Shown here in pieces: positions 1-64,000 of a stretch of 64,000 nucleotides of DNA. Under the pieces are notes generated by a model. The model did no database searches. It saw only the letters and a list, made by a program, of their open reading frames with translations, and was not told the DNA's origin. The translations under genes were made by a program, and so were the position numbers. Origin of the DNA: Acidobacteriota bacterium (GTDB lineage: Bacteria > Acidobacteriota > Terriglobia > Terriglobales > Acidobacteriaceae). The stretch covers positions 1,550,001 through 1,614,000 of the forward strand of contig JACPYL010000010.1 of the NCBI GenBank assembly GCA_016196065.1. Direction: 5' to 3'. How positions within the stretch are numbered: position 1 is the first letter of the stretch; each line of letters opens with the position of its first letter.

Positions 1-140
1 TGAGGAAGATGGCGGTCGCAATCCATCCCGGACACTTTTATGACTTCCCGAATGATGGGCACCTGGTATTGAGCCTGATTACGGAGCCGAAAGTATTCCG
101 GCAAGGTGTTTCGCGGCTGCTGGAGCTCATCCAGGCATAG
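1..140 (+). CDS. PLP-dependent aminotransferase, C-terminal fragment
   Basis: Only the last 45 codons are in the window; the gene is cut by the left edge and the frame starts at base 3. The visible end contains HPGHFYDFP, followed by a hydrophobic strand and ending ELIQA. This is the pattern of the small C-terminal domain of fold-type I aminotransferases of the alanine/aspartate group, where a conserved Gly-His/Phe-Phe stretch lies near the substrate carboxylate site. The reaction and substrate cannot be read from this fragment. A glycosylasparaginase follows 72 bp downstream in the same direction; no functional link is implied. Confidence 0.6.
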   Translation, partial: RKMAVAIHPGHFYDFPNDGHLVLSLITEPKVFRQGVSRLLELIQA

Positions 141-212
141 TGCTGGAAAACCTGTCGGGATCGAATGTAAAGCGTCGTGCTATCCTGTCGCGTTCCTGAA
201 GGGAAGAATCCA

Positions 213-1451
213 ATGTCGATTACGCGTCGTGGGTTTCTTGGTTCGGCTGCTGCCGCATCGCTGGCGGCGAGCCTCAATGCACAAGACAACAAGAAGAAGC
301 CTGACGCCACGCATGCTGAGCCGGCTCGTGGCGCGCAACACCCGATCATTGTCTGTGCGAACAATGGATTCCCTTATCTCGATGCTGCGTACCAATTTCT
401 GAAAACCGGTGGCGACACGCTCGACGCCGCGATCCGTGTGGTGAATGGTCCGGAGAATGACCCGTTGGAGGACAGTGTCGGCCTGGGTGGATTGCCCAAC
501 GAAGAAGGCGTGGTGGAACTCGATGCATGCTGCATGCATGGCCCGACCCGGCGTGCTGGATCCGTCGGCGCGGTCCGCAATATCAAGAATGTTTCGAATG
601 TCGCGAAGGCCGTGATGGAGCACACCGGCCACGTGATGCTCGTCGGAGAAGGCGCGGAGCGTTTTGCGGTGGCGATGGGCTTCCCGCGCGAGAACCTCCT
701 CACCGAGCGCTCGCGTAAAACCTGGCAACTTTGGAAGGAGTTCCACTCGACTGACGATTGGTGGGGGCCGGGGCTGGCGTCTCCGCAATTCAAGGCGCCC
801 GATATCGCTCCGCATTCCGAACTCTGGAACGACAAACTCAAGCGTATGGAAGAACGCGCTGCCGCAATTGGAATCGAACCAGAGTTTCGCATGGCCGCCA
901 TTCATCGCGTGATCTTTCCGTCCACGGGCACAATCCATTGTTCTGTCCTCAATGAAAAGGGAGAGATGTCCGGTGTCACCACGACCAGCGGCCTGGCTTT
1001 CAAATTGCCCGGACGTTGCGGCGACTCACCGGTGATTGGCGCTGGCTGCTACACCGATCAGGACATAGGTTCCGCGGGCGCGACCGGTGCGGGCGAAGAG
1101 AACATCAAAGTTGCCGGCGCTCACACGATCGTTGAAAACATGCGTCATGGCATGTCCCCGCAAGAGGCTGGAATGGATGCGCTGAAACGCATCGTGCGCA
1201 ATTACAACAACGACATGAGCCGGCTGAAATTCCTCGATATGACGTACTACATCCTGCGCAAGGATGGCGCATACGCCGGAGTGTCCCTATGGGAAGGCTA
1301 CTCTCCGGACTTTCCCCATAAGATCGCGGTCCACGACGGAACCCGCCGTTCGGAACAGACCGTTGCTCTGCTCAAAGGATCTTCGCAGGAATTTCCGCCC
1401 TTCCCGGCTCTGCCTCCCGGTGTGACACAGGAGTCGGAGTACTACAAATAG
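213..1451 (+). CDS. Tat-exported N4-(beta-N-acetylglucosaminyl)-L-asparaginase (glycosylasparaginase) family
   Basis: This is a 412-residue member of the Ntn-hydrolase glycosylasparaginase family, which cleaves the GlcNAc-Asn bond or related beta-aspartyl amides. ATG 213 is chosen because it follows a purine-rich GAAGGGAAGA and begins a twin-arginine leader (TRRGFLGSAAAASLAASLNA), so the enzyme should be exported folded. The block GVTTTSGLAFKLPGRCGDSP around residues 255-275 is the family's substrate pocket. The autocatalytic Thr is expected near residue 240, in TGTIHC. In the usual family motif the residues before the nucleophile are HD or HG; here they are TG, so processing may differ. The length is normal for the alpha plus beta precursor. 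Family is well supported, exact substrate is not. Confidence 0.87.
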   Translation: MSITRRGFLGSAAAASLAASLNAQDNKKKPDATHAEPARGAQHPIIVCANNGFPYLDAAYQFLKTGGDTLDAAIRVVNGPENDPLEDSVGLGGLPNEEGVVELDACCMHGPTRRAGSVGAVRNIKNVSNVAKAVMEHTGHVMLVGEGAERFAVAMGFPRENLLTERSRKTWQLWKEFHSTDDWWGPGLASPQFKAPDIAPHSELWNDKLKRMEERAAAIGIEPEFRMAAIHRVIFPSTGTIHCSVLNEKGEMSGVTTTSGLAFKLPGRCGDSPVIGAGCYTDQDIGSAGATGAGEENIKVAGAHTIVENMRHGMSPQEAGMDALKRIVRNYNNDMSRLKFLDMTYYILRKDGAYAGVSLWEGYSPDFPHKIAVHDGTRRSEQTVALLKGSSQEFPPFPALPPGVTQESEYYK

Positions 1452-1548
1452 TTGACGCCTCAGGCCCATTCTTGATCTTTAAAGACTGAGGACACCAAGG
1501 TCACACGTTTAGTTGCACTAAGGAGCGCCCAAGGCCCCTCTGTGCCTG

Positions 1549-1576
1549 TTGTGGTCATTTCCTGCAGGTGTACAAT
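1549..1576 (+). promoter_or_regulatory. Candidate sigma-70 promoter for the HPF-sigma fusion gene
   Basis: TTGTGG (1549-1554) and TACAAT (1571-1576) are separated by 16 bp, which is close to the housekeeping consensus. The predicted transcript would start near 1583 and leave about a 50-nt leader before ATG 1632. Seen in sequence; activity is inferred. Confidence 0.4.
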
Positions 1577-1631
1577 TGCCTTGTTAAGGACTGAAGCTTC
1601 ACGGGATCTTCTTCCCGCGCTCGAGGCTCTC

Positions 1632-2666
1632 ATGAATGTCCACGTCAGTTACAAGGTTCACAAAACTCCCGACATCGAAAAAGAAATCAACCACCAGATC
1701 GAAAAACTGCGCCGGCGTCTGCAGGTATTTCGCCCGGAACTCGTGCACCTCAAGGCGACTGTGGAACAGAACTCGGTGCGGGAAGGCACACATGTGTCTT
1801 TGAATCTGCGTTTGCCGTCGGGACAGTTTGCTTCCCAGGAAAGTGCACCTGTTCCCGTGGTCGCAATCAAGACAGCGTTCGAAGAAATCATGCAACAGAT
1901 CACTCGCCACAAGGATCTGCTGCGTTCCAGCCACAAATGGCGGCGTCCGAAAGGGAATGCAAAAGAGTCACCGGCGCCAGGCATTGCGTTTGAAAAGACG
2001 ATGGCGGTGGTGCATCCGTCGACCATCTCAGCCGACGACGTGCGCTCTTATGTAGACGCCAACCTTGCTCGTCTGCAACGCTTTGTAGAGCGTGAACTTT
2101 ACTTTCGGCATAGTGCGGACGAAATGACGGACGGCTTATCCACCGATGAGGTGGTGGATGAAGTCATTGCACAAGCTCTCACCGACGGTGATCGCCCTGA
2201 AAAACTCGCGCTCGAGCCGTGGCTTTACCGGTTGGCAATGAATGCCATGGATCAGATGAGCGCGCGCCAGAACGAAATGGACCCGGTTCATCTCGAAGAC
2301 AGCCGCCGACGGCAGAATGTTGAAGGATCGGATGAACCCGGCCTGCAATTTCACCAGCCCGACGAAATCTGGACCAAAGAGAGTTCCATTGCCGATCGCC
2401 GTTTGACCACGCCCGAGCAGGCTGCGTATTCCGACGAAATGGTGGCATTGGTGCAAGCGGCCCTGCAGGGCGCTAGCCGCACCGATCGCGAAGCTTTCCT
2501 CCTGTACGGAATTGAAGGCTTTTCCCTGAATGAAATTGCGGTGATTACCGGACGACATCCGGAAGCAGTTCGCGAGTCCATCGAACGGGCTCGCGAGCAG
2601 GTGCGAAACACACCGTCAGTGGCCAAGGAGTTTCCAAGAAAACTCGCGAAGAAAACAGTCGCCTGA
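1632..2666 (+). CDS. HPF/RaiA (S30AE) domain fused to a sigma-70-like domain pair
   Basis: This 344-residue protein has two unrelated parts. Residues 1-105 resemble the ribosome hibernation factor fold (HPF/RaiA/YfiA): an N-terminal strand MNVHVSYKVHKTPDIE, a basic helix (EKLRRRLQ), strands (LKATVEQNS, HVSLNLRLPSG) and a last helix ending in TRHKDLLRSSHKW. Residues about 135-210 look like sigma region 2 (YVDANLARLQRFVERELYF, EPWLYRLAMNAMDQM). Residues 265-328 look like region 4, with a helix-turn-helix in GFSLNEIAVITGRHPEAVRESI. A linker of about 30 residues and an acidic stretch at 215-255 separate the parts. ATG 1632 is preferred over upstream GTG 1542 because the HPF fold starts there. Role is inferred: it might couple ribosome state to transcription, or the sigma-like part may have been recruited for another contact. 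HPF part fairly secure; sigma activity untested. Confidence 0.75.
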   Translation: MNVHVSYKVHKTPDIEKEINHQIEKLRRRLQVFRPELVHLKATVEQNSVREGTHVSLNLRLPSGQFASQESAPVPVVAIKTAFEEIMQQITRHKDLLRSSHKWRRPKGNAKESPAPGIAFEKTMAVVHPSTISADDVRSYVDANLARLQRFVERELYFRHSADEMTDGLSTDEVVDEVIAQALTDGDRPEKLALEPWLYRLAMNAMDQMSARQNEMDPVHLEDSRRRQNVEGSDEPGLQFHQPDEIWTKESSIADRRLTTPEQAAYSDEMVALVQAALQGASRTDREAFLLYGIEGFSLNEIAVITGRHPEAVRESIERAREQVRNTPSVAKEFPRKLAKKTVA

Positions 2667-2724
2667 AGAACAGTTTCCGGTTTCCGGTTTTCAATGAGAA
2701 TATTGAGGCTGAGAACCGGTCCTG

Positions 2725-3366
2725 ATGATTCACGAAATCCTGCCTGTTGGCCCGCTGCAGTGCAACTGCTCCGTCATTGGCGATGAAACGACCCACGAAG
2801 CGATGGTCATCGACCCCGGTGACGACATCGAAGACATCGTTGCCCTGATCCGCAAGCACAACTTGAAGGTGAAGCAGATCGTCATCACGCACGCGCACAT
2901 TGATCACGTCGGCGGAGCGATGAAACTGCGTGCGCTCACCGGAGCGCCGATCCTGCTCAATCAGAATGATACGGCGCTGTTGAAGATGCTGGACGTACAG
3001 GCCACGTGGATCGGAATGGCCGCGCCCGGTGACGTGAAGATCGATGGAGAACTTGGCCATGGCGAAAGATTGTCCGCCGGAAATCTATCCGCAGACGTGA
3101 TTCACACGCCGGGCCACACCGAGGGAAGTGTTTGTCTTTACTTTCCCAGTGAGAAGACTCTGATTGCGGGCGACACCCTTTTCGCCGGCAGCATCGGCCG
3201 GACCGACCTCCCCGGCGGATCCTTCGAGAAGATCATGCGCTCGCTCCACCAAAGAGTGATGGCGTTACCGGATGACACCATCGTGATTCCTGGCCACGGC
3301 CCGAAAACCAGTATTGGAGAGGAAAGAGAAGGGAATCCGTATTTGCAGGAAGGGCACAGGTCCTAA
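2725..3366 (+). CDS. MBL-fold metallo-hydrolase, glyoxalase II-like
   Basis: This 213-residue metallo-beta-lactamase-fold hydrolase belongs to the small YcbL/GloB-like group. The metal-binding THAHIDHVGG sits near residue 55. It is followed by HTPGHTEGS, the AGDTLF aspartate that bridges the two metals, and a C-terminal IPGHGP histidine. It lacks the long C-terminal glutathione-binding domain of true hydroxyacylglutathione hydrolase, as is usual for the short members. The substrate is probably a thioester, but this cannot be told from sequence. It lies 58 bp after the HPF-sigma fusion in the same direction and could be co-transcribed. It converges on secG. Confidence 0.88.
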   Translation: MIHEILPVGPLQCNCSVIGDETTHEAMVIDPGDDIEDIVALIRKHNLKVKQIVITHAHIDHVGGAMKLRALTGAPILLNQNDTALLKMLDVQATWIGMAAPGDVKIDGELGHGERLSAGNLSADVIHTPGHTEGSVCLYFPSEKTLIAGDTLFAGSIGRTDLPGGSFEKIMRSLHQRVMALPDDTIVIPGHGPKTSIGEEREGNPYLQEGHRS

Positions 3367-3401
3367 AAAAAGGTCGCAGGTGACACCCGTCACCTGTGAC
3401 C
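3365..3401 (-). terminator. Rho-independent terminator of secG
   Basis: A 13-bp stem (3372-3384 with 3389-3401, one mismatch, 4-nt loop) is followed on the minus strand by seven U residues (3365-3371). The stem reaches into the secG stop codon. The A-run also lies directly after the stop of the convergent MBL gene, but the U-tract points to minus-strand use. Confidence 0.85.
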
Positions 3402-3730
3402 TATTTCTGTGTAGGCGCGGGCGCTGCTGGTTTGGCCGGCTGGGAAGTCGTCTGCGATCCCTTAACGTCGGAAAGAACCGACGACGGTCCTGACCGCCGC
3501 GAAGCAAAAATCGATAGCGTAATCGACGTCACAATAAAAATGATCGCGGACCAGGTCGTGGCCTTAGTCAGCGCCGTAGCCGCGCCCCGTGGACCGAATG
3601 CCGTCTGACTCCCCTGGCCTCCGAACGCTGCCGCCAAGTCGCCGCTCTTACCGCTCTGGAGCAACACGACCGCAATCAGGAACAGGCAAACGATGACGTG
3701 CACAATCGTGATCAGAACCGTTAACCACAT
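3401..3730 (-). CDS. secG: Preprotein translocase subunit SecG
   Basis: This 109-residue SecG is the small accessory subunit of the SecYEG protein-export channel in the inner membrane. Two membrane helices are visible, about residues 3-22 (VLITIVHVIVCLFLIAVVLLQ) and 57-76. The signature QSGKSGDLAAAFGG follows the first helix, as in known SecG proteins. The C-terminal 30 residues are a flexible Pro/Ala/Gln-rich tail, common in this phylum. tRNA-Leu lies 62 bp upstream on the same strand, so the two may share a transcript. The terminator overlaps its stop codon. Confidence 0.95.
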   Translation of the reverse strand: MWLTVLITIVHVIVCLFLIAVVLLQSGKSGDLAAAFGGQGSQTAFGPRGAATALTKATTWSAIIFIVTSITLSIFASRRSGPSSVLSDVKGSQTTSQPAKPAAPAPTQK

Positions 3731-3792
3731 AAGTAAAAAACTCCGTTGGAGCCGAAGCTCGAATTTCTAAATCTATTTGAGGATCAGTGCGA

Positions 3793-3877
3793 TGGTGCGG
3801 AAGGGGGGATTTGAACCCCCACGCCTTTCGGCGCCACCCCCTCAAGATGGTGTGTCTGCCAGTTCCACCACTTCCGC
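3793..3877 (-). tRNA. tRNA-Leu (anticodon GAG)
   Basis: A complete cloverleaf can be folded on the minus strand. The acceptor stem GCGGAAG (3871-3877) pairs with 3797-3803. The anticodon stem CCATC/GGTGG encloses the loop TTGAGGG with anticodon GAG, which reads CUC and CUU. The long variable arm is typical of class II leucine tRNAs, and the T arm reads GTTCAAATC. The 3' CCA is encoded at 3793-3795. Confidence 0.96.
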
Positions 3878-4092
3878 TAAACTCTTTTGACCCGAAAAAA
3901 TATCCTGGCAAACCCGTGAGTCCGCCCGAATTCAATTCATAACTACTTTATTTATCGAGGGTTATAAGCAGCTTCGCCCGGTCGTATGGACTCAAATCCC
4001 GGCAAACTACCAACTTGAGTTTACACTGCCGTTGCAGCCCACTTCAAGTCCCTCGGGTTGAGCCGGCAGGTGCCCACGCGGGCCGGCAATTC

Positions 4093-5121
4093 TCAGCCGC
4101 GATTCCACGCACCGGGTTTTGGATTGCGCCCCGCTGTTGAGCCTCGCACAACCAACGTAGTCTGCAGAAGTGTCTCCGTCCCCTTACGTTGCTTGGACTG
4201 CGACATTCTCTCCAAGATTTCAAACGCCATCATACCGAGACACTTGCGATCCAGTTTGACGGTGGTGAGCGGGGGATTCACAAATCGCGCCATGTAGATA
4301 TCTTCGCAGCCAACCACAGAGACTTGTTCTGGAACACGCATGCCCATCTCGCGCAGCGCACTCATTGCACCGATTGCCGCCAGATCGTTGATACAAATCA
4401 GGGCAGTCGGAGGCTCAGGTTCTCCCGCTAATTTCCAGACGGCTGCGCGTCCTCCTTCGAGCGTCTGATCGCACTCCACTATTTGCTGCATGTGAAGCTT
4501 TTGTTTGTGCGACGCGCTGATCACGTTTTCGCGATAGCGTCGTGCGGAGCGCCGGTCGTCCGGCCCTGCCAGAAATGCAACTTTCTCGTGACCCAATTGT
4601 GCGAGGTGTTCAAAGGCTTCGCCCAGCCCACCGGCATAGTCGATCATGATGCTGCTGATGTGCCGTCGCGTGACCTCCAGGTCCACCACTACGACTGCGA
4701 TTTGGCGCGCGGCCAGTTCGTTCGCGATCTCCTCCGTGGCGGACGAAGTCATGATCGCGGCGCCGCGCACTCCGTTCTCGATCATCTTTCGAACCGCGGC
4801 GCGCGTGCGGTCTGCGTTGTAATTCGTTGCGCACAGAAACAGGTCGTAGCCCTTCGCAGCAGCGGCGGTTTCGAAACTCTTAACCATTTCCGGGAACACA
4901 GGGTTTTCGATATCGGAAATGAGCAAACCAAAAAAATCGCTGCGGCCTCCGCGCGCCAGTCGTTGCGCGTTGGCATTGCGGTAGTAGTTGAGCTTCCGCG
5001 CGGATTCCAGGACTCGTCGTCGCGTGTCGTGGTCAACCAGGCTCGATTCGTTCAGAACACGCGAAACGGTTGATTTCGATACTCCGGCGTGTTCGGCGAC
5101 ATCTCGGATCCGGTAAGTCAC
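4093..5121 (-). CDS. LacI-family transcriptional regulator
   Basis: This 342-residue LacI/GalR repressor has an N-terminal helix-turn-helix (residues about 4-26, [20 protein letters not shown]) and a hinge helix (NAQRLARGG). A periplasmic-binding-protein-like sensor domain runs from [14 protein letters not shown] to the end, including the conserved [10 protein letters not shown] and [21 protein letters not shown]. It lies 81 bp after the DUF1080 gene on the same strand and is divergent from the oxidoreductase genes at 6069. The likely target is the 5878-6068 control region, where a palindrome GGAACCGTTCC sits just past a predicted start of transcription. The inducer is probably a sugar or keto-sugar, by context only. 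Confidence 0.92.
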
Positions 5122-5202
5122 TCGGGCAACCTGTCAAAACTCCTCGAAGATAGTATCGCAATCGCGGAAGAGGATGATTCTTCCCTCGGCCCGGGCAAGC
5201 AA

Positions 5203-5877
5203 TTAAGGGTCATGGCGAGGTTTGACGGAGACTTCCTTGAAGTAAACTTCCGACCCTGGATGATTCTGCAGGCCGATGTAGCCGGCCAGCTTTCGCGGCC
5301 CGGCCTGAGGTTCGCCGCCCTCTCCCTTGCGCGGCGGGACCGGTTGCCCTTCCGTGAAGTCCGTAACTTTCACATCGTTCAGATAGACGACCGTGTGTGG
5401 GCCGTCAATCGTGATCTCCATGGTGTTCCATTCCCCGATTGGCTTAATGGGCCGCGCCAGCGCCTTCGTGAATGTGTAAATCACCCCGGTGCATGAGTAG
5501 TCGTCAGGCCAATCGCCAATTTCGATTTCATAGCCTTTGTTGATTGGCATCCAAGGCTCGGTCGGCTTTTTCGGAATGCGGATGAAAACACCGGAATCTG
5601 CTTCCTTGCTGGTGAGCTTGAACACGACGCGAATCGTTGCGTGTCCAAATTTCTCACCCGTGTACCACAGCATGCCCATGCCGCCTTCCGTTTTCAGCAT
5701 GCCGTTCTCCACGACAAATTTTCCCGGACCAACTTGCTGCCATCCAGTCAGATCTTTTCCGTTGAACAAAGGCCGGGAAGCATCGTGATTCGGAGTACTC
5801 GCAAGGCTGGAACAGAGAAGTAGGGCAATGCAGCTTAAGCAACAAGACAGCTTCCAAATGAGCCGACACTGTTTCAC
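5203..5877 (-). CDS. Secreted DUF1080 protein (3-keto-glycoside hydrolase-like)
   Basis: This 224-residue protein is a concanavalin-like beta-sandwich of the DUF1080 (3-keto-disaccharide hydrolase) family. The hallmark FNGKDLTGWQQ comes right after the leader, followed by EADSGVFIRI, YEIEIGDW, GEWNTMEI, and GYIGLQNHPGSEVYFKEVSV at the end. GTG 5877 is taken as the start because it opens a signal peptide (hydrophobic core CLSCIALLLCSSLAS) and follows GACGAGG; the frame stays open to 6186 without a better start. The Cys in LLLC lacks a small residue before it, so a lipoprotein is unlikely. Members studied elsewhere cleave 3-keto-glycosides in the periplasm, which matches the oxidoreductase genes next door. 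Confidence 0.82.
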   Translation of the reverse strand: MKQCRLIWKLSCCLSCIALLLCSSLASTPNHDASRPLFNGKDLTGWQQVGPGKFVVENGMLKTEGGMGMLWYTGEKFGHATIRVVFKLTSKEADSGVFIRIPKKPTEPWMPINKGYEIEIGDWPDDYSCTGVIYTFTKALARPIKPIGEWNTMEITIDGPHTVVYLNDVKVTDFTEGQPVPPRKGEGGEPQAGPRKLAGYIGLQNHPGSEVYFKEVSVKPRHDP

Positions 5878-5986
5878 AAGAGCCTCGTCATGTTTTGAGT
5901 CTGAGACCGATCCCAAAAATACATGCGCGTCTAAATACGTATGCAGTGAATCGTACTGCTCCTGACAGCGAACGAGCAGTTTGGTC

Positions 5987-6016
5987 TTGACGCGCGCGAA
6001 ACGCCAGTGATAATAC
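5987..6016 (+). promoter_or_regulatory. Promoter of the gluconate-dehydrogenase-like operon
   Basis: TTGACG (5987-5992), an 18-bp spacer and TAATAC (6011-6016), preceded by the extended -10 dinucleotide TG (6008-6009), form a good sigma-70 promoter. The predicted start point is about 6023, 46 nt before ATG 6069. Confidence 0.6.
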
Positions 6017-6027
6017 TCCCACATCTT

Positions 6028-6049
6028 GGAACCGTTCCCAAAGCGGTTC
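6028..6049. promoter_or_regulatory. Candidate LacI-family operator
   Basis: A perfect 11-bp palindrome GGAACCGTTCC (6028-6038) is followed by a second half-site CGGTTC (6044-6049) that mirrors GAACCG. It lies just downstream of the predicted transcription start, a typical place for repression. Assignment to the adjacent LacI protein is inferred. Confidence 0.5.
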
Positions 6050-6068
6050 TGGATGGGAGTTCGCAAAC

Positions 6069-6770
6069 ATGGCCGGACAGGAAATCGAACGCCGCGAAAT
6101 GATTCGGTTGATCGGCATCGCCGCCGTCGCCGCGACGTTCCCAGGATTCCACCAGTGGTCGTTTGCCTGCTCTCACGAAATGGCAAAAGAGGCTGCGGCC
6201 GTAGGCTCCGGCTCCTATAAGCCCCTCTTCTTCTCGGCTGAACAATACAAACTTATCGAACATCTCGCGGAGATGATCATTCCCACCGATGACACGCCCG
6301 GGGCGAAAGAAGCGGGCGTGGCCGAGTTCATCGATTTCATGGTCGCGAACCGCGTCCCGGTGAGCCACCACGCGGAATTGTCGGAAGATTCGTTGATGAG
6401 CGTGGGCGCCGAGATTCAACTCGAATGGATCGAGGGAATCAACTGGTTGAACGCCCACAGCGGATATCGATTCGACCACGCGTTCCTGGATTGCTCCAGC
6501 GAGCAACAGGTACAGATTCTGGAGACGCTCGCTTACAAGTCCAAGTTCACGCCGTCCACGGAGACCGGCCGCGATTTCTTCCAGACGATGAAGGACTATA
6601 CCGTCGCCGGATACTACACGACGAAGGTGGGTCTCGAAAGCCTTGGTTATCCGGGCCTGCGAACGGCATGGCCGAAGATGCCCGGGTGCTCGCATCCGGA
6701 TGATCCAACGCATGCCAAACTTCGTGAGGCCGTGGCAGGCAATCAATCAAGTTGCCTTCAATATCGTTAA
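6069..6770 (+). CDS. Gluconate 2-dehydrogenase subunit 3 family protein, Tat-exported
   Basis: This 233-residue protein starts with a twin-arginine leader (ERREMIRLIGIAAVAATF). It has the subunit 3 pattern: FFSAEQYKLIEHLAEMIIPTDDTPGAKEAGV, an EWIEGINWLNAHS helix and a C-terminal GYYTTKVGLESLGYPG. Such small subunits assist export and assembly of the large flavin subunit, which often lacks its own signal. The GMC oxidoreductase begins 42 bp later. Glucoside 3-dehydrogenases known in other bacteria use the same pair plus a cytochrome c subunit; no cytochrome gene is present here. Confidence 0.87.
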   Translation: MAGQEIERREMIRLIGIAAVAATFPGFHQWSFACSHEMAKEAAAVGSGSYKPLFFSAEQYKLIEHLAEMIIPTDDTPGAKEAGVAEFIDFMVANRVPVSHHAELSEDSLMSVGAEIQLEWIEGINWLNAHSGYRFDHAFLDCSSEQQVQILETLAYKSKFTPSTETGRDFFQTMKDYTVAGYYTTKVGLESLGYPGLRTAWPKMPGCSHPDDPTHAKLREAVAGNQSSCLQYR

Positions 6771-6812
6771 GTAGATTGCGACAAGATCGCGAAGGAACCG
6801 GGGAGCTTTCTA

Positions 6813-8513
6813 GTGGCGACAACAAAAACATACGACGCGATTGTCGTGGGAACGGGAGCCGGTGGCGGCACTGCGTTGAAGATTCTCTGCGAAGCCGGTC
6901 TCAATGTCCTTGCCCTCAATTCCGGCCCGCGCACCGATCCTGAAAAAGATTACAAACTACATCGACAGTCATTTGATTTGAAGTACCGCGGCTTCGGCGA
7001 TCCGACTATCCACAACGGACTTGCTCACCGGGAGCGCTACTCGGTCGAAGAAACCGAGTACAACGAGGGTCCACACCTGTGGGAACACGATGTTGCCTAC
7101 TCGAATGCCGTGGGAACGAACTGGTATTGGAAGCGCTGCAAGGGCACTGGGGGCAAGGCAAATTTCTGGGGACGATCATCGTGCCGATATGGGGATATCG
7201 ACTTCAAGGCTGCCAGTCTCGATGGTTTTGGTGAAGACTGGCCCGTTGACTACGCCGAAATTTCTCCGTGGTTTTCGAAGGCCGAGAAATACATGGGCGT
7301 CGCCAGCACAATCCAGAATCGGCCGAGCAATCCTGATGGCGACTATCTGCCGCCGATCCCCTGGCGTTGTTTTGATCACATCATGCAGAAAGCGGGGGAG
7401 AAGATCGGCGTGCCGTATCTGCCCGACCGTTGTGCTCAGTTGACGGTCGCGCATAACGGGCATCCTGCGTGTCACTATTGTGGAAACTGCAGCCAGGGAT
7501 GCGATGTCGGATCATTTTTTTCTCCTACGTGGTTCACAATTCCCGATGCAGAGAAAACGCAGAAACTGACCCTCGTCACCGACGCCCTAGTGCACAAGGT
7601 GCTCGTGGACGAAACCGGCAAGGCGACCGGCGTGGCCTACGTGGATCGCAAGGCGAAAAGGGAAGTCGAGGTATTCGCCAAGGTGATCGTCCTCGCTGCC
7701 TCCTGTGTCGAGACCGCGCACATCATGCTCAATTCCAAGTCCAGGCATTGGCCGAGCGGAATCGCAAATTCCAGCGGCCAACTGGGCAAGAATCTGTGCG
7801 ATCACCTTTACGGTACTCCTGGTTATGGATATTTGCCCCAACTCCTCGGCCAGCCTCCCAGCCCCGACAACATTGCCGACTCGACGGTCGCGTGGTTGCC
7901 TCGCTGGCAGAACCTGAATGGCGCTCACGAGGAAAAGTTCATTCGTGGATATTCCATGTATATGTACGGTGGATGCGGAGACTTTCCCGGACACTACCGG
8001 CAAATCGAAGGGTTTGGCTCAAGTTTCAAGCGCGAAGTGAAACGGTACTATCCCGCGCCGATCAGTTTTCTGATTCAGGCCCCATCTCTGCCCAGCCCCG
8101 CAAACTACATCGACATTGATCCGGAGAAGAAAGATATTTTCGGAATCCCTCAGCTGCGCTTCCACTTTCAATGGGGACCGAATGAGTTGATGATGTGGGA
8201 GCATTCCAAGCAAGTTGTGATCGATTTGTTTAAGGCCTCCGGTGGTGAGATGTGGGGCGCCGGCAGCGTGCCCGACCGTCCCGGCACCAGCCTGCATGAA
8301 ACAGGTGTATGCCGCTTCGGCAGCGATCCCAAGACCTCGGTGACCAACAAGTGGGCACAGGCCTGGGACGTCCCGAATCTCTATATCTGTGACTCCAGCG
8401 TCTTCCCCAATCCCACCGACAAGACCACTACCATGCCCATTGTTGCGTTCGCGATGCGCACCTGCGACAACATTCTGGCAAATTTCAAGAAAGGCCTGCA
8501 CAAGCGCGCGTGA
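6813..8513 (+). CDS. GMC-family FAD oxidoreductase (glucoside/gluconate dehydrogenase large subunit)
   Basis: This 566-residue flavoprotein starts at GTG 6813 after GGGGAG. The N-terminal dinucleotide-binding motif is VVGTGAGGGTALKIL. The C-terminal GMC signature includes DSSVFPNPTDKTTTMPIVAFAMR. A cysteine cluster, CHYCGNCSQGC, lies near residue 220; in related dehydrogenases a similar cluster helps electron transfer, but that is inference here. It has no leader, in line with co-export by the Tat subunit encoded just before it. The likely reaction is oxidation of a sugar hydroxyl (C3 if the context is right), with electrons passed to an unidentified carrier. Confidence 0.88.
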   Translation: MATTKTYDAIVVGTGAGGGTALKILCEAGLNVLALNSGPRTDPEKDYKLHRQSFDLKYRGFGDPTIHNGLAHRERYSVEETEYNEGPHLWEHDVAYSNAVGTNWYWKRCKGTGGKANFWGRSSCRYGDIDFKAASLDGFGEDWPVDYAEISPWFSKAEKYMGVASTIQNRPSNPDGDYLPPIPWRCFDHIMQKAGEKIGVPYLPDRCAQLTVAHNGHPACHYCGNCSQGCDVGSFFSPTWFTIPDAEKTQKLTLVTDALVHKVLVDETGKATGVAYVDRKAKREVEVFAKVIVLAASCVETAHIMLNSKSRHWPSGIANSSGQLGKNLCDHLYGTPGYGYLPQLLGQPPSPDNIADSTVAWLPRWQNLNGAHEEKFIRGYSMYMYGGCGDFPGHYRQIEGFGSSFKREVKRYYPAPISFLIQAPSLPSPANYIDIDPEKKDIFGIPQLRFHFQWGPNELMMWEHSKQVVIDLFKASGGEMWGAGSVPDRPGTSLHETGVCRFGSDPKTSVTNKWAQAWDVPNLYICDSSVFPNPTDKTTTMPIVAFAMRTCDNILANFKKGLHKRA

Positions 8514-8556
8514 CTTTTGCCAGCGGTTTGCGACACAAGTCCGCATAGGAACATAC

Positions 8557-9000
8557 GTGGCAATCAACGCGCTATCTGGAACATTGAAGAGCCGCTGGTT
8601 CTGGTATTCCATCCTTACGGTAGTGGGATGGGCCGGATGGGCTCTGTTCCTGAAGATCGGATCGGCTGAGATTCCCACCGGCCCTTCACTCTTTCTTCAA
8701 ACGACCGGCATGATCCCTCTCGCCGTCATCATGGTGCTGGCTCGAACTGTGCGCCGCTCAGAAAGCAAGATCGGACTCGGTTATTCGCTCCTGAACGGAA
8801 TTATCACGGGCATTGGCATCCTGTGTCTCGTAGCGGCCTATCGAAGCGGTGGCAACGTTTCTGTCGTGGCCGTCATGTCGGCGCTCTACCCAATCGTGAC
8901 GTTTGCGTTGGCCGTGCCGATACTTCACGAAAAATTGACCAAGGTCCAGATGTTGGGCTTGCTGCTTGCGACCGCATCCATCGTGATCTTTTCTTTATAA
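8557..9000 (+). CDS. EamA-like half-transporter, first of a pair
   Basis: This 147-residue membrane protein contains a single EamA domain with about five helices (for example YSILTVVGWAGWALFLKIG and MLGLLLATASIVIFSL). Full drug/metabolite transporters carry two such domains in about 300 residues. GTG 8557 is used because AGGA precedes it; the open frame upstream overlaps the GMC gene and gives no membrane-like N-terminus. The second half is encoded 10 bp downstream. The two products probably form an antiparallel heterodimer. The substrate is unknown; by context a sugar or its oxidised form. Confidence 0.82.
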   Translation: MAINALSGTLKSRWFWYSILTVVGWAGWALFLKIGSAEIPTGPSLFLQTTGMIPLAVIMVLARTVRRSESKIGLGYSLLNGIITGIGILCLVAAYRSGGNVSVVAVMSALYPIVTFALAVPILHEKLTKVQMLGLLLATASIVIFSL

Positions 9001-9010
9001 GGCGATCAGA

Positions 9011-9427
9011 ATGATCATTTCCGCCTGGCTCGTGTTTACCATCCTGGCGCTATTGTGTTTCGGTATCGTAGGGCTTCTGCAGAAGCTCTCCACGGATCTC
9101 ATCTCCGCTGAATCTGCTCTGCTGTGGTTCATCGTAGGTTTTCTGTTGCTTGAACCTTTTGTTTATCCCGGACGATCGCTTTTCCAGTATTCGTTTCGCA
9201 GCATCGCCTTTATCTTTCTCGCGGGACTGATGAATGCTCTCGGAACCTGGGCAGTTTTTGCGGCGATGAAGAGTGGCGGAAAGGCTTCCGTCGTCGTACC
9301 TTTAACGGCGGTCTATCCGATGGTCGTGTGCCTGGTTGCCCCATTCATCTTGCCGGAACACATCACCTTGACGCAGGGTGCAGGCATCGCGTGCGGCCTG
9401 GGTGCGATACTCTTGCTGGCCAGCTAG
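9011..9427 (+). CDS. EamA-like half-transporter, second of a pair
   Basis: This 138-residue single EamA domain starts at ATG 9011, 10 bp after the first half. Hydrophobic helices include AWLVFTILALLCFGIVGLL, IAFIFLAGLMNALGTWAVF and IACGLGAILLLAS. The conserved ASVVVPLTAVYPMVV corresponds to NVSVVAVMSALYPIV in its neighbour, which shows the two halves are paralogues. The N-terminus is shorter than in the first half. Sequence features support paired function but do not tell uptake from export. Confidence 0.82.
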   Translation: MIISAWLVFTILALLCFGIVGLLQKLSTDLISAESALLWFIVGFLLLEPFVYPGRSLFQYSFRSIAFIFLAGLMNALGTWAVFAAMKSGGKASVVVPLTAVYPMVVCLVAPFILPEHITLTQGAGIACGLGAILLLAS

Positions 9428-9469
9428 GGCACGGTCGCCCTGGGTAGAAGAGAACCAATCGACAACGTC

Positions 9470-10648
9470 ATGAGCGCCAGGAAAACTCGATCCACGTCTC
9501 GCGGTGCACAGCAATCGTCCAACGCGATTGATACCGGTTCTACGCGTCCAATCGGCCTCGGCATCGTCGGCTGCGGCAATGTCATGGACGGCGCGTATAT
9601 GCCTGCGATCCAGCGACTGCAGAGCAAAGGCTGGGTTCAAGTGGTGGGCGCGTCCCACACGAGTAGGGAACGTTGCCAACCCGTACTGGATAAATGGGCG
9701 ATTCCGAACTACTTCGAAACCTATCAGCAACTTTGCGACACTCCCGAAATCGATGTTGTTGTCGTGCTTACGTCCATGAAAGAGCACGGCGCTATTGCTC
9801 GTGCCGCTTTGCGCGCAGGGAAGCATGTGCTGGTTGAGAAGCCAATGGCAGTTTCTCTTCACGAAGCTAAGAAGATGGTTGACCTCGCGCGCACCTCGAA
9901 TTGTTTCTTGGTGAGCGCGCCTTTTGTTACGTTGAGCCCAACGTTCGAGATCATTCGCGATCGTGTCGATGCCGGTGACCTCGGCAAGGTCTGTTTAGTG
10001 CGAGCCCGCTACGGGTGGTCGGGGCCGGACTGGTCCGAGTGGTTTTATCAGCCCGGCAGCGGTCCTATCTTCGATCTGGCCGTCTACAGCCTCACCACTA
10101 TCACTGGAATTCTCGGCCCCGCGAAAAAAGTCACGGCGATGACGGGCACAGCGCAACCCAGTCGAATCGTCAATGGACGAAGGGTCAAGGTAAAGGTGGA
10201 AGACAACGCGCAAATCCTTCTCGACTTTGGGTCTGCAACCTTTGCCGTCGTCACTTCCGGATTCACCATGCAGAAATATCGTTCTCCCGCACTGGAGCTG
10301 TACGGAACGGAAGGCACCATTCAGATGATGGGCGACGACTGGGCTCCCGAAGGTTATGAACTCTGGCAGAACAAGGTTGGAGCCTGGCAAGTGTTTTCTG
10401 AAACGGATCCGCATTGGCAATGGACAGCTGGCCTGCAACACTTAATCGAATGTATTCGCAATGGAAAACGGCCAACCGTGACACCCGAGCACGCCTATCA
10501 CGTCTTGGAAATCATGCTCGCCGCGCAAACTGCCGGAAAGACGGGACGAGCGCAGGCGCTTAAGAGTACTTTCAAAAAGCGAACGGGCTCAAAGAAATAT
10601 GTCGAAGGGGAGGCTGCACATCGCGTGCACGACCGCCGCCTCAAATAG
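9470..10648 (+). CDS. Gfo/Idh/MocA-family NAD(P)-dependent oxidoreductase
   Basis: This 392-residue cytoplasmic enzyme has an N-terminal Rossmann domain (GLGIVGCGNVMDGAYMPAI, residues about 28-46) and the family EKPMAVSLHEA motif near residue 125, whose Lys takes part in catalysis. The C-terminal alpha/beta domain runs from about residue 150. A Ser/Thr-rich tail of about 25 residues at the N-terminus precedes the fold and may be disordered. Family members oxidise or reduce sugars and inositols. Next to a 3-keto-sugar module and a ROK kinase, reduction of a keto-sugar is the most economical guess. Confidence 0.86.
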   Translation: MSARKTRSTSRGAQQSSNAIDTGSTRPIGLGIVGCGNVMDGAYMPAIQRLQSKGWVQVVGASHTSRERCQPVLDKWAIPNYFETYQQLCDTPEIDVVVVLTSMKEHGAIARAALRAGKHVLVEKPMAVSLHEAKKMVDLARTSNCFLVSAPFVTLSPTFEIIRDRVDAGDLGKVCLVRARYGWSGPDWSEWFYQPGSGPIFDLAVYSLTTITGILGPAKKVTAMTGTAQPSRIVNGRRVKVKVEDNAQILLDFGSATFAVVTSGFTMQKYRSPALELYGTEGTIQMMGDDWAPEGYELWQNKVGAWQVFSETDPHWQWTAGLQHLIECIRNGKRPTVTPEHAYHVLEIMLAAQTAGKTGRAQALKSTFKKRTGSKKYVEGEAAHRVHDRRLK

Positions 10649-10659
10649 CCCTTCAATCT

Positions 10660-11601
10660 ATGCCCGCTTCCACGCCCAATGCGCCCGCCGAATCGCAAGA
10701 GATCTGCGGAATCGGGATCGACTTGGGCGGAACGAAAATCGCCGCCGGCCTGGTGTCTTTCCCGTCAGGAAATATTCTCGCGAAAGAAATCGTCCCCACC
10801 CGCCCGGAGCGAGGCGGACAGGCTGTCCTCGACGACGCGATCGCTGTTGCTCGCAATTTAAGGCGCCGGGCAGGCGACCTGGGCAAAGAAGTTCGCGGCA
10901 TCGGCGTCGGCATCGCGGAACTAGTGAATCTTGAGGGAGAGATCACGAGCGAATACCTGATCAAGTGGTGTGGTCTTCCTGCGAAGCAAGCGTTGTCGCA
11001 GGTTGCTCCTACGCAGTTCGAGTCCGATGCGCGCGCTCCTGCTATCGCAGAATCCTTGCTGGGTGCCGGTAAACCGTTCGTTAACTTTATTTATCTAACT
11101 GTCGGTACCGGAATCAGTTATTGCCTGATGGTCGAGGGCAAACCCTATACCGGGGCACACGGACACGCCATCCTGGTGGCGAGCGGCATCCTCACTTCTG
11201 AATGTGAAAAGTGTGGAACGGTGCAGGATCAGGTTCTGGAAGAATTTGCAGCTGGGCCGGGCCTGGTCGCACGTTACAACAGGCACGCCGACACTGCAGT
11301 CACGACTGGAGAACAAGTAACGTCTGCCGCCGCTGCGGGAGATCCCATCGCCCAACACATTGTTCAATCAGCGGCCGATGCGCTCGGTAACAGTGTCGGG
11401 TTTCTCGTCAACATTCTCGATCCGCAAGCGATCGTCGTGGGAGGAGGACTTGGCCTCGCGGGAGGATTGTACTGGGACCGTTTCATTCATTCCACGCGGC
11501 GCCGTATCTGGTCGGAGGTATCGAGGGACCTGCCAATCATCCCCGCGAAGCTCGGCCCCGATGCAGGATTGATTGGAGCCGCCGCCATTGTCTGCAAATA
11601 G
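10660..11601 (+). CDS. ROK-family sugar kinase
   Basis: This 313-residue ROK protein is probably a glucokinase-type enzyme. The ATP-binding IGIDLGGTKIAAGLV lies at residues 17-31, the glycine-rich LTVGTGISY near 148, GAHGHA near 167 and the C-terminal IVVGGGLGLAGG near 260. The normal zinc motif CxCGxxGCxE is reduced to CEKCGTVQDQ, so zinc binding may be lost or altered. No helix-turn-helix is present, so this is a kinase and not a ROK repressor. It is the last gene of the rightward sugar operon, 11 bp after the dehydrogenase, and converges on a secreted protein gene. Confidence 0.85.
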   Translation: MPASTPNAPAESQEICGIGIDLGGTKIAAGLVSFPSGNILAKEIVPTRPERGGQAVLDDAIAVARNLRRRAGDLGKEVRGIGVGIAELVNLEGEITSEYLIKWCGLPAKQALSQVAPTQFESDARAPAIAESLLGAGKPFVNFIYLTVGTGISYCLMVEGKPYTGAHGHAILVASGILTSECEKCGTVQDQVLEEFAAGPGLVARYNRHADTAVTTGEQVTSAAAAGDPIAQHIVQSAADALGNSVGFLVNILDPQAIVVGGGLGLAGGLYWDRFIHSTRRRIWSEVSRDLPIIPAKLGPDAGLIGAAAIVCK

Positions 11602-11629
11602 AAGAGACCGCTTCGTTATTGTGCTCCGA

Positions 11630-13273
11630 TCACTTTCCTTTGCCGTGAAGTTTTACGGTCTGAAATCCGGGATGGGCGTTGTCTGAGATGGTTAGCGCTG
11701 CAGTTTCCAAGCCAATGATACTGGGCGTGAACACAACACTCCCGGAACAACTAGACCCTACCGCCAAGATCGATGGACAGTCACTCGTTTCCGAGAAGTC
11801 CGTACTGTTCGTTGCGAAGCCTGTGAACGCCAGGTCGGCGCTGCCTGAGTTGGTCACGGTGACGCTCTTGGGAGCGCTTGCGTTGCCAACTTTTGTCGTT
11901 GGAAACGCGAGGGTCTTCGTGCTCAACGTCACTGCAGGTGCCTGAAAATCCAATGCTCCGCGGACGCCGATGAAGTCGAGCCGGCCGTCGCCATCCATGT
12001 CCGCCACCGCAATACCGCGAGTGGACGAAGGGAAGGTAAATGACAAAGCTCCATTAAAGTGCCCACTTCCATTGCCCAGTGAGATTTGAAGACCGACCAG
12101 CGGGCGCGGATCGGTAAACACCAGATCGACAAAGCCGTCTCCGTTCACGTCCGCTGCAGCGAACCAGAGCGCTCTCCAAAGGGAACCGGAAATATTGAAT
12201 GTTCCATCGCCATTTCCGAGCGCAATATATCCCGGGGTAATGGCGAGATCGGGTTTCCCATCGCCGTTGAAGTCGGCAACAGTCATTCCACGTACGTTAA
12301 GGCCGGGCGCTAAGGCGACGCAAGATCCGGGTACAAACGTCCCATCTCCATTGCCGAATTCCACACAGACTTCACCTACATTAGGATCGGGCACTAGAGC
12401 CAGATCGGTCACGCCATCACCATTGAAGTCGGCCGCCGCCAACGCAGCAACATGAGTGCCGCCCGCGTAACTCGTTCCAGGCCGAAATGTCCCGTCACCG
12501 TTTCCGAGTAGCACGGGATTCATGCCGTCCGTACTCTGCGATCCGAACACCAAGTCCAGGTTGCCGTCGCCATTGATGTCCCGAACCACAACTTGGCCGG
12601 AGAGTGAATCTTCCAGGTATTTGACCGGCGCCTGAAAGCTGCCATCACCATTTCCCAATAGCACCCAGACAGGACCTGCTGCCGCTACCAGGTCAAGCTT
12701 GCCGTCTCCGTTAAAATCTCCGACCGCGACCTGAATCGGCTGCCCACCGGGTAGTCCGGCTCCGAGGTCATAGGTGTGCGGGGAGACGTTGCCAGAAATG
12801 ACCAGTGCAACCTGTTTATGAAAAGAGCCGAGGCTTGCGGTATCGATCCTCCCATCGTTATTGAAATCGCCTGTGACGATGGAAAAACCGCCGTTTGGAA
12901 CACTGATCGCATCGCGTCGTACCGCAATCCCTGTCGTGGGAAAGGTCACGGAAAAGAAGGCGACGTTGGACGCGCCTCCGCCGGGACCAGGGCTTACCAC
13001 GGACAAGGAAGCGGTTCCCGCAGCGGCGACATCTGCTGCGGAAATCTGTGCGGTGACCTGTGAACTGCTCACGAACGTAGTGGGTCGCGCGACGTGGTTC
13101 CAGTTCACCACTGTCCCGGAAACGAAGCCAATGCCGTGGATCGTCAGTGTAAACGCAGAACTTCCGGGTGCAACGCTCGTCGGCACCAACGGTTCGCTGA
13201 TGGCAGGGACAGGATTTGTTGCCAGGAGCGGGAGCGAAACGAGTAGCAACACGAGCAGGAGAGACATCTTCAT
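11630..13273 (-). CDS. Secreted FG-GAP/VCBS repeat protein with IPT and ASH-type domains
   Basis: This 547-residue exported protein has a Sec signal peptide (KMSLLLVLLLVSLPLLA). An IPT/TIG-like domain follows (residues 23-105). The middle holds a seven-bladed-type set of FG-GAP repeats, each with a calcium-loop-like DFNGDGKxDL (also DINGDGNLDL, DVNGDGFVDL, DMDGDGRLDF). The C-terminus (about 440-547) is an ASPM-SPD2-Hydin or choice-of-anchor D domain (TVTNSGSADLAFTGF). AAGGAT lies before ATG 13273. The function is unknown; such proteins are thought to act at the cell surface. A similar C-terminal domain ends the SBBP protein at 56567. Confidence 0.88.
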   Translation of the reverse strand: MKMSLLLVLLLVSLPLLATNPVPAISEPLVPTSVAPGSSAFTLTIHGIGFVSGTVVNWNHVARPTTFVSSSQVTAQISAADVAAAGTASLSVVSPGPGGGASNVAFFSVTFPTTGIAVRRDAISVPNGGFSIVTGDFNNDGRIDTASLGSFHKQVALVISGNVSPHTYDLGAGLPGGQPIQVAVGDFNGDGKLDLVAAAGPVWVLLGNGDGSFQAPVKYLEDSLSGQVVVRDINGDGNLDLVFGSQSTDGMNPVLLGNGDGTFRPGTSYAGGTHVAALAAADFNGDGVTDLALVPDPNVGEVCVEFGNGDGTFVPGSCVALAPGLNVRGMTVADFNGDGKPDLAITPGYIALGNGDGTFNISGSLWRALWFAAADVNGDGFVDLVFTDPRPLVGLQISLGNGSGHFNGALSFTFPSSTRGIAVADMDGDGRLDFIGVRGALDFQAPAVTLSTKTLAFPTTKVGNASAPKSVTVTNSGSADLAFTGFATNSTDFSETSDCPSILAVGSSCSGSVVFTPSIIGLETAALTISDNAHPGFQTVKLHGKGK

Positions 13274-13539
13274 GCGGCAATCCTTACTGATCTCGACTTA
13301 TCCAGCGAGACCTGGGGACGGGGAAAGAAAAGTTCGATTTGAGGATTACGTCTGACCGAGCGGAACTTGGTGATCCTAGCTCCGTGAGAAGGCGACTGTC
13401 AACGTGTTTGAGCGGACACTACGACCTGCGACCAGTGGGACTTCCGGCCTAACAAATGGGGGTGAAGCATATAGAAATGGGGCGCATGATGTCAGTCACG
13501 CGCCCCCGGGGTCTAGTCGTTGCACCGAATGATCAGTCT

Positions 13540-14133
13540 TTACAGATTCGGTATCGGCGCTTCTCCTTCAGAATCAGGCGGGAGAGGTGGCAGCATCGGT
13601 CCAGCCCCAGGGCCATCGAGCTTGCGATGAAGGTAGATGACGTTGTCCCCATCCCTCTCACTCCGTACCGCTTTCAGCTGACGCCATTGGTCGAGGCTCA
13701 ACACTTTTCGCAGATCCAGATTCATGAAGGTGTATTCCCGCTCCAGCTTGCCGCGCGCGGCGAGCACCAGGTCGACCTGCGAGCCGATCTGCCCTTCGTC
13801 CGGCTGATCCGCGTCCAGCAGGGATTGCAGTTTCATATCCTGCTTTTCCATTTCCGCGCCATGGTCAATCAGCTTTACGCGGTGATCAAAGAAAATCTGG
13901 TCGAGTTGCTGGATTTGCCCATCCGACAACTGCAACTTTTTGGAGATTTCGGTGTCGCGCCACCACTTGCCCATCTCTCCGCGCATTCCGGGCTCGCCAG
14001 AGCGCAGGATAATCCGTCTTTCTATTTTTTTTGGATTTCGCACGACGCGAGTTTCAGTGGAGGAAGTCTGGGCGGTCAGTCCGCACGATACTCCCACGGC
14101 TAGAACCACAAACGCTATGTTTCTAATTTTCAT
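13540..14133 (-). CDS. Periplasmic CpxP/Spy-like or heavy-metal-resistance-like protein
   Basis: This 197-residue exported protein has a signal peptide (RNIAFVVLAVGVSCGLTAQ). It is mainly helical, with an LTXXQ-like element LSLDQWRQLK near residue 150 and LQLSDGQIQQLDQIF near 75. This matches the periplasmic CpxP/Spy/CnrX-type sensor-chaperone fold. ATG 14133 is chosen because AAGGAG is 7 nt upstream; a second ATG at 14139 is too close to it. The gene overlaps the upstream anti-sigma-like gene by 11 bp, so translation is coupled. Together with the ECF sigma this looks like an envelope-stress unit. The C-terminal tail is Pro-rich. Confidence 0.65.
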   Translation of the reverse strand: MKIRNIAFVVLAVGVSCGLTAQTSSTETRVVRNPKKIERRIILRSGEPGMRGEMGKWWRDTEISKKLQLSDGQIQQLDQIFFDHRVKLIDHGAEMEKQDMKLQSLLDADQPDEGQIGSQVDLVLAARGKLEREYTFMNLDLRKVLSLDQWRQLKAVRSERDGDNVIYLHRKLDGPGAGPMLPPLPPDSEGEAPIPNL

Positions 14134-14545
14134 GTCCATGCTCCTTGTTTGAACTGGATTCGGATCCGTTGTTATTGGAAGCGGGTACAACCAAGAGCGT
14201 AAGAGGTTCGAGAGCCTCAGGAGTTCCCGTGGCTAGCGAGTGTTCGACGGCGAGGAGAAGCTCTTGATCGGCATCGACCGCGGCCTGCGGCGGTGCTTTC
14301 GGTGGACGAGGCCCAGCGGGCACCACCAGCAACACTGCGAAGAAAACCACCACTGCCGTGGCCACCGCCACCCAGAGGCGCATCGGCTTTCGTTCTCCAT
14401 GACTTTGTATGCGAGCGCGAATTTGCATTTGCTGCCGTGCCCAGAAATCCTCCGGACGTTGACCCAAGCGCGCTGCCTCCTGCCGCCACTCAGCCAAAAC
14501 CTCGGGCGGCAATTCCTGGTCGCCAGATCGCTGGTTGGTATTCAT
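14123..14545 (-). CDS. Probable membrane anti-sigma factor
   Basis: This 140-residue protein has a hydrophilic N-terminal 55 residues (ELPPEVLAEWRQEAARLGQRPEDFWARQQ), one membrane helix (LWVAVATAVVVFFAVLLVVP) and a periplasmic tail. This is the plan of anti-sigma factors encoded next to ECF sigma genes. It starts 4 bp after the sigma gene stop and overlaps the next gene. No zinc-binding HxxxCxxC motif is seen, so it is not a ZAS-type anti-sigma. The assignment rests on topology and position. Confidence 0.6.
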   Translation of the reverse strand: MNTNQRSGDQELPPEVLAEWRQEAARLGQRPEDFWARQQMQIRARIQSHGERKPMRLWVAVATAVVVFFAVLLVVPAGPRPPKAPPQAAVDADQELLLAVEHSLATGTPEALEPLTLLVVPASNNNGSESSSNKEHGHEN

Positions 14546-14549
14546 TTCG

Positions 14550-15125
14550 TCATCTCCTGACTTGCTCTCGTACGCTCGTCACCGCCCGAAAAAGCTGGGC
14601 TTTTACCGTGCCTGTTCTGAGGTTAAGCACCTCTGCGATTTCCTTCAGTTGCATTTCTTCCGCAAACCGCAAAATGAAAACTTCTTTCTGGCGAGGTGAT
14701 AGTTTATCCACCGCCTGCCACACTGCTGCCAGTTCCTGTTGCGCGATCAAGCCTCGCTCGGGCGTTGCCTTCACGCATGGAGGCTCATACTCGTCCATCC
14801 CAACGCCGGCGTCCTCCAGTCCCAACAATCGTTTCCAAAAGCCAGCGCGACGGTTCCTCGCCTCGTCCCGCGCCAGGTTTACCGCAATCCTCAGCAGCCA
14901 GGTTTGGACGCTGCAATCGCCCCGAAAACTTCGCATGCTCATGTAGGCGCGAAGAAAACATTCCTGCGTCAGGTTGTCCGCGTCTTCTGGCCGTTTGAGG
15001 ATCAGGAGCAGCACGCGATAAACCTTGCGCTGGTACTGGCGGACGATCCGATCGAAGTCCGCGGCGGTGATTGCCGTTGGGACGACCTCGGTTTGCGCCG
15101 CTAACGCCGGGAGAGAAAGGCTCAT
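14550..15125 (-). CDS. ECF RNA polymerase sigma factor
   Basis: This 191-residue ECF sigma factor has region 2 at about residues 25-90 (FDRIVRQYQRKVYRVLLLILKRPEDADNLTQECFLRAY) and region 4 at about 130-185 (LSPRQKEVFILRFAEEMQLKEIAEVLNLRTGTVKAQLFRA). ATG 15125 is preferred; the longer frame to 15218 runs through the control region. An ECF-type promoter upstream suggests self-regulation. It heads a three-gene operon with an anti-sigma-like and a CpxP-like protein. Confidence 0.9.
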   Translation of the reverse strand: MSLSLPALAAQTEVVPTAITAADFDRIVRQYQRKVYRVLLLILKRPEDADNLTQECFLRAYMSMRSFRGDCSVQTWLLRIAVNLARDEARNRRAGFWKRLLGLEDAGVGMDEYEPPCVKATPERGLIAQQELAAVWQAVDKLSPRQKEVFILRFAEEMQLKEIAEVLNLRTGTVKAQLFRAVTSVREQVRR

Positions 15126-15150
15126 CGAATCGTGTGGCTCTATTGCTATG

Positions 15151-15176
15151 GACGGAATTGGCGGGATAAGGTTTAC
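15151..15176 (-). promoter_or_regulatory. Candidate ECF-type autoregulatory promoter
   Basis: On the minus strand GTAAACC is followed by CGTC; the distance from AAC (15171-15173) to CGTC (15151-15154) is 16 bp. The AAC...CGTC pattern is common for ECF promoters, and the site lies about 26 bp before ATG 15125. Only one instance is visible in the window, so this is tentative. Confidence 0.35.
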
Positions 15177-15200
15177 AGAGGAGCCCCAAACAAATTGAAA

Positions 15201-15668
15201 ATGGATCCTCGCGAGCACATTCGCCTCACCGGCTCCGCACTCAAGAACTGGGCGGTCGCCCAGATTCAGGATTCTATCGCCGTAGCTCTGCTCTGGCTGC
15301 TCGGCCTGTGGATCATTGGAGTGCCATGGGCTGCGCTCTGGGCGCTCCTGGCGGCGGCGCTACAAATCGTTCCCCACCTGGGCCCCGTACTTAGCCTGGT
15401 CGGCCCGGCGCTCGCAGCCCTTCTTCGCTGGCAGGATTGGGAACATCCCCTCTATGTCCTGATTCTCTATGCAGCCATCGTGGTCGTCGACGGCCTGCTC
15501 CTGCAGCCCTACATCATGCGCCGCGCCGCCAGAGTGCCGATGTGGGCGTCAATACTCGTCCCACTCGCCCTGGGATTCGCGATCCCTTTCTGGGGATTTC
15601 TCATCGCCCCGCCCTTGCTTGCCGTGGTGTACGCGTACAAAGCGAACAAAGATTCAAACCCCGGTTAA
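15201..15668 (+). CDS. Short AI-2E-family membrane protein (C-terminal half only)
   Basis: This 155-residue membrane protein has four to five hydrophobic helices. Its IVPHLGPVLSLVGPALAALLRW matches the conserved core of the AI-2E/PerM transporter family, and VDGLLLQPYIMRRA matches the following segment. Full members are about 350 residues, so the N-terminal half is missing. The sequence upstream is the ECF control region and does not encode the missing part. ATG 15201 is the best in-frame start, without a clear ribosome site. It could be a decayed remnant or a genuine short form. Confidence 0.6.
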   Translation: MDPREHIRLTGSALKNWAVAQIQDSIAVALLWLLGLWIIGVPWAALWALLAAALQIVPHLGPVLSLVGPALAALLRWQDWEHPLYVLILYAAIVVVDGLLLQPYIMRRAARVPMWASILVPLALGFAIPFWGFLIAPPLLAVVYAYKANKDSNPG

Positions 15669-15704
15669 GAGTTGTCATCCTGGGAGCGCGATCCAGTGAC
15701 GACT

Positions 15705-17429
15705 CTACGATCCCATCTTTCTGATGGCGTCGCGAAATCGCTGATGCTGCTGAGTCAGGTGCAAGAATTTCATCTCATCGTTCGCGCCCTTCGCACGAAT
15801 TATTTGGACCAATGCGTCTTTCTCCGCTCGCGTCCACGACGAAAGATCGCGCACGGTCATCAATGCCACAGAAAAGTTCTCGAGGTTCGCTTTGTCGAGT
15901 GCCGTCCACGATGCGGTATTCATTCCCAACATCTTTGCGATCTTTCTCGCCGATTCCGCACGCATCACGCGAGCGTCTCCTCCAAAGTCTCGCGCCATAC
16001 GAGCGTTGACCCTGAGTCCAATGTTCCGGGTCGAAAATCGATCCCACGCCCCTATTTCACTCGCGGGCAGGTCGTAGAAAACATGCGAAGCCGCCAGCCG
16101 TCGTAACGTGCGCGCCGAAGTTCGATACTTAGGATTCGCCGCGATCTTTTTCTCTTCACTCTGCACCAATCGCAACAGCTCCGGACGCCCGGGCCGAAAT
16201 CCCAGCTTCCGGTAGAACCAGAATGCGCCCGACTCGATCGCCTCTTCGTTGTCATGTCCGAGCTGATACGGATACACCGAAACACACGTAGTCCCCATCA
16301 GATGGCAAAGACCGCGCAGCACCTGCGCATAGACCCATCCGGCTTCACCGCCGCGGAAGGTATAGAACGTGTTGAAGCCGACTTCCATCCATTCGCATAG
16401 TCCGATCGCTTCGATGTAATTGATGGGCACGCCATTCTTGAAACTGAATCCGGCCACATAAGAACGCAGCGGCAAGCGGCGTTCAGGCGGAAGATTCCAG
16501 AAGTAGATCGACACGCCGCGGCCCACATCCGCCCGTACTACCGACGCCGGATCACCCAACGTAGTCCCGTATAGCTCGCGATACCGGACCAGCATTACTT
16601 CGCGGATGGCATCCATCACCCGCTCGCCGTCCCTGCGCGATAACTTGATGAGCGCCGGCGGTTTTTTCGCTAACTCTTTTGCGAGCGACACTTCGCTGCG
16701 ACTGATGAGCGGGCCATCGTGATAGAAGATCTCCGGGCGCGCAGTCGCCTTGCCGGATCTGACCGTGTTCCAATTCCGGGTGCGAGAGACCAGCGCATTG
16801 TCCAGATCCCATCGCAAGGGAAGCCGAAGAGAATCGTAGAGTTCGGCCTTCTCGCTATCCGGCAGCGACAGGTTTTCAAATTGCCGGATCAGCCATTCCG
16901 CGCTGCGGCTTTTTTTTCCGCGCGCCGTTTCCATCCACTTCTGCCAGGGCGTATCGGCCTCAACGAAGGCATCGTCCTCCAGGAGTGGCATGAAACGCGG
17001 CCAGGTCGTGACCGTTGTTCGCCCCGGTTCGCAGTTGTCCCACGCAATCTCGACTTTGTCCGGCATTTGGCCGACCAGCCAGCGGGCAACGTCGTAACCG
17101 AGCGTATCTTCCATCGTCGTGCCGGCGACACCGGCGAATTCGAATGTGTCCCATTCACTCAAATCCTCGCCGCTGGCGCGCAGGGCGGCGACCCGTTTCC
17201 AGAACGAGTTAAGCAGGCTTTCTGCTTTCCTGACGACAGCGGGCCCCTGCGGAAACGCTCGCAGGAAAAGCAGGGTTTCGTGAAAACGGATGAGGGAAGG
17301 GGCGCCCTTGAAACGTGCCTTCTCGAGTGCGCGGAGGGCCAGCAAGACCTGGGCCGAGCCGCCCACGCCAAAATCAAAGCGCGACTCTTCCAATCGGGTC
17401 AGGAGTCGATCGAGGGATTGGGTTGCCAT
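15705..17429 (-). CDS. Conserved-looking hypothetical protein with a GNAT-like segment
   Basis: This 574-residue soluble protein has no signal peptide or membrane segment. I do not recognise the whole family. Residues about 325-430 contain YVAGFSFKNGVPINYIEAIG, an N/GGEAGWVYAQVLRGL helix and GAFWFYRKLGFRP. The last resembles the C-terminal FYxKLGF element of GNAT acetyltransferases, and the preceding part could be the acyl-CoA-binding region. The first 250 residues include a Trp-rich EWDTFEFAGVAGTT. Base composition and codon use look native. It is read convergently with the short AI-2E gene. Confidence 0.7.
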   Translation of the reverse strand: MATQSLDRLLTRLEESRFDFGVGGSAQVLLALRALEKARFKGAPSLIRFHETLLFLRAFPQGPAVVRKAESLLNSFWKRVAALRASGEDLSEWDTFEFAGVAGTTMEDTLGYDVARWLVGQMPDKVEIAWDNCEPGRTTVTTWPRFMPLLEDDAFVEADTPWQKWMETARGKKSRSAEWLIRQFENLSLPDSEKAELYDSLRLPLRWDLDNALVSRTRNWNTVRSGKATARPEIFYHDGPLISRSEVSLAKELAKKPPALIKLSRRDGERVMDAIREVMLVRYRELYGTTLGDPASVVRADVGRGVSIYFWNLPPERRLPLRSYVAGFSFKNGVPINYIEAIGLCEWMEVGFNTFYTFRGGEAGWVYAQVLRGLCHLMGTTCVSVYPYQLGHDNEEAIESGAFWFYRKLGFRPGRPELLRLVQSEEKKIAANPKYRTSARTLRRLAASHVFYDLPASEIGAWDRFSTRNIGLRVNARMARDFGGDARVMRAESARKIAKMLGMNTASWTALDKANLENFSVALMTVRDLSSWTRAEKDALVQIIRAKGANDEMKFLHLTQQHQRFRDAIRKMGS

Positions 17430-17542
17430 AGGAAAGCCACACCAGCCTACCGCATGCTGTTCATTTCACTGTTATTTTCCAGGGTGACCGCTAAATGCCC
17501 CTTTCTAGCCACTGCAAACGAAGGATTTTCTCCGTATAACCC

Positions 17543-17551
17543 ATGCTATAA
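17543..17551 (+). promoter_or_regulatory. Extended -10 promoter upstream of yebC
   Basis: TGCTATAAT contains a perfect TATAAT (17546-17551) with the extended TG element. No good -35 is seen. The leader to ATG 17656 would be about 98 nt. Confidence 0.5.
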
Positions 17552-17655
17552 TCTCAGTTCGCCTGACCAGTTTTTCGTAGAGGCTATCCAGTGATTTCCT
17601 CCGCGGGCGACTTCTTAAATAACGCACTTCAAGTTCAATAGACCGAGGTATCCCT

Positions 17656-18402
17656 ATGTCTGGCCATTCTAAGTGGGCCACAATCAAGCATAAAAAGGGC
17701 GCGCTGGACGCGAAGCGCGGCAAGATTTTCACCCGTCTCATCAAGGAAATCGCCATGGCTGCCAAGAGCGGCGGCGATCCGGACATGAATCCGCGCCTGC
17801 GCACGGCGATCCTGGCCGCGAAGGCCGAGAACATGCCCGCCGACAACATCAAGCGTGCCATCCAGCGCGGGACGGGCGAACTGCCCGGCTTGACCTACGA
17901 AGAGTTCACGCTCGAAGGCTACGGACCGGGTGGCGTTGCGTTGCTCGCGGAAATCTCGACCGACAATCGCAACCGCACGGTCAGCGAAATTCGCCACGTC
18001 TTCGGCAAGAACAACGGCAACATGGCGGAAGCCGGCGCCGTTTCCTGGATGTTCCACAAGAAGGGCGACATCATCATCCCCAAATCCGTTGCCAAGGAAG
18101 ATGACTTGATGAACATCATCCTCGAAGCGGGTGGAGAAGATCTGAAGGACGAAGGCGAGAACTGGGAAATCATCACCGAGCCTTCCGCTTACGAAGGCGT
18201 GCTTGAGGCCGTCAAGAAGGCTGGCATCACGCCCGTTTCATCCAGCGTCGCGATGATTCCGCAGAACTACATCAAACTCGAAGGCCAGCAGGCGACCCAG
18301 ATGATCCGACTGGTGGAGGCCCTGGAAGACAACGACGATGTCCAGAACGTGCACTCCAACTTCGACATCGACGAAAAGCTTCTGGAAGAAGTAGCAGGAT
18401 AG
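17656..18402 (+). CDS. yebC: YebC/PmpR-family protein
   Basis: This 248-residue protein belongs to the widely conserved YebC family, of which members act as DNA-binding regulators or, in more recent work, help translation at proline-rich stretches. It starts [28 protein letters not shown] in near-consensus form. The core [21 protein letters not shown] is at about residues 95-115 and [14 protein letters not shown] follows. The C-terminal domain ends in [15 protein letters not shown]. Length is standard. A strong hairpin terminator lies 28 bp after the stop. Confidence 0.96.
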
Positions 18403-18429
18403 TTTTTCGCGATCGGCACAAGATTCGAG

Positions 18430-18462
18430 AGCCGTCCTCGTCGGGGACGGCTTTATTTTTTT
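18430..18462 (+). terminator. Rho-independent terminator of yebC
   Basis: An 8-bp stem AGCCGTCC/GGACGGCT (18430-18437 with 18445-18452) is followed by TTATTTTTTT. Position and shape are typical. Confidence 0.92.
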
Positions 18463-18594
18463 CAAAACTCAGGTATCTAACGGATAGTTTTCAACATCAT
18501 CGTGGAAAACTCTGTGCAAAACGTGGGTGTATCTCCTGTAACCTTCTCTTAACAAATTGGTTCAGCATTCTGCACTGCATCGGGTGCTAGGCGA

Positions 18595-19374
18595 GTGAAG
18601 GCTGACGCCATATTTGTCCAGCAACATGACGACGTGAAGACGCGACTCGATAAACTTCTGGTGGAACGTGGCATCACGCCATCCCGTGAGCGCGCGCACG
18701 CGCTCATCCTCGCTGGAAAAGTTCTCGTCAACGAACAGAAGATAGAAAAAGCTGGCGCATCCGTGGACCCGGACTGTGCTATCCGCCTGCTCGGCGACGA
18801 TCTTCGCTACGTGAGCCGTGGTGGACTCAAACTGGAGAAAGCCCTGGCACACTGGCAGATCGATCTCAATGGGAAGACCTGTCTCGATGTCGGCGCCTCC
18901 ACCGGCGGCTTCAGTGACTGCATGCTCCAGCACGGCGCGAGCCGCGTGATTGCGGTCGACACCGGATACGGCCAGATGGAATTCCGCCTCCGCAACGATC
19001 CTCGCATGCAACTGCTGGAGAAAACCAACGCACGGTATCTCGTTCCGGAGCAGGTTGGCGCGCCAATTGATTTCGTCGCGATGGACGTCTCCTTCATTTC
19101 CGCGACCCTGGTGCTGCCCGCGGTTATCCTGTCATCCCGCATCGACATCAACCGCCCGTATCGGATGGTCGTCCTCGTGAAGCCCCAATTCGAAGTTGGC
19201 CGTGACCTGGTGGGCAAAGGCGGAATCGTACGCGACGCAGCCGCACAACAGGCCGCGTTAGTGAAGGTCGAGACTGCTCTCCGCAGCCTGGGTGCGAAGC
19301 GGACAGATTCCATCGAGTCTCCCATCCTAGGAGCGGAAGGCAATCGCGAATTCCTGCTGTTCGGAGAGTTCTAG
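18595..19374 (+). CDS. tlyA: TlyA-family RNA ribose 2'-O-methyltransferase
   Basis: This 259-residue protein has an N-terminal S4 RNA-binding domain (KTRLDKLLVERGITPSRERAHALI, residues about 15-70). An FtsJ-like SAM methyltransferase domain follows, with the SAM motif CLDVGASTGGFSDCML and the catalytic-region VAMDVSFISATLVLP. Family members methylate rRNA at a cytidine ribose; older annotations call them haemolysin A. The start is GTG 18595, with only a weak purine stretch before it. A later in-frame start would cut the S4 domain. Confidence 0.92.
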   Translation: MKADAIFVQQHDDVKTRLDKLLVERGITPSRERAHALILAGKVLVNEQKIEKAGASVDPDCAIRLLGDDLRYVSRGGLKLEKALAHWQIDLNGKTCLDVGASTGGFSDCMLQHGASRVIAVDTGYGQMEFRLRNDPRMQLLEKTNARYLVPEQVGAPIDFVAMDVSFISATLVLPAVILSSRIDINRPYRMVVLVKPQFEVGRDLVGKGGIVRDAAAQQAALVKVETALRSLGAKRTDSIESPILGAEGNREFLLFGEF

Positions 19375-19383
19375 GCGAGGTCA

Positions 19384-19462
19384 GAGGTTAGAGGTCTGAT
19401 TGCAAAGGTTAGACCCAGTCCCGGTAGTGTGATTTCACCTTTGCATTCCGACCTCTAACCTC
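19384..19462. repeat. Nested inverted repeat (intergenic hairpin element)
   Basis: Outer arms GAGGTTAGAGGTC (19384-19396) and GACCTCTAACCTC (19450-19462) are perfect complements, as are inner arms TGCAAAGGT (19401-19409) and ACCTTTGCA (19437-19445). More copies of the ACCTCTCACCTC word follow to 19493, and a similar word (GGTCAGAGGTGAGA) occurs at 30797-30810. It fills the tlyA-nadK gap. Confidence 0.8.
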
Positions 19463-19517
19463 TCACCTCACTTCCACCTCTCACCTCTGACCTTACTTCT
19501 GTACAATCGTGAGTTCC

Positions 19518-20402
19518 ATGCCAGAGTCTTCCAAAATCCTTGCCCGGCCAGTGACGGTCGCCATTATCTCGAAACCCGGTCGTCCGGAATTGTCGGACAT
19601 CCTGCCGCAACTTCACCAATGGCTAACCCAGCGAAACTATAAAGTGATGGTCGACCCGGAGAGCGCGCAATATTTCTCGTCGGCCGATGTCGTTGCGCGT
19701 AGTGAGATGGCGTCCCGCGCCCCCGGCCTCGCCCTGGTGTTAGGCGGAGACGGCACTCTACTTTCGGCGGCGCGCGCAGTGTGTCGGGCCGGGACTCTCA
19801 TCCTGGGAGTAAACCTGGGCACGCTCGGATTCCTCACCGAACTTGCTCTCGACGATCTCTATCCCGCGCTCGAAGCGATTGAAAAGGACCAGTACATGGT
19901 GGACAGCCGCGCCATGCTGAGTTGCTCCCTGGTTCGTGCAGGTGGCGCCGTCGCGACCCATATCGCCTTGAATGACATTGTGATCAGCAAAAGCGCGATC
20001 GCTCGTCTGAATCACTTCGAACTTTATGTCGACCGGGAATTCGTTTCCAGCTATCGAGCCGATGGTGTGATTGTCGCCACGCCAACTGGTTCCACCGCTT
20101 ATTCGCTGGGTGCAGGAGGTCCCATCCTGAAGCCCGACGTCAGTGCGTTTGTGATCACACCTGTGTCTCCCCATGGATTGACCCACCGCCCGGTGGTCGT
20201 GCGCGACAGCGTCGAAATTGAAATTCAGGTCGTGACGGGCGAAGAGCAAGCCTACTTGAGTCTCGACGGGCAGGTTGGCATGCCGGTGAGCGACGGGGAT
20301 ACTGTGCGCTGTGTCAAAGCGGAACATCCCGCCAGACTGTTGCGCTTCCGCAAAACGTTCTTCGAAGTACTCAGTACGAAGCTGAAGTGGGGAGAGCGTT
20401 AG
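19518..20402 (+). CDS. nadK: NAD kinase
   Basis: This NAD kinase (294 residues from ATG 19518) makes NADP from NAD with ATP or polyphosphate. The GGDGTLLSAAR motif is near residue 74, and the conserved NDIVISK and ATPTGSTAYSLGAGGPI blocks follow; the family's NE/D motif is NDIV here. The C-terminal SLDGQ matches the family. GTG 19509 in the same frame is an alternative start. No Shine-Dalgarno is visible; TACAAT at 19502-19507 is close to the start, so a very short leader is possible. An amidohydrolase gene follows 42 bp later. Confidence 0.95.
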   Translation: MPESSKILARPVTVAIISKPGRPELSDILPQLHQWLTQRNYKVMVDPESAQYFSSADVVARSEMASRAPGLALVLGGDGTLLSAARAVCRAGTLILGVNLGTLGFLTELALDDLYPALEAIEKDQYMVDSRAMLSCSLVRAGGAVATHIALNDIVISKSAIARLNHFELYVDREFVSSYRADGVIVATPTGSTAYSLGAGGPILKPDVSAFVITPVSPHGLTHRPVVVRDSVEIEIQVVTGEEQAYLSLDGQVGMPVSDGDTVRCVKAEHPARLLRFRKTFFEVLSTKLKWGER

Positions 20403-20444
20403 CCCCGAAAGGTTATTGCGACTGAGGTTTATCCCGGAGGAACT

Positions 20445-22130
20445 ATGAATCGGCATTTCCTGAAAGTCGCAATGCTGTTGACATGTGCGGTGTGTGCGCT
20501 CGCGCAATCCAAACCTGCGGCTGACCTCATCATCCGTAACGCGAAGGTCTGGACCGTCGACTCTGCTCGTCCAGAAGCCGAAGCGGTCGCCATCCTGGGC
20601 GATCGAATTGTCTCCGTCGGATCCAATCAGGAAGTTGAACTCTGGCGCGGACCGAATACTCGCGTGCTTGATGCAGCAGGGAAGCGCCTCGTCCCCGGAT
20701 TTAACGATGCTCACGTCCACTTCACATCGGGCGGCCAGCAACTCGACAACGTGCAATTGAATGACGCGACTAGCCAGCAGGAGTTCGCACGACGCATTGC
20801 AGAGCGAGCCAAGAAGACTGCTAATGGCGAATGGATGGTCGGCGGCGATTGGGACGAAACCAAGTGGACTCCCGCCCAACTTCCCACCAAAGAAGTGATC
20901 GACCCGATTACACCGAACACGCCGACTGCCCTCAGTCGCTACGACGGCCACATGATTCTGGCTAATTCTCTGGCGCTGAAGCTTGCAGGGATCACTGCCA
21001 AAACTCCCGACCCCGACGGAGGAGTTATCGTCCATGACGCGCAGGGAAACCCTACTGGCGCTTTAAAGGACGCCGCCAGTGATCTGGTTTTCAAAGTGAT
21101 TCCTGACCCGACCCACGACCAGCGCCGCCACATGGCGGAGCGCGCGCTTGCCCATGCCGCATCGCTCGGCGTGACCAGTGTGCAGGACATGAATCCCGAG
21201 TACGCCGACATCGCGATCTATGCCGAATTGCTCGAGGAAGGCAAACTGACCACCCGCATCTACGCCGCTCCGTTGATTTCGCAGGTCGATGACCAGGTGA
21301 AGATCGGTATTCGCCACAGCTTTGGCGGTCCCTACCTTCGCATCGGCGCGCTCAAATCGTATGCCGACGGCTCGCTCGGTTCCGGCACCGCATATTTCTT
21401 CGAGCCCTTCAACGACCAGCCCAATAATCACGGACTGCTCTCCGATGCCATGCACCCGATTTCGATGATGCGGGATCGCATGATGCGGGCTGACGCGTCT
21501 GGCCTGCAGCTCTGTACGCACGCGATCGGTGACGCCGGCATCTCCGCCATCCTGGATATCTACGCCGAAATCGACAAAGCACACGGCCCACGCGACCGCC
21601 GCTGGCGCATCGAACATGCCCAGCACATGGCCGCGAAGGACTTCGATCGTTTCGCACAACTGCATGTCATCGCATCCATGCAGCCCTACCATGCGATCGA
21701 CGATGGCCGCTGGGCCGAAGGACGTATTGGCCACGACCGCGCCAGCCGAACCTACGCCTTCCGCACATTTCTCGATCACGGCGTCAGGCTGGCCTTTGGC
21801 ACGGATTGGAGCGTCGCACCTCTGAATCCCATGCTGTCGCTCTATGCCGCCACGACCCGCGCCACACTCGACGGGAAAAATCCCAACGGATGGTTTCCTG
21901 AACAGAAGCTGACCATTAAAGAAGCCATCGAGGCGTACACCATGGGCTCTGCGTATGCGGAATTTCAGGAGACTGTTAAAGGCTCCATCACTCCCGGAAA
22001 ACTAGCCGATATGGTTCTGGTGAGCGACGATATCCTTGCGATCGATCCCGTCAAAATACGCGAAGTGAAAGTCCTGAAGACATGGGTCGGCGGCAAGTTG
22101 ACGTACGGCGACGACAACCCTCTCCGGTGA
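20445..22130 (+). CDS. Exported amidohydrolase, YtcJ-like (Amidohydro_3 family)
   Basis: This 561-residue metal-dependent hydrolase has a signal peptide (FLKVAMLLTCAVCALAQ). The metal site VPGFNDAHVHFTSG is near residue 85; GDWDETKW, ADGSLGSGTAYF, CTHAIGDAG, EHAQ and FGTDWSVAPLNPM follow in the order seen in YtcJ-type enzymes. Substrates of this group are mostly unknown amides or lactams. GGAGGA lies 6 nt before ATG 20445. An alpha/beta hydrolase starts 4 bp after the stop. Confidence 0.9.
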   Translation: MNRHFLKVAMLLTCAVCALAQSKPAADLIIRNAKVWTVDSARPEAEAVAILGDRIVSVGSNQEVELWRGPNTRVLDAAGKRLVPGFNDAHVHFTSGGQQLDNVQLNDATSQQEFARRIAERAKKTANGEWMVGGDWDETKWTPAQLPTKEVIDPITPNTPTALSRYDGHMILANSLALKLAGITAKTPDPDGGVIVHDAQGNPTGALKDAASDLVFKVIPDPTHDQRRHMAERALAHAASLGVTSVQDMNPEYADIAIYAELLEEGKLTTRIYAAPLISQVDDQVKIGIRHSFGGPYLRIGALKSYADGSLGSGTAYFFEPFNDQPNNHGLLSDAMHPISMMRDRMMRADASGLQLCTHAIGDAGISAILDIYAEIDKAHGPRDRRWRIEHAQHMAAKDFDRFAQLHVIASMQPYHAIDDGRWAEGRIGHDRASRTYAFRTFLDHGVRLAFGTDWSVAPLNPMLSLYAATTRATLDGKNPNGWFPEQKLTIKEAIEAYTMGSAYAEFQETVKGSITPGKLADMVLVSDDILAIDPVKIREVKVLKTWVGGKLTYGDDNPLR

Positions 22131-22134
22131 CCTC

Positions 22135-23007
22135 GTGAACGAAGCGCTGCCAGGAATCAACGAGCATGAGTTTGACGCGGCGGGAGTTCGCCTCCATTAT
22201 GCGGAAGGCCCATCCAATGGCCCGCCGCTGGTTCTGCTGCACGGCCTGGGACGTCGCTGGCAGGTATTTCTTCCGCTCATTCCCGCGCTCAGCATGCGCT
22301 GGCACATTTTCGCTCCCGATTTTCGCGGACATGGCAAATCCAGCCGAGTCGCTCGCGGCTACGGAGGCACTCATTACGCGGAGGATGTCACCCACTTTCT
22401 CCGGGAGTGCGTACCCGCCAACGCCATTGTCTTCGGACATTCGCTCGGTGGCATGGTTGCGATGTGGATCGCCAGCCATCATCCGGAACTGGTACGCGCG
22501 CTCATTCTGGGCGACAACATGATTGTGACCGAGCATACTCCCAGCCCGATGTATGTCGCTCTCTTCACCGGCTTGCGCGATTTGGCACGCAAAGGTGGCT
22601 CGGTCGAAGAGATTGCGACTGGTATCGGCCGTATCGAACTGCCCGTGCGCGGCACAACGGAATCGGTGTTCATCAGAAATCTTCCCGGCAACGACGAAGC
22701 CTATCTACTCTCGTGGGCGAGAAGCGTTGCGCAAGCCGATCCCGACACTTACGCAATGGCGATCGACGGCTCCGCGCTGGGAGCCTGGAATGGTGAGACG
22801 GTCTTGCGGGGGATCATTTGCCCAACACTGCTGTTGCAGGCAAATCGTGAACTAGGAGGACTAATGTCCGATGCCGACGTTGCCCTCGCCACGCGCCTGC
22901 TGCCGCACCATGCTCACGTCCAGCTTCGTACTCTGGGCCACGCCTTGTTCATCCAACAGCCGGAGCCCGTCCTGAGGGCAGTGACGAATTTTCTGGAGTC
23001 GCTGTAA
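22135..23007 (+). CDS. Alpha/beta-fold hydrolase
   Basis: This 290-residue hydrolase has the oxyanion-hole HGLG near residue 38, the nucleophile elbow GHSLGG near residue 103 and a C-terminal GHALF that supplies the catalytic His. The core PDFRGHGKS is typical of esterase/C-C hydrolase members. It starts at GTG 22135, 4 bp after the amidohydrolase stop, so it is very likely translated from the same mRNA. There is no leader, so it acts in the cytoplasm. Substrate unknown. Confidence 0.88.
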   Translation: MNEALPGINEHEFDAAGVRLHYAEGPSNGPPLVLLHGLGRRWQVFLPLIPALSMRWHIFAPDFRGHGKSSRVARGYGGTHYAEDVTHFLRECVPANAIVFGHSLGGMVAMWIASHHPELVRALILGDNMIVTEHTPSPMYVALFTGLRDLARKGGSVEEIATGIGRIELPVRGTTESVFIRNLPGNDEAYLLSWARSVAQADPDTYAMAIDGSALGAWNGETVLRGIICPTLLLQANRELGGLMSDADVALATRLLPHHAHVQLRTLGHALFIQQPEPVLRAVTNFLESL

Positions 23008-23044
23008 AACGGTCCTCACAGCGCAGATCATCATCGCCCAGCAC

Positions 23045-24352
23045 TCAGAGCTCCTCCAGCCTTAACTGGTCCCGCACATTCTCGCGTCTTCGAATGACCC
23101 GCGCCTTCTTTCCGTCCACCAGTACTTCCGCCGGTTTTCCGCGCGTGTTGTAGTTCGATCCGAGCGCAGCGCCGTAGGCGCCGGCATCGAGAATTGCCAG
23201 TAGGTCTCCCTCTCGTACAACCGGGAGCTGCCTGTCTCGTGCGAAAAAGTCGCCGGTTTCGCATACTGGTCCCACGATGTCGGTGGTCTCTGTTTCGCTC
23301 GACGTTCGAACCACCGGCACAATCTCGTGGTGCGCCCCGTACAACGAAGGACGCAACAGGTCATTCATGCCAGCATCCACGATGAGGAAGCGCTTGTCGT
23401 GATTTGCCTTGCGGTAGATCACGCGAGTCAACAGCACGCCCGCAGCTCCTACAATCGATCGTCCCGGCTCCAGCAACAAATGCACCTTCAGTCCCTGTAA
23501 CGGTTGCAATACTGAGGCAGCATAGGCCGCGATCTGGTCACCAAATTGTTCCTGCGTACCCTCGTACGAGATCCCCAACCCGCCGCCTGCATCCACATAG
23601 CGAATGTCATGACCGGCACCGCGTAGTTCCCGAACAAGATCCGCGACTCGTTCCAACGCTTCTGCAAATGAACTGACATCCGCAATCTGCGATCCGATGT
23701 GTACGCTCACTCCGCTGACTTTCAAAGACGGATGCTGCGCTGCTTCCGCGTAGAGTTCGCGTGCCTCCGGAATCGGCACGCCAAATTTGTGCTGGTGCAG
23801 TCCCGTGGAAATGTAAGGATGCGTCTTCGCCGAAACGTCAGGGTTTACCCGGACTGCCACCGCCGCGCGCTTCTTTAATCGTGCTGCGGTTGCCGCCAAT
23901 ACTCGCAACTCCGAGGCGCTTTCAATATTGAAGAGAAGGATCCCCGCCTTGAGCGCGAGTTCCATTTCCGCCACGGTCTTCCCGACTCCTGAGAACACAA
24001 CCTGGCGCGCGGCTGTCTTTCTCACTCGTAAGACTCGCTCGAGTTCTCCGCCCGACACGATGTCGAATCCTGCTCCGGCACGCTCCACCAACCGCAAGAT
24101 AGACAGCGTCGAATTCGCTTTGACCGAGTAACAGAGGGTATGGGGGACGGCCCGAAAGGCCCGAGCAAATGCTTGCAGGCGTGCCCGGATCATCTCGGAC
24201 GAGTACACATACAGGGGAGTCCCATACCGTCCCGCCAGTTTCACAAGCGGAGTAGCTTCGCAGAACAGTTCTGCGTCGCCCACGTCGCGAACGACATGGG
24301 AATAAGAAAGGGAAGGTGAGCGAACAAGCTCTGTTTTCGGACGGCGCGTCAC
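23045..24352 (-). CDS. lysA: Diaminopimelate decarboxylase
   Basis: This 435-residue PLP enzyme makes L-lysine from meso-diaminopimelate. PLP-Lys lies in CYSVKANS near residue 70; GGGLGISYEG, EPGRSIVG, DAGMNDLLRPSLY and CETGDFFARDR mark the rest of the active site. The start is GTG 24352, whose GTGA overlaps the TGA stop of the upstream phosphatase, so translation is coupled; the open frame continues further but only inside that gene. Its place downstream of a GAF-PP2C gene is unusual for a biosynthetic gene. Confidence 0.95.
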   Translation of the reverse strand: MTRRPKTELVRSPSLSYSHVVRDVGDAELFCEATPLVKLAGRYGTPLYVYSSEMIRARLQAFARAFRAVPHTLCYSVKANSTLSILRLVERAGAGFDIVSGGELERVLRVRKTAARQVVFSGVGKTVAEMELALKAGILLFNIESASELRVLAATAARLKKRAAVAVRVNPDVSAKTHPYISTGLHQHKFGVPIPEARELYAEAAQHPSLKVSGVSVHIGSQIADVSSFAEALERVADLVRELRGAGHDIRYVDAGGGLGISYEGTQEQFGDQIAAYAASVLQPLQGLKVHLLLEPGRSIVGAAGVLLTRVIYRKANHDKRFLIVDAGMNDLLRPSLYGAHHEIVPVVRTSSETETTDIVGPVCETGDFFARDRQLPVVREGDLLAILDAGAYGAALGSNYNTRGKPAEVLVDGKKARVIRRRENVRDQLRLEEL

Positions 24353-26136
24353 TTCCGTTTGCCTGCCCCGGCTGCGCCGTCCTTGACGCGAATGGCGACT
24401 ACTGTCTGGTCGTCGAACGGATCCGCACCCGCGGCATGTTCGGCCACGGCTTTGAAAATATTGCTGACCACGCAGTCCGCCGACTGGGTCTGACACCCGA
24501 GAATGATCTCCTCCAGCCGTTCGCGTGCGAAAGAACGGCCGTCGCGGTTGCGTGCGTCGAGAATTCCATCGCTGTAAAACACGAACAGATCACCCGGCTT
24601 CGCCTTAAAGCTCAATTCGTCATAATCGGCTTCATCGAAAAGCCCCAGAGGCAAGCCGGTTACGTCAATTGTTTCGATTTTGCCATTGTGACAATAGATC
24701 GGACGCGGCAGTCCCGAGTTTGCCACCTGCAGGCTGCGGCGTTCGTCGTCCCATACCGCATAGATGATCGAAACGAACTGTCCATCGATGCGCCGTTCGC
24801 CGAGCGATAAATTGACCGCCGACAACATTTCCGCCGGTCCCGGCTCGATGGGAGCGTGGGAGCGAAGAATGCCGCTTACCAGCGCCGCATAGATTGCAGC
24901 CGGAGCCCCCTTGCCACTGACGTCGCCGATCACAATCCCCACTCTCGATAGCGAGTAATGGATGAAATCGTACAGATCGCCGCCAATGGCGCGCGCGGGA
25001 ACGAATTTCGCGCTCACTTCAAGATTCGGAATCTTGGGCTTCGCATGTGGGAGTAGCCGAAACTGCAGTTCATGGGCAAGCGCCAGATCGCGTTCCAGGC
25101 GCTGCTCCTGTTTCGCAATCTGCTCGTAAAGGCGCGCGTTCTCGATCGCAATCGCGACCTGCGCGGCCAGCGTCGTCAAAGTGCGCTTGTGATCTTCCGT
25201 GAAATAGCCGCGGCGCGTGTGTTCCAGGTCGAGTACGCCAATGACTTTCTCTTTGTAGATGAGCGGAACAGCTAGTTCCGACCGCGTTTCCGGATTCAAC
25301 AGAATGTATCGGGAGTCTTTGGAGACGTCCGGAACCAGTATGGCTTGTTTGCTCTGCGCTGCATGTCCCACCAGCCCGCGGCCGAGTGGAATGTCGTGCT
25401 TGAGATGCAGTCGCTCCTGAAAGCGGAGCGCAAAGCGATGCTGGAGCTTATCCGTATCCGGATCCACCAGCAAAACGCTGAACATCTGGTAGTCGATGAT
25501 CCGGCTGAGCAGCTCGCCGACCCGCTTCAACAGCTCATCCAGGTTCAGGATCGATGTCAGCTCTCGCGCAATCTCATTTAGCAAGAGCAGCGTTCGCGCC
25601 TGACGCGTCGTGCGCGTGTATAGCCTCGCATTCTCAATCGCGACCGCCATGCGGGACGCAATCAAGGTAAGCAGGCGCATGTGCTCTTCGGTGAAGTAGC
25701 CGATTTCTCGTGCTTCAATATCGATGACACCGATTACGCGGTTCTTCACGATCAACGGAATAGCCAGTTCCGAGTGCACGTTCGGAACCGCATCCACATA
25801 AAACTCTTCCTTGGACACATCGTTGACCAGCATCGGCTGCCGAAGCTGGGCCGCCCGTCCCGTGACGCCCTGGCCAACCTTGATTCTCGCCCGATCCGCC
25901 ACTTCCACTGGATATCCCACCTGAAAACGGACATACAGTTCCTGGCGCTGTTCGTTGAGCAAAAGGATGGCGAAGATTTCGTAATCAATGACCTTGCGGA
26001 CTAGTTCAGCTACGCGTCGGAGCGTAGTTTCCAGATCCAGGGTGGTGTTGACCACGTCGACCACTTCCAGCAGGAAGGGCTCCACCTGGGAGGGTGCTAC
26101 CGATTGTAAGGGGCTAGATTTCACTGCCTTAATCAT
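24349..26136 (-). CDS. GAF-GAF-SpoIIE (PP2C) serine phosphatase
   Basis: This 595-residue signalling protein has two GAF domains (about residues 35-180 and 210-355), a coiled linker (EQRLERDLALAHELQFRLLP) and a C-terminal PPM/SpoIIE phosphatase domain with metal ligands in AIGGDLYDF, IGDVSGKGAPAA and DDQTVVAI. Such RsbU-type phosphatases usually dephosphorylate anti-sigma-factor antagonists; no partner gene is adjacent. ATG 26136 is chosen because the open frame beyond it runs into hpt. Its stop overlaps the lysA start. Confidence 0.93.
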   Translation of the reverse strand: MIKAVKSSPLQSVAPSQVEPFLLEVVDVVNTTLDLETTLRRVAELVRKVIDYEIFAILLLNEQRQELYVRFQVGYPVEVADRARIKVGQGVTGRAAQLRQPMLVNDVSKEEFYVDAVPNVHSELAIPLIVKNRVIGVIDIEAREIGYFTEEHMRLLTLIASRMAVAIENARLYTRTTRQARTLLLLNEIARELTSILNLDELLKRVGELLSRIIDYQMFSVLLVDPDTDKLQHRFALRFQERLHLKHDIPLGRGLVGHAAQSKQAILVPDVSKDSRYILLNPETRSELAVPLIYKEKVIGVLDLEHTRRGYFTEDHKRTLTTLAAQVAIAIENARLYEQIAKQEQRLERDLALAHELQFRLLPHAKPKIPNLEVSAKFVPARAIGGDLYDFIHYSLSRVGIVIGDVSGKGAPAAIYAALVSGILRSHAPIEPGPAEMLSAVNLSLGERRIDGQFVSIIYAVWDDERRSLQVANSGLPRPIYCHNGKIETIDVTGLPLGLFDEADYDELSFKAKPGDLFVFYSDGILDARNRDGRSFARERLEEIILGCQTQSADCVVSNIFKAVAEHAAGADPFDDQTVVAIRVKDGAAGAGKRK

Positions 26137-26219
26137 AGCAGCCGCCTCCGGCCGCCTTTTGCACACCCTGGATTGCGAAAATAGATCGCAAGGCGTGTCA
26201 TAAAAATTTCGACTGACGT

Positions 26220-26777
26220 CTAAGGATTTTCGACCACACAAATGTCTGGAAGGTTGCGATACTTCTCTGCGTAGTCCAGTCCGTAGCCGACGACGTACGC
26301 GTCGGGGATAGCAAATCCAATGTAGTGAGCATGGATCGGCATCTTCCGGCGCGATGGTTTGTCGAGCAGCGCGGCAATCCGCAGAGAGAGCGGCTGGTGA
26401 GCAAGCAAAAGCTTCTGGATGTAGTTCAGCGTCAGCCCTGTGTCCAGAATGTCTTCGACGAGAATTACATTGCGGCCGGCCATCGACTGATCGAGGTCCT
26501 TGGTCATGCGAACCTCTCCGAGCGAGTCCCACGCCGCGTGGCCCGCCGGATTTTCCGCCGGTGTTGGCCGGTTTCCGTAGCTGGATACTCCAATAAAGTC
26601 GAACGTGGCATCGAGTGGAACCTTGCGAGCGAGATCGCTCAGGAAAATTGCTGCCCCCTTCAGGACCCCGACAAAAATAATGGACTGACCTTCGAAATCG
26701 CGGGTAATCTCCGCCGCCATCTCTGAAACTCGAATGGCAATCTGCTCGCGCGACAGTAATACTTTAAGTTCACTCAC
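26220..26777 (-). CDS. hpt: Hypoxanthine phosphoribosyltransferase
   Basis: This 185-residue purine-salvage enzyme converts hypoxanthine or guanine plus PRPP to IMP or GMP. The PRPP-binding motif VILVEDILDTGLTL is near residue 103; FVGVLKGAAIFLSDL and DFIGVSSYG come earlier, and a C-terminal DYAEKYRNLP closes the active site. GTG 26777 is chosen because family members begin here; the open frame to 26906 overlaps the divergent gene. TATAAA lies 7 nt before this GTG and no Shine-Dalgarno is seen, so the mRNA may be leaderless. Confidence 0.94.
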   Translation of the reverse strand: MSELKVLLSREQIAIRVSEMAAEITRDFEGQSIIFVGVLKGAAIFLSDLARKVPLDATFDFIGVSSYGNRPTPAENPAGHAAWDSLGEVRMTKDLDQSMAGRNVILVEDILDTGLTLNYIQKLLLAHQPLSLRIAALLDKPSRRKMPIHAHYIGFAIPDAYVVGYGLDYAEKYRNLPDICVVENP

Positions 26778-26784
26778 GGCACAC

Positions 26785-26790
26785 TTTATA
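26785..26790 (-). promoter_or_regulatory. -10 element directly before hpt (leaderless start)
   Basis: TATAAA on the minus strand ends 7 nt before GTG 26777, which places the expected transcription start on the start codon. No convincing -35. Confidence 0.4.
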
Positions 26791-26904
26791 CACGAGATCG
26801 CGTCGAATCGAAATGCCCGATTGCCGTGCATTCGTGGTTTCTTGGCCTGTGACCGCAACGTGATGTTCCCGTGGTAGATTTTCTTTCGAGCAAGGAGAAC
26901 AAAC

Positions 26905-27567
26905 ATGGCTGACCTGGACCCAAACTATCACTGGCGCATGGGTGGAATTACCGTCGAAAGCGTCGAGGACTATCTCTACTCGCTCCTGCCTGCCCGGGAC
27001 GAAGTTCTCGCCGAGATGGAAGCCGAAGCCGCAAAGAACAAGGTGCCGATCATCGGACCGGCGGTCGCGCGCGTTCTGTATCAACTGGCGACGATCAAGG
27101 GCGCCAAGAGAGTTTTTGAAATGGGTTCGGCCATCGGCTACTCGACGATCTGGTTGGCGCGAGCCGTCGGTGAAGGCGGACGCGTTGTCTATACCGATGG
27201 CAACAAGAAAAACGCCGACAAGGCTCGCCGCTACTTTGAACGGGCTGGCGTGGCTGATCGCATTACGATCCGCATTGGAGATGCGCTCGAATTCCTTTCG
27301 GAAGAGACGGAAGCCTACGACATCATCTTCTGCGATGTGGACAAGACCGACTATCCGCGTGCGTTCCGGATGGCGTTGTCCCATCTTAAAAGCGGCGGCC
27401 TCTTCCTTGCCGACAATGTTTTGTGGAGCGGAAAAGTGTCCAAGCCCAACCCCGACGCCGAAACCAAGGCAATTCTTGAACTCAACCAGTTGATGTATCA
27501 ATCACCCGATGTCTACACGACCATCCTGCCTTTGCGAGATGGATTGTCGGTCTGCGTGAAGAAGTAA
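26905..27567 (+). CDS. SAM-dependent O-methyltransferase (COMT-like)
   Basis: This 220-residue methyltransferase belongs to the cation-dependent O-methyltransferase family (PF01596). The SAM-binding EMGSAIGYSTIWLARAV lies near residue 72. An acidic CDVDKTDY near residue 147 and ADNVLWSGKV near 172 give the metal-binding Asp/Asn residues. AAGGAG is 7 nt before ATG 26905. It is divergent from hpt. Physiological substrate unknown; catechol-like groups are usual for the family. Confidence 0.9.
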   Translation: MADLDPNYHWRMGGITVESVEDYLYSLLPARDEVLAEMEAEAAKNKVPIIGPAVARVLYQLATIKGAKRVFEMGSAIGYSTIWLARAVGEGGRVVYTDGNKKNADKARRYFERAGVADRITIRIGDALEFLSEETEAYDIIFCDVDKTDYPRAFRMALSHLKSGGLFLADNVLWSGKVSKPNPDAETKAILELNQLMYQSPDVYTTILPLRDGLSVCVKK

Positions 27568-27668
27568 GGAAATGTCCACTAAGGTGGTCTCTCGGTGAGC
27601 TTTGCGAGCCCGTCGCGTCCTCATGCGGTTAAAGCTCCAAGTGGGGAGCCTCGCGGGAGCATCCCCGG

Positions 27669-27677
27669 TGCTAAAAT
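27669..27677 (+). promoter_or_regulatory. Extended -10 promoter of the YpdA-like gene
   Basis: TGCTAAAAT: hexamer TAAAAT (27672-27677) with an extended TG. The start codon GTG 27699 would be about 15 nt from the expected transcript start. Confidence 0.35.
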
Positions 27678-27698
27678 AATCTGTTTTTCAGCCTCTTC

Positions 27699-28787
27699 GT
27701 GAAGGCGCCTATCGTGTCGGTTGACCTGATCCCCGAGACACTCACTCGTACTCAGACCGTCCCCCGCAAGGACACCCGTATTGACGTACTCATCGTCGGC
27801 GCGGGGCCCACTGGATTGGCCTGCGCGATCGAGGCCCAGAAAGCCGGATTCAAGGTCTGCATTCTCGACAAAGGCTGCCTGGTGAACTCGATTTACAACT
27901 ATCCAACGAACATGGTTTTTTTCACGACACCCGAATTGCTGGAGATTGGCGATATCCCCTTCACCAGTTCGCTCGTGAAGCCGACACGTCTGGAGGCGCT
28001 TGAATATTACCGGCGTGCCGCCCAGCACTACGATTTGCAGGTTTGCCAGTACCACTGGGTCAAAACGATTAACGGTAAAGATGGAGACTTCCACATTGCC
28101 GCCACCGATCGCCAGGGACACATACACGATTACTGCGCTCGCAAGATTATTGTCTCCACTGGTTATTACGATTTGCCCAACCAGATCGGCATCCCCGGGG
28201 AGGATCTGCAGAAGGTTTTCCACTACTATCGCGAGCCACATCCCTATTTTGATAGCGATGTCGTCATCGTAGGCGGGAAGAATTCTGCGGCCGAAGCGGC
28301 GCTCGATCTGTGGAGGCACGGTGCTCGCGTGACCATGGTGTATCGCGGCAGCCAGATTCATCCGAACGTGAAGTATTGGGTTCGCCCCGATGTCGAGAAT
28401 CGAATCAAGTCAGGAGAGATCGGCGCGTACTTCAACAGCCGCGTGATCGAGATTGGACAGGACTTTGTTGTACTCGACACGCCGGAGGGCTCGCGTCGCC
28501 TGGAGAACGATTTTGTCTTCGCGCTGACTGGATATCACCCTGACTACGATTTCCTCACCAGCGTAGGTATTGAACTCTCTACCGAGCAACATCGCCCGGT
28601 CTGCGATCCGGAGACTCTGGAAAGTAACGTCCGGGGCATCTACGTTGCTGGAGTGATCGTTGCGGGATCCCGCACCAGCGAAATTTTTATTGAGAATGGC
28701 CGCTTCCACGGGAAACAGATCGCTGCCCACCTTCGCAAGTCCATCCGTCCCGGTTCCAACGGACCCATTAGCCTGAGCGCAGACTAA
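27699..28787 (+). CDS. YpdA-like FAD-dependent reductase (putative bacillithiol disulfide reductase)
   Basis: This 362-residue flavoprotein is related to thioredoxin reductase but has no CxxC pair. The FAD motif VLIVGAGPTGLACAIEAQ is near residue 30 and the NAD(P)H motif VVIVGGKNSAAEAAL near 190. KGCLVNSIYNYPTNMVFF matches the YpdA/Bdr active-site region, where one Cys is used to reduce bacillithiol disulfide. The C-terminal GIYVAGVIVAGSRTSEIFIENG is also diagnostic. It suggests, but does not prove, that the organism makes bacillithiol. Start GTG 27699; GTG 27717 in frame is possible. Confidence 0.85.
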   Translation: MKAPIVSVDLIPETLTRTQTVPRKDTRIDVLIVGAGPTGLACAIEAQKAGFKVCILDKGCLVNSIYNYPTNMVFFTTPELLEIGDIPFTSSLVKPTRLEALEYYRRAAQHYDLQVCQYHWVKTINGKDGDFHIAATDRQGHIHDYCARKIIVSTGYYDLPNQIGIPGEDLQKVFHYYREPHPYFDSDVVIVGGKNSAAEAALDLWRHGARVTMVYRGSQIHPNVKYWVRPDVENRIKSGEIGAYFNSRVIEIGQDFVVLDTPEGSRRLENDFVFALTGYHPDYDFLTSVGIELSTEQHRPVCDPETLESNVRGIYVAGVIVAGSRTSEIFIENGRFHGKQIAAHLRKSIRPGSNGPISLSAD

Positions 28788-28883
28788 AAGATCGGCCCGG
28801 CAGGCCCCAGCGCTGGCGTCCTGGCGCTGCCACATCCTGATACTGCTGCCCCAACCAGCCCGACGGCCATTTGCGTGGTGCTT

Positions 28884-28889
28884 TATACT
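28884..28889 (+). promoter_or_regulatory. -10 element directly before miaB
   Basis: TATACT ends 6 nt before ATG 28896; the expected transcript start falls on or next to the ATG. No clear -35. Confidence 0.35.
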
Positions 28890-28895
28890 AAGGCG

Positions 28896-30230
28896 ATGGA
28901 AGCCAACGTCGACAAAACGTTTTACCTCGAGACCTTTGGCTGCCAGATGAACGTGCACGACTCCGAAAAGGTGATCGGCACGCTTCAACAGCAGGGATAT
29001 CGCCAGGTCCCTACCGTCGAAGAAGCCGGCCTGGTGCTCTACAACACCTGCTCGATCCGCGACAAGGCGGAACAGAAGGTCTTCAACCGCCTGAACGACT
29101 ACAAAAAACTACAGGCCCAGGGCAAGAAATTTGGAGTCCTCGGTTGTGTCGCCCAACAGGAAGGCGAGAAGATTTTTGAGCGCGCCCCCTACGTTTCGCT
29201 GGTGGCAGGCTCGGCTTCGTACCGGAATCTGCCGTCGATGCTCGTCCAGATCGAAGCAGGGAAGCGCGCCACCGGACTCGACGACCGCAGCACCGACGAA
29301 TGCTTCGAAACTGAATTTACCGCCCGGACCAATCCTCATCGCGGCTACATCACGATCATCGAAGGCTGCGACAAATTTTGCGCTTACTGCGTTGTCCCTT
29401 ATACGCGCGGAAAAGAGCGCAGCCGCACCTCTGAGTCCGTTCTTCAGGAAGCGCGCCGGATGGCCGATCTGGGCTACACGGAAATTCAACTGCTCGGGCA
29501 AAACGTGAACTCCTACCGCGATCCCGATGGAAACAAGAGTTTTGCGGGATTGCTGACTGCCGTCAGCGAAGTCAATGGCATTGAGCGTGTCCGCTTCACC
29601 ACTTCCCACCCGCGCGATTTCACGCGCGACATTGTGGAAGCGATCGATGCCTCTCCCGCACTTTGCGACCACGTTCATCTTCCAATCCAGAGCGGCTCCG
29701 ATCGCGTGCTCGACGCCATGCAGCGACTCTACACGCGCGACGAGTATCTCGAACGCATTGCGTGGATACAATCCGCCAAGCGCGATATCTCGATTACCAC
29801 CGATCTGATCGTAGGTTTCCCGGGTGAAACCGAACACGAACTTGATCAGACGCTTTCTCTGCTGGACGCCGTCGGTTACGACAGCGCCTTCACGTTCAAG
29901 TACTCACCGCGCCCCAACACGCCATCCTTGCGCCTCGACGACGCCCTCCCGGATGAGGAAAAGGCGCGCCGGCTGGCCGTGGTGAATGAGAAACAGCGAC
30001 AGATATCCATGGTTCGAAATAAGAGACACGTGGGACAAGTCGCCAGGGTGATGGTGGAAGGGAAGAATTGTTCCCGCGGCCAGTGGATCGGCCGTACCTC
30101 GCAGATCAAAGTGCTGAACTTCACTGCACCCGAAGGCACGGAATTGAAAGTCGGAAGCTACGTGGACGTGAAAGTAACCACGATCTTCCCCAACAGCATG
30201 GTAGGCGAATTAGCGAGTAGCAGTGACTAG
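28896..30230 (+). CDS. miaB: tRNA-2-methylthio-N6-dimethylallyladenosine synthase
   Basis: This 444-residue radical-SAM methylthiotransferase modifies A37 of tRNAs. The N-terminal UPF0004 domain supplies three cluster Cys (FGCQMN, NTCSIR, LGCVAQ). The radical-SAM motif CDKFCAYCVVPYTRG is near residue 160. A C-terminal TRAM domain includes VMVEGKNCSRGQWIGRT. ATG 28896 is preferred to GTG 28875: TATACT (28884-28889) ends 6 nt before it, so a leaderless mRNA is possible. A bifunctional-nuclease gene follows 77 bp later. Confidence 0.95.
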   Translation: MEANVDKTFYLETFGCQMNVHDSEKVIGTLQQQGYRQVPTVEEAGLVLYNTCSIRDKAEQKVFNRLNDYKKLQAQGKKFGVLGCVAQQEGEKIFERAPYVSLVAGSASYRNLPSMLVQIEAGKRATGLDDRSTDECFETEFTARTNPHRGYITIIEGCDKFCAYCVVPYTRGKERSRTSESVLQEARRMADLGYTEIQLLGQNVNSYRDPDGNKSFAGLLTAVSEVNGIERVRFTTSHPRDFTRDIVEAIDASPALCDHVHLPIQSGSDRVLDAMQRLYTRDEYLERIAWIQSAKRDISITTDLIVGFPGETEHELDQTLSLLDAVGYDSAFTFKYSPRPNTPSLRLDDALPDEEKARRLAVVNEKQRQISMVRNKRHVGQVARVMVEGKNCSRGQWIGRTSQIKVLNFTAPEGTELKVGSYVDVKVTTIFPNSMVGELASSSD

Positions 30231-30307
30231 CAACTGGAGTTCGGTGATGCCGCGAAGGAATTTGGGTTGCGGCTACCTGAGCACCGGCCACTGCACTTCG
30301 AGGTCTT

Positions 30308-30793
30308 ATGGAAGTTGAAATGAAAATTCGCGGGCTCATGATGGACCCAGTCACAAACATGCCCATCGTGCTGCTCAAGGATGTCGGCAGTGACACGGTA
30401 CTCCCCATCTGGGTCGGAGTGTACGAAGCCAACGCGATCGCGCTCGAAATTGAAAAAGTCAGTACGCCGCGCCCGATGACCCACGACCTGATCAAAAATG
30501 TCCTGACCGGCCTGGACGCGCTTGTCCACAAAGTAGTTGTGACCGAACTTAAGGACGACACTTTCTTTGCCGTGATCTGGCTGGAAAAGGAAGGCCGCGT
30601 CGTGAGCGTGGACTCCCGCCCGTCCGACGCATTGGCGCTCGCTCTGCGCATGGATTGTCCTATCTTCGTCGAGGACGAAGTTCTGAAGAACTCGAAACAG
30701 GCCAGCAACCTGTCCGAACGCGCCACCAGCGACGAACTCCGTAAATTTCTCGAGGGCTTGAGCGACGACGATCTCGGCAAGTACAAGATGTAA
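30308..30793 (+). CDS. Bifunctional nuclease family protein (DUF151)
   Basis: This 161-residue protein has the DUF151/BFN fold: MKIRGLMMDPVTNMPIVLLKD, LPIWVGVYEANAIALEIE and a C-terminal SRPSDALALALRMDCPIFVEDEVL. Family members are called bifunctional nucleases because some show DNase and RNase activity; the role in bacteria is unclear. The start is ATG 30308. A second in-frame ATG (30320) begins MKIRG and is also possible. Confidence 0.9.
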   Translation: MEVEMKIRGLMMDPVTNMPIVLLKDVGSDTVLPIWVGVYEANAIALEIEKVSTPRPMTHDLIKNVLTGLDALVHKVVVTELKDDTFFAVIWLEKEGRVVSVDSRPSDALALALRMDCPIFVEDEVLKNSKQASNLSERATSDELRKFLEGLSDDDLGKYKM

Positions 30794-30890
30794 GAAGGTC
30801 AGAGGTGAGAAGTTAGATTGTTGAGGTAAAGGCGCCCGCTCAGTGTGTTTGGATTTCCAGTTTCAACCGCAGATGTTCGCTGCAAATTCC

Positions 30891-32030
30891 ATGCAAGTCT
30901 CACGGCACATTCTGCGTTTCGCGTTCGCTCTCCCGCTCCTGATTGGCGGGTTGCTTTACGCGCAACCAGCAAGCCATCCGAAGCCGAATTCTGCTCCAGC
31001 CATCAAGCTCCAGGAATCCAGTCGCAAGACGCTTGCCTCCGAAATGGGAGCGTTCATGTTCCCGGCGAAGTGCGATGCCGACGGCAACCTCTACATCCGC
31101 AAGTACGCCACCGACCGTCCCTTGCTGAGCCCGATCGTGAAGATCAATGCGGAAGGGAAGCGGACGGCCTCATTTGACCCGATTGCGCTTTCTCAGCTCA
31201 AACTCACGCGTACCGACTCTTTTTCACCAAGCGCCGACGGAGGTATCGATCAAATTGCAGGGGTCGGCATCGTCAAGCCTCAGATATACGTTCTTCACTA
31301 TTCGTCCGACGGATCGGCGTCCTCGCCGATTCAACTCGATGCCGACTTCCAGCCGTATGAGTTTGCCGCCTTTGCCAACGGTAATCTCTTGGTCTCCGGC
31401 ATACAGCGCGATTTGGCGGACCGCTCCGATCCCGGACACCCAGTCACCGCTGTGTTCTCAGCCGACGGACGCATGCTCACGCCAATCTCGTTTGCGGCTG
31501 CGTTGAGGACCGCCGCACCGATCCGAAAGACCGGAGCAGTGGGGAAGACCTCCCCGGAGAATCGTCCAGTCACCCTCGACCTTTCCGGTGCTGAACCTGG
31601 CCAAGACGGCAACATCTATGCTTTGCGGCGGTCGTCACCGGCACTGATCTATGGAGTTTCTCCGGCGGGCAAGATTCTCCGTACCTTGAAGATTAATCCT
31701 CCTGCTCCGGACCTCATGCCGAATGCTTTTCACGTGTCAAGCAACCGGGTTGCCACTTCCTACATGTCGGAAGACTTCACCACCATCATCGTGGTGACAG
31801 ATCTCCTGTCAGGCCGCCGCATCGCTACCTACAGCTTCTTCGAGGGTGCTTCCAGTACTCCGACTGTGGCAGTCAGCGACAGCCGCACGGGAAAGATCGT
31901 CGAGACCGAGTCTGTTCCCGGCGCCATGCGTCCGGCGTTCGTGTGCTACTCTCCCGACGAAGAAGTATTTACGTTCCTGCAACTCGGTGAAGGTGGTGCT
32001 CTGGAAGTGATCCGAGCAGAGCCGCACTAG
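30891..32030 (+). CDS. Secreted hypothetical protein, possible six-bladed propeller
   Basis: This 379-residue exported protein has a signal peptide (HILRFAFALPLLIGGLLYAQ). I do not recognise the family. Repeated patterns such as CDADGNLYIRKY, GQDGNIYALRR and FADGNLLVSGI-like strands (FANGNLLVSG) resemble NHL/SMP-30-type propellers. ATG 30891 sits just before the leader; ATG 30873 is also in frame, and neither has a strong ribosome site. A small hypothetical gene follows 26 bp later in the same direction. Confidence 0.65.
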   Translation: MQVSRHILRFAFALPLLIGGLLYAQPASHPKPNSAPAIKLQESSRKTLASEMGAFMFPAKCDADGNLYIRKYATDRPLLSPIVKINAEGKRTASFDPIALSQLKLTRTDSFSPSADGGIDQIAGVGIVKPQIYVLHYSSDGSASSPIQLDADFQPYEFAAFANGNLLVSGIQRDLADRSDPGHPVTAVFSADGRMLTPISFAAALRTAAPIRKTGAVGKTSPENRPVTLDLSGAEPGQDGNIYALRRSSPALIYGVSPAGKILRTLKINPPAPDLMPNAFHVSSNRVATSYMSEDFTTIIVVTDLLSGRRIATYSFFEGASSTPTVAVSDSRTGKIVETESVPGAMRPAFVCYSPDEEVFTFLQLGEGGALEVIRAEPH

Positions 32031-32056
32031 CCGTTTCTTGAATACCCACAATTTTC

Positions 32057-32389
32057 ATGGACTCCGCTGAACAACTTCAACGCATCTACATAGCCGGCTT
32101 CGAACTCCAGACATTCGACCGCTTTCCCAAGTGCATCGGAGTGATGCGCGACAATTGCGTAGCGCTGCTGGTCCCGGGCGTGGACGGCCTGCAGATCATG
32201 GGCACCCCCGGTTGGCGCATGGGCGAAGTGATGGGTGTCCTCACGGAAATACAGGGAGGCAAAGTTTTCCAGGCCAAATCCGAAATCGTGGAAGCAACGC
32301 CAGAACGCCTGGAGATTCTTACCCGATTCCGCGAGGATCTATATCGGCTATTGGGTAGACCAGCGCCCGCAGGGAATCAGGTTCCATAA
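32057..32389 (+). CDS. Hypothetical small cytoplasmic protein
   Basis: This 110-residue protein has no leader or membrane helix. It is compact and mixed alpha/beta: FELQTFDRFPKCIGVMRDNCVALLVP, then GWRMGEVMGVLTEIQGG, then a charged helix EATPERLEILTRFREDLYRLL. I do not recognise it. The coding look is good: a full frame with balanced composition. It follows the secreted protein gene by 26 bp and may share its transcript. Confidence 0.6.
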   Translation: MDSAEQLQRIYIAGFELQTFDRFPKCIGVMRDNCVALLVPGVDGLQIMGTPGWRMGEVMGVLTEIQGGKVFQAKSEIVEATPERLEILTRFREDLYRLLGRPAPAGNQVP

Positions 32390-32573
32390 GCGGGACTTCC
32401 GATAACTGGGTCAGAAATCAACGCATGGGTGACTTGAGGCTTAGACAATGCGAGAGAGGCAGCAGTCCAAGGGCAGGTTCAACTATAGACATAATACCTG
32501 TTATCGGACACTACATATAATGCCTAATCCTCATCGCAATCCCATCCTGCCAGTCGGCTTTCAGGGGTGGATA

Positions 32574-34094
32574 TCAGTGCTTTCCAACCAGATGCACCAA
32601 GGCCGTCGACGCATCTCTCACCGTCATATCGGCACCCGTGAAATCGAAGTTCCCTTGTTGCCGTGTGGCCACATGTAACGAACCATCGCCCCGGACCTTC
32701 ACCTCTTTCAACGAGTCGGCTCCAAACACAACGTGTTCGCAACGGCCCTTGCCATCTGGAGTGCTGCAGTCATAGTGACCGACGCCATCAGGCGTAACCG
32801 AGATGGTCCCGGTGCAGGAACTTTCCCCGGTGCCATGGCGATGCTGCACAGCGAACTTCTTGGTCTGAGCTGCCGCTTCGGCCTGGCGTCGCTGCTCCTC
32901 CATCTGTTGCGCGTAATGCTGCTGCTCCTGATGGACTTCATCTTGCACGTGCCGCAATTCGGTGTGTTCAGGAAAACTGCTGGCGATTTGATAGAGCTGC
33001 GCCTGGGCCTGGTCGTAGCTGTGACTCTGCCGAGCCGCCGTGAAATCCGCCATCAATTTATTGAAGACGTCCTGCTCGACCTGCGCCGCCCCCGGATCAC
33101 CCAGCGCTTTAGCTTTTCTCGCCCAAAACAGAGCGCTGCCCTCCGGAGGATTGAGGTATTGCGAAGCCGCAAATGCCTGTTCAGCATTAGCATGAGCCTG
33201 TGCAAACGCCGAACCCGTGGCCTTGGCGGGCGGTCGTTTCAGTGGATGGGCGGGAGGTGCAGGCGTGCTCGGGTTACCGGACGCCGGACTGTTCCCTGTC
33301 GGAGCCGTTCCGGCCGCGTCTGTGCTCGCGGGAGTCGCATCGGCTGACGGTTGCGAGTCGCTGGAGGAAGCAGGTTGTGAATCCGGACTCACTCCCGCTT
33401 GCGATGTTGAATCTGCCGGCGCTTGATTCGCAGGCTGCGCAACAGCGGTCGTGTCGGAAGGGGACGCGTTCTGCGTACTCGCAGCTGTCGGCTTTCGTAA
33501 AACGAACCAATACACTGATCCGGCTGCGGCAATCGCCAGAATGATAATACTTGTAACTACAAGAATGCGGCTGCCGCCCGGCTGTTGCGGCGCTTGCCCA
33601 GCAAAGGGTGCGTTCGGCTGAACTTTTGGCACCAGTTTCGGAGCCGCTGCTGGAACAACGGGCACAGGTTGAGGAGCAGGTGGGGCTACTTGCGGCGGAG
33701 CTGCTGAACGAGCGGGCGTTGAGATCACCGCGGTCGGCATCAGGTCAGGCGACGCCAGCGTCGGCGCGGCATCCGGCGTGGGTGGCGGCGGCACGGCGGC
33801 CACCGACTTTCCGCAAGCGTTGCAAAATTTCGTACCCGCTTTTGCTTCTGTCCCGCAATGCACGCAAATCAGGATTGGTTCTGCAGGCACAGCCGCGGGC
33901 GGCTGGACTGGAGCGCTTCCCAACGGCGCTGCGCAGTTCGCACAGAATTTCGCTCCCGGCGGTACGCTCGTTCGGCAGGAAGGACAAACAACCACCGCCT
34001 GCGCAGCTCCTTCGCTGGCGGTCGCTGTAGGCGCACCGCAACTCCGGCAAAACCGTCCTGAACCAGCCTCGGCTGCGCATTTTGTACACTTCAT
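32574..34094 (-). CDS. Zinc-ribbon protein with a single membrane helix
   Basis: This 506-residue protein starts with three double-CxxC zinc ribbons: CTKCAAEAGSGRFCRSC, CPSCRTSVPPGAKFCANC and CVHCGTEAKAGTKFCNAC (residues 3-95). A Pro/Ala-rich stretch follows, then one membrane helix (ILVVTSIIILAIAAAGSVYWFVL, about residue 175-200), a low-complexity Ser/Ala/Gln/Pro region and a Gln-rich coiled segment (HAQQMEEQRRQAEAAAQ, approximately). The C-terminal 90 residues form a small folded domain with two Cys (CTGTISVTPDGVGHYDC). Ribbons in the cytoplasm and the domain outside is the likely topology. Function unknown; acidobacteria have many such proteins. Confidence 0.75.
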   Translation of the reverse strand: MKCTKCAAEAGSGRFCRSCGAPTATASEGAAQAVVVCPSCRTSVPPGAKFCANCAAPLGSAPVQPPAAVPAEPILICVHCGTEAKAGTKFCNACGKSVAAVPPPPTPDAAPTLASPDLMPTAVISTPARSAAPPQVAPPAPQPVPVVPAAAPKLVPKVQPNAPFAGQAPQQPGGSRILVVTSIIILAIAAAGSVYWFVLRKPTAASTQNASPSDTTAVAQPANQAPADSTSQAGVSPDSQPASSSDSQPSADATPASTDAAGTAPTGNSPASGNPSTPAPPAHPLKRPPAKATGSAFAQAHANAEQAFAASQYLNPPEGSALFWARKAKALGDPGAAQVEQDVFNKLMADFTAARQSHSYDQAQAQLYQIASSFPEHTELRHVQDEVHQEQQHYAQQMEEQRRQAEAAAQTKKFAVQHRHGTGESSCTGTISVTPDGVGHYDCSTPDGKGRCEHVVFGADSLKEVKVRGDGSLHVATRQQGNFDFTGADMTVRDASTALVHLVGKH

Positions 34095-34279
34095 CGTTCT
34101 CTCCTCACGAGGATGTTAACCGCCTGAATCCAACGTGCAATTGGTGGATCTGAAACGACCCGCATCGTTGCGATCGCGCGGAAGCTAGCTGGGGAAGGCG
34201 CGCGAATTATATCGCACTGGAATCCCTTTTTGTGAGTCGCTTTGGAACGAGGTTTAGGACGGGGATCGCGGGAGACTGT

Positions 34280-35167
34280 CTAGTCCTGCACGAACACAAT
34301 CCCGGGATGAAATAGCGTTCCGGCGATTCGAGTGCCGATGGCGATCAGGTCTCGCTGTCCATGAAACACCTTCACGAGCCGCTCGCGCGACAGTTCCGGT
34401 AGATTGACGGCTCGTCCGCTGCGAATGAATGCGGCGTTCTCGTCGGTCGCGGTAACGCAAGGGAAGTGCGGCAGCAACTTTCGTGGATGCACTGATAACT
34501 CTTCCACTCTTCCCTGCCCGGCCGCTTCCATCAATTCTTCCAGAGTATGCGCATCTTCGATCTTGAATTCCGCCACGGCAGTTCTTCGCAGCGACTGCAA
34601 ATGAGCCCCGCAGCCCATCTTTTCGCCAAGATCGTGCGCCACCGAGCGCACATAGGTTCCCGCTGCAACCTGCGCCCGAAAGTGGCAGCAGTTCCCTTCC
34701 GCAGAAAGGATGGCAAGCTCTTTGATCTCGACCTCTACTGGATCGAGTCTGACGTCCTGTTTCTTGCGTGCCATTTTGTACGCCCGAACTCCCGCAATTT
34801 TCTTGGCTGAATAGGGCGGTGGCACCTGCTGAATCACGCCCTGAAACTGCAGACTCAATTCCCGCAGCTTGTCCAGGTCCAACGTCACTTCGACCTCCGG
34901 AGTTGCCGCTTCCCCATCCGCGTCGTAGGTGTCGGTGGCGAAGCCGAAGCGGATTACGCCTTCATAGCACTTTTCTGAGTGCAGATAGAACTGGGCCAGC
35001 CTGGTCAAACTGCCCGTCACCACCGGCAAGACTCCGGTCGCCGCCGGATCCAGTGTGCCGAGATGTCCCACCGATTTCTGCCCGAGGATTCGCCGGACGC
35101 GGTTCACCACGTCATGCGAAGTCAGTCCCGCTGGTTTGTCGACTACAACTACGCTGTTCATGGACAT
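34280..35167 (-). CDS. truB: tRNA pseudouridine-55 synthase
   Basis: This 295-residue TruB makes pseudouridine 55 in the T loop of tRNAs. The catalytic Asp lies in GHLGTLDPAATGVLPV near residue 42. VVVVDKPAGLTSHDVV, VPPPYSAKKIAGVRAY and the RNA-binding AAGTYVRSVAHDLG match the family; a PUA-like tail ends the protein. ATG 35167 and ATG 35161 are both possible; the frame upstream is open but does not look coding. Confidence 0.94.
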   Translation of the reverse strand: MSMNSVVVVDKPAGLTSHDVVNRVRRILGQKSVGHLGTLDPAATGVLPVVTGSLTRLAQFYLHSEKCYEGVIRFGFATDTYDADGEAATPEVEVTLDLDKLRELSLQFQGVIQQVPPPYSAKKIAGVRAYKMARKKQDVRLDPVEVEIKELAILSAEGNCCHFRAQVAAGTYVRSVAHDLGEKMGCGAHLQSLRRTAVAEFKIEDAHTLEELMEAAGQGRVEELSVHPRKLLPHFPCVTATDENAAFIRSGRAVNLPELSRERLVKVFHGQRDLIAIGTRIAGTLFHPGIVFVQD

Positions 35168-35266
35168 TGGCAATTTTTGATTGGGTATTGGTAATCTGAT
35201 GAAGGTCGTCGATCGCGTGTTAATTGGATTTGATTGCCTACACCAAACTACCAGATTCCCAACTAG

Positions 35267-35974
35267 ATGATTCCCCTCCGCGACGACCAACCGAGCTTCT
35301 CGACGCCGCTCATCAACTATTTCCTGATCGTCTTGAATGTTCTGATATTCCTGTGGGAAGTCTCCGTCGGCGCTCACAGCGCCGGCGCCCTGAATGCATT
35401 TATCGCGGAGTTCGGTGTCGTGCCTCGGCACACCGTCGCCGTCCTCACCGGCCGTTCCTACGACGGTGCGATCACTGCCTTGCTTCCTTTCTTTACCTCC
35501 ATGTTCCTGCACGGCGGCTGGAAGCATCTCGCAGGCAACATGATTTTCCTTTGGGTCTTTGGCGACAACGTCGAAGACTATCTCGGACACTTCCGATATC
35601 TGCTGTTCTACCTGATCGGTGGAGTGGTAGCAGCGCTATCGCAGATCATGGTCAACCCCAACTCCATCGTTCCGACGGTCGGCGCCAGTGGGGCGATCGC
35701 CGGGGTAATGGGGGCCTATTTCATTCTTTATCCAAAAGCGCGAGTTCTGGTGTGGTTTCCACCGATCTTTTTCTTCCATGTACCAGCATGGCTGATGCTC
35801 GGCTACTGGTTTCTGGTTCAGTTCCTGATCGGAACCGCGTCCTCGATGACAGCGACTTCGCAGACCGAGGGTGGCATCGCCTTCTGGGCACACGTTGGAG
35901 GATTCGTCGCCGGCGTTCTGGCAATCAAACTATTTTCAGAACGTCCCCAGCGCCATCGCTATGGAGCCTGGTAG
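35267..35974 (+). CDS. Rhomboid-family intramembrane serine protease
   Basis: This 235-residue membrane protein has about six to seven helices. The catalytic Ser is in GASGAIAGVMGAYF near residue 148, and the partner His is in FWAHVGGFVAGVL near residue 210. FTSMFLHGGWKHLAGNMIFLWVFGDNVED is the conserved loop and second helix. Substrates are unknown. It is divergent from truB, 99 bp away. A GC-rich hairpin follows the stop. Confidence 0.9.
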   Translation: MIPLRDDQPSFSTPLINYFLIVLNVLIFLWEVSVGAHSAGALNAFIAEFGVVPRHTVAVLTGRSYDGAITALLPFFTSMFLHGGWKHLAGNMIFLWVFGDNVEDYLGHFRYLLFYLIGGVVAALSQIMVNPNSIVPTVGASGAIAGVMGAYFILYPKARVLVWFPPIFFFHVPAWLMLGYWFLVQFLIGTASSMTATSQTEGGIAFWAHVGGFVAGVLAIKLFSERPQRHRYGAW

Positions 35975-35985
35975 CCGGTTGTGTG

Positions 35986-36005
35986 GCGCGGGCGCCCTCG
36001 CCCGC
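35986..36005. repeat. GC-rich hairpin after the rhomboid gene
   Basis: CGCGGGCG/CGCCCGCG form a perfect 8-bp stem with a 4-nt loop. The following bases (TTCTATC) are a poor U-tract. It may weakly terminate the rhomboid transcript or be a small repeat element. Confidence 0.5.
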
Positions 36006-36114
36006 GTTCTATCACTCTGCAATGAAAGCAGGCAGGACCATGTGTAGTAGAAGCCTCAGAGCAGGGAAACTCAGGTAGAACACGGAAGAGGGGCTATCAG
36101 GAATTGGGCTTGAG

Positions 36115-36459
36115 CTAGCTTCGCGCCTGCGGAGCCGGCCCCGGCGGCAGAATCTCTGGTTCCCCGCGATGCATCTTGTGCCGCGTCACGAACCAAACCG
36201 CCGCCGTCCAGGTTGGGAACAAATCCATCCCCGGAATCAGTTCAGCCGCGAGCGAAGGCAGAAACGCCCAATGCCATCCCAGCAGACGAATCAAAACCAG
36301 ACCTACAAGCACATCCAGTACGGAATCCGCAGGTGACAGGGCGCCTTCGACAAAGAAAGGCAATGCGACGATCTGGATGGCATCAGCCGTCATCGCGATA
36401 ATCCAGGCGAGACGATGTTCCGATCTCTTCAACGATTTGAAAGTGTCGATCCAACTCAT
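36115..36459 (-). CDS. Small hypothetical membrane protein
   Basis: This 114-residue protein has two hydrophobic segments (about IIAMTADAIQIVALPFFVEG and SVLDVLVGLVLIRLLGWHWAFLPSLAAEL) and short charged ends. ATG 36459 is preferred to TTG 36477 because AAGGCG is placed well before it. I do not recognise the family. It lies 30 bp after the VOC gene and is probably the last gene of that leftward operon. Confidence 0.6.
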   Translation of the reverse strand: MSWIDTFKSLKRSEHRLAWIIAMTADAIQIVALPFFVEGALSPADSVLDVLVGLVLIRLLGWHWAFLPSLAAELIPGMDLFPTWTAAVWFVTRHKMHRGEPEILPPGPAPQARS

Positions 36460-36489
36460 AAAGCGTCGCCTTAACAAATTACAGACTAG

Positions 36490-36963
36490 CTATCTTGCTG
36501 CCGCCATGCCTTTAATCCATTCGCTGTAGGATACGATCCCAACTTCCGGCCTCGGGTTGTTCGGTAGCATCGCAATGTATTCGAGACTATGGCCGTCAGG
36601 ATCCTCGAAGTAGACCGAAGCGGCCGGCATCCACGCAAGAACGGAAAGCTCGATCGCCGGTCGACTGTAGAAATCGAGAGGAGTGACCCCCGCCTTGCGC
36701 AGGACTTCCGGGGCGGCGAGCAAGTCTTGAAGGTCCACGGCAAACGCCGTGTGCAATTTCATCGCGAGTGGAGAAGACCCTACCGCCCACAGGCCCAGCA
36801 TCGTGGTTCCACGGCCCCCTACCCAGAAAAATGCCACATTGCGCTCTTCATTCCGAAGAGCCATTTCCAATCCCACCACATCGCGATAAAACGCGACGGA
36901 GCGGTCGAGATCCCTCACGGTCAAATGAGTCTCAAAGATCTGGCGAACCGGCGTGGCCGCCAT
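36490..36963 (-). CDS. VOC-family (glyoxalase/bleomycin-resistance fold) protein
   Basis: This 157-residue protein has a single vicinal-oxygen-chelate domain: FETHLTVRDLDRSVAFYRDVVGLEMAL at the start and YFEDPDGHSLEYIAML near the end, which supplies a metal-ligand Glu. The start ATG 36963 lies one base after the folE stop, so translation is coupled. Members range from dioxygenases to lyases and resistance proteins; no specific role can be given. Confidence 0.85.
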   Translation of the reverse strand: MAATPVRQIFETHLTVRDLDRSVAFYRDVVGLEMALRNEERNVAFFWVGGRGTTMLGLWAVGSSPLAMKLHTAFAVDLQDLLAAPEVLRKAGVTPLDFYSRPAIELSVLAWMPAASVYFEDPDGHSLEYIAMLPNNPRPEVGIVSYSEWIKGMAAAR

Positions 36964-36964
36964 T

Positions 36965-37564
36965 TCACACCCCATTCGTCCGCTGCCGGATCAGCGACAA
37001 GAATTCTGTCCGCGTCTCCTGTTCGTCTCGGAAGGATCCCAGCATCGACGACGTCACCGCCGACGAATGCTGCTTCTCGACGCCGCGCATCATCATGCAG
37101 AGGTGCCGCGCTTCGATCACAACGCCCACGCCTTGCGGCTCGATCGTCTTCTGGATCGTCTCCGCAATTTGTGTGGTCAGACGTTCCTGTATCTGCAAAC
37201 GCCGCGAGAAAATCTCAATCAGGCGCGGAATCTTGCTCAGACCGATCACCTTGCCGTTCGGGATATAAGCGACATGCACTTTCCCAAAAAACGGCAGCAG
37301 GTGATGTTCGCAGAGGCTGAACATCTCGATGTCCTTCACGATCACCATCTCGTCATAGGTGACCGTAAACAAAGCTTCGCGCAACAATGCCTCGGGATCT
37401 TCCTTATAGCCCCGAGTGAGATGTTCATTGGCTTTCTTGACGCGCTCTGGTGTGCGTATCAATCCTTCGCGATCAGGATCTTCCCCAAGGCGGACGAGCA
37501 TCTCGCGCACGAGTTCTTCATAGCTGGCACTGGTCAGTGAGGTCGGCTGGGTAGTTGATTTCAT
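36965..37564 (-). CDS. folE: GTP cyclohydrolase I
   Basis: This 199-residue enzyme converts GTP to 7,8-dihydroneopterin triphosphate, the first step of folate, queuosine and tetrahydrobiopterin pathways. Zinc ligands are in [18 protein letters not shown] and [13 protein letters not shown] 37564 opens MKSTTQ; the frame upstream is open but non-conserved. Two PTPS genes lie just upstream in the same direction, which points to pterin use beyond folate. Confidence 0.96.
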
Positions 37565-37646
37565 AAGATTTGAAATTTGCAATCTATTGTTCGCAATTGC
37601 CGAACCCGATTTACCGGTTCTCAATTGCCAATTACAAATTGCAAGA

Positions 37647-38057
37647 CTACAAGTTTCCTCCGTATTCGAACGAATTCATCATCGTCTCCTCAATCCTTAC
37701 CTTTTCAAGATGCGCTTTCTGGAAGCTACGGTGCACAATTCCGTAGATGGCAATGCACAAATTTTCCGTAGTGGGCACTTCTTGCACGAATTCTTGCATG
37801 AGGTTCAAATTCTGGTGGCCGTAACGCTCGATGACATGCTGGTGCACAAATGCGTCCAGGTCCACTAAATTGCAAACCATGCCTGTCTGGGCGTCGACTT
37901 GTCCGCTCACCGTGATCTCGATCACGTAGTTGTGACCGTGTCCGTGAGGGTTGTTGCATTTCCCGTAGATTGCCTGGTTCTCCTCTGCGGACATGGCTTC
38001 GCTGTGCAATCGGTGCGAAGCAGAAAACATGTACCGCCGGGTCAGATGAGCTTTCAT
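37647..38057 (-). CDS. 6-pyruvoyl-tetrahydropterin synthase/QueD family protein, copy 2
   Basis: This 136-residue tunnel-fold enzyme carries the zinc His set (HRLH, GHGHNY) and a catalytic Cys in [11 protein letters not shown]. The spacing C-x5-HGH is that of PTPS-type enzymes, not the C-x3-HGH of E. coli QueD. Its start codon overlaps the stop of the upstream paralogue (ATGA). The product with folE could be 6-pyruvoyl- or 6-carboxy-tetrahydropterin; sequence alone does not settle it. Confidence 0.85.
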
Positions 38058-38464
38058 GCTTCTCCGTAGAAATCGACAAACAAATCCGGCGTCTCGTAAA
38101 CCCGCACGCGATGCAGTTGCGCGGTCTGGAGCTTCGTCACCAGACGCTGCCAGATCACGATCGCAATATTTTCCGTCGTAGGGATTCGATGCGCGAACTC
38201 CGGCACTTCCTTGTTGAGATGCCGATGATCCAGCGCGTCCAGCACTTCCCTGTTCATGATTTCCTTCAACTGCTTCAAGTCCACCACGAACCCCGATTTC
38301 GGATCGACGGCTCCCTTCACAGTCACTTCCAGCGTGTAATTATGCCCATGCCCGTTGGGGTTGTTGCACTTGCCAAAAATCCGCACGTTCTCATCCGGTG
38401 TAAATGCCGGATTGTGATAGACATGTGCCGCCGAAAATTCCGCCTTGCGTGTCAGATAGACCAT
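38054..38464 (-). CDS. 6-pyruvoyl-tetrahydropterin synthase/QueD family protein, copy 1
   Basis: This 136-residue paralogue of the next gene has the same CNNPNGHGHNY motif with catalytic Cys and zinc His, a VVDLKQLKEIMN strand-helix and LDHRHLN with another active-site His. PTTENIAI supplies the Glu that binds the pterin. The two copies differ in about half of their residues, so the duplication is old, and they may form a hetero-oligomer or act in separate pathways. It starts 28 bp after the glycosyltransferase stop. Confidence 0.85.
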   Translation of the reverse strand: MVYLTRKAEFSAAHVYHNPAFTPDENVRIFGKCNNPNGHGHNYTLEVTVKGAVDPKSGFVVDLKQLKEIMNREVLDALDHRHLNKEVPEFAHRIPTTENIAIVIWQRLVTKLQTAQLHRVRVYETPDLFVDFYGEA

Positions 38465-38492
38465 CTAGGTTGCTCGTTTCCAGTTTTCAGTC

Positions 38493-39623
38493 TCATTTGT
38501 GCGACTTCAATAGCGCCTGATTCATCATCACTGCGGCAGCGTTGTCCGTCGCCTCTGGCTGACCAACGGATCCCGCATAGTTCCGTCCCTTCCACAGGAC
38601 TTTATGGCGCGCATGTGCGTTCTTCGAACGCAGCAATAGGTACGCGAACATGGGATAGCCGAAGATCGCTCCGAGAACCTCCATGTCCCATGTAAAGTTC
38701 GCCTTTCTCAGCCGGATCATGAGAGAGAGGGGTCCGATCAGCACAATTCCATTCAGCCAGCCTATTCCGATCCACCGATGGAACACTTCATGCACGGCTC
38801 CAGTAGTGAGGCCTGCACCCAGACGGACGATCCACGGCAGGCAGAAGATCAGCCACGCGACGCTCCAGCCAAGTAATACCTTCGCCGCGAGCCATCTGGG
38901 TTTCGGAAACAACAGTGCCAGATTCTTGGTCCACCCTTCGCGAAGCTGGTGGAAATTGCGGTACATCCGCGTCCGTACCGAAGTGCCCGCATATCGAAAC
39001 TGAATCTTGCGTCCCGAACTTTTTACCGCCCGGGCGAGCGCAACATCTTCGAGCAAGTCGGTTGCAACCGCCGCATGCCCGCCGACAGCGTCATACGCCT
39101 CGCGGCGCACGAGGATGTATTGTCCATTGGCGGCGACCACCGGAGACTCTGGATCACTCACCAGCGCCGGCGGGTACTGCCGCGCCAACGCCGCAAACAC
39201 GACAGGCAGCGTGGCGATCTCCCAAAACGTCACCGCGATCTGCTCTGGCGAATACGACAGCAATTCCGCCCGATGCTCTTTCGCCTCGGCCAAGGCCCCC
39301 GCCAGCGATCCGGGCAGGTGCACCGTGTCTGCATCCGTAAACAGCAACCACTCTCCGCGCGCTGCTCGTGCTCCGGCAACCACCGCGTTATTCTTTCCGG
39401 TCCACCCGTTCGGCAAGGGTCCCGGAGATAGCACACGCACGCCTGCAAAGCTATTCGCGATCGCTCGAGTTCGATCCGTCGACTGGTCGTCGACCACAAT
39501 GATCTCGAACGTCACTCCCGCCTGCGAAACCAGCGAATGCAGGCAATCCCCCAGGCACACTTCCTCATTCCGGGCGGGAACAATAATCGAAACCTCAGGT
39601 GTGGCGTGGATCACAGCATCCAT
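38493..39623 (-). CDS. Glycosyltransferase family 2 membrane protein
   Basis: This 376-residue GT-A enzyme has VSIIVPARNEEVCLGDCLHSL at the start, DDQSTDRT and DADTVHLPG for nucleotide-sugar and metal binding, and an acceptor-side ATDLLEDVALARAVK. Three to four membrane helices occupy about residues 245-345. The pattern PNGWTGKNNA resembles glycosyltransferases of carotenoid and hopanoid (HpnB/CruC-like) pathways, but none of those genes is near. It heads the leftward operon with the pterin genes and is divergent from the TlpA-like gene by 24 bp. Confidence 0.85.
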   Translation of the reverse strand: MDAVIHATPEVSIIVPARNEEVCLGDCLHSLVSQAGVTFEIIVVDDQSTDRTRAIANSFAGVRVLSPGPLPNGWTGKNNAVVAGARAARGEWLLFTDADTVHLPGSLAGALAEAKEHRAELLSYSPEQIAVTFWEIATLPVVFAALARQYPPALVSDPESPVVAANGQYILVRREAYDAVGGHAAVATDLLEDVALARAVKSSGRKIQFRYAGTSVRTRMYRNFHQLREGWTKNLALLFPKPRWLAAKVLLGWSVAWLIFCLPWIVRLGAGLTTGAVHEVFHRWIGIGWLNGIVLIGPLSLMIRLRKANFTWDMEVLGAIFGYPMFAYLLLRSKNAHARHKVLWKGRNYAGSVGQPEATDNAAAVMMNQALLKSHK

Positions 39624-39635
39624 AAGGATTTCCGC

Positions 39636-39641
39636 TATTAT
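39636..39641 (+). promoter_or_regulatory. -10 element directly before the TlpA-like gene
   Basis: TATTAT ends 6 nt before GTG 39648, consistent with a leaderless transcript. The -35 would lie inside the start of the divergent glycosyltransferase gene and is weak. Confidence 0.35.
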
Positions 39642-39647
39642 AGCGGT

Positions 39648-40139
39648 GTGAGACGAACTATCCTTGCCCTCGCTATTGGATTGCTGACGGCTCTAATTGG
39701 ATGCTACAGCGGCAACCGGCCTCCCCGAATCGGCGAAAATGCCCCTGATTTCACCGTTCAGGACTCAGATCACAAAGTTACGCTCAGCGAGTTTCGAGGC
39801 CAGGTGGTGGTCCTGAACTTCTGGGGATCGTGGTGTGCTCCTTGCATCGAAGAGACCCCATCCCTCGTCCGGATGCAGGAGAAAATGAAGAAGAACGGCG
39901 TGACCGTCGTAGGAGTCAGTATTGACGCCGACGATGCCGCCTACCACAAGTTTCTAAAAGAATACGGCGTGAACTTCGTAGCCGTCCGTGACGAAGCGCA
40001 GAAAGCGCCCACCCTCTACGGTACCTTCCGTTGGCCCGAAACCTACGTGATTGATCGCAACGGAGTCGTCCGCCGCAAATTCATCGGCGCCGTGAACTGG
40101 AACAGCCAGGAAGTCCTCGATTACCTCAGCAGACTCTAA
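39648..40139 (+). CDS. TlpA/ResA-like thioredoxin-fold lipoprotein
   Basis: This 163-residue exported protein has a lipoprotein signal (ILALAIGLLTALIGC, lipobox LIGC) and a thioredoxin-like domain of the TlpA/ResA/alkyl-hydroperoxide-reductase type. The redox pair is WCAPC, near residue 62. A family insert (VGVSIDADDAAYHKFLKEYGVNF) and the cis-Pro region RWPETYVIDRNG follow. It probably reduces disulfides outside the membrane, for example in cytochrome c maturation. GTG 39648 has no ribosome site. Confidence 0.9.
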   Translation: MRRTILALAIGLLTALIGCYSGNRPPRIGENAPDFTVQDSDHKVTLSEFRGQVVVLNFWGSWCAPCIEETPSLVRMQEKMKKNGVTVVGVSIDADDAAYHKFLKEYGVNFVAVRDEAQKAPTLYGTFRWPETYVIDRNGVVRRKFIGAVNWNSQEVLDYLSRL

Positions 40140-40154
40140 AGCACAAAATAGGAA

Positions 40155-40230
40155 CTGTCATCCCGAGCGAAGCGAGGGATCTGCAGCTCTCCAGCCAGAT
40201 GCAGATCCCTCGCTTCGCTCGGGATGACAG
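40155..40230. repeat. Perfect 31-bp inverted repeat (REP-like element)
   Basis: Arms 40155-40185 and 40200-40230 are exactly complementary over 31 bp around a 14-nt loop. The core word GTCATCCCGAGCGAAGCGAG is of a kind repeated in many bacterial genomes. It sits between convergent genes. A degraded relative is at 52876-52988. Confidence 0.92.
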
Positions 40231-40242
40231 ATCTGCCTGGAT

Positions 40243-42732
40243 TCATAACCGCACGCGCCGCAACCGCAGCGAATTCGCGATAACCGACACGGAACTGAAG
40301 CTCATCGCCGCCGCCGCGAGAATCGGACTCAGCAGCAATCCAAAGAATGGATACAACACGCCCGCGGCAATCGGCACCCCGATCGAGTTGTAGATAAACG
40401 CAAAAAACAGATTCTGACGGATATTGCTCATGGTCGCCTGACTTAGCTTTCGCGCCCGCAGAATTCCTTCAAGGTCTCCTTTAAGCAGCGTGATTCCCGC
40501 ACTCTCCAGTGCGACATCCGTCCCCGTTCCCATTGCGATCCCAACCTGCGCCAACGCGAGTGCGGGAGCATCGTTGATCCCATCGCCCGCCATGGCGACG
40601 ACGTGTCCTTCTTTCTGGAGCACTTTCACAATTTCAGATTTCTGCGCTGGCAGCACTTCTGCCTTGAAGTCTTCGATCCCGACGGCGCGCGCAATCTCCT
40701 GCGCCGTTGTCTGGTTGTCCCCGGTCAGCATTACCAGTCGAACACCCTGCGCCTTCAACTCGCGCAATGCCGCGGCCGCATTCCGCTTTAGGGGATCAGT
40801 AACCGCGATGTGCCCGGCGTATTGTCCATCGATCGCAACATAAACCTGTGTCGCTCCTGGTCCGCCTCCGACCAGCACGCCTTCCTTTCGCCCGGCGCCG
40901 AATACGCCAATTTCGGTCATAAGCGCACGATTTCCGGCGGCGATCCGCTTGCCATCGACAATCGCCTTCACGCCCGTGCCCGCCAGATATTCGAAGCCAG
41001 AAATTTCCGAAAGACGAAGATTCTGTTTGCGAGCCATTTCTACAATCGCGGCAGCCAGCGGATGTTCACTCGCTCTTTCCACGCTCGCCGCCAACCGCAG
41101 GACTTCCGCGTCACTGTACGCCACCACTTTCGGCTTGCCTTCCGTGAGCGTCCCCGTCTTGTCAAAGACGATCGTGTCGACTTTCTCCAGCGTCTCCAGT
41201 GCCTCCGCGTTCCTGATCAAGACTCCTGCGTGCGCTCCACGTCCCGTCCCGACCATGATGGCCATCGGAGTTGCCAGTCCCAGCGCGCATGGACAAGCGA
41301 TAATCAACACTGCCACCGCATTCACAATCGCGTGCGCAAAGCGCGGCTCCGGCCCGAAGACCGCCCACGCAACAAAAGTAAGAACTGCAATCGCGATCAC
41401 CGCCGGAACAAACCATCCCGCCACGCGATCGGCCAGTCGCTGAATCGGCGCCCGCGTGCGCTGCGCCTGACTGACCAGCTTCACAATCTGCGCCAGCATC
41501 GTTTCGCTGCCAACGCGCTCCGCGCGCATCACCAGTGCGCCATGACCATTGACGGTGGCGCCGATCAGCCGCGAGCCAGCAGTCTTCTCAACCGGGATCG
41601 ACTCGCCCGTGATCATCGACTCATCGACCGCGCTTGATCCTTCCAGAACCGCGCCATCCACCGGAACTTTCTCGCCCGGACGGACACGCAACTTCTCTCC
41701 CACCTGCACCTGGTCCAGAGGGATGTCGCGCTCCGATCCATCCCCTGCGATCACACGCGCCATCTTCGGACTTAAATCCAGCAGCGCTCGGATCGCACTT
41801 GAAGTCTGGCTGCGCGCCCGCAGTTCCATGACTTGTCCCAGCAACACCAGCGTGACTATCGCCGCCGCGGCTTCAAAATAGACATCGGGACGGTCAGCCA
41901 TCGTGCGAAAGGAAGCAGGAAAAATTCCAGGGAAAATCGTGGCGACCAAGCTGAATACATAAGCGACGCCCGTCCCCATCGCGATCAACGTGAACATGTT
42001 CGTGCTGCGGTTGACGATGGACGCCCAGCCCCGCTGAAAGAAGGGCCAACCGCACCACAGAACGACCGGAGTAGCGAGAATCAGTTCCAGCCAAGGCAGA
42101 ACTGAAGGCCACGGCGAGGCCATGAACGAGTGCGGGGACAACATGCTGCCCATTGCGATCACGAGCAACGGCGCCGTCAACCCGACTCCGATCCAGAAAC
42201 GCCGTGTCATGTCGCGCAGTTCGGGATTTTCCTCCTCAGCAGCTGTCACCGTGCGCGGCTCCAGAGCCATCCCGCAGATCGGACAGTTCCCCGGCCCCGA
42301 CCGAACGATCTCCGCATGCATCGGGCACGTCCACTCTGTCCGCGTGGTAGGCACCGCTAGGGATTCCGGTTCCAAAGCCATCCCACATTTCGGACAAGGT
42401 CCCGGCCCAACTTGTCGAATCCCTTCGCACATCGGACACACGTAAATCCGCGCATCCCCTTTTCCCGCAGTCGCAGCGGGTTTCGCTGGAGCCGCCGCAA
42501 TTCCCTGCACCATCCCCAGTGAGACCATTCCCGATCCCATGGGCTTTGGCGGCGCGGAAAGAATCTGCTGTGGATTCGCAGAAAACTTGGAGAGGCACCC
42601 TGCGCAGCAAAAAAAATAGCTCTTCCCCTCATACTCGGTGCGAAACTTCGCCGTTGCTGGATCGACCTTCATCCCGCAGACGGGGTCCACGAGTCCCGAG
42701 CTGCCCGGTTTTTCCGCGTGAGTGTGTTCCAT
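40243..42732 (-). CDS. Heavy-metal P1B-type ATPase, copper type, with YHS and HMBD domains
   Basis: This 829-residue pump exports copper or silver by ATP hydrolysis. Order: a YHS metal-binding domain (residues 14-52, DPVCGMKVD), two heavy-metal-binding motifs ([11 protein letters not shown]...[10 protein letters not shown] at 98-121 and [11 protein letters not shown]...[10 protein letters not shown] at 134-159), eight membrane helices, the actuator TGES at 375, the ion-path CPC at 480-482, phosphorylation DKTGT at 524-528 and hinge GDGINDAP near 740. No classical HMA CxxC domain is present. It is divergent from a small HMA-like gene. Confidence 0.94.
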
Positions 42733-42768
42733 TGTCCCCGTTCGCCAGATGCTCCTTGGCGGAATCGA

Positions 42769-42792
42769 ACCTTTATTAGATACTCAAAGGGT
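42769..42792. promoter_or_regulatory. Imperfect inverted repeat in the copper-pump control region
   Basis: ACCTTT and AAAGGGT flank an 11-bp AT-rich core between the divergent ATPase and HMA-like genes. The shape is like MerR/CueR boxes, but no such regulator gene is in the window and the arms are short. Confidence 0.25.
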
Positions 42793-42825
42793 AACCTGCG
42801 AAGCTTTGATTTGGGGAGAGAAGAG

Positions 42826-43053
42826 ATGACGTACCTTGAAGTCGCGTTTCACTACCAGTCCCAGCCCGGCGAAAAGGAATTACGCGCGCTCGACAGTGTC
42901 CGCGAAGTCTACGGTATCCAGCGCACCACGTTCGACGAGAAGGAACACACGGTGCGCGTCCTCTTCGATGCCTCGCGCCTCAGCGAAGAAGCAGTCGCAC
43001 GCCTCCTGCGCCAAGCCGGCCTGGAACTCACCGAGAAGCTGACCCCAGCCTGA
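42826..43053 (+). CDS. HMA-like ferredoxin-fold protein without CxxC
   Basis: This 75-residue protein has the beta-alpha-beta-beta-alpha-beta pattern of HMA/MerP domains: LEVAFHYQ, a helix, VYGIQRTTFDEKEHTVRVLFD, then SEEAVARLLRQAGLE. There is no cysteine anywhere. GGGGAGAGAAGAG gives a good ribosome site before ATG 42826. It is divergent from the copper ATPase, 93 bp away, which itself lacks an HMA domain. It may be an accessory or sensor partner. Confidence 0.6.
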   Translation: MTYLEVAFHYQSQPGEKELRALDSVREVYGIQRTTFDEKEHTVRVLFDASRLSEEAVARLLRQAGLELTEKLTPA

Positions 43054-43512
43054 ACTAGCAGAAATCCTTAGAGGTTCAAATCGGAACCGATGGTTGAAGG
43101 GCCGAAAAGCTAAGTGCTAAGTGCGAAAGGCCCAGAGCCGTTTGTCCCACACTCCGCCCCGCATCCTTCAGTCTTGTACAACGGGATGATCGGGGGAAGG
43201 CTGTGGGGAAACGAGGCAGAGTGTGCGTCAACGAGTCGGTTATGCAAGGGGCACCCGGATCTACCTCTGGCCGAAGTTTATTCCGAGTACCCCGTTGCGC
43301 GCCACTTCGTCTGTTCTTCCATGGAGCATCTGACGTGCCATTGCTAAACCCTTGCCAGTACTGGGTTGTGGCCCGCCCCGACGGGTAGGTTTTGCGCTTG
43401 GCGGGAAACTTTTACCCGTGTGTAGATTTTTCGGACGCGTCACGTTGCAGCGCCCGCCACTTTCTTGGACGTCTGTACGCACCGCTCGTTCAGCCCAGAT
43501 TCCGAACGCAAA
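43054..43512. other. Intergenic gap of 459 bp without a recognised gene
   Basis: Only short, non-conserved-looking frames are present on either strand. There is a weak inverted pair (CGGGTA around 43383, TACCCG around 43413) without a U-tract. Nothing else is supported. Confidence 0.6.
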
Positions 43513-44214
43513 TTACTCACTAGTGCCGATCAGCTGAACGGCGTCCACTTCATTCCAACCGGGAATCACATTGGTCGCCAGTGTCACCTTGACGCGGTCC
43601 GTCTTGAACGTAGTCTTGGGGAACTTCACCATAAGGTAGTTCAGTTCCGTCGTCGGATCATTGCCCTGCCAGACACTGTGCCCCACGCCTTGTTCATCAA
43701 ATACTTCAATTTTGATCACAGCTCCCGATCCGCACGATTCGCGAACGCGAACCTCGGTGGCATGCACCGGCTTCGGATATTTCAGGTCCAACCACTCAAT
43801 GCCCTCGTTTTCAGTTTTCGGCGCCCACGCATTCCCATTGTCTCCGTAACTTTCGACATTGGGAGTTCCAGTCACCTGATTGGCAGAATAGGAAGCCGCA
43901 CCCTGCGCATCGCCATATGTTGAAGAAGCGGTTGCCTGGATCGCCCACTGTCCGTTGGCATCATGCTTGATTTCATCCTGTTTCAACGCCCAGTCGGCCG
44001 CAGCCATCTTCGACGTGGTCTCGGCAGACGATCCGTTGACAGCCCCGCTGCTCGCGGCAGGGGCGGGCGCAGCGCTTGCAGCCGGTGCGGCTGGAGACGC
44101 CGCATTGTTGGAATTGGTGGCCGCTGGCTTCGCGGGTTCTTCGGAGTTCTTTTTGCAGCCCGTAACCGCGACCAGAGCAAGAGCGCACAACACTACTACG
44201 AGATGATTTTTCAT
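43513..44214 (-). CDS. Lipoprotein with a discoidin-like (F5/8 type C) domain
   Basis: This 233-residue lipoprotein begins MKNHLVVVLCALALVAVTGCKK, with lipobox VTGC, then a 50-residue Ala/Pro/Asn-rich linker. The C-terminal 150 residues (QATASSTYGDAQGAASYSANQVTGTPN ... GIEWLDLKYPKPVHATEVRVRE ... GWNEVDAVQLIG) resemble a galactose-binding-like F5/8 type C domain. It is likely surface-attached and binds a glycan or another ligand. ATG 44214 is chosen to start the leader. Confidence 0.75.
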   Translation of the reverse strand: MKNHLVVVLCALALVAVTGCKKNSEEPAKPAATNSNNAASPAAPAASAAPAPAASSGAVNGSSAETTSKMAAADWALKQDEIKHDANGQWAIQATASSTYGDAQGAASYSANQVTGTPNVESYGDNGNAWAPKTENEGIEWLDLKYPKPVHATEVRVRESCGSGAVIKIEVFDEQGVGHSVWQGNDPTTELNYLMVKFPKTTFKTDRVKVTLATNVIPGWNEVDAVQLIGTSE

Positions 44215-44299
44215 GTTTACCACTCCAAATTCGAAAATGAAATTTTGTAAAACCTGTTCCCTTCAGGCGAAGAATTCACCCATCGTTTCGTCACCACGG

Positions 44300-45400
44300 T
44301 CAGTACATGATCGTCTTCGTCAGATGATGAGGCCACCATGTCGTATGGTAGTGAGTCCAGAGGCGCGCATCAATCTGCGGAATGATAATCTGCAGATCCT
44401 TGGGGCGAATCTTGTTGATCTCTTCGCACAGCATCGCGGTCGCGTAGATGCAGTGAGCGCGAATCTCCACTTCCCACCGGCTATCCCTCGGGACCATCTG
44501 ATGCGTATTGATCGCGTGTTCCAGATCCGCGGAATAACTTGTGATGCCCATCAAGCGCAACGGAACCGGAACGATATAGTCCGCGAACGCGGTCATCTTG
44601 TCGAGATCTTCCAGCTGAAACTTTCCTGTCTTGCGAAGGCTCGAATACAAGAGCCACAGTCCGAGTTGTGCGAGTTTATACAGCTTGATGGCGTGGCCGT
44701 CGTAGTCGCTCACATCATTGAACCGCGTAAACTCCTTGACCAGTCGATCCACCAGTCCATTTCCGTTGTCATAGAGCCGGGGCGAGCAGGACTTCACGAA
44801 ATTGTGAAAGCGTCCATCATAGTTCTCGGCCAAAACCGCTCCCGCCTGGTGAAACACTTCCATCTTCTCGTTCAGCATCGGTATTTCGATGTTGCCCGCA
44901 AATATCTTGTCCATTTCCGGCCGCGTGACCTGAGCCAGAAACTTGCCATCGAGCACCGGGATCCCGTTGTCCAACGCCCGCTTCATGCAGGCAAAGAGGG
45001 CATCCGAATCCGACCAGTTCCGTCCCGCATAGTCGACCTGGAACTTTACGTGGGTAGAGAAATCGGTGAAGGCCGTGTCCACGACGTCCGACGTCAGAAC
45101 AAAATCGATCGCATCTTCGATCTTGCCTTCTCCCATGCCCAGCGGGATGGCGTAGTCGGGCATCGGGAGTTCTTCATAGGCCATCCATCCCGCAACTTCC
45201 CGCAGTCTCTCGATATGGGTATGAACGTCGCGCGAGTGCTCAATCACCGGATGCAGGCTGTCGAGCACGGGACTACCCACCAGTTTGGGCCAAGGCATCG
45301 GAGAGGACATCGAATCTGCCATTAAGGTTCCCTTTCCAGCCACCGCCATAACTCCCAGACTTCCAATTCCCTGCACGAACTGCCTCCGTCCAGAGTTCAT
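44300..45400 (-). CDS. Queuosine-salvage family protein (DUF2419/Qng1-like) with a Tat-like leader
   Basis: This 366-residue protein matches the Qng1/Q_salvage family along its length: SRDVHTHIERLREVAG, VDYAGRNWSDSDALFACMKRALD, GAVLAENYDGRFHNFVKS, MTAFADYIVPVPLRLMGI, SRWEVEIRAHCIYA and a C-terminal WWPHHLTKTIMY. Known members release queuine from queuosine 5'-phosphate in the cytoplasm. The first 27 residues (NSGRRQFVQGIGSLGVMAVAGK) look like a twin-arginine signal, which is unexpected. ATG at residue 27 or 31 would give a leaderless enzyme. Family is well supported; location and substrate are not. Confidence 0.8.
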   Translation of the reverse strand: MNSGRRQFVQGIGSLGVMAVAGKGTLMADSMSSPMPWPKLVGSPVLDSLHPVIEHSRDVHTHIERLREVAGWMAYEELPMPDYAIPLGMGEGKIEDAIDFVLTSDVVDTAFTDFSTHVKFQVDYAGRNWSDSDALFACMKRALDNGIPVLDGKFLAQVTRPEMDKIFAGNIEIPMLNEKMEVFHQAGAVLAENYDGRFHNFVKSCSPRLYDNGNGLVDRLVKEFTRFNDVSDYDGHAIKLYKLAQLGLWLLYSSLRKTGKFQLEDLDKMTAFADYIVPVPLRLMGITSYSADLEHAINTHQMVPRDSRWEVEIRAHCIYATAMLCEEINKIRPKDLQIIIPQIDARLWTHYHTTWWPHHLTKTIMY

Positions 45401-45599
45401 GGAAAAAATATTCTCCTCGTCAGGTTCTGCAAAACTGAACCTGCGATGCTACACCACGCCCGCGGGGAAAGTTTAGCGGATATTTCTTGGACTTTGTCCC
45501 GGTAACCGCTTGAATCCCTGACCCATAGCACGTGATGCACATCACCGCCCCTGGTTACATGCCCACGGGACAATATTTGAGGATTGCAAAGGTGCCTGC

Positions 45600-46487
45600 A
45601 TGTTCAAGATCGTTCATGCTCAATTCATCGCCCCCGGAATCAAGCGCTTCATCATCGAGGCGCCCCGGATCGCTCGCAAGCAGCGTCCAGGCCAGTTCGT
45701 CATCATCCGAATTTGTGAGAGCGGAGAACGCATCCCCCTCACCATCGAACGCTCCGACCCGCAAAACGGCACGGTCAACATCGTCGTGCAGTCCATGGGC
45801 AAGACGACCCATCTGCTGAACTCGCTCGAAACCGGCGACAGTCTTCTCGATATCGTGGGACCGCTCGGCAAACCATCGGAGATCGCACACTTCGGCACTG
45901 TCGTCGCGATTGGTGGAGGAGTCGGCACGGCCATGGCATATCCGACCGCCGCCGCGATGAAGCAAGCCGGTAATCATGTGATCTCCATCATTGGCGGCCG
46001 CAGCAAGGACCTCGTCATCCTGGAGCGCGAGATGCGCGAAGTGAGTGACAGCGTCTTTGTCACCACCGATGACGGCAGCTACGCGGACAAAGGGCTGGTC
46101 ACCGACAAACTGCGGCACTTGATCGACAGCGGCACGCGTATCGACCTGGTGCTTGCCGTCGGCCCGATCCCCATGATGAGAGCCGTCGCGGAAGTGACCC
46201 GCAAAGAGAATATCCGCACGGTCGTGAGCCTGAACCCGATCATGATCGACGGCACCGGTATGTGTGGAGGTTGCCGGGTGCTGGTGGACGGCAAGAGCGA
46301 ATTTGCCTGCGTGGACGGTCCCGAGTTCGAAGCCAGTCGCGTGGATTTCGATGTCCTCGTGCAGAGGAATTCCATGTATCGCGATGCCGAGAAACGCTCA
46401 ATGGAAAATTACCGGCAGGAACTGGCCGCGAAAAAAACCGCAGCAACCTCTGAACCGGCGGTCCCGTGCGCGCTGGAGGCAAAGTAA
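45600..46487 (+). CDS. NfnA-type FAD/NAD-binding ferredoxin-NADP reductase subunit
   Basis: This 295-residue protein has a ferredoxin-reductase-like fold: FAD-binding PGQFVIIR and ERIPLTIE, NAD-binding VVAIGGGVGTAMAYPTAAAM, and a C-terminal [2Fe-2S] motif DGTGMCGGCRV...FACVDGP. This is the small subunit of NfnAB/sulfide dehydrogenase, which couples NADH, NADPH and ferredoxin. The stop overlaps the next ATG (TAATG). AAAGGTG precedes ATG 45600. Confidence 0.88.
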   Translation: MFKIVHAQFIAPGIKRFIIEAPRIARKQRPGQFVIIRICESGERIPLTIERSDPQNGTVNIVVQSMGKTTHLLNSLETGDSLLDIVGPLGKPSEIAHFGTVVAIGGGVGTAMAYPTAAAMKQAGNHVISIIGGRSKDLVILEREMREVSDSVFVTTDDGSYADKGLVTDKLRHLIDSGTRIDLVLAVGPIPMMRAVAEVTRKENIRTVVSLNPIMIDGTGMCGGCRVLVDGKSEFACVDGPEFEASRVDFDVLVQRNSMYRDAEKRSMENYRQELAAKKTAATSEPAVPCALEAK

Positions 46488-47938
46488 TGGCCACAACTCC
46501 AACCAAGTTTAAGAATCCGATTCCCAACCGCGACCGCATGAAGATGCCTCGCCAGCACATGCCGGAGCGTCCAGCCCTCGAGCGCGCCCAGCAGTTCACC
46601 GAAGTCAATCTCGGATACTCTGCCGAACTCGCGCGGCAGGAGGCTCTGCGCTGCATCGAATGCGCCAAGCCGAGCTGTACCGATACCTGTCCGGTCGGCG
46701 TGAAAGTGAAAGAATTCGTTCAGAAAATTGTGGACGGCGACTTCCTGGGCGCTGCTGCCAAGATCCGAGAAGACAACGTGCTTCCCGCCATCACGGGACG
46801 CGTCTGCCCACAGGAAGATCACTGCGAAGGAGGCTGCCTGCTCAACAAGAAAGGCGAGTCTCTGGGCATCGGCTACCTGGAACGCTTCGTCGCCGACTAC
46901 GAGCAACAACACTTCGATCTCAAGACTCTGGTGAAGGCCGCGCCCACCGGCAAGAAGGTTGCAATCGTTGGCAGCGGACCTTCCGGGCTCACCGCCGCCG
47001 GAGACCTCGTCCAAAGGGGCCACCACGTACACGTTTTCGAGGCACTCCACGAAGTCGGTGGCGTGCTCGTTTATGGCATCCCGGAATTTCGTTTACCCAA
47101 GAAGATCATCCGCGAGCAAGTCGACTACATGCGCGCCATGGGCGTGGAGTTTGAAACCGACGTCGTCGTCGGCCGCACCGTGACCATCGATGAACTCGTC
47201 GAAGAAGAGGGCTACGACGCCGTTTTCATCGGGACCGGCGCCGGACTTCCGCAGTTCATGGGAATCCCTGGAGAGCATTTGAACGGCGTCTATTCCGCCA
47301 ACGAATTCTTAACGCGTATCAACCTCATGCACGCCTACGAATTCCCTCGCTATGATGAGCCGATCGTAGATTTCCGTGGCAAAGATGTGGCCGTGATTGG
47401 CGGAGGAAATACGGCGCTCGATGCAATTCGGTCCGCCCTACGCCAGGGAGCGCGCAAAGCCTACGTCCTTTATCGTCGCAGTGAAGCCGAGATGCCCGCC
47501 CGTCTCGAAGAAGTCAAACATGCAAAACAGGAAGGCATCGACTTCAACGTACTGACCGCCCCCATCGAATTCCTCTCCGACGGCAAAGGCTGGCTGGTCG
47601 GAGCACGTTGCCAGAAGATGGAACTCGGCGAACCCGACGCCTCCGGCCGGCGCCGTCCCGTCCCAATTCAAAAGTCCGAATTCGACCTGCCCCTCTCGGT
47701 AGCTGTCATTGCCATCGGAACTAGCGCCAATCCAATCGTGCAAAGCACCACGCCCGGCCTGAATACAAATAAGAAGGGTTACATCGAAGCTGACTTGACC
47801 TCGCAAAAAACTTCGCGAAAGGGAGTCTTCGCCGGCGGTGACATTGTCACCGGAAGTGCCACCGTGATCCTGGCGATGGGGGCTGGTCGAAGAGCAGCGA
47901 AGGCAATCCACGAATATCTAGTGAATGGGCAATGGTAA
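46487..47938 (+). CDS. NfnB/GltD-like NADPH oxidoreductase, large subunit
   Basis: This 483-residue protein resembles the small subunit of glutamate synthase (GltD) and NfnB. N-terminal Cys sets (CIECAKPSCTDTCPVG and CPQEDHCEGGC) bind two [4Fe-4S] clusters. FAD-binding VAIVGSGPSGLTAAGDL and NADPH-binding VAVIGGGNTALDAIRSALR follow, and a C-terminal GVFAGGDIVTGSATVILAMGAGRRAAKAI completes the family signature. No glutamate synthase large subunit is adjacent, and the partner is NfnA-like, so an Nfn complex is favoured. Confidence 0.9.
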   Translation: MATTPTKFKNPIPNRDRMKMPRQHMPERPALERAQQFTEVNLGYSAELARQEALRCIECAKPSCTDTCPVGVKVKEFVQKIVDGDFLGAAAKIREDNVLPAITGRVCPQEDHCEGGCLLNKKGESLGIGYLERFVADYEQQHFDLKTLVKAAPTGKKVAIVGSGPSGLTAAGDLVQRGHHVHVFEALHEVGGVLVYGIPEFRLPKKIIREQVDYMRAMGVEFETDVVVGRTVTIDELVEEEGYDAVFIGTGAGLPQFMGIPGEHLNGVYSANEFLTRINLMHAYEFPRYDEPIVDFRGKDVAVIGGGNTALDAIRSALRQGARKAYVLYRRSEAEMPARLEEVKHAKQEGIDFNVLTAPIEFLSDGKGWLVGARCQKMELGEPDASGRRRPVPIQKSEFDLPLSVAVIAIGTSANPIVQSTTPGLNTNKKGYIEADLTSQKTSRKGVFAGGDIVTGSATVILAMGAGRRAAKAIHEYLVNGQW

Positions 47939-48034
47939 GTGGTGAGGTGAGACCGTTCAAATAGCGCTGACTCCTGTGCAAACAAGATCAGAATTCTTGC
48001 AACAGCTGTAGTCAACTACCAGCAACTTCTGGAG

Positions 48035-48229
48035 TCAATGCGTGTAATCGGGGTATTTCGACGGCTTTGGGTTCTCAGTTTGCATGCGAACGGATCGTTC
48101 GCGCTCTTCGAGAGCGGCAAACATTTCTTCCGCGATCGTCGCAATCTTTTCGGGGTCGGTTTCCTTTGAAGCTGCTAAGGCAAGTTCGTCCCAAGTCTTC
48201 TTACGTTGCCTCGGAGCATCGCTGAGCAT
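48035..48229 (-). CDS. Small hypothetical acidic protein
   Basis: This 64-residue protein is mostly helical and charged: KKTWDELALAASKETDPEKIATIAEEMFAALEERER. A perfect AGGAGG stands 6 nt before ATG 48229, which decides the start and argues it is real. I do not recognise the family; a similar short helical pattern occurs in many acidobacterial genomes as far as I recall. Confidence 0.65.
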   Translation of the reverse strand: MLSDAPRQRKKTWDELALAASKETDPEKIATIAEEMFAALEERERSVRMQTENPKPSKYPDYTH

Positions 48230-48339
48230 AGTACCTCCTGAAAAGTGTCGCGAGTCTGGTTTCCGAAGACTACACTTCCCCAACCTTGACCAGGAATGGC
48301 CCGTAAGAGTTAAGGTAGTAGCACAGGCGTGCCTGAGGG

Positions 48340-48355
48340 CCCTGCCTCGGCAGGG
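48340..48355. repeat. Short GC hairpin
   Basis: CCCTGCC and GGCAGGG form a perfect 7-bp stem with a 2-nt loop in the gap between 48229 and 48461. No U-tract follows on either strand. Confidence 0.4.
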
Positions 48356-48460
48356 TGTTAGCGAAAAATAATCAATGACAACTCAAATTGCCCTAAGGAT
48401 TTCGGCAAGGCGAGACATCCTGTGACAATATCGCGGATGCCACCTCGCAGTGAGGATTCC

Positions 48461-48727
48461 ATGAAGGTTCGTGCGATTTTGTGGACGCCGACGATGGCAT
48501 ATACGGGATTCCTGCTAACCGGCCAGGGCCTGCGCACGTTCAATGCGCTCTCCATGACGGAAGGATTTCTCGGAGCTTTGACAGGATTCTTTCTTGCGCT
48601 GATGTTCACTCTTCGGGAACGGCGGCGACAGAGACCGCTCTTTCTTGCACACTCCATTGCACAATTTCTGCCGCAATGGGGAGGCTATTCCGACGATCGC
48701 CATTCCCAGAAGAACGTAAAGGATTAG
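48461..48727 (+). CDS. Possible small membrane protein
   Basis: This 88-residue frame starts at ATG 48461 with GAGGA 4-5 nt upstream. It contains a plausible membrane helix (SMTEGFLGALTGFFLALMFTL) followed by RERRRQ, typical of a positive-inside end. The last 30 residues look less protein-like, and the true C-terminus may have been altered by a frameshift. Unrecognised; it converges on the autotransporter-like gene. Confidence 0.4.
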   Translation: MKVRAILWTPTMAYTGFLLTGQGLRTFNALSMTEGFLGALTGFFLALMFTLRERRRQRPLFLAHSIAQFLPQWGGYSDDRHSQKNVKD

Positions 48728-48794
48728 ACCGGTTTCCAGCAGGGTCTTCCTCGGCGTCCAGTCCCCTGAATCCGGCGAGAAAAACCGGAAGGCG

Positions 48795-50756
48795 CTACGG
48801 ACCAGACACCACTGCCAACTGGACGGACGTTGGCGCGTAACTGATCTCAAAATGCTCGCCGGAGTTGATGCTCAGTCCGTTGACGGTGCTGAATTGGCCC
48901 GTGCGCGCACTCGCTGTCAGGATCGTGAACGTGTCGCCGATTGCAGGCAGGAAATTCTTGATCAGCTTGATGTTCAGGGTTCCCGCCAGGCTGGCGCCGT
49001 TAGCGACGGCCAGTTGGCTGTATTTCCCTCCCACATCGATTCCGCCGATCTGGATATTCAAGGTGCCGGTCGCTCTCTGTGTGTAGGTTCCAGTGCCCCC
49101 AATGATGGAGAGCTTGCCCGAAGCGTTGGTGGAGTCTCCTGCTGTCACGATCGAGTCAGAAACCACCGATGCTGCGACCTTTCCTTTCCCGAGGAGACTC
49201 CCGCCTTGCAGCGCAAAACCGGCTGTCGCCGATAGGGTTCCATCCACTTTCGTCGTGCCCCCGGTCTGGGTGTAGGTGCTGGCGCCGCCGACGGTGAAGC
49301 TGCTGTTCGCCTTCACAGATGTGTTGTGAGCATTCGTAAAGGCGATGTTCGTGGTGAGTGCTGCCTTGCCCTGAATCGTGAGCGATCCCTTCTTCGTATT
49401 CGACGACAAACCCAGCAACGCGTTCGTAGTACTGGCAGTGATGAGCGCAGTGGGACTCGTCAGTTGTATGTTGGCCGCATTGGTCACGATGTTGGCATTC
49501 GCGAACTTGAGAGTTCCACCTACTATGTACGTGCCTCCAGTCAGGGTCGAACCGGAGAAATTACTGAACTTGCTGGGAATTACGGCCACACTGCCCACAT
49601 TCACCTGCAACTTCCCCTGGTTGTTGAAGGGGTTGAGATTGAGGTTAAACTGCGCGGGTAGGTTCGCCAGAATGAAGCCCTTCTTTTCGTTGGTCAGAGC
49701 CATTATGCCGTTGCCTAGCGTTCCGCCCCCCTCGATCAGATTGTCCACATTGTCCAGAAAGGGTGTGCCGCTGCCACTCACGATCGACTCCACCGCATTG
49801 ACATATTGGATGGTGCCCTTTCCCTTCAAAATTACGGTTCCATCGATCAGTGTGTTGTCGTCCCCCCAGGCCGCTGAGCCCAGTTGGAACGTGCCGGTAT
49901 TGTTGATGGTTCCGCTCAGGCGTGCCAATGCAGAGTTGCTCGTGAGTCCACCGACTTGGATCAGACCGGAGTTGGTTAGATTGTTGAAGCCGCCAAGGCC
50001 TTTGACCAGCACCACCCCATTGCCACTTGTGCTGAAAGTGCCGCCAGTGATGGCAACACCCTCCAACGTCACCGTCGAACCGTTGAGTGCCTGGATGGTC
50101 CCGCCGGTGTTGTCAAAGCCCAGACCGCCCGTGCCTGCCACCAGTCGCAGGGTACCGCCATTGCTGGCCTGAAGCGTGCCGCTATTCAGCAACGTGCCGA
50201 AAGTCGTGCGGAGTTGCAGAGGCGTTGTGAGGTTAGCGTTCACAAGACCCTGGTTGTTCATGTTGAAATTGCCTTCGGCCGCCATCGTCCCTCCGCCTGA
50301 GATGGTCTCCTGGTTGATCAGCGTCGTGGCGCTGCCTCCGATGACGAGGTTCGGCGCATCGCTCATTGCAAAAGTCCCGCCTCCCTTCAGCGTCACCGTC
50401 GAGCCGCTCCACACCATCTGCGCACCCTGACTTCCCGTTCCCGCTAGAGTCAGCGTGCCAGCGTTGCTGATCGTCGCACCAGCGATGGTGAGCCGTTTTC
50501 CGGGTGCTACCGACACGCTGTTCCCGCTGTCAATGGTGAGGTTCCCGACGGGTGCATTGCCTGTGTCCTGTGTGACCACCCCGGTCCCACCGCCCTTGCA
50601 GTTCCCGATGAAAGCGTCTCCACCGTTGGGAATGCCTCCGCACCAGTTCGCCGCATTGCTCCAGACCCCGGTTCCTCCGCCCCATGTCTGCGCCTCCGCT
50701 GGGATCGACACCCAGCCCATTGCCAACAAGACAGCCAACCACAGATAGACCTTCAT
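48795..50756 (-). CDS. Secreted autotransporter-passenger-like repeat protein
   Basis: This 653-residue exported protein has a signal peptide (VYLWLAVLLAMGWVSIPAEA) and then many short beta-strand repeats rich in Gly, Asn, Thr and Ser, such as GGGTLGNG, NNTGTFQLGSA, LTGGTYIVGGTLKF and TYTQTGGTTKVDGTL. WSNAANWCGGIPNGGDAFI at the start and the IGDTFTILTASARTGQFSTVNG end match PEP-CTERM/autotransporter-associated beta-helix proteins. No C-terminal beta-barrel is present. AAGGAG precedes ATG 50756 at a good distance. Function unknown, likely surface-exposed. Confidence 0.8.
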   Translation of the reverse strand: MKVYLWLAVLLAMGWVSIPAEAQTWGGGTGVWSNAANWCGGIPNGGDAFIGNCKGGGTGVVTQDTGNAPVGNLTIDSGNSVSVAPGKRLTIAGATISNAGTLTLAGTGSQGAQMVWSGSTVTLKGGGTFAMSDAPNLVIGGSATTLINQETISGGGTMAAEGNFNMNNQGLVNANLTTPLQLRTTFGTLLNSGTLQASNGGTLRLVAGTGGLGFDNTGGTIQALNGSTVTLEGVAITGGTFSTSGNGVVLVKGLGGFNNLTNSGLIQVGGLTSNSALARLSGTINNTGTFQLGSAAWGDDNTLIDGTVILKGKGTIQYVNAVESIVSGSGTPFLDNVDNLIEGGGTLGNGIMALTNEKKGFILANLPAQFNLNLNPFNNQGKLQVNVGSVAVIPSKFSNFSGSTLTGGTYIVGGTLKFANANIVTNAANIQLTSPTALITASTTNALLGLSSNTKKGSLTIQGKAALTTNIAFTNAHNTSVKANSSFTVGGASTYTQTGGTTKVDGTLSATAGFALQGGSLLGKGKVAASVVSDSIVTAGDSTNASGKLSIIGGTGTYTQRATGTLNIQIGGIDVGGKYSQLAVANGASLAGTLNIKLIKNFLPAIGDTFTILTASARTGQFSTVNGLSINSGEHFEISYAPTSVQLAVVSGP

Positions 50757-50916
50757 ACCCGGTACTCCTTGCGCAGAATTAGTACTGGGTGGAGAAAGTG
50801 CGCCGTCAGAAGCAGCGCGACCCAGTTCTTGCCTACCTGGATAGCCCAACCCGAGTCTGGATGTCCTTACAAAACTCTGATATTGTTCTTACACTTTTTT
50901 GCCAGGGGCTAACCCT

Positions 50917-52839
50917 GTGTCGCCCAGCCACTTCTACGAATTTCTCGGATTCCGGCTCGACCCTGACCAACGCCTGCTCTTCCGTAACGGCGAGGTCGTA
51001 CCCCTTGCGCCCAAGGCATTAGATACGCTCCTTCTGCTGGTCGAAAACCACGGCCGCATCCTCGAAAAGGATGTGCTTCTCAAACACGTTTGGCCCGACA
51101 CGTTCGTAGAAGAAGGCAGCCTCACGCGGAATATTTCGGTTCTCAGGAAGGTACTGGAAGAGGGTCTGGCCGGCGTTGCCTGCATTGAGAATATTCCCAA
51201 GCGCGGCTACCGCTTCGTCGCCGAGGTCCGATCCGTTCCGGCGGACCACAAATCACGATCGACGACCTCCGAACAGCCTGGCGGAGCAGGTCAGTCGACA
51301 GCGTCTGTCGATACTCGGAAACCCAGGCTCAGTCCTGCCTGGCGCATTCCCGTCCTGATCGCTGCCATCCTGATCGCCGTGATCGCCACACCGCTAGTGC
51401 TCAATGTGCATGGCTGGCGGGACGCCATCTTCGGTACCAGCGCCGGCAACATTCAGTCGATTGCAGTTCTACCGCTTGAAAATCTTTCGAACGATCCGGA
51501 ACAAGCCTATTTTGCCGATGGAATGACGGACGCTCTGATCACCGACTTGGCGAAGATCAGTTCTCTGCGGGTTGTGTCGCGTACGTCCGTCATGCAATAC
51601 AAGGGCGCCCGCAAATCGATCCCGCAAGTAGCACGGGAACTTGGTGTCGACGCGGTGGTCGAGGGTACAGTGACTCGCGCGGGCAACCAGGTTCGCATCA
51701 CCGCTCAGTTGATTGCAGCCCGGAACGACCGGCACCTGTGGGCTGAGATGTATCAACGGGATTTGGGCGATGCATTGATCATGCAAGGTCAGGTCGCGCA
51801 GGCTATTGCCGACAGCGTTCGCCTTGAACTGACTGCCGACGAGCGGTCGCGCCTGTCATCCCTGCACCGTGTCGACCCGGAAGCGTATGAACTCTATCTC
51901 CGCGGCCGCTACTATTGGAACCGAAGAGATGCCGAAGGCTTGACGCAAGCCATCGAATATTTTCGCAGCGCAACCCGTAGAGATCCCAACTTTGCCCTGG
52001 CATATGCCGGCCTGGCGGACTGCTACAACGTGATTAGCGATTCCGTCTCGATTCCCGCCACCGAAGCACTTGGCCAGGCGAAAATCGCATCGCTCAAAGC
52101 ATTGGAACTGGATGCCAATTCGGCCGAAGCTCATGCCTCTCTCGCTTGGGTGCGATTTCAGCTCGATTGGAACTGGGCGGACGCGGAGCACGAATTCCGC
52201 CGCGCCATTTCTCTGAATCCCGGCTATGCAACTGCCCACCACTGGTTCGCAATTTTTCTCAGCGCCATGGGCCGCGGCGCTGAAGCGATTGCCGAAGCCA
52301 AGCGCGCCCAGGAACTCGATCCACTTTCGCTGATTATCCGGCTCGACGTTGGGTCCGTTTACTTCTGGACTGGACACGTCGACCTCTCCCTGCAGCAGGA
52401 ACTCAAGGTCCTTGACATGGACCCGACGTTTGTCCGCGGCTATTTCTATGTGGCCATCGCGTACGCGCACATGCGCCGGCTGGACGACGCGCTCTCCTAC
52501 TTCCACAAAGGCGCTGCACTGGCCGGCGGTGGAACCCAGCCCTTTCAAGAACTGGAAGCGTGGTTCTATGCCGCTTCCGGACGGCGTCGTGAAGCGTTCA
52601 ATATCCTCGCAAAACTCGAATCCCCGGCACGCGAACCGGCCGAGTCGTACTACATTGCGGAAGCCTATGCTGCTCTGGGGAAACGCGACGAGGCCTTCAA
52701 GTGGCTGGAGCGGGCCTATCGGGAGCGCACCTTCTGGATGGTCTATCTCAATGTCGATCCAAGATTGGACTCACTGCGGTCCGACCCAAGGTTTCACGAC
52801 TTAGTAAGTCGAGTCGGGTTGGCGCCTGCGACCCCCTAA
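50917..52839 (+). CDS. CadC-type winged-helix regulator with a membrane helix and TPR repeats
   Basis: This 640-residue protein has an N-terminal OmpR/CadC winged helix (residues about 5-97, LAPKALDTLLLLVENHGRILEKDVLLKHVW and GSLTRNISVLRKVL), one membrane helix (IPVLIAAILIAVIATPLVLNV, about 145-165), a FlgO-like domain (SIAVLPLENLSNDPEQAYFADG) and then TPR repeats to the end. Such proteins sense an external cue and bind DNA on the cytoplasmic side. GTG 50917 is chosen over TTG 50899. It is divergent from the autotransporter-like gene and may regulate it. Confidence 0.88.
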   Translation: MSPSHFYEFLGFRLDPDQRLLFRNGEVVPLAPKALDTLLLLVENHGRILEKDVLLKHVWPDTFVEEGSLTRNISVLRKVLEEGLAGVACIENIPKRGYRFVAEVRSVPADHKSRSTTSEQPGGAGQSTASVDTRKPRLSPAWRIPVLIAAILIAVIATPLVLNVHGWRDAIFGTSAGNIQSIAVLPLENLSNDPEQAYFADGMTDALITDLAKISSLRVVSRTSVMQYKGARKSIPQVARELGVDAVVEGTVTRAGNQVRITAQLIAARNDRHLWAEMYQRDLGDALIMQGQVAQAIADSVRLELTADERSRLSSLHRVDPEAYELYLRGRYYWNRRDAEGLTQAIEYFRSATRRDPNFALAYAGLADCYNVISDSVSIPATEALGQAKIASLKALELDANSAEAHASLAWVRFQLDWNWADAEHEFRRAISLNPGYATAHHWFAIFLSAMGRGAEAIAEAKRAQELDPLSLIIRLDVGSVYFWTGHVDLSLQQELKVLDMDPTFVRGYFYVAIAYAHMRRLDDALSYFHKGAALAGGGTQPFQELEAWFYAASGRRREAFNILAKLESPAREPAESYYIAEAYAALGKRDEAFKWLERAYRERTFWMVYLNVDPRLDSLRSDPRFHDLVSRVGLAPATP

Positions 52840-52875
52840 CAGTTTCTCTGACCTACTAGACGCGATTTCATCTGA

Positions 52876-52988
52876 AACTGTCATCCTGAGCCGCCCGGAG
52901 GCGAAGCCGAGGGCGAGCGAAGGATCTGCTTTCTCTTCGTGCGCAGAGACTGCCGCCCCTTCGCCCAGCCCAGGTAAGGATGACAGTT
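52876..52988. repeat. Degenerate REP-like element with 12-bp terminal inverted repeats
   Basis: AACTGTCATCCT (52876-52887) and AGGATGACAGTT (52977-52988) are exact complements at the ends of a 113-bp element in a convergent gap. Its left part (TGTCATCCTGAGC...GAAGGATCTGC) resembles the perfect repeat at 40155. Confidence 0.75.
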
Positions 52989-53086
52989 CCACATGACTCC
53001 CGCAGTAGTAACGACTTCCGCCCCGGGGTAGCGCAGCGGTTCAGCCCCGAGGTCGCGGGTTTGCACTTCTTCAGCAAACTGCCAGT

Positions 53087-53113
53087 AAAAAGCCGGCCCC
53101 TGCCGAGGCCGGC
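53087..53113 (-). terminator. Rho-independent terminator of the GloVer-repeat gene
   Basis: GCCGGCC (53092-53098) pairs with GGCCGGC (53107-53113); on the minus strand the stem is followed by five U residues (53087-53091). It lies 24 bp beyond the stop at 53137. Confidence 0.88.
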
Positions 53114-53136
53114 CGGATCGAAGCCAATTCACAACG

Positions 53137-54321
53137 TTAGGGCGTAATCTCAAATACGTTGCCGCCCTGCACTTGCTGGATCAGGAAGTTCTTCACGGTA
53201 GTTCCGTAGAGATGACCCGCACCGTCCCGAAACAGTCCCGCGAACGGGACAGCTCCGTCTTCAAGCCCCGCGAACGCGTGCAGTACCTTTACGCTGCCGT
53301 CGGCAGCAAGCTGAAATGCCGTGCCGAGATTGTGAATACCGCCCTGTTGCGCGGTGCCATAAAGGTTCCCGGCCGGGTCTGCAACCAGACCACCGTTGGG
53401 GTTCCGTCCTTCGCGCTGGATAAACCGGTGGAGGATTGTGTACGTGCCATCTTTGGCGATTCTGTACACCGTTCCGTGCTCGGTCTTACCACCTTTGAAA
53501 GCCGTGCCAAACAAGTTGCCCGCCGCATCCAGCAGCAGCCCGCCTTGCGGAACTGCGCCATCGCTACGGCCCTTGAAGGTATGTAGGACGGAGAAGTTTC
53601 GATTCTTGTCGAGCTTGAAGACCACGCCGCAGCCCGCACCCTCGAACAAGAAAATCTCTTTGCACAGGAAATCGCCGCCCGACTGAGTCACGCCGAATAA
53701 ATTTCCGTCGGCATCCTGCACGAGAGGTCCAATCGGATTCGCGCCATCAGAACCGCCCGTGAATTTGTGGAGCAATTGCAGGTGGCCCGTAGTGCTCAGT
53801 TCGAAGATGCTGCCGCAACCAAGTTGGCAACTCTGATCGCTGCCAAACTGAGCTGCGCCAAAGATGTTTCCCGTTCTGTCCATGATGACGCCGCCTGCCG
53901 GCAATTCGGGCACGTCGACGTTCAGCCCTCCGGAGAAGGCGAACACAATGGATTCAACTCCCTGAGGAGAAATCTTATAGATGACCCCGGCGCCTGGTCC
54001 GCCTTCCGCAACGCCGTACAGGTTGCCGGCTTGATCCTGGATTAATGTTCCTGTGGGGAACGCGCCAGTGGTCGCCGAGTTGTTCAAGAAAGTGAGCACC
54101 GATTCCTTACCCTTGTTGTCGATCTTGAATACAGTTGCCGGGCTGGTCGTCGTTCCATAAAGGTTGCCGGCGGCATCCCGCAGAATTGCTCCCTCTGAGA
54201 ACGCCCCGTCCGTTTGATTGTTGTTGAACTGATGGAGAGCGGTGAAAGTCTGTGCCTGCGTCGGCAGGATCGCCAACGCAAAGCCGATAAGTACTACAAG
54301 AGTGAGGTATCGTTTTCTCAT
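53137..54321 (-). CDS. Secreted GloVer (TIGR03803-type) repeat protein
   Basis: This 394-residue exported protein has a signal peptide (RYLTLVVLIGFALAILPTQAQ). Seven repeats of about 50 residues follow, each with an NLYGTT-like core (NLYGTTT, NLYGVAEGG, NIFGAAQFG, NLFGVTQSG, NLFGTAFKGG, NLYGTAQQGG, HLYGTTV), matching the Gloeobacter/Verrucomicrobia repeat. A beta-propeller is likely. ATG 54321 opens the leader. Function unknown. Confidence 0.85.
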   Translation of the reverse strand: MRKRYLTLVVLIGFALAILPTQAQTFTALHQFNNNQTDGAFSEGAILRDAAGNLYGTTTSPATVFKIDNKGKESVLTFLNNSATTGAFPTGTLIQDQAGNLYGVAEGGPGAGVIYKISPQGVESIVFAFSGGLNVDVPELPAGGVIMDRTGNIFGAAQFGSDQSCQLGCGSIFELSTTGHLQLLHKFTGGSDGANPIGPLVQDADGNLFGVTQSGGDFLCKEIFLFEGAGCGVVFKLDKNRNFSVLHTFKGRSDGAVPQGGLLLDAAGNLFGTAFKGGKTEHGTVYRIAKDGTYTILHRFIQREGRNPNGGLVADPAGNLYGTAQQGGIHNLGTAFQLAADGSVKVLHAFAGLEDGAVPFAGLFRDGAGHLYGTTVKNFLIQQVQGGNVFEITP

Positions 54322-54760
54322 AAGTTTTGTCCTTGTCTGCTGCGACCGCACAGGCGGGCGCTGGAACGAAATATCTTGATTGCTTCCCTTTCCGATTGAG
54401 CAAAGCTCCGCTGTGGACACCACACACCACGAGTGTGCGAGCCAAACAGCCCGTCGTTGTTCCCCGGTCAAATGTGATACGAAATAAAAAATGGCGAGCG
54501 GAACTAGCGACTACGCGCATTTTTTTTCGGCGCCAGCGATCCCCGATTAGAGGTCGCCTGAATTGGGAGGGACTTCAGCGCTTAAGGATTGGATGTGCAC
54601 GAATGAACTTTGAAGTAAAAACATCGTCATGACATTGTCATTAGGATGTAACTTCTTTCGCGGCGTCTCGCCTGTTCCACAATGTGTTGTTTCAGCGTGA
54701 AATGGGGAGCGGGCGTCACTCCGTTTGCGAGTCTGTCGCGATTTGCATCCGGCCGCGGTG
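54322..54760. other. Intergenic gap of 439 bp
   Basis: Between the GloVer gene and the membrane protein gene on the same strand. No frame looks coding and no RNA gene or strong hairpin is seen; an eight-T run lies near 54522. It probably holds the GloVer promoter. Confidence 0.5.
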
Positions 54761-55510
54761 TTACTTCACTCCCGCCAAGCTCGCGTGCCGGAACAGCAGA
54801 CCGGACGCGGTGAACAACGCCACGAAGACAAAATGCCCGATGACCATATCCCGCGCCCTGTCGGGCGGCGCGCCCGAAGGCAGCAGCACGGTAATCAGCG
54901 CCAGCGTCGCCGCCATCGCGAACAACGTGCGACCCAACCCTCGCGCTTTCAGCCGCGCCAGCAAGGCCCCAATGATTCCCACCACGAGCACGATTTGGTA
55001 CGCCAGGTTCTCCGGATGTTCCGAGTCCGCGACCTGGACCATGGTGGACCACCCCAAGGCGAACCCCGTGACCAGCGCCAAGCCGACCCCTGCCTTGTAC
55101 GACCACACGCCCATCTTCCTCGCGATCAGCGCATACACCATCCCAGTGGCGAAAAACAGGACATACACGAACACGAAACTTCCCGCGCTCCAGTTCCATC
55201 CCTGTACCAGCCGCGATGCCACGAGCGGCACCATCAACGCAGCCAGCGCTCCCAGCGCGACACGCAGAATTGTCTTACCCAGTTGCGGCATATGAGTTGC
55301 GTTCTCCCTGACGATTCCCACGGATGTCTCGAAAAAGATCCACAGCGCGAGCCCGGCTAGTCCCCTCTTGGCGTCCACGCGCTCACGGCACAGGTCGTGA
55401 AATGTCTGCACCATTCCCTCGGCGAACCGCTCGCGGAAAGGCCGCGGATACAACCGCAGCAGCATCGCATACCACGTCTGATAGCGGCGGACTGCGCCGT
55501 TAGCGGCCAT
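54761..55510 (-). CDS. Hypothetical multi-pass membrane protein of a PadR pair
   Basis: This 249-residue protein has a soluble N-terminus of about 70 residues with LLRLYPRPFRERFAEGMVQTFHDLCRE, a sequence typical of acidobacterial proteins paired with PadR regulators, and then about six membrane helices. It overlaps the PadR gene by 11 bp, so the pair is translationally coupled. It may be a small transporter or sensor partner; no catalytic motif is seen. Confidence 0.75.
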   Translation of the reverse strand: MAANGAVRRYQTWYAMLLRLYPRPFRERFAEGMVQTFHDLCRERVDAKRGLAGLALWIFFETSVGIVRENATHMPQLGKTILRVALGALAALMVPLVASRLVQGWNWSAGSFVFVYVLFFATGMVYALIARKMGVWSYKAGVGLALVTGFALGWSTMVQVADSEHPENLAYQIVLVVGIIGALLARLKARGLGRTLFAMAATLALITVLLPSGAPPDRARDMVIGHFVFVALFTASGLLFRHASLAGVK

Positions 55511-55877
55511 GCGCCAGGCTTTCTGTCGACAAGTTTTCTTTCGCCAAGCGCGCTTTCGCCACCGCCACCACGCTGCGATACCGATTCAGCTCCGCTTCCA
55601 GTGCCGCCCGCCCCGCCCCTGTAAGCTCGTAATAAATTCGCCGCTCGTCGTCCATCTCCGGATCGACCCGCTTATCGCTTTCCCGGATCAGCCCGGCCTC
55701 CATCATCCGCCCCATCGAGCCATAGAGCGTCCCCGGGCCCATCTTTGCCTTGCCCTGCGAGTCCGCCTGCACCTGTTTCATGATCCCGTACCCGTGCCGC
55801 TCCCCAGTCGAAAGCGCCAGCAGGATGTGCAGCACTGCGGGAGTCAGCGGATCTCGCACCACGCTCTTCTTCGCCAT
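55500..55877 (-). CDS. PadR-family transcriptional regulator
   Basis: This 125-residue PadR protein has a winged helix (LTPAVLHILLALSTGERHGYGIMKQVQ ... MGPGTLYGSMGRMMEAGLIRES) and a wing EMDDERRIYYELTGAGRAAL, followed by a dimerisation helix. A perfect palindrome 11 bp upstream is a likely operator for autoregulation. PadR proteins respond to phenolic acids, drugs or other envelope stress; the effector here is unknown. Confidence 0.92.
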   Translation of the reverse strand: MAKKSVVRDPLTPAVLHILLALSTGERHGYGIMKQVQADSQGKAKMGPGTLYGSMGRMMEAGLIRESDKRVDPEMDDERRIYYELTGAGRAALEAELNRYRSVVAVAKARLAKENLSTESLAHGR

Positions 55878-55887
55878 GCTCCGATAC

Positions 55888-55906
55888 TATATCCGTTGCG
55901 GATATA
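55888..55906. promoter_or_regulatory. PadR operator
   Basis: TATATCCG, a 3-bp TTG centre and CGGATATA form a perfect palindrome with 8-bp arms, just before the padR-like start codon at 55877. The AT-rich ends can overlap the -10 region. Binding is inferred from position. Confidence 0.7.
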
Positions 55907-56007
55907 TGGCAAGCCCAGGCTGAGTGAGTGAATACCTAAGGACTACTTCGTGCATCCGCAATATGTTATGAAGTACGAGTGACCGCAAAGAAAGTGGGGA
56001 GCGACTG

Positions 56008-56400
56008 ATGGATAGTGGCGTTCGGTCTCTAGTTGCCTTCGTGGTTATGGTGATCTTGGCAGGATGCTCCATGAGAGTGCCTGCTGAAACGATGGTTGGT
56101 ACTTACGTTGCATCGCATCCATTTGGAATCGAAACGATTACCTTGAACGCGGACGGGACTTTTGTCCAACGTGTCGCGATACAGCAAGAACAGCCCATGA
56201 CGATTCGCGGAACTTGGGATTTCGATCCTAAAGAATCACGGGCGCACCTTTATGGCAGCATGACCGTGGCCGATGGCTTTGGTCATCTAAGAAGCGATTG
56301 GAGAACGGTGACTGCGGGAGTTGACTCGTTGGACGTCGAGCGGCACTGGTTCAGAGTTGTAATGGGCTCGGCAGCTACATCCCCATACATAAAGCAGTGA
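56008..56400 (+). CDS. Hypothetical lipoprotein
   Basis: This 130-residue protein has a lipoprotein signal (VRSLVAFVVMVILAGC, lipobox LAGC) and a small beta-rich domain: GTYVASHPFGIETITLNADGTFVQRV and GTWDFDPKESRAHLYG. This is the look of lipocalin-like or META-type small lipoproteins. GGGGAG stands before ATG 56008. Base composition is lower in GC than its neighbours, so it may be a recent arrival. Family not recognised. Confidence 0.65.
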   Translation: MDSGVRSLVAFVVMVILAGCSMRVPAETMVGTYVASHPFGIETITLNADGTFVQRVAIQQEQPMTIRGTWDFDPKESRAHLYGSMTVADGFGHLRSDWRTVTAGVDSLDVERHWFRVVMGSAATSPYIKQ

Positions 56401-56566
56401 GCGCTGCCCGCCAGATGCGATCCACTAGGGACGCAACGACCCGCTTGGGTGCGGCAGGTTGTGAAATGTGCCACTCGCAAGGATCGTTGGTCACAGCCGC
56501 AGTGATACCGGCTACTCCCTTGCCCGAGTTGCCTGGCGGCCATCACGCCGACAAAGAGTCAACCTG

Positions 56567-59014
56567 TCAAGGATTGAGGCCGACAATTCCGTTTCCGCTT
56601 AATGCAACCGCCTGCGGGCTTGCTGGGTCAGAATCGCTGATTACCAGAACCGCAATTCGCTTTCCCACGGCTGTGGGCGTGAAAATAATCGAGATTGTGC
56701 AACTCGCCGTGGGTTCAATCGAAGCTTCACAGTCGCTCGTTTGAGTGAAATCGCCAGTGTCCTTGCCGGCGATATAGATTTGGTTGATGGCCAGCACGCC
56801 CGTGCCTGTGTTAGTCAAGGTGACCTTTTTCGGCTTGCTGGACGTACCCACCACAGCCTTGCCAAAAGTGAGTTTCAAAGGGGAGACGCTTACAAAGGTC
56901 TGGGAGGCAATTTTGGTAATGAATGCAGCCCTGCCCGACGACGACGGTTGAAATGCTAAGAGAGTCGTGGGGAATGAGTGGTGAGCCTGCGCTGACCCGC
57001 TTACGTAAGCATTGCCTATCGCGTCCACCGCAATGCTTTGACCGTAGTCATACCCCTTGCCGCCCAAGTATGTGGAGTACACGAGGCCACTACCAGCGGC
57101 GTTGACCATGGCGACAAATGCATCGTCAAAGCCACTGTTCTCTGCCCGGAGAGCATTGGCCGTAGGAAAGTCCGTTGAGTATGTATACCCGGTCACGTAG
57201 GCATTGCCTGCCGCATCCGCAGCGATGCCGGAACCGAAGTCCCAATCGGCTCCCCCCAAGTAAGTGGAGTACACGAGGGCGCTACCGTCGCTATTGATCT
57301 TGCTGACAAACACCTCATACTCGCCGTGGTTCGTCGACTGGATGGCACGCACTGTGGGAAAGTTGGTTGATCGGGTGTACCCGGTAAAGTAGGCGTTGCC
57401 TGTCCCGTCCACAGCGATGGCCTGCCCCAACTCTTCCCCGCTCCCACCCAGGTAGGTGGAGTAAGAGAGGGTGCTGCCGTCAGCATTGATCTTGGTTATG
57501 AACGCATCGTAACACCCATGATTCGTGGCTTGAATGGGATTGGCCGTAGGAAAGTCAGTTGAGCATGTCGTTCCAATCACGTAGTAGTTGCCCGCCGCAT
57601 CGACTGCGATTGCGCTACCGTAGTCGTGTGAGGATCCGCCTAGATAGGTGGAGTACACGAGGTCACTGCCGTCCGCATTGATCTTTGTCACATACGCATC
57701 CGCAGACCCGTGATTCCCTGTTTGAAAGGAATTGGTTGTAGGAAAGTCAGTTGAGTACGTCCACCCGGTCACGTAGGCATTGCCCGCCGCGTCCACAGCG
57801 ATGCCATGACCGAAGTCGTCTCCGCCTCCGCCAAGGTAGGTTGAATAGACGAGTGCATTACCGTCCCTATTGATCTTGGTGACAAACGCATTGTAACCGC
57901 TGCCGTCCTTGCGCTGAATGGGGTTTGCCGCGGGGAAGTCTGTTGATCGCGTGTAGCCGGTCAAGTAGGCGTTGCCTGCCGCGTCCACGGCGACGCCCCA
58001 ACCGAAGTCGTCACGACTTCCGCCCAGATAGGTGGAGTACACGAGGGCGCTGCCGTCGGCATTGATCTTCGTCACATACGCATCCGCAGACCCATGATTC
58101 GTAGCTTGGATAACATTGGCTGTAGGAAAGTCAGTTGAGTATGTGTATCCGGTCACGTAGGCATTGCCTGCCAGGTCAACCGCGATGCCAGTACCAAAGT
58201 CTCTTCCGCTCCCGCCCAGGTAGGTGGAATAGGCAAGTACGGGGTCAATAATCAGTTGTCTCTGGTGATCGTAAGAACCTACGCGAAATCCCACCTCGTT
58301 CTTATTAATTACATAGCCACCGCGAATCTCGCGCCTCGCCCCATTCACCTGTTGATAGATTTGCGGACGGCGCAGATGAACGTTGCCTGCTGCGCTGCTC
58401 AACACCAGATCGCCCTGTTCAAGGCGGAGCTTTGTCGCACCTTCGATTCCGAGTCGTATCACGCTCGGGTCAATTCCAGGCTGAAGCACGAAATCGTATT
58501 CCAGCTCTCGTTGATTGCCGTAGTAAACCAGATCCACTCCAGGGTAGACGTTTTCATAACGCACCTTGGCATACTGCCGGACATTGGCTTGCCACTTCTT
58601 CGGGTCGTCGCCCACGAAATAGTTGCTCTTGCCAGGCAATTCATCTTGCCCCGACATTTCCGTCTTGGAGTTGGCACCTGCCAGCTTCATGTGGAGCACG
58701 GCAGATTGTTCGAGCGGAGGCAGAGACTTCGCAGTGGGCGAGACGGGCTTTTGCTGAGAGGCTTTTCGTAAAGTCAGAACCGCCTCGGTGGACGTAAGAA
58801 ACAGACTGTAGCCCGCGCCCCGCGTGAGGAACTTCACCTGCGGATCGCTCTGGCCCTGGTTGGCCTCGAAGGCAAGCGGAAGCTTGCCGTAACCTTCTGC
58901 TACGCGCACTTTCTGAGCAGGCATCCCAGAGTGAGCGGGTGGAGCAACGGTCTGCCCGTGAGCACCGGTCAAGAGCGGCAGCAGACAGCAGAAGCAGAGA
59001 ACTCTTGTCTTCAT
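56567..59014 (-). CDS. Secreted SBBP-repeat protein with DUF7948-like and choice-of-anchor D domains
   Basis: This 815-residue exported protein has a signal peptide (LCFCCLLPLLTGAHGQ). An N-terminal domain (PLAFEANQGQSDPQVKFLTRGAGYSLFL ... NVYPGVDLVYYGNQRELEYDF) is usual before SBBP repeats. Seven SBBP repeats of 64 residues follow, each with YSTYLGG, AVDAAGNAY and STDFPTAN. The C-terminal 105 residues are an ASH/choice-of-anchor D domain (KKVTLTNTGTGVLAINQIYIAG). AGGAGG before ATG 59014 decides the start. A propeller at the cell surface is likely. Confidence 0.9.
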   Translation of the reverse strand: MKTRVLCFCCLLPLLTGAHGQTVAPPAHSGMPAQKVRVAEGYGKLPLAFEANQGQSDPQVKFLTRGAGYSLFLTSTEAVLTLRKASQQKPVSPTAKSLPPLEQSAVLHMKLAGANSKTEMSGQDELPGKSNYFVGDDPKKWQANVRQYAKVRYENVYPGVDLVYYGNQRELEYDFVLQPGIDPSVIRLGIEGATKLRLEQGDLVLSSAAGNVHLRRPQIYQQVNGARREIRGGYVINKNEVGFRVGSYDHQRQLIIDPVLAYSTYLGGSGRDFGTGIAVDLAGNAYVTGYTYSTDFPTANVIQATNHGSADAYVTKINADGSALVYSTYLGGSRDDFGWGVAVDAAGNAYLTGYTRSTDFPAANPIQRKDGSGYNAFVTKINRDGNALVYSTYLGGGGDDFGHGIAVDAAGNAYVTGWTYSTDFPTTNSFQTGNHGSADAYVTKINADGSDLVYSTYLGGSSHDYGSAIAVDAAGNYYVIGTTCSTDFPTANPIQATNHGCYDAFITKINADGSTLSYSTYLGGSGEELGQAIAVDGTGNAYFTGYTRSTNFPTVRAIQSTNHGEYEVFVSKINSDGSALVYSTYLGGADWDFGSGIAADAAGNAYVTGYTYSTDFPTANALRAENSGFDDAFVAMVNAAGSGLVYSTYLGGKGYDYGQSIAVDAIGNAYVSGSAQAHHSFPTTLLAFQPSSSGRAAFITKIASQTFVSVSPLKLTFGKAVVGTSSKPKKVTLTNTGTGVLAINQIYIAGKDTGDFTQTSDCEASIEPTASCTISIIFTPTAVGKRIAVLVISDSDPASPQAVALSGNGIVGLNP
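57040..58240. repeat. Tandem 192-bp coding repeats in the SBBP gene
   Basis: Seven in-frame copies with 192-bp (64-codon) period encode SBBP repeats. Neighbouring copies share long nearly identical stretches, so copy-number change by recombination is likely. Confidence 0.8.
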
Positions 59015-59540
59015 AATTCCTCCTGAATCACCTTGGCCCACCCGGGATCCTGCGCTCAATGCGGGTTAGGTGTTGGGGTGGAAGCTGTTCGATGAGGAAT
59101 GTTGCACTAAGCATCGCGCAGTCTTCTTCGGTGAGATTCCTGGGTGACGGTATCCTGAGGCCGTGCAACGTGGATACTTGACCAGTGGAGAATTGTAGGA
59201 GGTAGTCCGGTGGAAGGCGGTGACAAGGGTCACCTATCGCCGTGAGAAGTTCGATCCAAGGCGAAAAACGAACTGGGCTGGAGCAAGAAAACGACGTTGC
59301 ATTTGCGTTTCAGCGTATCGTCGGGGAGCGGATTTCTGGGTCGAGCCTTCTGGCGTACGGAAACTAGAGAGCGTTTGTTGTGGCCCGACATTTCCCGGAA
59401 GAGCGCAGACACCCACGTTTCAAGGAACAAGACGAGGGACACTCGCACGTTAAGTGGCCAACACGCCGAAAGGGCCCGCAACACCGGAGCGACTCAATGT
59501 CAGCTTGGCGCGGGGGCCCCTGCCGTCATGGCGCACTCTC
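59015..59540. other. Intergenic gap of 526 bp
   Basis: No convincing gene on either strand. A short palindrome GGTGACAAGGGTCACC lies near 59217. The composition is normal. It probably carries the SBBP promoter and the end of the tectonin transcript. Confidence 0.5.
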
Positions 59541-60425
59541 CTACGGCGTGGAGAACCCGTAGGCTTCCTTGCCGCCGTTGATTCCCCAGACGCCAGCTCC
59601 GCTGCCGACACTGAGCCGGGCGAGCGTGCCGGGAACCTGAACAAACGTCATCGAACTGGAATCCAGGCGAAAAATTGAGCCAGAGGCATTGAGTCCCCAG
59701 ACTCCGTTCCCGCCCGCGCGGATCTCGCTTAGTATTCCGGAAAGTTGTCCGAAATCCTGGATGTTGTCGTAGAACTCGTAAATCTGAGTATTGAAGAGAC
59801 CCCAAGAACCATTCGGACCCACCGCGACCTGCGTGAGGATCCCGGGCAACTGAACGAAACCACCGGTCGCGAAGTCGAACCGGAAGATCTTCCCGTTGGA
59901 GTTAATCCCCCACATGTCGCCACCGCCCACGGCCAGGCTGGAGAGAAATCCCGGCGCCTGATCGAAAGCCTTTGTGCAATAGTTGTAGCGAAAGATTTGT
60001 GTAGCGGCGTCGAGTCCCCAAACTTCGTAGGGATGGCAATTGTCGTGGTAGCCGGGACCGACAGCAATCGAATCGAGAATGCCTGGCACTTGCGAGAAAG
60101 CGTAACTGGTCCCGCTCTTGCTGGCTCGGTAGACCTTGCCGGCGGAGTCGAGCGCCCAAACCTCGTCCGCCTGACTCAGATTGCCTCCCCCGACAGCGAT
60201 GCTCCTTAGCGTGATGGTGTTCGCCAGAGCAAATTGTTTTCCTTTGAGAACATATGGGTTCCCGGTATTTGAAAGCGCCCAGACGCTGGAAGCTCCCGCT
60301 GCGATGTCCTCCAGCGCGGCTCCGCCTTTCACTTTTACGTGCTTGAAGGTTTGTGCGGGCGCGGATGGAGCGCACGCAATCCCCAAAACCAGGACGAAGA
60401 GCAGTGAATATGGAGAAAGCTTCAT
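59541..60425 (-). CDS. Secreted tectonin-like propeller protein, array member 4
   Basis: This 294-residue exported protein has a signal peptide (PYSLLFVLVLGIACAPSAPAQ) and then six short repeats of the IAVGxxxVWGLNxxGxIFRxD type, as in tectonin/fish-egg lectin propellers. CHPYEVWGLDAATQIFRYNYC marks the paralogue family in this array. AGGAGG precedes ATG 60425. Tectonin domains often bind sugars or lipids of cell surfaces; that role is inference here. It is the most downstream of four paralogues on this strand. Confidence 0.8.
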   Translation of the reverse strand: MKLSPYSLLFVLVLGIACAPSAPAQTFKHVKVKGGAALEDIAAGASSVWALSNTGNPYVLKGKQFALANTITLRSIAVGGGNLSQADEVWALDSAGKVYRASKSGTSYAFSQVPGILDSIAVGPGYHDNCHPYEVWGLDAATQIFRYNYCTKAFDQAPGFLSSLAVGGGDMWGINSNGKIFRFDFATGGFVQLPGILTQVAVGPNGSWGLFNTQIYEFYDNIQDFGQLSGILSEIRAGGNGVWGLNASGSIFRLDSSSMTFVQVPGTLARLSVGSGAGVWGINGGKEAYGFSTP

Positions 60426-60522
60426 GACGTACCTCCTGTAAAGATGAGATTTCCTACTTTTCCGCCGAATTGACTATCGAGCTACAGCCCCAGCCCCGAA
60501 GGTCGAAACTGGGACGCACTGA

Positions 60523-61422
60523 TTACGGAGTCGAGAACGCGTAGGCCTTCCCGGTACTGTCAATCCCCCAGACGCCGCCGCCGCTGCCCACGCTGATGGA
60601 AACGAGTGCGCCCGGAATCTGGGTAAAACCAATCGCAAACGGCTGTAAGCGGAAGATCTGCTGGGAGGAACCAAGTCCCCAGACTCCGTCTCCGCCCGCT
60701 TGGATCTGAATCAGCGATCCTTCTACGGTGTTCTGCCCGACTCGTGTCAACTCGAATAATGGGTACCCGCCGAATTTATTCACGAAGACGGCATTGGTGC
60801 CCACCGTGATCTGGTCAAAGGTCGCCGGTGCCGCAACCTGGCGAAAGGCGAGAGTCGTAAAATCGAACCGAAAGATGTCGCCGTTGCCGTTCAGCCCCCA
60901 AGCCTCACCGCTGCCCACCGAAAGTGTGCCAAGTGTTCCGGGCACAAAGTCCCAGTTCCCGATGCAATAGTTAAACCGGTAGATCAGGGCCGCCGAGTTG
61001 AGTCCCCATACTTCGTAGGGGTGGCAGCTGTCTTGATAGCCAGGACCTACCGCGATGAAATCGAGAACACCTGGAGCTGGTGAGAAGACCCAGGAAGTTC
61101 CGCTCTTGGTCGCGGTGTAGATATTGCCGGAAGAATCCAGACCCCAAACCGCATCCGCCTGGAACGCATTGCCTCCTCCGACAGCGAGTTGGGTTAGAGA
61201 GAGATTGTTCGCCAGGACGAACTTACCGGCCTTAAGGATGTACGGTTTCCCATTGCTGGCGCGCGCCCATACGCTCGCGCCTCCCGACGCGATTTGAGCG
61301 AGCGGGGCTCCCCCTTTGACGAGTACGCGCTTGAAGGTTTGTGCGGGCGCAGATTGGGAGCACACGATTCCCGCAATCAGGGCAAACATCGTGAGCAATG
61401 ATTTTGCGTTTTTGTTTTTCAT
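60523..61422 (-). CDS. Secreted tectonin-like propeller protein, array member 3
   Basis: This 299-residue paralogue has a signal peptide (AKSLLTMFALIAGIVCSQSAPAQ) followed by the same TFKRVLVKGGAPLAQIASGGASVWARASNG start and repeats of VWGLDSSGNIYTATKSG type. AAGGAG lies 4 nt before ATG 61422. The upstream leader shares a motif near 61470-61489 with the leader of member 1. It follows the terminator of member 2, so it likely has its own promoter. Confidence 0.8.
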   Translation of the reverse strand: MKNKNAKSLLTMFALIAGIVCSQSAPAQTFKRVLVKGGAPLAQIASGGASVWARASNGKPYILKAGKFVLANNLSLTQLAVGGGNAFQADAVWGLDSSGNIYTATKSGTSWVFSPAPGVLDFIAVGPGYQDSCHPYEVWGLNSAALIYRFNYCIGNWDFVPGTLGTLSVGSGEAWGLNGNGDIFRFDFTTLAFRQVAAPATFDQITVGTNAVFVNKFGGYPLFELTRVGQNTVEGSLIQIQAGGDGVWGLGSSQQIFRLQPFAIGFTQIPGALVSISVGSGGGVWGIDSTGKAYAFSTP

Positions 61423-61469
61423 GGGTCTCCTTGACTATTCCGTGGCGACGAGGCCAGCCCCACATCAGG

Positions 61470-61489
61470 CTCTACTGGGATAAACGAAA
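61470..61489. repeat. Shared leader motif, copy A
   Basis: CTCTACTGGGATAAACGAA recurs as CTCTACTTGGGATAAACGGAA at 63497-63516, upstream of array member 1. The repeats lie at the same place relative to the genes, so they may be promoter or leader parts duplicated with them. Confidence 0.6.
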
Positions 61490-61541
61490 CTCTTAGGGAA
61501 AAGACGACAATGGGGCTCCAATGACGGGGGAGTCCTGCGGG

Positions 61542-61576
61542 AAAAATCCCCAGTCTCCAAAGATCGAAGACTGGGG
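61542..61576 (-). terminator. Terminator of tectonin array member 2
   Basis: CCCCAGTCT (61548-61556) pairs with AGACTGGGG (61568-61576); on the minus strand the stem is followed by AUUUUUC. It lies 8 bp beyond the stop at 61585. Confidence 0.8.
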
Positions 61577-61584
61577 CCCTCTAG

Positions 61585-62502
61585 CTAGGGAGTGGAAAAA
61601 CTATAGACCTCGTGGGAACCGTTGATCCCCCAAACGCCGCTGTTGCCAACGCTGATGGAAGTGAGCTTCTCGCGAGAAATCTCAACGAATTTCAGCGTAC
61701 TCGGCTCGAAGTGAGAGATAAAAATGCTGGAATGGGCGGAACCAAGGCCCCAGACTCCGTTCCCTCCCGCCTTGATCTGATCGAGGTAGTCACCTTCAGG
61801 AGAGAATTCAAACAACAATTTGTCATACAAATAAACGTCTGGATCACCTGTAAATGACCTCTTGGCCCATGCGCCAAACGGGCCGACTGTGATGTCCACA
61901 TAAGAACGGTTCGATGCGTCCGGCGGCGGGTCGAAACTGAGAGTCGAAAAATTGAATACAAAGGGTAGGCCGCCGCCAATTCCCCAAACTTCGCCGCCGC
62001 CCACCGCTATCGTGCCCAGGGTTCCAGGCGCCTGCTCCCAATTCTGGAGGCAGTAGTTGTACCGGTAGATGAAGGCCGCTGTGTTGAGTCCCCATACTTC
62101 GTATGGGTGGCAGTCGTCGGCGTAGCCGATGCCTACGGCGATGAAATCGAGAACACCCGGCATCAATGAGAAAACCCATTTTGTTCCGGTCAGAGTAGCG
62201 CTGTAGACATTTCCTGCTGCACTAATCCCCCAGACCGCGTCGGGTTGAGTCAAACTGCCTCCGCCGGCCGCAATCTGTGTCAGGACCAGGTTCTTCGCCA
62301 TGGCGAATTGACCGCCCTTGTAGACGTACGGGTGGCCATTACTGGCGAGTGCCCAGACGCTCGAATCCCCAGCCGCGATCTGAACGATTGGCACGCTTCC
62401 TTTGACGGGGACTCGCTTGAACGATTGCGCAGTTGCGGCTTGAATGCAAATCAACCCCACAGCCAAAGCCAGTAAGGGCAATGAGAGAATTTTGTTTTTC
62501 AT
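61585..62502 (-). CDS. Secreted tectonin-like propeller protein, array member 2
   Basis: This 305-residue paralogue has a signal peptide (LSLPLLALAVGLICIQAATAQ) and repeats such as VWGISAAGNVYSATLTG and VWGLNTAAFIYRYNYC. The region 61930-62103 is nearly identical in DNA to 62868-63041 of member 1, while the ends differ, which points to a recent duplication or gene conversion. AAGGAG precedes ATG 62502. It is 32 bp after member 1 and ends at a terminator, so members 1 and 2 form a transcription unit. Confidence 0.8.
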   Translation of the reverse strand: MKNKILSLPLLALAVGLICIQAATAQSFKRVPVKGSVPIVQIAAGDSSVWALASNGHPYVYKGGQFAMAKNLVLTQIAAGGGSLTQPDAVWGISAAGNVYSATLTGTKWVFSLMPGVLDFIAVGIGYADDCHPYEVWGLNTAAFIYRYNYCLQNWEQAPGTLGTIAVGGGEVWGIGGGLPFVFNFSTLSFDPPPDASNRSYVDITVGPFGAWAKRSFTGDPDVYLYDKLLFEFSPEGDYLDQIKAGGNGVWGLGSAHSSIFISHFEPSTLKFVEISREKLTSISVGNSGVWGINGSHEVYSFSTP

Positions 62503-62534
62503 CGTCGTCTCCTTGGACCATCCCCGAGTGCGGC

Positions 62535-63446
62535 CTAGGGCGTAGAAAAGTTGTAGATTTCGTTGGAGCTATTGATTCCCCACACGCCAGCGCCGCCCAC
62601 GCTGATGTTGTAGAGCTGGGGAGATGAACGCGAAAATATGTGCGGGATTCGATCGAAATTCAGCGTGTAGGGATCGAAGTGAAAAACACTATGGAACCCA
62701 TCGATTGCCCAGGCCCCGTTCCCGCCCGCCTGAATCTGAACACCGGGTCCCAGGTTAAAGAATTCGCCCAAAAGCTTGTCGTATGCGTAAACCCTACTGC
62801 CGTCGGTCGCCCAAGCCCCATTGGGACCGACAGAGATCTGGCTTAGCGTGCCGTGGACGAATGCCTGGTCGAAACTGAGGGTCGAAAAATTGAATACAAA
62901 GGGTAGGCCGCCGCCAATTCCCCAAACTTCGCCACCGCCTACCGCTATCGTGCCGAGGGTTCCAGGCGCCTGCTCCCAATTCTGGAGGCAGTAGTTGTAC
63001 CGGTAGATGAAGGCCGCTGTGTTGAGTCCCCATACTTCGTAAGGGTGGCAGCTATCGTGGTAACCGATGCCCACGGCGATGAAGTCCAGAACACCCGGCA
63101 TCTGCGAGAAGACCCACTTTGTTCCCGTAAGAGTTGCGCTGTAAACGGCGCCAGCCGCATTGATCCCCCACACCGCATCTGGTTGAGACAGACTGCCGCC
63201 CCCAGCCGCGATCTGTGTCAGAGCCAGGTTCTGCGCCATGACGAATTGACCGCCTTTATAGAAGTAAGGGTGCCCGTTGCTGGCGAGTGCCCATACGCTT
63301 GATCCGCCAGCCGAGACCTGCACGATCGGTGCCCCTCCCTTTACAGCAACCTTTTTGAATGTTTGTGAAGGAGCGGTTTGGGCACAAACCATTCCTAAAA
63401 TGAGGGCAAGGATTTTAACGAATGACATTCCTGGTTGATTTTCCAA
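62535..63446 (-). CDS. Secreted tectonin-like propeller protein, array member 1
   Basis: This 303-residue paralogue has the first position in the leftward array. The start is probably TTG 63446: AAGGAG stands 6 nt before it, as in the other members, while the ATG at 63428 is 24 nt from that site. The leader is SFVKILALILGMVCAQTAPSQ. It shares VKGGAPIVQVSAGGSSVWALASNG and CHPYEVWGLNTAAFIYRYNYC with its neighbours. The middle third shows gene-conversion-like identity to member 2. Confidence 0.8.
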   Translation of the reverse strand: MENQPGMSFVKILALILGMVCAQTAPSQTFKKVAVKGGAPIVQVSAGGSSVWALASNGHPYFYKGGQFVMAQNLALTQIAAGGGSLSQPDAVWGINAAGAVYSATLTGTKWVFSQMPGVLDFIAVGIGYHDSCHPYEVWGLNTAAFIYRYNYCLQNWEQAPGTLGTIAVGGGEVWGIGGGLPFVFNFSTLSFDQAFVHGTLSQISVGPNGAWATDGSRVYAYDKLLGEFFNLGPGVQIQAGGNGAWAIDGFHSVFHFDPYTLNFDRIPHIFSRSSPQLYNISVGGAGVWGINSSNEIYNFSTP

Positions 63447-63496
63447 GGTGGTCTCCTTTGGACCATTCCGTAGTGGCGGGGGGCGTCCACAACGGA

Positions 63497-63516
63497 CTCT
63501 ACTTGGGATAAACGGA
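63497..63516. repeat. Shared leader motif, copy B
   Basis: Counterpart of the motif at 61470-61489, here 51 bp upstream of array member 1. Confidence 0.6.
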
Positions 63517-63564
63517 AGCCGCGCGCAAACTACGACAGGAGAATTCAGGAAATATTAGGGGCGT

Positions 63565-64000
63565 TCATGGTCTGGCAGCGTCGAGGCCCGCGAGCTGGCG
63601 GGCACTGCGGGTATCGGGGTGGTCGGGGCCCAGCGTGTTCTCGAGGTGCGTGGATGCGGATCGCAATGCGAGGACGCTGTCGTCGGCTTTGGTTTTTCCT
63701 TTGTCCTTGGCCAGATGGGCCAACCCCAGGGCCAGGTACGCGCGCCCGATGTCGCAGGAGAATGTACCGGGTTGCGCGTCGCGCTGGAGTTGGTCCAAAG
63801 CCAGTTTTGCGTCCGTAACCGCTTCGGCCGTCCGGCCGAGGGGGCGCTCCATGTTCGATCGGTAGGTTAGGAAAATCGGGATCAGATCGGCGCCTTTCTT
63901 GCCGGCTCTCACGGAGGCTTCGGCTATCGCCACCGAACGATTGATCGAATCCAGAGCCGCGGGCAAATCGCCCTGCGCCTGCTCGATCAGGGCGCTCTCC
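63565..64000 (-). CDS. TPR-repeat protein, C-terminal part (cut by window edge)
   Basis: The frame is open from the right edge and ends at 63565; 144 residues are visible. The pattern ALIEQAQGDLPAALDSINRSVAIAEASVRAG and GRAYLALGLAHLA is TPR-like, and LGPDHPDTRSARQLAGL is typical of the last repeat of acidobacterial Ser/Thr kinases or Nephrocystin-like TPR proteins. The N-terminal part lies outside, so kinase identity is only a guess. Confidence 0.7.
   Translation of the reverse strand, partial: ESALIEQAQGDLPAALDSINRSVAIAEASVRAGKKGADLIPIFLTYRSNMERPLGRTAEAVTDAKLALDQLQRDAQPGTFSCDIGRAYLALGLAHLAKDKGKTKADDSVLALRSASTHLENTLGPDHPDTRSARQLAGLDAARP

Follow-up and report, generated by a model that had tools for sequence, protein, structure and literature searches.

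A recurrent fusion of an S30AE ribosome-hibernation domain to an ECF-sigma-like module in Acidobacteriota and Pseudomonadota

Near the start of a 64,000-nucleotide stretch of DNA from an Acidobacteriota bacterium (contig JACPYL010000010.1, positions 1,550,001 to 1,614,000 of the forward strand; this whole stretch is called the window), one open frame appears to join a ribosome-hibernation domain to a sigma-like module. The locus raises the question of whether such a protein is real and, if so, what it might do. The initial annotation had placed an S30AE domain and sigma-like regions 2 and 4 on one polypeptide and had proposed that the fusion could link ribosome dormancy to a transcription programme. 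The frame and its parts are as follows.

1632–2666, plus strand: coding sequence of the S30AE/ECF-sigma-like fusion, an open frame of 344 amino acids plus stop.
1632–1946, plus strand: S30AE (short HPF/RaiA-like) domain, residues 1–105, from Pfam PF02482, HPF/YfiA profile matches and conservation.
2031–2273, plus strand: sigma region 2-like helices, residues 134–214, from TIGR02937 and weak sigma-2 profile matches.
2328–2366, plus strand: linker motif SDEPxLQFHQPDE, residues 233–245, from conservation, with a QPD(E/D) core in nearly all aligned relatives.
2433–2609, plus strand: sigma region 4-like helix-turn-helix, residues 268–326, from PF08281 and the structure model.

The frame had been listed mechanically from a GTG at 1542; the conserved start is the ATG at 1632. 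At the position of this ATG, 55 of 57 aligned family proteins read MNV or MNL, and a Shine-Dalgarno-like GAGG lies just 5′ of it at 1623–1626. The set of 57 relatives excludes L010 (two-frame split), L011 (contig end), L012 (the same as the window) and exact duplicates. Within it, L063 starts LQR as its match begins at residue 26, and L006, which contains an X, was excluded from the first model. Both halves were found in one stop-free frame in 54 of 100 genomes of the home family, the window genome counted, while genome G086, where a contig end cuts the fusion, was left outside the 54. Home-family members are as little as about 41% identical to the window protein. Outside it, 15 of 16 fusion loci hold both halves in one frame, and the 16th lies at a contig edge; in 4 of the 16 the initial match ran through a stop, and the stop-split check puts both halves before that stop. 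Moreover, evolutionary distance in one half tracks that in the other (Mantel r of 0.82, 0.92 and 0.73 for three sets; in no set did any of 999 permutations reach the observed value). Because 54 of the 100 family genomes carry both halves in one frame, the fusion is not a sequencing join, and a frameshift, chimera or assembly join of two genes was ruled out. The claim of a single polypeptide was thus borne out by the relatives: the artificial join that the initial annotation had raised against itself was not seen, and the same fusion, which it had suggested looking for in related genomes, is present in the family, in other Acidobacteriota families and in Pseudomonadota. These results confirm a real single protein, made of an S30AE domain and an ECF-sigma-like half that both score above curated cut-offs, and demonstrate its architecture, its deep conservation and the co-inheritance of its halves. 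A draft genome showed a fusion match split over two frames, probably by a frameshift (L010:5000-6008); this locus was excluded from the counts.

In the first half, Pfam PF02482 (Ribosomal_S30AE) matched residues 9–95 with 30.4 bits (cut-off 23.7), and TIGR00741 scored 22.2, under its cut-off of 40.9. At E 0.01 the Pfam model matched 21 of the 22 aligned members, and its score exceeded the cut-off in all six distant acidobacterial relatives scanned, out of 16 found. A 16-sequence profile of the first ~110 residues matched solved HPF/YfiA chains (best E 1.1e-8). In helix 2, H93, K94, L97 and R98 are invariant across the 57 home-family relatives. Of 17 aligned relatives, 14 have a positive net charge in this helix (+5 in Orf11, a plasmid-borne relative discussed below), and the other three have −1 or 0. 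By analogy, H93, K94 and R98 may be ribosome contacts. The S30AE assignment rests on sequence, because the S30AE-only structure model was poor (mean pLDDT 58.5) and the fold search uninformative, its top matches being generic ferredoxin-like and not HPF. The S30AE domain of the ribosome half is of the ordinary kind. Pfam, read to E 10, gave no match in the window protein to the C-terminal dimerisation domain of long HPF, which short HPF/RaiA can do without.

The idea that the fusion replaces an ordinary HPF was rejected for the window genome, which has a second S30AE protein. This separate, higher-scoring protein (G000:C25:577807-578073, minus strand) lies in a 235-aa frame and is perhaps an ordinary long HPF. 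The fusion is the sole S30AE match in genome G028, and the tally of S30AE in 74 of 74 better genomes includes the fusion itself.

In the second half, PF08281 (Sigma70_r4_2) matched residues 276–323 with 32.0 bits (cut-off 25.7), and the NCBIfam model TIGR02937 (sigma70-ECF) matched residues 144–326 with 44.2 bits, a slim margin over its cut-off of 42.9. Sigma70_r4_2 was matched in all 22 aligned members at E 0.01 and scored above its cut-off in three of the six distant acidobacterial relatives scanned (of 16). Pfam Sigma70_r2 (PF04542) was absent from the window protein and matched 1 of the 22 aligned members (best E 0.0088). In the region 2-like part, the DxxQE of ECF sigmas appears as ExxDE (residues 173–177), and WLYRLA is found at 197–202. 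The whole-protein profile of relatives matched the sigma-E structure (E 8.3e-15); with the region-2 segment profile alone, the top match was the sigma factor 1h3l, weakly (E 0.0017), followed by sigma-E. A structure model built from 7 sequences had a mean pLDDT of 55.4, and only its sigma part was usable. There, most 10-residue blocks of the helices reached pLDDT 62–85, and Foldseek ranked SigW and other ECF sigmas first. The domain call, S30AE plus sigma-like regions, therefore held, as both halves score over curated cut-offs, and the sigma-like fold whose lack in a predicted structure had been named as an objection is present. Another ECF-type sigma factor is encoded elsewhere in the window, where its region 4 (14580–14729, minus strand) scored 59.5 bits to PF08281.

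The residues by which sigma factors read promoters and bind the polymerase core are well established, and they were mapped onto the fusion by alignment. The charges of 57 home-family fusions were compared with those of 29 ECF sigmas of the window genome; this ECF set favours strong ECFs because it is the best-scoring 30 of 63 region-4 matches, with L141 dropped. The mean net charge of the recognition helix was +1.07 in the 57 fusions and +3.69 in the 29 ECFs, and that of the region 2.4 helix was +1.26 and +3.55, respectively. Position 204, which reads the −10 element, is asparagine in 22 of the 29 ECFs and is replaced in most fusion relatives. Position 316 is arginine in 16 of 29 ECFs but serine in 46 of 57 fusions, and position 319 is arginine in 21 of 29 ECFs but in only 10 of 57 fusions. 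The fusion family keeps R314 in 42 of 57 members and R321 in 55 of 57. The window protein itself retains N204, R314 and R319 and might therefore still make some DNA contacts. The ExxDE motif is well kept (E173 in 54, D176 in 50 and E177 in 53 of the 57). DxxQE of region 2.2 is the core-binding motif of sigma factors, and we infer that ExxDE is its equivalent in contacting the RNA polymerase core, although the motif may be structural instead.

The conservation of the same segments was compared with that of one window-genome ECF, represented by the best-scoring 30 of 95 orthologue matches from 94 genomes. In these 30 control sequences, regions 2.4 and 4.2 were among the most conserved (entropy ratios 0.24 and 0.41), and the linker was the least conserved, with an entropy of 2.67 of the mean. 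The 30 nearest fusion relatives showed the reverse: relative to the sigma-part mean, regions 2.4 (1.23) and 4.2 (1.31) were the least conserved sigma segments compared, the whole linker was average (0.98), and the motif at 233–245 was the most conserved (0.36). With all 57 fusion relatives the contrast was milder (2.4, 1.14; 4.2, 1.16; linker, 1.07; motif 233–245, 0.53). The control set is more alike overall than the fusion set (72% versus 60% identity), and the evidence for inverted conservation is strong, not final, because the control is a single family and more similar overall. Of the sigma-side segments compared, the linker motif, which ends in QPDE, varies least, and among 17 proteins drawn from all groups Q242, P243 and D244 vary little if at all. 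These results demonstrate a loss of promoter-reading features: the promoter-reading faces have lost positive charge and are weakly constrained, the reverse of the one control ECF. The region-4 helix-turn-helix had been described as intact; its fold is kept, but its promoter-reading face, like that of region 2.4, is less basic and poorly conserved. The proposal that the fusion directs a transcription programme found no support, given the low charge of the recognition helix (+1.07 versus +3.69) and the loss, in most members, of the −10 asparagine and two region 4.2 arginines.

Two further elements were noted upstream of the gene.

1567–1576, plus strand: promoter-like GGTGTACAAT, 56–65 bases 5′ of the start codon, the sole match in the window (0.14 expected).
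1602–1617, plus strand: candidate 5′ leader hairpin CGGGA...TCCCG, just upstream of GAGG; suggestive.

A GGTGTANAAT-type motif was found upstream in 45 of the 57 relatives, mostly ~55–70 bases before the start, and it looks like an ordinary −10 element. No regulon is visible, because a stricter form of the pattern occurs twice in the window genome, against once for a reversed control pattern. Across the 100 family genomes, the strict motif was present in 58, with at most five matches each. The other strict copy in the window genome (L169 ~902–914; G000:C10:1541901-1541913), 9.7 kb before the fusion, sits near the start of a 370-aa frame. The hairpin before the ribosome-binding site is suggestive only: the mean energy z was −0.48, versus +0.09 for a control stretch, and RNAalifold gave 4 pairs, of which 2 show a double change in one or more sequences. 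In some relatives a leader arm AGCTTC could pair with GAGGCT.

The direct neighbours in the window were identified by Pfam.

177–1451, plus strand: upstream neighbour of the asparaginase family (Asparaginase_2), start codon as listed.
2725–3366, plus strand: downstream neighbour, a metallo-beta-lactamase-fold hydrolase.

Neighbours were analysed at 58 of 64 loci (46 of the home family and 12 distant), the other six being without a picked fusion ORF. A similar asparaginase gene, its identity read from a representative, lies near the fusion in 30 of the 46 home-family loci. In 35 of the 46, a baeRF10-type, release-factor-like gene lies directly 3′ of the fusion on the same strand; 31 of these 35 gaps measure 13–95 bases, and the 4 overlaps arise from the choice of the longest start. 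The baeRF10 identity comes from one representative scanned with Pfam, the 35 genes matching a second baeRF10 protein by phmmer. A distant family (L153) has a baeRF10 gene as well, ~310 bases 3′ of the fusion and on the same strand. When the family was searched together with positive genomes, baeRF10 was missing from the window genome and from one of the two congeners searched; it is absent in G000 (the window genome) and G028, and adjoins the fusion in G093 and G049. Among the 12 distant loci, an OB-HD gene, which we take to be YhaM-like, lies directly 5′ of the fusion in 5, and a class I/II aminotransferase gene lies directly 3′ in 7. The association of the fusion with OB-HD genes, with release-factor-like genes and, on plasmids, with stress genes is an observation.

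Regulatory genes were seen at a few loci. STAS-domain genes lie directly beside two distant relatives of one family (L165:7396-7734 and L168:8099-8497, both minus strand), an RsbRD_N/HATPase kinase gene lies beside the Cupriavidus fusion (L150:9316-10545, plus strand), and a STAS gene also occurs in the home-family locus L075. These STAS and RsbRD_N neighbours suggest a regulatory partner switch in some lineages.

The distribution in the phylum is patchy, since 22 of 396 genomes surveyed matched at E 1e-15; 15 of these belong to eight families other than the home family. A plasmid search with an Agrobacterium relative as query matched 32 of 72,556 records, each match spanning 80% or more of the query. 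The hosts are Alphaproteobacteria and Burkholderiales and, at 25–26% identity, Enterobacter, Klebsiella, Aeromonas, E. coli and Acinetobacter. Existing annotations name these copies variously as sigma-70 family factor, FliA, sigma-28, sigma factor-like HTH protein or hypothetical protein. S30AE scores weakly in Pseudomonadota, being above its cut-off in one of six and absent in E. coli Orf11. A lone oddity of one genome was rejected, as other families of the phylum and Pseudomonadota carry the fusion. A phage origin was also rejected: one distant relative as query had no match in 50,697 phage records (E 1e-3). The initial annotation knew of no described protein of this type, and our literature search, which had bioRxiv preprints and most subscription papers outside its reach, likewise found no description of an S30AE–sigma fusion, nor of Orf11 as one, in the titles, abstracts and passages it covered. 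A recurrent natural fusion of a ribosome-hibernation domain with a sigma-derived module is of interest in itself.

Plasmid copies mostly lie near stress genes. Of 14 inspected plasmid loci, 13 are annotated with one or more stress, chaperone or protein-quality genes close to the fusion; the 14th (L150, Cupriavidus) is unannotated, and a DnaK-like start was read there in an ORF 2.5 kb away on the opposite strand. Three Hsp20 genes, FtsH, an AAA ATPase and HdeD lie beside the fusion in L143, L144 and L231, and the AAA ATPase of L143 carries Clp domains. Other loci hold an ATPase and HdeD (L232), HdeD and YfdX (L146), HdeD only (L230) or a predicted yfdX1 only (L145). The Burkholderiaceae loci L147 and L233 have three Hsp20 genes, GroES, GroEL and DnaK, and L148 has three Hsp20 genes with GroEL ~8 kb off. 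The alphaproteobacterial islands L143 and L144 also hold genes for a complex I accessory-type subunit, a rhomboid protease and a ClpP-type subunit.

The fusion gene lies between hdeD-GI and trx-GI in E. coli (L149:11001-12146), Acinetobacter (L151:8001-9146) and Klebsiella (L152:6001-7146). In the gene order given for the tLST in the available part of PMC8290217, orf11 sits between hdeD-GI and trx-GI, and the E. coli gene was identified as orf11 because of this placement. By Pfam, E. coli Orf11 has a weak sigma-4 match only and no S30AE. When it was aligned by hhalign with 12 relatives, a set that excluded all gammaproteobacterial members, the homology ran from the first residue to residue 351 of 381 (probability 99.9, E 1.7e-33, 335 columns). 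On this full-length homology of the E. coli copy, tLST Orf11 is to all appearance a decayed member of the fusion family. Orf11-like DNA was found in 152 of 5426 complete E. coli genomes; in 144 of the 152 the match spans 80% or more of orf11. According to the accessible text of PMC8407380, 7 of 13 deleted tLST1 genes were needed for heat or chlorine resistance in E. coli, orf11 not being named, and deletion of orf11 is given in part of the published record as leaving lipid oxidation unchanged. As far as these sources extend, the deletion results from E. coli lend no support to a role of orf11 in acute killing. Orf11, a stress-island gene without known function, gains a testable domain identity.

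What the protein does can be proposed only in graded terms; ribosome binding, polymerase binding, joint parking and the physiological role are all things that we infer. Our tentative reading, to which we would give somewhat less than an even chance, is a ribosome-docking stress or dormancy protein that carries a promoter-blind sigma mimic, with the RNA polymerase core as the likeliest partner. The S30AE end would bind the small ribosomal subunit as short HPF/RaiA does, and the sigma-like end would descend from an ECF sigma whose promoter reading is largely gone. This second end would keep the polymerase-facing acidic ExxDE motif and the strongly conserved QPDE linker and act as a protein-binding mimic. 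With the polymerase core as its partner, idle ribosomes and idle polymerase could be held, silenced or protected together; a sigma or an anti-sigma would be an alternative partner for the sigma-like end. The more specific form, a dual hibernation factor that docks the idle 30S through S30AE and the polymerase core through the promoter-blind mimic, the two being co-parked under stress, is on the unlikely side. If it were true, the fusion would be an old family common to Acidobacteriota and Pseudomonadota, with Orf11 as its travelling version. The available text of PMC6904343 describes the shut-down of polymerase (Rsd) and ribosome (RMF/HPF) in E. coli as co-ordinated via separate factors; a single protein touching both polymerase and ribosome would be a physical link between the two shut-downs. 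It would also offer a sigma-derived module that seemingly lacks promoter reading yet keeps much of the rest.

The ribosome-docking reading is weakened most by the STAS and RsbRD_N neighbours, its strongest counter-evidence, because they suggest a sigma-regulatory network. Such a network is central to another explanation, in which the sigma-like half sequesters an anti-sigma in the manner of PhyR and the S30AE domain is the sensor that replaces the receiver domain. PhyR is a response regulator with a C-terminal receiver domain and a sigma-derived module that acts by mimicry and binds NepR. The PhyR_sigma-like Pfam model matches all 22 aligned members at E 0.01, PhyR_sigma2 matches one Burkholderia relative (E 6.4e-4, below cut-off), and the STAS genes beside two distant relatives and in L075 and the RsbRD_N kinase beside one fit the same scheme. 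We nevertheless consider it distinctly unlikely. No Pfam match to a receiver domain was found in the window protein, and in the PDB true sigmas give the best matches, with PhyR ranking behind them. NepR (PF18557) had no match in the window genome at E 1, with a model that exceeded its cut-off in just 1 of 14 controls, and no anti-sigma was recognised among the recurrent home-family neighbours, of which two clusters were scanned with Pfam, singletons being unannotated.

The sigma-like half could also still work as an ECF sigma gated by the state of the ribosome, being off (or on) while bound to idle ribosomes and driving a recovery programme when released. The TIGR02937 score above cut-off, the Sigma70_r4_2 matches in 22 of 22 aligned members, the retention of R314 (42 of 57) and R321 (55 of 57) and the WLYRLA largely kept in the home family agree with a working sigma, and ECF sigmas with fused regulatory domains, as presented in the available part of PMC8999054, give a precedent. 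This reading is nonetheless unlikely, in view of the lost positive charge and DNA-contact residues, the weak constraint on the promoter-reading faces and the further decay in E. coli Orf11. ECF-type promoter motifs have a form of their own, from which the conserved upstream element, of the TANAAT-type −10 kind, is set apart, and the strict element (two copies in the window genome, one for the reversed control) points to no visible regulon. The least probable account, a poor candidate on present evidence, is that S30AE was repurposed and lost ribosome binding, the protein being a stress-island accessory or a nucleic-acid-binding protein of other function. It draws on the weak S30AE of Pseudomonadota (one of six above cut-off, none in E. 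coli Orf11) and the place of these genes among stress genes, but it sits poorly with a helix 2 that is positive in 14 of 17 relatives (+5 in Orf11), with H93, K94 and R98 invariant in 57 home-family relatives and with the baeRF10 linkage in two distant families.

Compared with known systems, the fusion shares the S30AE domain and its conserved basic helix 2 with short HPF/RaiA (YfiA) and with long HPF, but its C-terminal half is sigma-like and not the dimerisation domain of long HPF. With PhyR it has in common a sigma-derived module with sigma-4 similarity; it differs from PhyR in that a receiver domain was not found in the window protein, nor NepR in the window genome. ECF sigmas with fused regulatory domains likewise combine a sigma-2/sigma-4 core with an extra domain, but the fused domains named in the available part of PMC8999054 are SnoaL-like, anti-sigma and YCII-type, unlike the S30AE here, and its main text contains neither 'S30AE' nor 'ribosom'. 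HibA, an archaeal HPF/RaiA–CBS fusion (PMC13324472, in its accessible part), is an example of an HPF/RaiA domain joined to a different module; unlike in our fusion, the partner module there is CBS and contacts the large subunit, and a sigma-like part goes unmentioned in that part of the paper. In the portion of PMC6514570 available, Burroughs and Aravind report baeRF–HPF neighbourhoods and suggest a joint translational shut-down. The baeRF10-type gene after the fusion is the same linkage, but in our case the HPF partner carries a fused sigma-like half, which that portion does not mention. As in the tLST, several alphaproteobacterial members lie in islands with Hsp20, FtsH, AAA ATPase and HdeD, two of them with thioredoxin genes. 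Unlike tLST orf11, the window gene lies outside any heat-shock/proteostasis island, with asparaginase and metallo-hydrolase genes as direct neighbours, and its protein keeps a recognisable S30AE and WLYRLA where Orf11 is more decayed; the QPDD/QPDE linker is common to both.
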